Below, piece by piece: positions 1 through 22,891 of a stretch of DNA of 22,891 bases. Position 1 is the first letter of the stretch; every line of letters begins with the position of its first letter. The DNA is from a virus. The notes under the pieces are model-generated. The model ran no database searches. It saw nothing but the letters and a program-made list of their open reading frames with translations, and was not told where the DNA came from. The stretch lies in the IMG/VR virus record IMGVR_UViG_3300035034_000790, positions 1 to 22,891 of that record. One strand, given 5' to 3'. A program made the position numbers and the translations under genes.

Positions 1-1271
1 GCTCCATCGGTTGACGGTATACGCCCATCTCTAGCTCTATTCACAATAGTTGTTGCTCGCCTACCGCTTATGGCTCTTGAGGTTGAGGCTGTGCCAGTGT
101 TTATTTCTGCATCTGATATTTCTGAGTAGGTGGTGTTTGGGGTCGCTAGATTGCCTGAGCCAAGTAACGTCGTGCCATTTACGGTTTTAATGCTTGTCCC
201 AGAAACTAGAGTATTTTGTTTGCCAGAGAGGTCTTGGTCGCCTGAGTTAGTTCCACTGGTGTTACCTACTACTATCTTCTTGGCATCGGTTACATAGTTA
301 TCATCTGCACCAAGAGCGGCAGCGTAGTCTGCTGAACTGAAGGCTTTAACCTGTGCAAGATTGGTTACTTCTGAATCCATAAGTGCGCCAGCACTAGTCA
401 CGTTTGTAGTGTTGGTTACATTTGCGTTGGTTTCAATAGTCGCAAGCTTAGTAGACGCAGAGCTAGGGTAGGTTATCTTGGCGTTGTTGGCAGTAATGTC
501 GGAAGCTTGTGTACCTGTTATTCCTACTTTTGCATTATTAGTAGCAATATTACTCTCCATAGTGTCTAGGTTTACAGCTTGAGTAACAGATATATGACCT
601 ACTTTGGTTGCATCGCCTGATGGATAGGTGTTCTTGGCGGTGTTGGCTGTTACTGCTGAGTCATAAGTTGTGTTTACTGCGTTGTTGTTTGAGTTGTCAG
701 TACCAGCTACGTCTACGTTTAGGTTAGTTCGGGAAGTGGCTGCGCTTGCTACATCTGAGAGGTTAGCGGTGGATAGCATGTCCCCGCCGCCAGATGGAGA
801 CTGCCAGCTATAGTCATAATCTGCACCAGAGTCTTTCACTAGTTGCTGGTTGGTTGAACCACCTGTCGGTAGGCTCGCACCGTCAGCTCCAGGGTTGCCC
901 TGTATGCCCTGGATGCCCTGTATGCCCTGGTCTCCAGTGTCGCCCTTAGCCCCAGATGAGCCGTCAGCTCCCCTAGCCCCCGTGTCTCCCTTGCTACCAG
1001 GAAGCCCTGTAGCACCGTCAGCTCCATCTGCCCCAGCTAGCCCTGTGCTGCCTTTTAGACCTGTGCTGCCTGTGTCACCCTTGTCGCCCTTGTCGCCCTT
1101 AATCCCTTCGGTGAAGTAGGCTAAGTCGCTCCACGCTGTAGCCCCGTCACCGTACTTAACTTTGCCTGTGTCAGTCTCATAGCCAGGCTCACCCGTAGCC
1201 AAAACTGGGTTAGCAAGAGTCCAGTCAGCCGAGGTGCCCCGTCGTACCTGGATTTGGTTGTACCGAGACAT
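1..1271 (-). CDS. Collagen-like tail fiber / receptor-binding protein, C-terminus off the left edge
   Basis: Translated by hand from the ATG at 1271; the frame stays open to base 1 (423 codons), so the stop and C-terminus are missing. Residues 6-53 (IQVRRGTSADW..., YGDGATAWSDL) resemble the N-terminal domain of major-tropism-determinant-type fibers, which usually anchors the fiber to the virion. Residues 56-131 are about 25 collagen-like Gly-X-Y triplets (GDKGDKGDTG, GIQGIQGIQG), expected to form a trimeric rod. Next come fiber linker motifs (DSGADYDYSWQSPS, LSDVASAATSRTNL) and a Thr/Asn/Ala-rich shaft with loosely repeated TANNAK / TNNAK segments around residues 215-275. The host-binding tip would lie beyond the window. 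The ATG overlaps the upstream adaptor's TGA by one base (TGATG), so the two are probably co-translated. Fiber identity is inferred from domain pattern and position; the receptor is unknown. Confidence 0.85.
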   Translation of the reverse strand, partial: MSRYNQIQVRRGTSADWTLANPVLATGEPGYETDTGKVKYGDGATAWSDLAYFTEGIKGDKGDKGDTGSTGLKGSTGLAGADGADGATGLPGSKGDTGARGADGSSGAKGDTGDQGIQGIQGIQGNPGADGASLPTGGSTNQQLVKDSGADYDYSWQSPSGGGDMLSTANLSDVASAATSRTNLNVDVAGTDNSNNNAVNTTYDSAVTANTAKNTYPSGDATKVGHISVTQAVNLDTMESNIATNNAKVGITGTQASDITANNAKITYPSSASTKLATIETNANVTNTTNVTSAGALMDSEVTNLAQVKAFSSADYAAALGADDNYVTDAKKIVVGNTSGTNSGDQDLSGKQNTLVSGTSIKTVNGTTLLGSGNLATPNTTYSEISDAEINTGTASTSRAISGRRATTIVNRARDGRIPSTDG

Positions 1272-2017
1272 CAGGCTACGCCTCCATCAATGTTATCGAA
1301 CGAGCCTCCTCCGATGCCAACCCCAGCTTCTATAGCCTGAGATAGTGATGTAATAGAGTTACTGTTGGTTCTCTTCAATGAAAGTATCTGGCTGTGGCGG
1401 TTGTTGTCTCTCATGGTCTTCATATAAACTTCAGCCTGTTTGTAGAACCTCTCGGCGTTACGAGCGATAAACGGTACTGGAGATGCGTCGCAGATGAAAG
1501 CTGACATAGCTGTCACTAACCAAGGAATGCTGTCTACTCGCACGGTCTCTGTTGATAGGGTGTATACAGGTGGGAGTAGGTACGCTGGCAGCTGGATGTT
1601 AGTACCGACCAAGTCTGCTGAGATGGTCTTTAGGTGTAGCCCGTCTTGAGCCAACATACAGAGAGTATCTGTGTTAGAGGCTTGGAACAGGGCTTGGTCG
1701 ACCATCTTGTATTTCTCTATAACTGCCCCGTCACCGTCCACAAAGTAGACCCAGTCGAGCGGGGTATTGCCCACGACAACTCTGTCCATATCTGGGAAGT
1801 CGTACTGTAGAACGCCCTCAGCCACTACATCTGGTAGTTGGTAAGTCATATCGAATAGAGACTGCCACTTCACATAAGGGGTGTGTGCCCACATCTCTAG
1901 CACTTGGTTCATAACACTCAAATAGGTGTTAAAGTCGTCGCTGCCTGAGACTTGCGCCTCATACTCGCCGTTTACCTTGGTGTATGCTTTGTCGATTATC
2001 TGTAATACAGTTGCCAT
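1271..2017 (-). CDS. Putative head-to-tail adaptor (gp4-like packaged-DNA stabilisation type)
   Basis: 248 residues. The N-terminus (MATVLQIIDKAYTKVNG, then LSVMNQVLEMWAHT) follows the pattern of podovirus/siphovirus adaptors: a first helix with an IIxxAY core, then a helix ending in a L-N-x-x-L-x-x-W type motif. The middle is beta-rich and the C-terminus is a Gly/Ser tail (GVGIGGGSF). It lies after the portal and an 87-residue gene and directly before the fiber, where a connector that binds the portal ring and closes the packaged head is expected. It begins four bases after the upstream stop, with a GAGGT Shine-Dalgarno inside the end of that gene. Function is inferred from weak motif similarity plus position; another tail-completion protein is possible. 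Confidence 0.6.
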   Translation of the reverse strand: MATVLQIIDKAYTKVNGEYEAQVSGSDDFNTYLSVMNQVLEMWAHTPYVKWQSLFDMTYQLPDVVAEGVLQYDFPDMDRVVVGNTPLDWVYFVDGDGAVIEKYKMVDQALFQASNTDTLCMLAQDGLHLKTISADLVGTNIQLPAYLLPPVYTLSTETVRVDSIPWLVTAMSAFICDASPVPFIARNAERFYKQAEVYMKTMRDNNRHSQILSLKRTNSNSITSLSQAIEAGVGIGGGSFDNIDGGVA

Positions 2018-2021
2018 AATT

Positions 2022-2285
2022 TTACCTCAACTCGTTTTTTATTTTTTCTAGTATCTCTACAAGGTCTGCACTCAGGTCAAGCTGGTAGTCAGCCGCCCGC
2101 TTGTGCTCTTTTGCCGTCTCTCGGACGGCTTTGGTTGACTCGTGTCTCCCAATGTATTTGTCCAGGACTGCGTGTAGCTTGTCTTTTTCGCTGCGCTTGG
2201 CAGTAGCAGCTTTCTCGCCCTCAGTAGCAGCGAATACATCCCTATTGGCTCTCTGGAGCTCTTCACTGGACTGGTACTCATCCAT
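2022..2285 (-). CDS. Small charged helical protein between portal and adaptor
   Basis: 87 residues, almost entirely charged and predicted helical (EELQRANRDVFAATEGEKAA, ending LVEILEKIKNELR), with no hydrophobic segment or cysteine. The ATG at 2285 overlaps the portal stop by one base (TAATG), which implies translational coupling to the portal. I do not recognise a family. A role in head-tail joining or as a small chaperone is possible from position alone. The reverse-strand frame over the same bases (2101-2322) lacks the tight coupling seen here. Confidence 0.75.
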   Translation of the reverse strand: MDEYQSSEELQRANRDVFAATEGEKAATAKRSEKDKLHAVLDKYIGRHESTKAVRETAKEHKRAADYQLDLSADLVEILEKIKNELR

Positions 2286-4174
2286 TACATCATCTCCTGT
2301 GGAGGTGCTGGGTTGTCCATAGCAGCCTGTACCGCTACGTCTTCAGCTGTTAGCTCGATACCGTACTTGCCAGCTGCCTGAATCTTGCCAGAGGCGGGTA
2401 GGTCTTTGAACGCAATGTTGACTGTTGGTGCTTTCACCTCGTCCATCTTGGCGTTGTCTTTCTCGGTCTGCTGCATAGCCATTTGTTTGGCTTGCTCTTC
2501 TTCCTGTGTGACTTGTTCTAAAGCCTGTTCCATAACTTCGGCTATCTTAGCGCTACTCTCTAGGTTAGAACTCTTAGTCATCTCTCTCATCAATAGTGGC
2601 ATTACAGAACGCATTACCTTAGCCATATTAGGGTCTGACTTAGCTGCCTCGAAGAAGCCAGTCATGAATGTGTTGAGCCTCTTCAGGTCTTCTTCCTTAG
2701 CCATATCTCGTGTGCTCTCGAAGTTGACGGTGATGTTCACACCTCTCATATCGGTCAAGTCTAGTCTGACTTGGTTCTTGTCATTGATGAAGTTGCCTGA
2801 CTCATCCGCTTCACGGACTAGGTTAGCGTACTCTTCGTCCAGTTCAACCATTGGTACTGCGTTGTTCCTCTCGGAGATAGCCTTAACTTCGGCGAGGTAG
2901 ATGTTGATTTTATTCTCTAGGTTCATCTCGAAATACTGCTCATAGTTCTTGCGGTAATAGTTATTCTCTATGTCAGCCTTCTGTGACTGGTCATTTACAC
3001 CCGCTTGAGTTTTAGAGAAGGTGGGGTCTCCCGAGCCTGACGAAATGCTACTATCACTCGAGGCAGGGAGCGAGGTTAGTAGAACAGTCTTTAACAGGTT
3101 GTACAGACTCGGGAAGTTCTGAATAGTCGATGTGTCGATTGGTAGTAGGTCTACCTCTCCGTCTTCGTCGTTTAGGAACATGGTGTTGCCCTTGGTCAGA
3201 GTGAAGGTATCTTCGTTCAGAGAGATGCCCTTGACGGTCTTAGCTGGGTCTGTGTTGTAGTCAGAAGTGTAGACGAAGTTGCGTAGCAGTGAAGTTAGGG
3301 ACTGCTGTGCGCCGTAAGCCATGTCAATCAGTGAGCGACCCATAATAGACGAGCCGTCATAGTCAGAATAAAGTGCCACGACACGCCGACGACCACTCAG
3401 GTTAGGTATAACCCTCAAGATAGTGCCTGATGAGTAGTGCCAGGTGATAAGCCATTTAGAGTCAGTGTAGACGAATAGCTCGTACATGTGCTCTGGCAAG
3501 CCTTCCATAGAAGCCTTGATGTTCTTGTTCTGGTTGCCTGAGTTCGACCCAGTACCGTAGTCAAGAACCTCCTGTAGCCCCTTTTTGTCCCAAGTCCCGC
3601 CGACTTCGTCGTCTTCACCAGCGATTAGGAGCTTGATGTCATCTTCAGTTTTGAGGCTTCGGAACTGGACGAAGTTAGAGCTGTTGATGTTGGTCGACCA
3701 GGCTTCAGGGTATAGGTCGCCCCAGTAGATAGGAGTCTCACCGACAGTGTACTCACCGTGGTCGTTCTCGAATGGTAGGTAGGATGCACTTGCACCGAAG
3801 GTGGCAGCATTTCGGAGCTCTATCCACTGCTTCTGTAACAGACCGTAGCCCTTAGATGAACCGCTCTGTAGTAGGATTTTGACGGCAATATACTCATAGA
3901 CTAGGTCTTCTGCCTTGCTGCGAGTATGAGCGTCCACCACGAACGTAGGCATCTTCTGTACCACGTTCTTGGGCATCTTCTCAAGGTAGGAAGCTAGTGT
4001 GTTATCCACAAGGTCGGCGTATTCCATCTGGCCATTCGTGTTGACTGGTGGTTTTCGGTAGAAAATACGTTCGTTACGCTCCATGAACCCAGCTGTAACT
4101 CTATCCATGAACTCCTGGCTGTCGTCGAGCTTCTTGGCCAGTTGTTCTCCTGTGAATGGGTAATTGTTTTGCAT
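2285..4174 (-). CDS. Portal protein
   Basis: 629 residues, in the size range of podovirus portals. The portal is the twelve-subunit ring at one capsid vertex through which DNA is packaged and ejected. The N-terminal third is helical and acidic. A central segment (residues about 245-330: TDSKWLITWHYSSG, RRRVVALYSDYDGSSIMGRS, then MAYGAQQSLTSLLRNF) fits the portal wing/stem pattern, including the G-R-S/L-I-D-M-A-Y-x-x-Q-Q helix. A Ser-rich loop (ASSDSSISSGSGDPTFSKTQ) precedes a long helical region, and the C-terminus is Gln/Glu/Met-rich (about residues 540-570), consistent with a crown or barrel. A Shine-Dalgarno (AAGAAGGA) precedes the ATG. The gene lies after the capsid and giant virion genes rather than between terminase and scaffold. 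The call rests on overall pattern and the rest of the set being present with no other portal candidate. Confidence 0.85.
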   Translation of the reverse strand: MQNNYPFTGEQLAKKLDDSQEFMDRVTAGFMERNERIFYRKPPVNTNGQMEYADLVDNTLASYLEKMPKNVVQKMPTFVVDAHTRSKAEDLVYEYIAVKILLQSGSSKGYGLLQKQWIELRNAATFGASASYLPFENDHGEYTVGETPIYWGDLYPEAWSTNINSSNFVQFRSLKTEDDIKLLIAGEDDEVGGTWDKKGLQEVLDYGTGSNSGNQNKNIKASMEGLPEHMYELFVYTDSKWLITWHYSSGTILRVIPNLSGRRRVVALYSDYDGSSIMGRSLIDMAYGAQQSLTSLLRNFVYTSDYNTDPAKTVKGISLNEDTFTLTKGNTMFLNDEDGEVDLLPIDTSTIQNFPSLYNLLKTVLLTSLPASSDSSISSGSGDPTFSKTQAGVNDQSQKADIENNYYRKNYEQYFEMNLENKINIYLAEVKAISERNNAVPMVELDEEYANLVREADESGNFINDKNQVRLDLTDMRGVNITVNFESTRDMAKEEDLKRLNTFMTGFFEAAKSDPNMAKVMRSVMPLLMREMTKSSNLESSAKIAEVMEQALEQVTQEEEQAKQMAMQQTEKDNAKMDEVKAPTVNIAFKDLPASGKIQAAGKYGIELTAEDVAVQAAMDNPAPPQEMM

Positions 4175-4200
4175 GTTTGTTTTTATCCTTCTTGTTTAGA

Positions 4201-4206
4201 ATTATA
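4201..4206 (-). promoter_or_regulatory. Candidate -10 element upstream of portal
   Basis: Read on the minus strand, a perfect TATAAT preceded by TG lies in the 34-base gap between the giant gene and the portal, about 27 bases before the portal ATG. The -35 region is poor (TTACGC at 18 bases), so this is at best a weak or activator-dependent promoter. Confidence 0.35.
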
Positions 4207-4208
4207 CA

Positions 4209-7200
4209 CTAGATAGTCCTGTTGGCGTAATTCTGTGTTTTATCCTTCTTAATTGCGTTCCCGAGCTTCACCTGAGCCTTGAATGGTGTGTATGTGCCCT
4301 TCTTGGTCTTAGCCATCTGGCGAGCCTGTACTGGAGTCCACTTGACACTGCTGCTACCTCTGTCGCCAGGCTTGTTACTAGCACCCAGACCGCTGCCTCC
4401 ACCGCCTCCGCCCCAAGAGCTGAAGCCACTGCCTGATTTTGGGTACTCTGAAGCTGGTGTTTTGCCCTTGCTGCCGAGCAAGCTGTTAAGGGCGTTCCAT
4501 AGGTATGTCTGACCAGATTTAGTTGAGCCTAGCCCGTCTGCGTCGAAGAACCCTGTGCTGTCCAGCTCTTCCATTAGGGCAGACAACATCTGGTAGCCCT
4601 CTGAGTTGCTCAATATAGAGGTGTACTCCTCCTCGCTCTCGGCTTTAAGGGCTGAATACTCGTCGTAGCTTATCTCTTTAGCTTTGAACCTACCGTATAG
4701 GGCTGTGTTCGCCTGGGAGATTTCGTACATTCTGTCTCTCTCTGCCTCTGGTAGGTCTGTCTGGGCGATAGCATTGGTAATAGACTGCATTGATATAGGC
4801 AGACTAGAGTTCTTAGTGCCGTTCTTGTTAGGCACTGACACGTCAGAGTAGAGGTTTTTGCCGTCTAGCATCAGCAGTGCGCTGGCATCACCACCGAAGA
4901 AGGCATCCTGGATTTGGCTAGACAGAGCAGCTAGCTTGTCGTTCTTTTCTAGTTTCTTGCTGTTGTCCACAACTTTCTTGCCGTCCTCGTCCTCTTCAGT
5001 GTCCAAGAACGTGATAGAGCCCTGCAATGACCTGAAGTTGTTATTCTCGCCAGTGTCGTAGGTGTTGAACATATCCTGGGTGGCACTACCTATGTCGTTG
5101 TTGCGACCATACCTCACCAGTTCGCTGACTCTCTCGTCAAATTCGGCTGTGTTAGGGTCGTTGATGGTCTTGTTTATCACGACACCCTGGTTGTCGGCAG
5201 TCCTGACACGCCCAGCGTTGTCTCGGCTGTCCTTCAGACTGTTGTAGAACTCAGGGTCATAGCTCTTACGCACACTGTTACTGAACCACTTGAGAGGGTT
5301 CTCGTCGTAGCTAGACTTAGCGTTGACGCTCTCGCCCTTGGCTGCCTTGACTTGCTGGTAGATACCGTTGTTAGACCAAGGGACTAGAGACCTGGCAGCG
5401 TTCACTCCGTATGCTTTGGCTGCGTAGCCACCGTCACCGTTTTTGCCGCCGAGATTAGTCAAAGAGTTCGTAGCCCCAGTTGTCTGCTCAAAGGCATTAA
5501 TGTACGGGACGCTCCTGGTGATGATGCCGCCGTAGAAGCCTGGGTCTCTAGCCTCGCCCTTGGCTATGTCACCCACTATCCGAGACGCAGCGACAGTAAC
5601 CGCTAGAGGGAACTCGATAGGTGTGGCACGGATTGGGATGTACTGGTTGTCGCCAATCTTGATTGAAATACCCTGCGGGATGTCCACCTCGTCGCCGTCG
5701 TTGTAGACGATGATGTTGTCGTTCACAAGCACAGCTGCGCCAGTTAGTAGCCCGTAGTCCACCAGTTTGTTCTTCAAGATGTTCATAGTGTTCCTACCAC
5801 CGCTAAGTTGGTCGGCACGGATTTGGTCGAGCACGCTCTTAGAGACTGGGTTCAGTGTGCGAGTTACACCTGTGCTCGACAAGTTCCATGCAGTTCTAAC
5901 ATAAGGGAACACGTTGCTCAACATGGCGTTGGCGATTCGCCCCTTCTTAGTTTCGCCCTCAAAAACACCCTTCATCATCTTGGCTGCTAGAGTTGACTGT
6001 CTCTCGACCTGTTTCTCAAATTCAATCATGTCGGACGTTTCAGCGGTCTCTATCCACTTCTTCCAGGCTTTAAGCGTCTTCATAGCGTGGCTGCTGCTGA
6101 CCATACCGTTGTCTACACCAGCGAGGGTATTAGCCATTGACTCTGTGTGGTTAGACAGTGTCCTGGACAGGCTCTCAGCCTGTGCATTTGTCAGGTCTCT
6201 ACCCTCTATTTTCTTCATTGCCCACTTAGTCAGCTCGGTACGCATACCACCGACACGAGCCTTCTGCCCCGCAGATACAGGTGTCATAGCAGTTTTATAA
6301 GTGTTACCAAGGATATATTTATACCCCTCGCTAACAGTTGTCGGTGTTGTTTTCCAGCCGTCAATAGAAGACTTGCCCTCAGCCTTCAACAACCTGCCGT
6401 TTTTAGTTGCCCCCCTGTACGTCTTGATTGGGTTTTTGAGCACACTAATGAAGTCAGCCCCGACTTCCTGGACTAAGTTCCTGCTGACATTGCCTGTGCT
6501 GGAGAGCATGTTCGCCATGCGACCAGCAGTGACGTTCTCGACTGTCTGGGTAACTTTCTCGCCCAAAGAGCCCTTTCGCTTAATCTTCCTCAACCGTGAG
6601 TCAAGCCTCTGTTGCAATAGAGCCTCCCTGCGGGTGTCCCTGTTCCTGAGTCTGTTCATCTCTTCGTTGACACTGTCGCCGACTTTACCAGTCTTGTCGC
6701 CTTTGTAGTCTTTTCGGTTTTGCTTCTGGGTCTTAGCATTTCTATTGTAAATCTCTTCAAGCTCATCGTATATTTTAGTTATTCTTGCAACTTCTTTAGG
6801 CTTGAGGTTGCTCTCGGAGGGTATCGCCTGGAGCTCAGATGAGCCATCTTTGCCCATACCGACGGCTTCAGCTATCCTGCCTTTAACGCCTGAAGGGTCG
6901 CCAGTCTTCATCATCACACGCTCAAAGCCCTTTGGCTTAGGTGCTGCCTTAGCCTTCGTGGTCGGTGCTACGCCCATACCCTCTGGGAGGGAGCTAGTTG
7001 GGGTCACATTCTTGCCCAGCGGTTTCTGCTTAGTCATCTTGAGACCTTTGTCGACCTCGTGCATAGCTCGGTCTAGCTGCTTGACATAGTCGACAGCGTC
7101 GAAGTCTTTGCGCTTATAAACGGCTGCCGTTGTGAGTGCCTCTCTAACATCGGTGAAAAATGCCTTGACGTATCTCAACACGCCCTTGCCGAGCGTACCC

Positions 7201-9860
7201 GCTTTGATGCGCCCGTCTAAGAGCAAGTCCATAGCGTGTGCGACATACTCTTCAACATTCTTAGCCCCAGAATCTTGGAGCTGTTGCCTACCAACCTCTT
7301 CGGGTGTGATGTCTTTGCGGAGTTTCTGCAACTCAACCATCCTGGGGTTATCACCTTTATAGTCCTTTATAGCAAGGTCGATGTGGTGGACTGTCTCGTG
7401 GTAGACGGAGCGTTTTTCCTTGAAGTCGATACGTTTAGTACCACGGTTGTAAGTCCCGAACGCCTGTCCAGTTGTGCTGTCTAGCCGTTTACCACCTTTC
7501 CCTGGCTGATTGCCGATAAGGGCAGGAGAGATGTCTTCACCACTAGAGCGGCTGAAGGCTTGCAATAACTCGGTAGCGGGGTGGACTTCAGCCTTACCTG
7601 TCTTGGGGTCAACGTGGTAGATAGTATTAGCCTCACCGCTCCTGAGTATGTCTGCGTTCTTCTTGTAGTTCTCGGCGAATGTAGTCCCAACTGTTCGTCT
7701 ACCCATACGGACTGGAGTGCCCGACGCAAGATGCCCAGCTATTTCTTCGACGAAGTCAGCACCCTCATTGCGCTGTCTCTGCCAGTCTGGGACTGTGCCT
7801 GTGTCTGTATCTAGGTTGTCTCTAGCCGTCTGTGACTGTAATGCAGCCCCAGTGAGCTCCTTCGGCTTCTTGCCAAAACCGTCGTCCATAAGTCTTCGGT
7901 CAAACACGTCTGCCAACCCCTTAGATGTCTTAGGCATATCTAGCCCGTAATACTCAGCAATCCGTGCAGCGTCCAGCTCTAGCGCACGTTTAGCTTCACC
8001 TTTCACCTTGTACACGCCACGCTGCATATCAATAAAGTCACGCATAGTGCCCTGGTCTTCTTGGTGTATTTTCTTCCTGCTCTTAATAGCAGGAGTAGCT
8101 GGGTCAAGGGTTTGTAGCTTCTGGTTGATAACCGCCTCTTGAGCCTGTGATTTGCCAGGGATAGAGTCACGGAGAGCCTGTGCTTGCTCCGCTTTAGGGA
8201 CTTGGACATTAGGGTCTGGGGCAGCCACAGGAGCGACTGTCTCTAGGGCTGGTGCGTCGAGTTTAGCCTTTACAGCCAGCTCGTCGTTGGTGAGCACCCT
8301 GTCCTTAGCCTCTGCGCTTAATTGCTCCTTGAGGTTGGTCGGTACGTCAGCGGTGGTGGGGGTATAGTCAGTGCCTCGGGTATTGATACGGGGGGAGACA
8401 GGGGTGACAGCCCTGCTAGCGACATCGCCAGTGACGGGGGTGAGCTTAGGTTCGTTCACGAGGCGGGCGCTAGCCTCGTCAGATATCTTCGTATTTATCT
8501 CTGGGGTATTGCCTCTGCCCTTGAACCCTCTTATACCTCCAGCGGCGACGGATAGACCAGCACCACCAGCGACACCTAGAGCACCAGCTTTTGCCGTCTG
8601 GGAGGCTAGTTCAGCGAATAGGTCGGGTGAGAACTCACCGTTTTCGTCACGCAAAGCACCGCCGTTACCGAAGTATTCAGCAGCACCCTGTGCAGCGTTC
8701 TCCCCACCTTCCACCAGGGAAGGGATAACATATTGAGTGGCTAGTTTCTTGAACAGTGTTTTCTCCGCTTGGGTAGCCGTTTTAGCGATCACCTTGCTCG
8801 ACAACGACTCGAGCAGCTTACCGCTCCCACCAAGGAATGCACCGACTATGTCGATTCCACCAGCGACACCACGCCCAGCCCTCTCAGACTTATTCAAGTC
8901 TCTCTGATAACCAGTATTATAATCTGTACCGTGTCCAGAGATAGCCTCTTTGGCTGACTTAGCCCCCAGAGGGAGGGCAGTTGCTACGCCCTGACCAAAG
9001 TTACCACCAAAACGAAGAACGTCCCCGAAGCTAGTCCCGTCGAGCTTGTCGTCCACTCCAGCGACAGAGTCGAACACGCTCGCCTGTCTTAGGACGTTTG
9101 TTGCGTTTTTAAGCCGAGTCCCATAGCCCTCAGCAGGGTCTATACCGTCGGCGATAGTCCCCCAGAAGCCCCTTCTGTGTGCAGGTGTAGAGCGGTTTTT
9201 GTCTCCCCCAATAGCACGGAGGTTAGCCATGCTGCGGAGAGAGTTCTGTTCAGCCAGACCAGAGTTGTATGCACTAAGTTTGCGAGCCTGTACCCCAGCT
9301 CCCTCGTCGAGCACGTTACCGTCATCGTCATAAGCCTTGTGAACCATCTCGTTCGTGTATTTGTTGCGGGCTAGCACTTCGGCTCGGCGTGAAGCGTCTC
9401 CACCGTCCATAAGGCGACCCCAGAAGCCTAGGTTGTCTTTTTCTTGCTTGAATGTGTCGTCATAATACTTCCTCCAGCCATCGTCCTGCTTTATAGCCTC
9501 GACATCAAGAGGCTGCGACTGTTGCTGCTGGGCTTGTCGTTGGCTGTCAGCATAGGCTGCCTGGGCTGATGCCTGGGCTGCTGCCTGTCTGCGAGCCTCC
9601 GCTGCCTCTGCCTCTCTTTGCTTCCTCTGTGCGTCTGCTTGAGCCTTCTGGGGGGACATAAAGTAGCTCTGCTCCGCTCGAGACTGCTGTGGCTTCTGGG
9701 CTTGCCCTTTAGTCACGCCGTCTGTGGCTACTGCTGCGTTTGCACCGCTAGCCGATGGCTGCCACGAACCCTCCTGTAGAGACTTGACTTTAGCTACCTG
9801 TGGGGTGGCGAATAAATCATCTTTTTTTTCTTCCCCGTCGTCCCAGCTCATCAATGCCAT
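4209..9860 (-). CDS. Giant virion (ejection / polyvalent-type) protein with HExxH metallopeptidase motif
   Basis: 1,883 residues, about a quarter of the window. Residues about 55-120 are Gln/Ala/Arg-rich and probably coiled coil. Residues about 285-430 hold Gly/Ala-rich amphipathic or membrane-active stretches (GVAGGIDIVGAFLGGSGK; GALGVAGGAGLSVAAGG). A zinc-protease-like motif HETVHHID spans 821-828 (H821, E822, H825), with EEYVAHAMD at about 870-878 as a possible third-ligand glutamate. The C-terminal third is helical and ends in a Gly-run linker (GGGGGG) and a basic tail. These features match large phage internal or polyvalent proteins that are packaged in the head and injected with DNA. 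The promoter at 9895-9903 and the AAGGA Shine-Dalgarno before 9860 support this start. The motif is visible; protease activity and ejection are inferred. A tape-measure role is less likely given the motif and gene order. Confidence 0.8.
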   Translation of the reverse strand: MALMSWDDGEEKKDDLFATPQVAKVKSLQEGSWQPSASGANAAVATDGVTKGQAQKPQQSRAEQSYFMSPQKAQADAQRKQREAEAAEARRQAAAQASAQAAYADSQRQAQQQQSQPLDVEAIKQDDGWRKYYDDTFKQEKDNLGFWGRLMDGGDASRRAEVLARNKYTNEMVHKAYDDDGNVLDEGAGVQARKLSAYNSGLAEQNSLRSMANLRAIGGDKNRSTPAHRRGFWGTIADGIDPAEGYGTRLKNATNVLRQASVFDSVAGVDDKLDGTSFGDVLRFGGNFGQGVATALPLGAKSAKEAISGHGTDYNTGYQRDLNKSERAGRGVAGGIDIVGAFLGGSGKLLESLSSKVIAKTATQAEKTLFKKLATQYVIPSLVEGGENAAQGAAEYFGNGGALRDENGEFSPDLFAELASQTAKAGALGVAGGAGLSVAAGGIRGFKGRGNTPEINTKISDEASARLVNEPKLTPVTGDVASRAVTPVSPRINTRGTDYTPTTADVPTNLKEQLSAEAKDRVLTNDELAVKAKLDAPALETVAPVAAPDPNVQVPKAEQAQALRDSIPGKSQAQEAVINQKLQTLDPATPAIKSRKKIHQEDQGTMRDFIDMQRGVYKVKGEAKRALELDAARIAEYYGLDMPKTSKGLADVFDRRLMDDGFGKKPKELTGAALQSQTARDNLDTDTGTVPDWQRQRNEGADFVEEIAGHLASGTPVRMGRRTVGTTFAENYKKNADILRSGEANTIYHVDPKTGKAEVHPATELLQAFSRSSGEDISPALIGNQPGKGGKRLDSTTGQAFGTYNRGTKRIDFKEKRSVYHETVHHIDLAIKDYKGDNPRMVELQKLRKDITPEEVGRQQLQDSGAKNVEEYVAHAMDLLLDGRIKAGTLGKGVLRYVKAFFTDVREALTTAAVYKRKDFDAVDYVKQLDRAMHEVDKGLKMTKQKPLGKNVTPTSSLPEGMGVAPTTKAKAAPKPKGFERVMMKTGDPSGVKGRIAEAVGMGKDGSSELQAIPSESNLKPKEVARITKIYDELEEIYNRNAKTQKQNRKDYKGDKTGKVGDSVNEEMNRLRNRDTRREALLQQRLDSRLRKIKRKGSLGEKVTQTVENVTAGRMANMLSSTGNVSRNLVQEVGADFISVLKNPIKTYRGATKNGRLLKAEGKSSIDGWKTTPTTVSEGYKYILGNTYKTAMTPVSAGQKARVGGMRTELTKWAMKKIEGRDLTNAQAESLSRTLSNHTESMANTLAGVDNGMVSSSHAMKTLKAWKKWIETAETSDMIEFEKQVERQSTLAAKMMKGVFEGETKKGRIANAMLSNVFPYVRTAWNLSSTGVTRTLNPVSKSVLDQIRADQLSGGRNTMNILKNKLVDYGLLTGAAVLVNDNIIVYNDGDEVDIPQGISIKIGDNQYIPIRATPIEFPLAVTVAASRIVGDIAKGEARDPGFYGGIITRSVPYINAFEQTTGATNSLTNLGGKNGDGGYAAKAYGVNAARSLVPWSNNGIYQQVKAAKGESVNAKSSYDENPLKWFSNSVRKSYDPEFYNSLKDSRDNAGRVRTADNQGVVINKTINDPNTAEFDERVSELVRYGRNNDIGSATQDMFNTYDTGENNNFRSLQGSITFLDTEEDEDGKKVVDNSKKLEKNDKLAALSSQIQDAFFGGDASALLMLDGKNLYSDVSVPNKNGTKNSSLPISMQSITNAIAQTDLPEAERDRMYEISQANTALYGRFKAKEISYDEYSALKAESEEEYTSILSNSEGYQMLSALMEELDSTGFFDADGLGSTKSGQTYLWNALNSLLGSKGKTPASEYPKSGSGFSSWGGGGGGSGLGASNKPGDRGSSSVKWTPVQARQMAKTKKGTYTPFKAQVKLGNAIKKDKTQNYANRTI

Positions 9861-9894
9861 TTTTTTGTCCTTTTGTTTTTGGATTTATAATAGA

Positions 9895-9903
9895 AGTATA
9901 CCA
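9895..9903 (-). promoter_or_regulatory. Extended -10 promoter for the giant virion gene
   Basis: The minus strand reads TGGTATACT, an extended -10 (TGn plus TATACT), directly after the capsid terminator. The hexamer 17 bases upstream is a T-run that overlaps the terminator tail, so -35 contact is weak. Initiation near 9888 would leave a leader of about 28 bases carrying the AAGGA site. Confidence 0.6.
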
Positions 9904-9917
9904 CTTTTCCGACCAGC

Positions 9918-9947
9918 AAAAAACCCTGCCGATAAAAGCAGGGTTTT
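9918..9947 (-). terminator. Intrinsic terminator after the major capsid gene
   Basis: On the minus strand, AAAACCCTGC pairs perfectly with GCAGGGTTTT across an 8-base loop (stem arms 9938-9947 and 9920-9929) and is followed by a T-run. It begins 21 bases after the capsid stop. The plus strand also ends in TTTT, so it may work in both directions. Confidence 0.92.
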
Positions 9948-9968
9948 AAGTTTTGTCTCTAACTTAGC

Positions 9969-10799
9969 TTAACTAGCTACGATAGTTGAAACACCCAATT
10001 TCTTAGGAGTAGATACGACACAAGTGTACATATATAGACATAGTAGTAGTGAACCGAATGCCGCTGCACTTTCGCCAACCTTAGAATCGTCTAAGAATCG
10101 AGGAGCAGATACAACTGCTGGGTTTACCACAATCATACCAGTGTTAGATGGCATTAGGTCAGATGGAACTTCTTTAATCTTAATCCCAGCTACCATACCG
10201 ATGTCACCAGTACGCATAGTCTTCTCAGTACCTTGTACATAAGGGACTAGGTGGTCGCTTAGGCGAATGCTGTCAGCTGTAGTCGTGTTGACATAACCGA
10301 GCATATTCTTTCCAAGACGAGCGTTTATTAGGAACGCACGAGCTGTAAGAGTATCTGCATAGCCGTCTGCTGTAGCTACAGTGTCTTGTGAGTTAACAAC
10401 TGATACTGCTGCAAGTATACCAAGACGATAAGCGTCAATTAGTGGTACAAGCTGTTCTGAAACAATAGCACTAAGGACTTTTCCACCTTCTGTGATGCTG
10501 TTGTTAGTTGCGATAACAGTTCGGTCTAGGAACTGCTTGATGTCTTTTTGCTGGTCAAGTGTGTAGGTAGCGATTGTTGAATCGACGTTAACGATACCAC
10601 CGATTTGCGTACTGAATGTTTCAGTAGCGTCGTGGGTAGTAACCGCACCAGCTGTAACAACTGTACGAACCTTAACTACTTTAGAACCTTTTTCAAATTT
10701 GATTTCTTTGTTATTGCCTTCAAGCTCTTTTGTGTAACTTTCGTCGTCAAAAGGCTGGTCAATCACGGGTGAGTAAATCTCTGAAGCTGTAATAGCCAT
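9969..10799 (-). CDS. Major capsid protein
   Basis: 276 residues, small for an HK97-fold capsid but within range for a short-tailed phage. It begins MAITASEIYSPVIDQPFDDE and has alternating strands and helices, including a long helix around residues 95-135 (ITEGGKVLSAIVSEQLVPLI) that could be the HK97 spine helix, and a late segment (NTGMIVVNPAVVSAPRF) typical of the capsid-core A domain. The C-terminus holds two cysteines in a hydrophobic strand (LLLCLYMYTCVV). It follows the scaffold candidate and is the only gene with its own promoter upstream and its own terminator downstream, as expected for the most abundant virion protein. The ATG has AGAAGGA upstream. Identity is inferred from position, size and regulation. 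Confidence 0.82.
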   Translation of the reverse strand: MAITASEIYSPVIDQPFDDESYTKELEGNNKEIKFEKGSKVVKVRTVVTAGAVTTHDATETFSTQIGGIVNVDSTIATYTLDQQKDIKQFLDRTVIATNNSITEGGKVLSAIVSEQLVPLIDAYRLGILAAVSVVNSQDTVATADGYADTLTARAFLINARLGKNMLGYVNTTTADSIRLSDHLVPYVQGTEKTMRTGDIGMVAGIKIKEVPSDLMPSNTGMIVVNPAVVSAPRFLDDSKVGESAAAFGSLLLCLYMYTCVVSTPKKLGVSTIVAS

Positions 10800-10929
10800 A
10801 ATAATTTTCCTTCTCTTTTTTTAAATATAGTTTGTTTGTGTTGATGAAACACTGAGTACATCAGCGCATCTGTCCCCGCTGTGGTCGTGACCCCACTTAC
10901 ACATCTGGCAGAAACATATAGCTACTTAT

Positions 10930-10959
10930 AATATATCGCAATCCCCCTCTGTCTGTCAA
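10930..10959 (-). promoter_or_regulatory. Strong promoter for the major capsid gene
   Basis: The minus strand reads a consensus TTGACA (10959-10954), an 18-base spacer and TATATT (10935-10930). Initiation near 10923 gives an untranslated leader of about 124 bases before the capsid ATG. The -35 lies only five bases past the T-run of the preceding terminator. Confidence 0.8.
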
Positions 10960-10964
10960 CGTGC

Positions 10965-10991
10965 AAAAAGACCCTCGTGAGGCAGGGTCTT
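10965..10991 (-). terminator. Intrinsic terminator between the 106-residue gene and the capsid gene
   Basis: On the minus strand, AAGACCCT pairs perfectly with AGGGTCTT across the 8-base loop GCCTCACG (arms 10984-10991 and 10968-10975), followed by a T-run. It ends the terminase/scaffold transcript before the capsid promoter. Confidence 0.9.
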
Positions 10992-11058
10992 ACATTTGCT
11001 AGGGTTTTTCTAAGCGAGCGTACAAGAGCTGCTGGGGACTCTTGATAGCATCATTATA

Positions 11059-11379
11059 CTATACTTCTTCTACTTCTTGGTTCTGTATTGAAGCCTGTTT
11101 TTCTTCTAGGCTCTGTAGCTGTATTCTCGACAGTACATTTGTTTCGTTCTCTCGGAGCATCACTTCGCCCTCTTTGTTCTTGACGATACTGAAGCGGGGG
11201 ACTACGGACTTATCCACACTTATCTTCATGCCTTTCTTGGCTGAAGAGGTTGCTAGCCCTTCTACAATCGCAGTAGCAATACCTTTATCTGCTTTTGATT
11301 CCTTTGGTGCTACTGGCTGTACTTCTGGGGCAGACACCTCTGCTGCTTCTGCTACTGGCTTCTTTGTTGGTTTTGACAT
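11059..11379 (-). CDS. Small protein between scaffold and capsid, function unknown
   Basis: 106 residues. The N-terminal 45 are low-complexity Ala/Pro/Val/Lys (KPTKKPVAEAAEVSAPEVQP). The rest looks folded: MKISVDKSVVPRFSIVKNKE suggests beta strands, then a Gln/Glu-rich C-terminal helix (LQSLEEKQASIQNQEVEEV). A strong Shine-Dalgarno (AAGGAGAA) precedes the ATG, and the gene sits 27 bases after the scaffold candidate. The position would suit a head-decoration or assembly factor, but I see no diagnostic motif. A 205-codon frame on the other strand (11042-11659) covers this gene and was rejected. Confidence 0.75.
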   Translation of the reverse strand: MSKPTKKPVAEAAEVSAPEVQPVAPKESKADKGIATAIVEGLATSSAKKGMKISVDKSVVPRFSIVKNKEGEVMLRENETNVLSRIQLQSLEEKQASIQNQEVEEV

Positions 11380-11406
11380 ATTTCTGTTCTCCTTATTGTT
11401 TTTCTA

Positions 11407-12636
11407 TTATACACGCTTTTTGATGCCAAGCTGCTTGTATAAATCGTTGGCAGCATTGACGTTAGGGTCTGATGAGCGACTGTGGGGGACGCTCACGTTC
11501 GAGCCCACTTCAACGCTATCATTCACGCCGTTAAGAGGTAGACTTCGCTTTTTATTGCTGATACCCCTCATGGCTTCGAGTATTTTCTTCGGGTTGATTT
11601 TTAAGCCGACGATAACAGGGAGTTTGTCCTCTGCGTTGCCTGGCTCAGTGCCCTCCTGATATTGTACAGCGTCCTCAATAATTGGCATAGCTGTGGCTGC
11701 GAAGTCAGAGTCGAAACTGTCGCTAGTGCTGACAAGCTCAGGGTATTCGTCCATAAGACCTGCGAGGGTGTCGTAAGCGTTAGCTGAGTCTTGCATAACC
11801 TGACGGGTCTGGGCTTCGGCTCTTTCTCTCTGTGAGGTCTCGAAATTCGCTTTTGCATCACGCTCAGTCGCTCTCTGGCTGTAACCCTCCTGCCATCTGC
11901 GGAAGGCGAGTTCAGCTCGGTCATCGTCAAGTTCAAGCACGTCTCCGTATTCATCACGGACTTTCCTGAAATCATCCATAGTGTACTCAGGGTCTTCCTG
12001 GGCTATCTGCGACTCTACCTGTTGCCTCGTGCTGTCTTGCAGCTTTTGTTGCAGTTCAGCAATAGCCTCGTCACGCTCTTTGACCTCTCCAGTTAGCTTC
12101 TGGAATCTTTTTTCGATTTCTGGGTTGCTTTTGCCTGGGCGTTTGACTTCTTCTGCTTCTCCAGGCTTGCCATCTCCTCCGTCAGCGTCTTCTTCGCTTC
12201 CTCGCTCAGAATCTTCTTCAGCCTTGGGTTTAGTCTTGTGAACTCCCTCGCCAGATTCCTCTGGTTTGTCTGATACTTTTCCGTCATCCTTGCTGACTTT
12301 CTTGCTCTTCTTGTTATCCTCATCTCCTGCCACGACATCTTCAGCATTGTCTGGTGCAGCTTTCGACTTGCTTTCGCTTTTGTCGTCTTTTTGCTCCCCA
12401 TCTTTGGAATCTTTAGCGTCTTCTTTCGGAACGTCTTTATCTCGAACATCAGCGGTTTTAGGTCGTCCTTTAGGTTTACCACTGGGAGCGGTAGCTTTGA
12501 TACCAAGGTCTTCGTACATTGACTGTATGTCTGCCGTACTCGGTTCTGCCACTGCTCCTTCTGGTGCATTGGCTTCCCCTGCTGCTGGTTTGATTTCTTC
12601 TGCTGCTTCATTTGGCTGTTGCCCCTCTTCATTCAT
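11407..12636 (-). CDS. Putative capsid scaffolding protein
   Basis: 409 residues. The first 170 are disordered, rich in Lys, Asp, Glu and Ser. Residues about 175-290 form a probable coiled coil (RFQKLTGEVKERDEAIAELQ; AQTRQVMQDSANAYDTLAGL), and the C-terminus is basic. An acidic, extended, coiled-coil protein just upstream of the capsid gene is the usual form of a phage scaffold, which guides procapsid assembly and is then lost or cleaved. The motif Y-x-x-L-G-I-K occurs twice, at residues 41-47 (YEDLGIK) and 400-406 (YKQLGIK) near the two ends. The Shine-Dalgarno AAAGGG lies before the ATG at 12636. The 72-base gap from the terminase shows no convincing promoter. The call is inferred from composition and position. 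Confidence 0.75.
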   Translation of the reverse strand: MNEEGQQPNEAAEEIKPAAGEANAPEGAVAEPSTADIQSMYEDLGIKATAPSGKPKGRPKTADVRDKDVPKEDAKDSKDGEQKDDKSESKSKAAPDNAEDVVAGDEDNKKSKKVSKDDGKVSDKPEESGEGVHKTKPKAEEDSERGSEEDADGGDGKPGEAEEVKRPGKSNPEIEKRFQKLTGEVKERDEAIAELQQKLQDSTRQQVESQIAQEDPEYTMDDFRKVRDEYGDVLELDDDRAELAFRRWQEGYSQRATERDAKANFETSQRERAEAQTRQVMQDSANAYDTLAGLMDEYPELVSTSDSFDSDFAATAMPIIEDAVQYQEGTEPGNAEDKLPVIVGLKINPKKILEAMRGISNKKRSLPLNGVNDSVEVGSNVSVPHSRSSDPNVNAANDLYKQLGIKKRV

Positions 12637-12708
12637 TATTTGCCCTTTTTATTAGTTTTTTACCCATTTTCATAAAGAATTTTTGTGTTAGTGCTATTGT
12701 ACTACACT

Positions 12709-14136
12709 TTATACAAACATACTAAATGTGCTGTTTTCGTCTTTCCCTCCCAATAAAAGCTCGCTTTTGATTAAGTTCTCGAACCGCTCCTGTTTAGCTT
12801 CTTTCGTGTCCTTGACCTCGGACGGGTCTGTCACCCTGGACTTAGAGAACACGTTTTTGGCTGTAATCCTGTATTTACCTATCGCCTGTCCCATATAGCA
12901 AAGGGAGTCGACGGTGTCAGAGTAGCCCCCGACGTGAGTTGGCTTAGACGACCAGAGGTGCAGACGCTCGTTCCACTCGTACTCCAGCTTGTCTAAACAA
13001 TCTACGAGGCGGGTCAGCCCCTCATCTATCCTCATGCCGACGAAGATGCGGCGCAAGTGGTTCAACTTATCCTCGACACGGTTAGGTCTAGGCAGGACGA
13101 CAGTGTTGGCGACACCCTCGTTGAACAGCGCAGCTTTATAGCTCTCGTTGCGAGCACCCTTCCTGTGGGCAGCGTCGTGAGGCAGAAAGTGGGTGGCTAC
13201 GTTCCAGCTGCGCTCTTTCCACTCCCCGATATACCAGGTGACATCCTCGTTGCGGTTCTCTATGTGGTCAATAATAGACGGGAATCCGTTTTCGTCCACC
13301 TGGAATAGCACGATAGAGGTGTAGTCGGCGTTACCTAAGTCAAATGCGGTGTAGTACGGCTGGGACTCGTCGCCGACCACCTGGGTGACTCTGCCCTGTT
13401 CTTTCATAATCTTGGACAAGTCGCCGAATACTGAACCAGAGTTAGGCGAAATCCAGCTGGTCATATACTCCTGTTGGTACAGGGCATCATTGCCGTATTT
13501 GCTGATAATCTTGAGTCGCTCCTGCTCCAAGAACCCTGTCGCCATATACTGAGAGACCTCTTCCATCCCACAGTGCATATTGCTGACATAGGCGAACTCG
13601 GGGTGGGCTAGCCCGAAGTTGTACTCATCGAAGAAGTGGTTTTTGCCACGAGGGGTAGAAATCATCACTCGCCAGCCACCAGTTTCGGCAAGCATGGCTG
13701 TGACAAACTCGATAGAGGCAGGGTTCAGGACGGCGAACTCATCGAACACCACGCCGTTAAGCCCAGCACCGACCAGCTTGTCAGCCTTGTTGACACCGAC
13801 CAGCTTAATCACCGAGCCATTAACAAGCTCAATTTCCATCTTGGCAGAGTTCATCCTGACCACTATATCGGGCGGTATCATATCCAGAAACTTCAGCCCC
13901 TTAGAGGTCATCGCTATCCAGATGTCGTTATAAGCCGTGGCGTAGTTGTCGAAACAGTACCAATATGTGCCAGGTTTGTCGATTGCCTCTCTGATGAGTA
14001 GATTCCAGGCGAACAGGGACTTCCCCGCTCGACGAGACCAGCAGAGGACGATAAACCGCAGACCATTGTCAAAAGCCTTCATGACTGCCTTCTGGTAGGT
14101 ACGGAGGATTATACCCCCACCGATATTAAATCTCAT
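12709..14136 (-). CDS. terL: Terminase large subunit (packaging ATPase/nuclease)
   Basis: 475 residues with the full two-domain layout. ATPase: Walker A SRRAGKS at 34-40, Walker B VVFDEF at 129-134 (D132, catalytic E133) and the coupling motif STPRG at 160-164. RNase-H-like nuclease: first acidic residue D267 in YTAFDLGNADYTS, and a late aspartate in GGYSDTVDSL. The enzyme docks on the portal, drives DNA into the procapsid and cuts it. An adenine-binding Q (Q15) precedes Walker A, with the short N-terminus typical of many podovirus terminases. The ATG overlaps the small-subunit TGA by four bases (ATGA), so the pair is translationally coupled. Confidence 0.97.
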   Translation of the reverse strand: MRFNIGGGIILRTYQKAVMKAFDNGLRFIVLCWSRRAGKSLFAWNLLIREAIDKPGTYWYCFDNYATAYNDIWIAMTSKGLKFLDMIPPDIVVRMNSAKMEIELVNGSVIKLVGVNKADKLVGAGLNGVVFDEFAVLNPASIEFVTAMLAETGGWRVMISTPRGKNHFFDEYNFGLAHPEFAYVSNMHCGMEEVSQYMATGFLEQERLKIISKYGNDALYQQEYMTSWISPNSGSVFGDLSKIMKEQGRVTQVVGDESQPYYTAFDLGNADYTSIVLFQVDENGFPSIIDHIENRNEDVTWYIGEWKERSWNVATHFLPHDAAHRKGARNESYKAALFNEGVANTVVLPRPNRVEDKLNHLRRIFVGMRIDEGLTRLVDCLDKLEYEWNERLHLWSSKPTHVGGYSDTVDSLCYMGQAIGKYRITAKNVFSKSRVTDPSEVKDTKEAKQERFENLIKSELLLGGKDENSTFSMFV

Positions 14137-14792
14137 TTAACGCTTTCTGTCTCCACGAAGTAAACCCCATCTTCACTCTTTTGGGCTTCGTGGGGGGCTA
14201 TGTCAGCCCAATTCTCGAGCAGGATAGTGTCCAGACCCTCTATGCGTATCACGTCAGCCACAGCCCCGTCCAGGTAGTCGAAAAGCAACTTAATTGCCCC
14301 TAAGTTAGAGCCGCCCATAGCGATGCCGTACAGATTGGCTGCCATCACCTCTGCGACGGTGTGCTTGCCCTTGTTCTCCAGCACCTTGTAGCTGTAATCC
14401 CGTGGCTTGTCACCAATCTCATCCACCATCTGCCGAAGCAATATACCTGGGGCGTTGCTGCCGTCAATCACCACCTGGGAGCTGTCGACGACAGACTCGG
14501 CTCGGGTTTCGTCGAGCACCCTCTCCACGACCACAGACTCTGAGGCTTTGGTGAGTGCATCTGGGTATTCGGTTCTGACCAACGTGCGCTTTATCACAAG
14601 CACCTTCTCTGGTTTGCCCAGAATACGCTCGAACGCCATTTCGATAGCCTTCACGTCATTCTCCTCGCAGCAAGTGCGTAGCAACTCGGCTACTACCGCT
14701 TGGTTAGAGGTCAGCTCGTAAATGTCCCGACGGAACTCAAAGAAGTTCCTCGGTAAAAAGTCGTTAAAGGAGTTTTGTAGCTTCTTACCCAT
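14133..14792 (-). CDS. terS: Putative terminase small subunit
   Basis: 219 residues. Residues about 33-64 (VVAELLRTCCEENDVKAIEM followed by AFERILGKPEKV) match the helix pair and G-K-P turn common in phage small terminase proteins that recognise packaging DNA. The C-terminal half carries a further helical region (VAEVMAANLYGIAMGGSNLG, then IKLLFDYLDG) and an acidic tail. It sits immediately before the large subunit and shares a four-base overlap with it. It also overlaps the upstream 79-codon gene by eight bases. The assignment rests on the helix/GKP pattern and position. Confidence 0.72.
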   Translation of the reverse strand: MGKKLQNSFNDFLPRNFFEFRRDIYELTSNQAVVAELLRTCCEENDVKAIEMAFERILGKPEKVLVIKRTLVRTEYPDALTKASESVVVERVLDETRAESVVDSSQVVIDGSNAPGILLRQMVDEIGDKPRDYSYKVLENKGKHTVAEVMAANLYGIAMGGSNLGAIKLLFDYLDGAVADVIRIEGLDTILLENWADIAPHEAQKSEDGVYFVETESVK

Positions 14793-15024
14793 TAAGGACT
14801 CCTTCTATTTGTTCTATAGCTTGATTGAAGGCATACACTTCCTGATCGCATAGCCTAGAGTCTTCTGGGTCTGTGTGGTCTTCATGGGCTGCACATGCGG
14901 TCTTCTCTGGTAGTCTCTTTCTAAATGCTGAGAGGATTTGGTCGTTAGCTTTAACTAGGTCTGGGCCGTAAGGCACGAACCCACCGTTCTGTAGTATCTC
15001 TGCTATTTCTTCTCGTAGTGTCAT
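14785..15024 (-). CDS. Small protein of unknown function between helicase and terminase
   Basis: 79 residues, overlapping the helicase stop by four bases (ATGA) and the small terminase start by eight, so it is clearly part of the operon. It starts MTLREEIAEILQNGG and ends in an amphipathic helix (VYAFNQAIEQIEGVLNG). Cys44, His47, His50 and Cys59 form a spaced C-H-H-C set that could bind a metal, though the spacing matches no finger I know. One of only three GATC sites in the window is here (14844-14847). No function is assigned. Confidence 0.8.
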   Translation of the reverse strand: MTLREEIAEILQNGGFVPYGPDLVKANDQILSAFRKRLPEKTACAAHEDHTDPEDSRLCDQEVYAFNQAIEQIEGVLNG

Positions 15025-16412
15025 AACTTCAGCTCCTCTTGCTCTTGGGCATAATAGTCCTTTTCTAGTTGCTCACCGTATTCAGTCCAATTTTCTGAGA
15101 GGAAGTTAGCACCGTACTGGCGATTTATCTCTTTGAAGCCCTCTTTCATTGCGTCCACTGTCTCCTGGGTGAGCATATACCTCACTCCACCTGTGAACCC
15201 CATCTGGTACTCCGTATAAGTTAAAATCCTGCCCTCCTGTACACATAGTTTCCCATAAGTATTGGCTTCTTTCAACCACTCAGACCAGCCATACGCCTGG
15301 TACTTATTTATCGGCGGTCTGGTTATGTCCCCATTCGCAAGCCCTATGGCGCAAATCACCGCATAATTCAGCCACGCCTGTTTGTCGGCTAGAATCATCT
15401 TCTTCATAGTCCCACCGTCAGCTTTAGAGCTGATGTAGGTGTATAGGCAGAACCGCACTCTGTCCACGGTGCTCTGCTCAAAGCTGATAGTCGCTGGGGC
15501 GTTAGAAATTATCTCGATAAACCCGTAATTGGTGGTTTGGTAGTTGTCGCCACCCTTGACCTCGACCTGAATCGGGTCTCCACTCGCCATTAGGCTTAGT
15601 GTCTCGTAGTTCTCGTTGTTACTGCCCTTTGACCCTTTAGCGTCTGAATCGTACAAATAAGTCGTATTCTCCATCTTCAAAGTCCCGAATCTGCCCCAGT
15701 TCTTGCTCAGTGAGAACACTTTAGCCCCTGTGCCCAATACCCCTGCGAGCCCCTCGGCGAGCGTCGATTTGCCAGTGCGGGATTGACCAAAAGAGAATAG
15801 CACCCCGTGCTCACCCAAGATGGCACTGCCGACAGACCAGTCACGCACCGCTCTTTGGTGGTCGTCCATGTCGTCATACCACGCCACCCACGCTGGGGTC
15901 TGCTTGTAGTCTGGCTCGTAGCTCAGTTCAGAAGACCGAGTGGTCGGGCTTGTCAAAAACCGCTCCTCAGTGTAGTCCAGGTCGCCAGTCTCCCCGTCCA
16001 AAATACAGTTGCCCATCTCGAAGTAGCGTCGGTTGTCGAACTCTATCTCTGGGGCGTAGTGCTGGAAGTAGTCCCACAGCTCCCTAGTCCTCTTAGTTGA
16101 CCAGTTGGACTGCCTAAGCTCTGACCAGCTCCGCATAGCGTCTCGCCAAAACTCAATAGACTGTGAAACCCGATAGACCCGCCACACCCCGTCGACTCGC
16201 ATCGCCACAAGCCCGTCGTCTGACCGCCTAAGATATAGAGGCGATTGCCGCCCGTTCATGCAAGTAAAGTTGTCGAGCACTGTGCTGAACCACCACTGCA
16301 ACACGTCCTGGTTGCGAGTTGTCTCTGGCATCACTGGGAGCTGGGCGACTGGAGTGCCTTGGATGCCCTCAAGCAACTCGGCAGTTTTGTCTGGCTTCTC
16401 TGGGGCAGCCAC
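15021..16412 (-). CDS. D5-like superfamily 3 replicative helicase (primase-associated type)
   Basis: 463 residues. The first ~170 resemble the D5 N-terminal region found before phage/plasmid primase-helicase ATPases. The SF3 core follows: Walker A GQSRTGKST at 209-217, Walker B-like YLYDSD at 252-257, the SNAP asparagine sensor at 303-306, and an arginine finger in DRVR at 317-320. Such hexameric helicases open the origin and unwind the replication fork. No primase catalytic motif is visible, so this is the helicase half only. Translation starts at GTG (16412), supported by GAGGAG seven bases upstream and a one-base gap from the previous stop. The gene is co-directional with the packaging genes and lies about 0.6 kb from the repeat-rich intergenic region, a plausible origin it could act on. 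Confidence 0.9.
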   Translation of the reverse strand: MAAPEKPDKTAELLEGIQGTPVAQLPVMPETTRNQDVLQWWFSTVLDNFTCMNGRQSPLYLRRSDDGLVAMRVDGVWRVYRVSQSIEFWRDAMRSWSELRQSNWSTKRTRELWDYFQHYAPEIEFDNRRYFEMGNCILDGETGDLDYTEERFLTSPTTRSSELSYEPDYKQTPAWVAWYDDMDDHQRAVRDWSVGSAILGEHGVLFSFGQSRTGKSTLAEGLAGVLGTGAKVFSLSKNWGRFGTLKMENTTYLYDSDAKGSKGSNNENYETLSLMASGDPIQVEVKGGDNYQTTNYGFIEIISNAPATISFEQSTVDRVRFCLYTYISSKADGGTMKKMILADKQAWLNYAVICAIGLANGDITRPPINKYQAYGWSEWLKEANTYGKLCVQEGRILTYTEYQMGFTGGVRYMLTQETVDAMKEGFKEINRQYGANFLSENWTEYGEQLEKDYYAQEQEELKL

Positions 16413-16413
16413 G

Positions 16414-16605
16414 TTAAGACTCCTCCACCATTGAGCTGATATGGCTCAAATTTAATAGGATGGATGCCCCCGACTTGGTGTCGTTAATCCTGAAAAAGGC
16501 ACGGCTGCCTGTGTCGAGCGACTCGTCTAGAGCCGTTGCGTCAGCCTTGTTGATAAAATATGTGTCCCCGTTGGTCATTATGACCAGCACTCTGCTTTTC
16601 TGCAT
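16414..16605 (-). CDS. Small protein of unknown function upstream of the helicase
   Basis: 63 residues (MQKSRVLVIMTNGDTYFINK...), with beta strands then a short helix; no cysteines and no known motif. The ATG has a clear Shine-Dalgarno (GAGGGT, eight bases upstream). Its stop is one base before the helicase GTG, so the two are coupled. Size and fold pattern resemble many small phage regulators, but nothing in it decides a role. Confidence 0.8.
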   Translation of the reverse strand: MQKSRVLVIMTNGDTYFINKADATALDESLDTGSRAFFRINDTKSGASILLNLSHISSMVEES

Positions 16606-16648
16606 CTGTGTACCCTCGTTTAATATTTAATGTTTGGTTGTGTAGGTG

Positions 16649-17050
16649 TTAGCCTCGCTCGATTAAGTCCTGCTCCTGTCTCTTTTTATTGCCCCGATAC
16701 CTCTTGCTCCTGAGCCTTGAATTAGTCTTCTCAGACTCCAGTGTATCAGCTGTCTTGTAATGGCGCAGCCTATAGTCTCTGAAATAGGCTGCCCAATGCG
16801 CCCTCGCCTCCTCATAGGCTGTCTCCCAAGACTGGTGCTTGTGCCCCTCGCCAATAGGAGTTTTAGTCGTTTTGCCTATCGCCCGTATCACCGCCTTAGT
16901 GCCCGTCAGCCGCAAAGTATTAGTCGCCTTGTCCCGCTCGAACACAAAGTCAAAATGCACCGTCCCAACTTTAAGTTTGACCAGACCATTGTCTTCTCCA
17001 AATTTTATAATATTCTCGATTGTCTCGCTGTATATCTCTAATTTATTCAT
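16649..17050 (-). CDS. First gene of the leftward operon, unknown basic protein, probably leaderless
   Basis: 133 residues. The N-terminal 60 look like an alpha/beta domain (MNKLEIYSETIENIIKFGED; VHFDFVFERDKATNTLRLTG). The C-terminal 35 are strongly basic (RLRSKRYRGNKKRQ) and could bind nucleic acid. A good promoter ends six bases before the ATG and no Shine-Dalgarno is present, so the mRNA probably starts at or next to the start codon. As the first gene of the late block it could be a regulator or a DNA-binding replication accessory. No family recognised. Confidence 0.77.
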   Translation of the reverse strand: MNKLEIYSETIENIIKFGEDNGLVKLKVGTVHFDFVFERDKATNTLRLTGTKAVIRAIGKTTKTPIGEGHKHQSWETAYEEARAHWAAYFRDYRLRHYKTADTLESEKTNSRLRSKRYRGNKKRQEQDLIERG

Positions 17051-17056
17051 AGTAAC

Positions 17057-17085
17057 AGTATAGCACAGTAATTTTATTTGGGCAA
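17057..17085 (-). promoter_or_regulatory. Leftward (late) promoter, leaderless start
   Basis: The minus strand reads TTGCCC (17085-17080), a 17-base spacer, and TATACT (17062-17057) extended by TG (GTGCTATACT). Six bases then lead to the ATG at 17050, so the first transcribed base should be at or beside the A of ATG. The 10-base core GTGCTATACT is identical to the rightward promoter. Confidence 0.8.
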
Positions 17086-17152
17086 GAAATAATATTGTTT
17101 AGGATAAATTTGGCTCAGGGGTTATGTGGTTATATATATATTATATTATATG

Positions 17153-17181
17153 CCCCTGCACACACCCCTACCCCCCTACCC
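17153..17181 (-). other. G-quadruplex-capable tract
   Basis: On the minus strand four G-runs occur in order (GGG, GGGGGG, GGGG, GGGG) with loops of 2, 2 and 8 bases. The last loop is slightly over the usual limit of 7. It lies upstream of the leftward promoter. Confidence 0.4.
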
Positions 17182-17320
17182 TTGACTTATCCCTGCTATT
17201 ATTCTATGGCATACCTAACCTATTTATCTATTCACCCCTACACCACCAGACCAGACTACACATAGAACAACACACACACACTGAGCACTAAGCACAACGC
17301 ACAAACAATTTAAATTGTAG

Positions 17321-17587
17321 CGTGATACACACACCGTGATTGTATAACCAAAGCATTACTGTAACTAACAGATACAAACAACACGCAAACAATTTAATGG
17401 GTGCAGGACGTGCAATTCTCAACTCACTACTCGGCTAATATACACACCCTATATATTACGTTTTATAAAAGAATATAAAGTGACTTTACTAGGTAAATAT
17501 CATCACGGAAGTTTAATAAACATTTACTAAAACACTTTTAAAGTTTACTAATAAACATTTAATTTAATTCCGTGATTTTTCATCACG
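17321..17587. repeat. CGTGAT hexamer set (possible operators or iterons)
   Basis: CGTGAT occurs at 17321-17326, 17335-17340 and 17571-17576 on the plus strand, and as ATCACG at 17502-17507 and 17582-17587. Two form a perfect 9-base inverted pair (ATCACGGAA at 17502-17510 and TTCCGTGAT at 17568-17576). Another pair is only five bases apart (17571-17587) just upstream of the rightward promoter. Confidence 0.6.
17515..17561 (+). repeat. AATAAACATTTA direct repeats in the AT-rich core
   Basis: The 12-mer AATAAACATTTA is found at 17515-17526 and 17550-17561, 35 bases apart. Both copies sit beside TTTACTAA (17523-17530 and 17544-17551), and a partial third copy (AATAAACAT) follows near 17,592. They lie between the two outer CGTGAT arms. 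Confidence 0.6.
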
Positions 17588-17610
17588 CTAAAATAAACAT
17601 AAAAATAGTA

Positions 17611-17640
17611 TTGACTTATTCATTACACTTGTGCTATACT
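17611..17640 (+). promoter_or_regulatory. Rightward (early) promoter
   Basis: TTGACT (17611-17616), an 18-base spacer and TATACT (17635-17640) with the extended element TGC. Initiation near 17,647 leaves a leader of about 46 bases ending in the AAAGGAG Shine-Dalgarno at 17681-17687. The paired CGTGAT/ATCACG sites just upstream could bind a regulator. Confidence 0.85.
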
Positions 17641-17692
17641 TAATGCATAGCAACGCAAGGGCTATACCACACAATTAACCAAAGGAGTTCAA

Positions 17693-17857
17693 ATGAAGAC
17701 AATGACATTCAACCAACTAGCAAACGCGATAGGTATGGATTTGGTAGACCTAACAGGCGTAGAAGAGGCGCACGAGTACGCCAACACAATAGCCAACGGC
17801 ACACTTATCGGTGACGAGCTAATACAAGAGTTAAAAGACATGAAAGCAGGAGCATAA
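17693..17857 (+). CDS. First rightward gene, 54-residue unknown protein
   Basis: 54 residues (MKTMTFNQLANAIGMDLVDL...), acidic, two predicted helices. The strong AAAGGAG site six bases before the ATG and the promoter 50 bases upstream support it. Short acidic proteins at the front of a phage early operon are often inhibitors of host enzymes, but there is no direct sign of that here. The next micro-ORF starts two bases after its stop. Confidence 0.8.
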   Translation: MKTMTFNQLANAIGMDLVDLTGVEEAHEYANTIANGTLIGDELIQELKDMKAGA

Positions 17858-17859
17858 CT

Positions 17860-17925
17860 ATGAGCGACTCAACACTATCAATACTAATAGCAGACCAACT
17901 AATAAAAGAGGGTGGAGCACTATAA
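17860..17925 (+). CDS. Micro-ORF of 21 residues
   Basis: Reads MSDSTLSILIADQLIKEGGA plus Leu. It starts two bases after the previous stop, and its TAA overlaps the next ATG (TAATG). Its last codons (GGTGGAGCA) supply the Shine-Dalgarno for the next gene. It may be a real peptide or mainly a translational coupler. No database-style support is possible from sequence alone. Confidence 0.45.
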   Translation: MSDSTLSILIADQLIKEGGAL

Positions 17926-18464
17926 TGCGACTGAATTTAAATAATATAGAGAATGTTTACAGAGCGAAAGTAGCTAACACGGATACAATGGAGCAAATGG
18001 GCTACGAGCTAATAGAGCAAATCATGGTCGACAATTCAGGATTTGGGCGGGACGACGAGCGAGCAGACACACCAACACAATTTGAAGGACGGCTAATAGA
18101 TTTAATTCAGGAGCACGGCACATTGACGGCTAAAATTACGAGCGTAGGACAGTTTCAAGTATTTGTTGGACTGTTCAAAAAGAATGGAGCACCAACAGCG
18201 AGACTACTCGCAAGCGATAACGTGCACTTAGTCGAGACGGACGACGGCAAAAGAGCCGTAAGACTTTACGACACGGACATAATCACGGACAACGGCGACG
18301 GGACGCTAACAGTGGACAACGGTGGCTATGCAACACGGACAACACACAAACGGATTAACGAGTTCAGCAGTTTAGACGCTACCGCTCGACAATTTGAGAC
18401 ACACATAAACGGCACGGCACTAACTAACGACAATAAGACTTTTGACGGATGGCTGCGGGTATAA
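17925..18464 (+). CDS. 179-residue unknown early protein
   Basis: The N-terminal third is helical and acidic (TMEQMGYELIEQIMVDNSGF). Then come beta-rich segments (LTAKITSVGQFQVFVGLFKK) and a segment with VRLYDTDIITDNGDGTLTVD followed by GGYATRTTHKRINEF. A G-G-x-x-T-x-T-T-x-x-R-I-N type motif recurs in a set of uncharacterised phage proteins, so this probably belongs to that set. It is the largest of the early unknowns. Function unknown. Confidence 0.8.
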   Translation: MRLNLNNIENVYRAKVANTDTMEQMGYELIEQIMVDNSGFGRDDERADTPTQFEGRLIDLIQEHGTLTAKITSVGQFQVFVGLFKKNGAPTARLLASDNVHLVETDDGKRAVRLYDTDIITDNGDGTLTVDNGGYATRTTHKRINEFSSLDATARQFETHINGTALTNDNKTFDGWLRV

Positions 18465-18468
18465 CACT

Positions 18469-18759
18469 ATGAAAATACAAGTACATGAAGTAACACAATA
18501 CAACGGTGCCATAGTAACCACTGAAGGTGAAATCGCACCAACTAACAATGGTATTAAAAGTACCAACGTAAAGACAACCGTGCAATTTAGGGGTCAAACA
18601 GGCCGAGGTGCTAACCATTTAAGACAAGCGCAAGCGCTACCGTGCAACTATAGGACTATAGACAGGCAAACACTCGCAAGCCTGTTGCAAGCGACTGAAT
18701 ACGGCAAGATGTACGTCAGTACACTAGGCAAAAACATAACTAACTTTATAGAGGTATAA
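18469..18759 (+). CDS. 96-residue unknown early protein
   Basis: Starts at the ATG at 18469, in the repeated TAACACTATG context, four bases after the upstream stop; an in-frame ATG at 18442 lies inside the upstream gene and was not used. Beta-rich first half (KIQVHEVTQYNGAIVTTEGE), basic turn (FRGQTGRGANHLRQ), then a helix (RQTLASLLQATEYGKMYVST). No recognised family. Confidence 0.78.
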   Translation: MKIQVHEVTQYNGAIVTTEGEIAPTNNGIKSTNVKTTVQFRGQTGRGANHLRQAQALPCNYRTIDRQTLASLLQATEYGKMYVSTLGKNITNFIEV

Positions 18760-18763
18760 CACT

Positions 18764-19003
18764 ATGAAAACATCAAACGTATTTCACGAAGTCTACAACA
18801 TAGCAATGGGCAAGGCACACAGCCTGTTCGTAGCACTAGACCATGAAAATGTAACAAGTATCATACTAGACGGCAACACCTACTGGACAGAAAAGAACAT
18901 GTACAGCGATGGTCTCACAGATAAACAGCATAAACAGTTGGCCGATATTATGGCCGAGCAGTACAGTGCCGAATATCTATATGCAATGAAAATAGGAGTA
19001 TAA
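18764..19003 (+). CDS. 79-residue unknown early protein
   Basis: Reads MKTSNVFHEVYNIAMGKAHS and onwards. Moderately acidic with a predicted helical second half (TDKQHKQLADIMAEQYSAEY). Starts in the repeated context, four bases after the upstream stop, with GAGG from the previous gene as Shine-Dalgarno. Its last codons (GGA GTA) likewise prime the next gene. Function unknown. Confidence 0.78.
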   Translation: MKTSNVFHEVYNIAMGKAHSLFVALDHENVTSIILDGNTYWTEKNMYSDGLTDKQHKQLADIMAEQYSAEYLYAMKIGV

Positions 19004-19007
19004 GACA

Positions 19008-19184
19008 ATGAGAGACAAATTACAGGCGCTAATAGATACATACACTAACGGTAATAAAGCAGACTTTAGGCAAGAACTAGTAAAGCTCAACCCGCTAGAG
19101 GTCGCAACACTAATTGCAATGTGGCAACCGTACCATTCAGCAATCGCAACTATACAAATAAGCTATAAAATTATGGAGGGGTAA
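19008..19184 (+). CDS. 58-residue unknown early protein
   Basis: Reads MRDKLQALIDTYTNGNKADF and continues with a mostly helical C-terminal half (LNPLEVATLIAMWQPYHSAI). Starts four bases after the previous stop with AGGAG upstream, and ends in ATGGAGGGG, which is the Shine-Dalgarno for the next gene. Tight packing and frame fit support it as real. Function unknown. Confidence 0.72.
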   Translation: MRDKLQALIDTYTNGNKADFRQELVKLNPLEVATLIAMWQPYHSAIATIQISYKIMEG

Positions 19185-19188
19185 CACT

Positions 19189-19395
19189 ATGAAAACATAC
19201 AGCGACACTAGCGCAATAATGGGCTACGGTAGCTACGCATTTAGACCGCTAAAGCTTACTAAAGAGCAATACAACTACTTACTACCGGCAATAGACGGGA
19301 GCCGACTAGAATCAAGCCAGAACAGGTATTACTTTCACGGCAATAAGCAAGAACACAAAGACATATTAAACAGATTAGAGGGGTTAGAATACTAA
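19189..19395 (+). CDS. 68-residue unknown early protein
   Basis: Reads MKTYSDTSAIMGYGSYAFRP onward; rich in Tyr (7) and fairly basic, with a C-terminal helix (KQEHKDILNRLEGLEY). Begins in the repeated start context with GGAGG upstream. No recognised family. Confidence 0.77.
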   Translation: MKTYSDTSAIMGYGSYAFRPLKLTKEQYNYLLPAIDGSRLESSQNRYYFHGNKQEHKDILNRLEGLEY

Positions 19396-19396
19396 T

Positions 19397-19483
19397 ATGA
19401 CTAACGCACAACTAACAATACTAAACACAGCAACATTAATAATGGCTTTGGCGCTAGTCGCAGGGCATACAGGGAGTATTTAA
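19397..19483 (+). CDS. Micro-protein of 28 residues, one membrane-type segment
   Basis: Reads MTNAQLTILNTATLIMALAL plus VAGHTGSI. The hydrophobic stretch from about residue 6 to 23 is long enough to span a membrane. It starts one base after the previous stop and ends two bases before the next ATG, with GGGAG at its end as Shine-Dalgarno for that gene. The fit in the array argues it is translated. Small phage membrane peptides can act on host membranes or proteins; the role here is unknown. Confidence 0.5.
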   Translation: MTNAQLTILNTATLIMALALVAGHTGSI

Positions 19484-19485
19484 GA

Positions 19486-19686
19486 ATGAAAGACTATGAA
19501 ATAAACGTGAGCAGGGCGGATTGTGACCACAGTTGGCACGTAGATATTAACGCCACGAACAGAGAAGACCACGAAGACATGCTAATAAATGGCTACACAG
19601 TAGACGGTGATAGAGAAGAAGCCGAGTTTATGGGCAGAATCTGGGCAGACGCATACGAGTACGCTAAAACAGCAGGGAGTAAATAA
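19486..19686 (+). CDS. 66-residue acidic unknown early protein
   Basis: Strongly acidic (many Asp and Glu; MKDYEINVSRADCDHSWHVD...), one Cys, with a C-terminal helix (REEAEFMGRIWADAYEYAKT). A small, very acidic early protein fits a DNA mimic or host-protein inhibitor, but this is speculative. Its end (GGGAGTAAATAA) supplies the next Shine-Dalgarno. Confidence 0.75.
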   Translation: MKDYEINVSRADCDHSWHVDINATNREDHEDMLINGYTVDGDREEAEFMGRIWADAYEYAKTAGSK

Positions 19687-19687
19687 G

Positions 19688-19882
19688 ATGATAGACTTCG
19701 AGAACATGAGCGACGACATCAAGACAACAGAGGAAGCCAGAGAATATGCGCAAGAGTGGCAATTGTGGACAGGCGAGCAAAATTTGAGCTATGGCGAGCT
19801 AGCATTTTGGAGCGACTATTTTATGGAGCAAGGCAAGAAATATAACTTAACTGAAGAGTTCAGAGAAAATGGGATAATATAA
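19688..19882 (+). CDS. 64-residue acidic unknown early protein
   Basis: Starts at the ATG at 19688, one base after the previous stop with GGGAG upstream; an upstream in-frame ATG at 19607 is inside the previous gene. Acidic and helical (EEAREYAQEWQLWTGEQNLS; YFMEQGKKYNLTEEFRENG), rich in Trp. It is the last gene before an internal promoter. No recognised family. Confidence 0.77.
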   Translation: MIDFENMSDDIKTTEEAREYAQEWQLWTGEQNLSYGELAFWSDYFMEQGKKYNLTEEFRENGII

Positions 19883-19897
19883 TAAACTAAAAAAGTG

Positions 19898-19926
19898 TTG
19901 ACATTTAACCGCTGGCATGATAGTAT
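19898..19926 (+). promoter_or_regulatory. Second rightward promoter
   Basis: Consensus TTGACA (19898-19903), a 17-base spacer and TAGTAT (19921-19926) preceded by the extended element TGA. Initiation near 19,933 gives a leader of about 35 bases with an AAGGA site before the ATG at 19968. It drives the genes from 19968 rightward separately from the first early promoter. Confidence 0.85.
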
Positions 19927-19967
19927 TAAAGCATAGCAGTAAAGGCTATAGAAAAGGAATTAACAAA

Positions 19968-20213
19968 ATGAGCGTATCACTACTAGAGGTAATAGAGGCA
20001 GGAGGCTACAGTCTATCAAACATAGACGACGCTAACTGGCTATTATCCAAGAGGGACGAATTTGAGGGACTTATTGAACGGGTGGAGGACTTTTTAGAAG
20101 AGGTCGACAGAGTCAACGACGAAGCAGCCGAGGCAGAATATCGAGCCGAGTTTTTACAAGAAAAGGCAGACGAAGAGCGAAAGGCACTAAGAGAGGACGG
20201 GCAATCGGTATGA
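19968..20213 (+). CDS. 81-residue coiled-coil protein
   Basis: Start placed at 19968 because the promoter and AAGGA site lie just upstream; an in-frame ATG at 19917 overlaps the -10 element and cannot be used. The protein is acidic, with a long heptad-like helix (FLEEVDRVNDEAAEAEYRAE through EERKALRED) at about residues 38-78. It overlaps the next gene by four bases (ATGA). Function unknown. Confidence 0.8.
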   Translation: MSVSLLEVIEAGGYSLSNIDDANWLLSKRDEFEGLIERVEDFLEEVDRVNDEAAEAEYRAEFLQEKADEERKALREDGQSV

Positions 20214-20395
20214 AAATTAAGGTAAAACATATCTATAACACGCAAGCCGTCGTAGTTAAGGGCAATAAATGGGACAACTGGCGAGTATTCTTTCAGAACA
20301 CACGGCGGTTTGGACACGAGAACGCAAGATTGAATAAATTAAAACTATATCCAGTATCGAACGAGGCACTGGACGGTCTAAAAGGAGACTATTAA
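20210..20395 (+). CDS. 61-residue basic unknown protein
   Basis: Basic and aromatic (MKIKVKHIYNTQAVVVKGNK; WRVFFQNTRRFGHENARLNK), probably beta-rich with possible nucleic-acid affinity. Four-base ATGA overlap with the previous gene indicates coupling. The end carries AAAGGAG, the Shine-Dalgarno for the next gene. No recognised family. Confidence 0.75.
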   Translation: MKIKVKHIYNTQAVVVKGNKWDNWRVFFQNTRRFGHENARLNKLKLYPVSNEALDGLKGDY

Positions 20396-20396
20396 C

Positions 20397-20615
20397 ATGA
20401 AATATGAAAAAACAGGCGATAAGAAAATCAGCAAGACAGGGGCAAAACAGTCTCGGGACAAGGCGTTACAGAACATCGACAGTAAAGCGTTTATGTGGGC
20501 GAAGTCAAAGCAGCACAAATTTGGCTTGAAGACTACATACGCAGTGATACTAACGGTTTATGCGTTCGTACCATTCATACCAGGCGAAATAATAGCAGTA
20601 ATATTCGGTAAATAA
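20397..20615 (+). CDS. 72-residue protein with a C-terminal membrane segment
   Basis: The first 45 residues are strongly basic (MKYEKTGDKKISKTGAKQSR); residues about 47-70 are hydrophobic (YAVILTVYAFVPFIPGEIIA), forming one membrane helix. The basic segment would stay in the cytoplasm. AAAGGAG precedes the ATG. It could be a host-membrane-targeting early protein. No family recognised. Confidence 0.75.
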   Translation: MKYEKTGDKKISKTGAKQSRDKALQNIDSKAFMWAKSKQHKFGLKTTYAVILTVYAFVPFIPGEIIAVIFGK

Positions 20616-20634
20616 TAAGAAGGAGACAAACAGC

Positions 20635-20862
20635 ATGGCTGGCAATAAAATCGGTGGACAAAAAACAAGAGACAAGAATCTAGCGAAAGACCCAGATTTT
20701 TACAAGACAATGGGCGCACTCGGTGGCAAGAAGTCAAGGACAGGTGGCTTCGCTAGCAAGAAAGTAGACACAGACGGACTCACAGGGCAAGAGCGAGCCA
20801 GACTACAAGGCGCAAAGGGCGGGCGAATAAGTAGACGAACTAAGAATAAGAAAGCGGAATAA
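20635..20862 (+). CDS. KGG-type basic protein
   Basis: 75 residues, very rich in Lys, Arg and Gly. It begins MAGNKIGGQKTRDKNLAKDP, has the segment DFYKTMGALGGKKSRTGGFA, and ends with GAKGGRISRRTKNKK. This ordered set of Gly-Gly / K-G-G repeats matches a small protein class seen in phages and bacteria, especially Gram-positive ones, often noted as stress-related or DNA-binding but without a firm function. The AAGGAG site lies before the ATG. Binding to nucleic acid is an inference from charge. Confidence 0.82.
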   Translation: MAGNKIGGQKTRDKNLAKDPDFYKTMGALGGKKSRTGGFASKKVDTDGLTGQERARLQGAKGGRISRRTKNKKAE

Positions 20863-20864
20863 TC

Positions 20865-21209
20865 ATGAAAATCACAGCAACGAACCCACTAGTTAAGCAG
20901 TTTGAAGAGAACCAACAGGCTATGGCGAAGTTAAACGCAGAGGTGCAAAAAGTAGTAGGCAGTCAAATGCAGAAACTTGAAACACTGGAGCAACAGAACA
21001 AAGACATGCGCCAGGCAATACTTGAGGCGATGGAAGCGAACGACGTGGACAAGTTCGACGGGGACTTAATCACTATCACAAGGGTTAAGGCGACAACACG
21101 CACAACTTTCGACTCAAAGAGATTCGCAGACGAGCGACCAAAGACTTGGGCTAAATACCTAAAGACTGGCAACGTCAAGGCATCAATCAGACTAAAAATT
21201 AAGGCTTAG
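20865..21209 (+). CDS. Phage coiled-coil protein of the replication region
   Basis: 114 residues. The first 65 form a heptad helix (FEENQQAMAKLNAEVQKVVG; MQKLETLEQQNKDMRQAILE). The remainder is a short beta domain with LITITRVKATTRTTFDSKRF and YLKTGNVKASIRLKIK. This helix-then-T-T-R-x-x-F-D-S/T-K-x-F layout is common in phages of Gram-positive bacteria, where the gene often sits beside recombination or helicase genes as here. Its exact role is unknown. The SNF2 helicase start follows three bases after its stop. Confidence 0.82.
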   Translation: MKITATNPLVKQFEENQQAMAKLNAEVQKVVGSQMQKLETLEQQNKDMRQAILEAMEANDVDKFDGDLITITRVKATTRTTFDSKRFADERPKTWAKYLKTGNVKASIRLKIKA

Positions 21210-21212
21210 TCA

Positions 21213-22406
21213 GTGAGCCCACTATACCCTAGCCAGGACGACTACTTGTCCAGGCTAGGCAGCAGACCATATATGTTCTGTGGCACTGGAGCGGGTAAGA
21301 CCAGAATGGCAATGGTCAGGGCTAAACGGCTAGGCTTCGGTAAAGTTCTGGTCATAGCCCCAGCCACAGTCAGGGACACAGGGCAGTGGCAAAAGGAATT
21401 AAAAGAGATAGGGCTAGAGTTCGAGGAATTTCAAGTAGAGGGCTTCAGTTTTCTACAGAAGTACAAGAGCCTGGACTTCTCACAGTATGCCGAGCACTAC
21501 GTCATTATCGACGAGGCACATAAAATCAAGAACTCACAGAGTAAGCAAGGTCAGGGAGCGTGGTATTTATGCAACCTGGCTGGAGACTACTCACTACTCA
21601 GTGCCACGCCGATGAGCGACTGGGCAGGGGCAGTGAACTACGCCAAGATAACAGGGCTAGTGAAACACAAGACCGAATTTTACAAGCGGTATGTGATTGA
21701 GGAACGGAGCTATGCCCATAAAGGAATGGACGTGGTCGGCTACAGGGACACAGACGAACTCGTTGCCTGGTGGGACAGCATTGCACTACGGGGACGGTCA
21801 GAGGATTTTGTGGAGCTACCAGAGAAACAGATAATCAATGTGGACATACCGATTAAGAGGAGGGACTACGCACAGATGATTAAAACCAGAATGAGGGGCG
21901 ACGAGCCTCTAGACTCAGCACCAAAATTGAATTGGGCACTCAGGGCTCATGCCGAGGCAGCACCCGAGAAGTTGGCTTGGGTGGTGGACAAGGTGGACGG
22001 GCTAGAAAACTGCATTGTGTTTGTGAACACAATAGCGGCACTGGAGGCATTAAGCGAAAAATTCGACAACGCCAAGATTAAATATGGCGTGTGGTACGGC
22101 AAAAAGAAGGACAAATTTGAAGACCAGAATGTGATGATTGTGCAATACCAGAGTGGTGGCACGGGGCTCAATTTGCAGAAATTTAATGCGACCATATTCT
22201 TATCGCCGACGTACAGCTACACAGACCACCACCAGGCTACGGGCAGGACGCACAGGACAGGGCAGACTAGACGGTGCACGTTTTACCAGCTCAAGGCAAA
22301 TAATACGATTGACGGGGCTATATATAAAGCGTTAGGAGAGAAGAAGGATTTTGACGATAAACTAACAGGCTCTAAAGAAGCCGATTGGATGAAGGTAATG
22401 GGATGA
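21213..22406 (+). CDS. SNF2-family superfamily 2 helicase/translocase
   Basis: 397 residues, compact for the family. A Q motif (Q8) precedes motif I GTGAGKT (24-30). Then motif II DEAH (100-103), motif III SATP (130-133), motif V GGTGLN (about 317-322) and motif VI QATGRTHRTGQ (341-351). All catalytic residues are intact, so it should be an active ATP-driven DNA translocase. Phages carry such enzymes in replication or recombination modules. It starts at GTG (21213), which keeps the Q motif; AAGG lies upstream. No nuclease, methyltransferase or other fused domain is present. Its ATGA overlap with the next micro-ORF is noted below. Partners beyond the right edge are unseen. Confidence 0.92.
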   Translation: MSPLYPSQDDYLSRLGSRPYMFCGTGAGKTRMAMVRAKRLGFGKVLVIAPATVRDTGQWQKELKEIGLEFEEFQVEGFSFLQKYKSLDFSQYAEHYVIIDEAHKIKNSQSKQGQGAWYLCNLAGDYSLLSATPMSDWAGAVNYAKITGLVKHKTEFYKRYVIEERSYAHKGMDVVGYRDTDELVAWWDSIALRGRSEDFVELPEKQIINVDIPIKRRDYAQMIKTRMRGDEPLDSAPKLNWALRAHAEAAPEKLAWVVDKVDGLENCIVFVNTIAALEALSEKFDNAKIKYGVWYGKKKDKFEDQNVMIVQYQSGGTGLNLQKFNATIFLSPTYSYTDHHQATGRTHRTGQTRRCTFYQLKANNTIDGAIYKALGEKKDFDDKLTGSKEADWMKVMG

Positions 22407-22450
22407 GTAATACACTAGATGAGATAATGAAGTTAATAATAAGGAGATAA
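22403..22450 (+). CDS. Possible 15-codon micro-ORF coupling helicase to pentapeptide gene
   Basis: Reads MSNTLDEIMKLIIRR. It overlaps the helicase TGA by four bases (ATGA), and its final codons (AAG GAG ATA frame region at 22441-22449) provide the AAGGAG Shine-Dalgarno for the next gene, whose ATG is two bases after its stop. It may only serve to carry ribosomes to the next start. Confidence 0.35.
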   Translation: MSNTLDEIMKLIIRR

Positions 22451-22452
22451 AT

Positions 22453-22891
22453 ATGAGTAAATTAACAAAAGAACAAGCCCTAGCAAAGATTGAAGAATTA
22501 AAGAAGTACGTTGATCAAGTTGATGTAAACACTGATTTTCTTAATGGTATAGCTATTAAATCACGATATGACGGGAGTATCATTTACCAATCTACAAAGC
22601 CAACATTAAAAGAAGCAGTCATTGAGGCAGTGGAAAAAGATGCAAACCTGCGTGGTGCAGACCTGCGTGGTGCAAGCCTAATTGGTGCAGACCTGAGTGG
22701 TGCAGACCTGCGTAGTGCAGACCTGAGTGGTGCAGACCTGAGTGATGCAAGCCTGCGTGGTGCAAGCCTGAGTGGTGCAAACCTGCGTCGTGCAGACCTG
22801 AGCCGTGCAGACCTGAGCCGTGCATACCTGACTGGTGCAGAATTACAAAACGCCAAGTTCTACGGCAAAGGTGGTGCTAAAGAATTAAAAA
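22453..22891 (+). CDS. Pentapeptide-repeat protein, C-terminus off the right edge
   Basis: Translated by hand from the ATG at 22453; open to the window end (146 codons). An N-terminal helix (KLTKEQALAKIEELKKYVDQ) and a linker (LKEAVIEAVEKD) lead into fifteen consecutive pentapeptides at residues 64-138 of the pattern A-(D/N/S)-L-x-x, such as ADLSG and ANLRG. Such repeats fold into a square right-handed beta-helix. In Qnr/MfpA-type proteins it mimics DNA and binds gyrase; many phage members have no known function. Codon use is unlike the neighbours (CTG for nearly all repeat leucines where they use CTA/TTA, plus GTT and GAT in the N-terminal part), and one of three GATC sites is here (22513-22516). 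This hints at recent acquisition. Shine-Dalgarno AAGGAG precedes the ATG. Confidence 0.88.
   Translation, partial: MSKLTKEQALAKIEELKKYVDQVDVNTDFLNGIAIKSRYDGSIIYQSTKPTLKEAVIEAVEKDANLRGADLRGASLIGADLSGADLRSADLSGADLSDASLRGASLSGANLRRADLSRADLSRAYLTGAELQNAKFYGKGGAKELK
22642..22866 (+). repeat. Fifteen tandem 15-base units coding pentapeptides
   Basis: 225 bases of imperfect GCAGACCTGAGTGGT-like units inside the pentapeptide gene, starting at GCAAACCTGCGTGGT. Near-identity between units makes expansion or contraction by slippage likely. Confidence 0.9.

What the first reader, a model, noticed from the sequence alone, without database searches (positions are those of the whole stretch)
4209..9860. 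1,883-residue virion protein with an intact HExxH site
The protein combines a coiled-coil N-terminus, membrane-active Gly/Ala stretches and an HETVHHID motif (821-828) with a possible third-ligand Glu near 870. It sits between capsid and portal genes. A packaged zinc peptidase injected with DNA could process virion proteins or disable a host defence on entry. Multi-domain 'polyvalent' phage proteins are known, but this arrangement and its target are not evident.
Basis: partly seen in the sequence, partly recalled or inferred. Interest (0 to 1): 0.65.

Follow-up and report, generated by a model that had tools for sequence, protein, structure and literature searches.

The report
Phage cargo protein with swappable protease
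An uncultured phage encodes a giant protein, probably carried in the virus head and shot into the bacterium, with a slot that holds a predicted zinc protease here and other or no modules in sister phages; such multi-part proteins are already known, but this family is undescribed.

Summary
The ORF is real: minus strand, 9860..4209, 1,883 aa, between the major capsid and portal genes. HETVHHID lies at 821-828 and Glu870/871 in NVEEYVAHAM. No library searched holds the protein. Counting the window, ten complete orthologs are known, all on IMG/VR contigs. The N-terminal tip (1-40) and the C-terminal part (about 960-1883) are shared. Residues 601 to about 975 are a module that eight of the ten lack. 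At the same site one ortholog (L004) has a different HExxH module, homologous to the zincin-like end of crAss001 gp47, a virion cargo protein by mass spectrometry. L017 has an unknown module there, and L001 an ART-like one about 60 residues upstream. Best reading: a head-internal, ejected 'polyvalent' protein with an exchangeable effector slot, filled here by a divergent zincin-type peptidase. Because it is dispensable across orthologs, a host target is likelier than processing of its own virion. That the window module is a zincin rests on motif and context: profile comparison did not clearly beat shuffles that keep the motif, and both structure predictions were poor. Virion location, zinc binding and catalysis are untested. 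Polyvalent proteins with metallopeptidases and mosaic orthologs are known (PMC5512222), so this is a new member of a known kind.

The parts
4209..9860 (-). 1,883-aa polyvalent/ejection-type protein, whole ORF
   Evidence: nine further complete orthologs in the same place between MCP and portal
9021..9860 (-). N-terminal part, residues 1-280: conserved tip (1-40), Ala/Gln-rich helix-prone stretch (60-118), start of the class A part (about 121-440, shared with L004, L002, L009 and L016 only)
8532..8867 (-). residues 332-443, containing the Gly/Ala-rich hydrophobic stretches 332-350 and 425-443; possible membrane interaction
   Evidence: hydropathy; no experimental support
8061..8531 (-). flexible Pro/Thr/Ala-rich linker, residues 444-600, containing the conserved motif SQAxEAxINQxLQ near its end
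6936..8060 (-). exchangeable module, residues 601 to about 975, with the predicted zincin
   Evidence: mostly without counterpart in eight of ten orthologs
7377..7400 (-). HETVHHID, residues 821-828: HExxH plus Asp three residues after it
7248..7253 (-). Glu870-Glu871, candidate third zinc ligand, in a helix predicted at pLDDT about 81
4209..6713 (-). C-terminal conserved part, residues 1050-1883, mostly helical, 38-53% identical among orthologs
9969..10799 (-). major capsid protein gene
   Evidence: PHROG 422, 1.6e-22; 75-86% identity to relatives
2285..4174 (-). portal protein gene
   Evidence: 74-82% identity to relatives
12709..14136 (-). terminase large subunit gene
   Evidence: PF03237 2e-10, PHROG 2 2e-26

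Best explanation
The ORF encodes a head-internal protein that is packed with the genome and ejected through the portal and tail. Its conserved N-terminal tip and C-terminal part are the carrier: packaging, passage and probably membrane contact. A site in the flexible linker between them is an effector slot. In this phage the slot holds a divergent zincin-type metallopeptidase (H821, H825 and E870 or E871 as ligands, E822 as base). After ejection it would refold in the host and cut a host protein, perhaps one that blocks the incoming phage. Shown: the ORF, its neighbours, the orthologs, and the slot with different or no contents. Inferred: virion location, ejection, zinc binding, catalysis, and the host target, for which there is no direct evidence.
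For: Gene position between MCP and portal in all complete relatives. MCP and portal are 74-86% identical to those of relatives, while the big protein is 36-50% with a clean gap at 601-960. Ten complete orthologs hold four longer inserts (window zincin-like, L004 zincin, L001 ART-like, L017 unknown) with no blastp similarity between them. The L004 module matches the zincin-like end of crAss001 gp47 and relatives (tblastn 0.01; hhalign probability 96.8); gp47 was found in virions by mass spectrometry (PMC10172136). The window module has HExxH, the +3 Asp described for a phage-type group of polyvalent metallopeptidases (PMC5512222), and a Glu 45 residues after the second His in [ED]YxAxA context, with chance about 1e-4, post hoc. 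In comparisons with crAss and N4 zincin profiles the upstream strand and HExxH align in the expected register. Absence of any HExxH in eight orthologs argues against a needed processing role.
Against: The window module matches no family (Pfam, PHROGs, NCBIfam, PDB) and has no relatives in phages, plasmids or viral contigs. Against zincin profiles it beats all full shuffles for one family only (crAss), and 3, 19 and 23 of 60 motif-keeping shuffles do as well for crAss, N4 and P1 DdrB. The AlphaFold2 model is poor (mean pLDDT 47; HExxH helix below 50) and fold searches gave nothing. The C-terminal model is poor too. No virion proteomics exist. Only one phage carries this module.
Confidence: 0.5

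Rival explanations
1. The zincin is an autoprocessing or maturation peptidase: it cuts its own chain, or other head proteins, before packaging or after ejection, as proposed for P1 DdrB.
For: PMC5512222 proposes autoproteolysis for P1 DdrB and release of domains for others; flexible linkers flank the module; many orthologs carry a repeated PVADGVVxP motif in the linker that could be a cut site.
Against: Eight of ten orthologs have no HExxH yet keep the same carrier; the linker motif is absent in the window, and in most orthologs it occurs without any peptidase; N4 vRNAP with a comparable domain is packaged uncut (PMC5512222).
Confidence: 0.22
2. The module is a zincin-like fold without catalysis, kept as a spacer, binding domain or regulator, as the CTD of N4 vRNAP inhibits its polymerase.
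For: The N4 CTD, which includes an HExxH subdomain, represses transcription (PMC12633501); no demonstrated proteolysis by such a virion zincin was met in the passages read.
Against: HExxH, the +3 Asp and a placed Glu are all intact; this protein has no recognisable polymerase to regulate.
Confidence: 0.13
3. HETVHHID is a chance motif in an unrelated helical module of unknown function.
For: No family match; the score against zincin profiles comes mostly from the motif; the confident part of the model is a plain helical bundle.
Against: Chance of HExxH plus the Glu context about 1e-4 (post hoc); +3 Asp; same insertion site as a module in L004 that is clearly zincin-like.
Confidence: 0.15

Closest known systems
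Zincin-like MPTase domains of polyvalent proteins (Iyer et al. 2017, PMC5512222)
   Same: HExxH, Asp three residues on, Glu in a later predicted helix; one part of a large protein encoded among virion genes; mosaic orthologs are described (jhp1044 of Helicobacter phages).
   Different: No sequence match at family level; only one recognisable enzymatic module here; carrier parts not described in the libraries searched.
crAss001 gp47 and relatives (virion cargo, 'RNA-polymerase subunit' by annotation)
   Same: The sister module of L004 is homologous to the gp47 C-terminal HEAFH region; gp47 is a virion cargo protein by mass spectrometry (PMC10172136).
   Different: The window module is not detectably homologous to gp47; the rest of the proteins differ; gp47 carries the zincin at its C-terminus, here it is in the middle.
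Phage N4 virion RNA polymerase gp50, C1 subdomain
   Same: Giant virion protein with an HExxH subdomain after a flexible linker, ejected into the host (PMC12633501).
   Different: No polymerase module here; no profile similarity beyond the motif.
Phage P1 DdrB
   Same: HELGHHLE resembles HETVHHID; head-associated protein with a possible metallopeptidase.
   Different: C-terminal, not internal; profile similarity not above motif-keeping shuffles.

Membership tests
Zincin-like MPTase of polyvalent proteins | HExxH motif | tested here: met
   HETVH at 821-825
Zincin-like MPTase of polyvalent proteins | Glu in a following helix as third zinc ligand | tested here: inconclusive
   E870/E871 in a predicted helix, but geometry to the His pair not modelled with confidence
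Zincin-like MPTase of polyvalent proteins | Asp three residues after HExxH (one widespread phage-type group) | tested here: met
   D828; feature from PMC5512222
Zincin-like MPTase of polyvalent proteins | three-stranded sheet with flanking helices | tested here: inconclusive
   poor model, fold searches uninformative
Zincin-like MPTase of polyvalent proteins | profile similarity to known members | tested here: inconclusive
   crAss profile above all full shuffles, but 3/60, 19/60 and 23/60 motif-keeping shuffles score as high for crAss, N4 and DdrB
Zincin-like MPTase of polyvalent proteins | zinc binding and proteolysis | not testable with these tools
   needs biochemistry
Polyvalent proteins of phages | several domains of different biochemistry in one chain | tested here: inconclusive
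   one recognisable enzymatic module here; different modules across orthologs
Polyvalent proteins of phages | encoded among late virion genes | tested here: met
   between MCP and portal
Polyvalent proteins of phages | present in the virion and transferred into the host | not testable with these tools
   needs virion proteomics and infection experiments
N4-type virion RNA polymerase | single-subunit RNA polymerase module | tested here: not met
   no polymerase family in Pfam, PHROGs or NCBIfam

The most novel reading that the evidence does not exclude
A phage family keeps one ejected carrier protein with a dedicated effector slot and exchanges enzymes in it (two kinds of zinc peptidase, an ART-like domain, others), each delivered on entry against a host target; the window phage's peptidase is a new, otherwise unseen zincin that disables a host defence protein.
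Probability: 0.25. Interest if true: 0.65.

Novelty: new member of a known kind. Interest (0 to 1): 0.42.

Why it matters
If true, the orthologs form a natural experiment: same carrier, same site, different cargo. That would make it possible to ask what ejected phage metallopeptidases cut; the papers read leave this open for N4, crAss-like phages and P1. As it stands the finding adds an undescribed protein family and an orphan peptidase-like module to a known class.

Tried and rejected
Whole protein and module against Pfam, PHROGs, NCBIfam and PDB sequences: nothing useful. Module against phages, plasmids and viral contigs: none. YHExVHHxD as a DNA pattern in viral and bacterial genome collections: nine hits, none of them a recognisable relative. 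Orthologs of the whole protein in bacterial genomes: none. Single-sequence AlphaFold2 of 586-1045 and an 11-sequence run of 1050-1883: poor models. The Foldseek and VIA lists for the first contain no zincin and look like helical chance matches; the second model was too weak to be worth a search. hhalign of the module against N4 and P1 DdrB zincins: at the level of motif-keeping shuffles. GC content of the module does not stand out, so recent foreign origin is not visible that way. The insert of L017 looked by eye like the tail of the L004 module; blastp does not support it. The ART-like reading of L001 rests on motif only; Pfam gave no match.

Full report
Observation. The ORF is on the minus strand of a 22,891-base virus contig, 9860 to 4209, ATG to stop, 1,883 residues. 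It has a single HExxH, HETVHHID at 821-828, and Glu870-Glu871 in NVEEYVAHAMDLLL. The flanking genes are a major capsid protein (PHROG 422, 1.6e-22) and a portal protein (weak but annotated matches in Microbacterium phages). Further genes upstream are an acidic, possibly scaffold protein (inference from position and composition), the large terminase and a DUF5906 primase-like protein. In 20,000 shuffles of the middle region HExxH arises in 0.9%, and the fuller signature in 0.01%, the latter being a pattern fixed after the fact.

Relatives. No annotated phage matches the protein, no PDB chain does, and no bacterial genome contig encodes a relative; the module alone finds nothing in phages or plasmids. 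Relatives came from IMG/VR contigs, first by this protein, then by its alignment, by portal and by capsid, and a later scan returned no contig that had not been found before. Counting the window, ten complete and non-redundant orthologs are available, of 1,480 to 1,883 residues, always between capsid and portal. Capsid (75-86% identity to the window) and portal (74-82%) are well conserved. The big protein is 36-50% identical overall (for the first five).

Anatomy. A table of identity along the window protein shows: a shared tip (1-40); an N-terminal part (about 121-440) shared only with L004, L002, L009 and L016, the others having dissimilar N-terminal parts; a Pro/Thr/Ala-rich linker; a conserved SQAxEAxINQxLQ motif (about 565-590); then 601-960 with no counterpart in most orthologs; then a C-terminal part from about 960 to the end in all, most conserved after 1480. 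The window module is therefore an insertion of about 370 residues relative to most orthologs. At the same place L004 has about 280 residues with FHHEAVH, L017 has 155 residues of unknown kind, L003 and L007 have short inserts, and the others nothing; L001 has about 150 residues with YHG...VYLA...NELIVLDPSKARI, ART-like by eye, about 60 residues upstream. The four longer inserts share no blastp similarity.

The zincin question. The L004 module is homologous to the C-terminal HEAFH region of crAss001 gp47 (tblastn 0.01 at 25% identity; sequence). Against an alignment of 13 crAss-like members hhalign gives probability 96.8, through the HExxH, the LEExxAExFR helix and the LYxDINxGKY tail. gp47 was detected in crAss001 virions by mass spectrometry and is treated as cargo (PMC10172136). 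For the window module the evidence is weaker. HETVHHID has the Asp three residues after HExxH that Iyer and colleagues give for one widespread phage-type group of metallopeptidases (PMC5512222). The strand before it (AFGTYNRGTKRIDF) and the motif fall in the same register as in the crAss and N4 alignments, and the motif itself as in P1 DdrB. But the scores are carried by the motif: 3, 19 and 23 of 60 shuffles that keep the motif do as well. A single-sequence AlphaFold2 model has mean pLDDT 47; the helix with E870 is confident, that with HExxH is not, and structure searches are uninformative. So the assignment is likely, not shown.

How it most likely works. By position, size, apparently helix-rich C-terminal part (poor model) and the gp47 link of its sister, the protein is probably packed in the head and ejected with the DNA, as N4 vRNAP (PMC12633501) and crAss cargo proteins are. 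The slot is dispensable: eight of ten orthologs have no HExxH, while capsid and portal hardly change. A peptidase needed to mature the carrier or the head would not be lost so freely. Exchange at one site for different enzymes is what host-directed effectors show, and PMC5512222 describes such mosaicism among orthologous polyvalent proteins of Helicobacter phages. A host target is therefore favoured; which protein it is remains unknown, and a defence protein is only one option.

Comparison and novelty. It works like a polyvalent protein with a metallopeptidase domain. Membership is partly met: HExxH, +3 Asp and late-gene context yes; fold, third ligand and profile similarity undecided; virion presence and activity untested. 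It is not an N4-type RNA polymerase (no polymerase module found). The carrier family and the module are undescribed in the libraries searched; the principle is known. Hence new member of a known kind, interest moderate.

Limits. All relatives are uncultured metagenome contigs, some incomplete; the module is known from one contig, so an assembly error cannot be excluded, though the frame is open throughout. Nothing here shows zinc, activity, packaging or ejection.

Noticed in passing
L001, L002, L003, L004, L007, L009, L017, L028, linker of the big protein: A short motif PVADGVVxP or close variants occurs one to three times in the linker of these relatives, but not in the window or L019. It could be a cleavage or docking site.
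   Followed up: partly
L001, protein residues 374-526: ART-like insert by motif (YHGS, VYLAENADTAANY, NELIVLDPSKARI); no Pfam match.
   Followed up: partly
L002 8654-9268: A nitroreductase-family gene (PF00881, 3e-16) sits between the capsid gene and the big protein gene.
   Followed up: no
L019 18417-19406: Lysin with GH25 and G5 domains, which suggests a host with a Gram-positive type of wall.
   Followed up: no
[quoted passage not shown]
   Followed up: no
window 22453-22890: Pentapeptide-repeat protein, cut by the contig end (PF00805, 5e-28).
   Followed up: no
window 3-1271: Tail fibre with collagen-like Gly-x-y repeats, cut by the contig end.
   Followed up: no
window 21213-22406: Small (397 aa) SNF2/ResIII-type helicase on the plus strand.
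   Followed up: no
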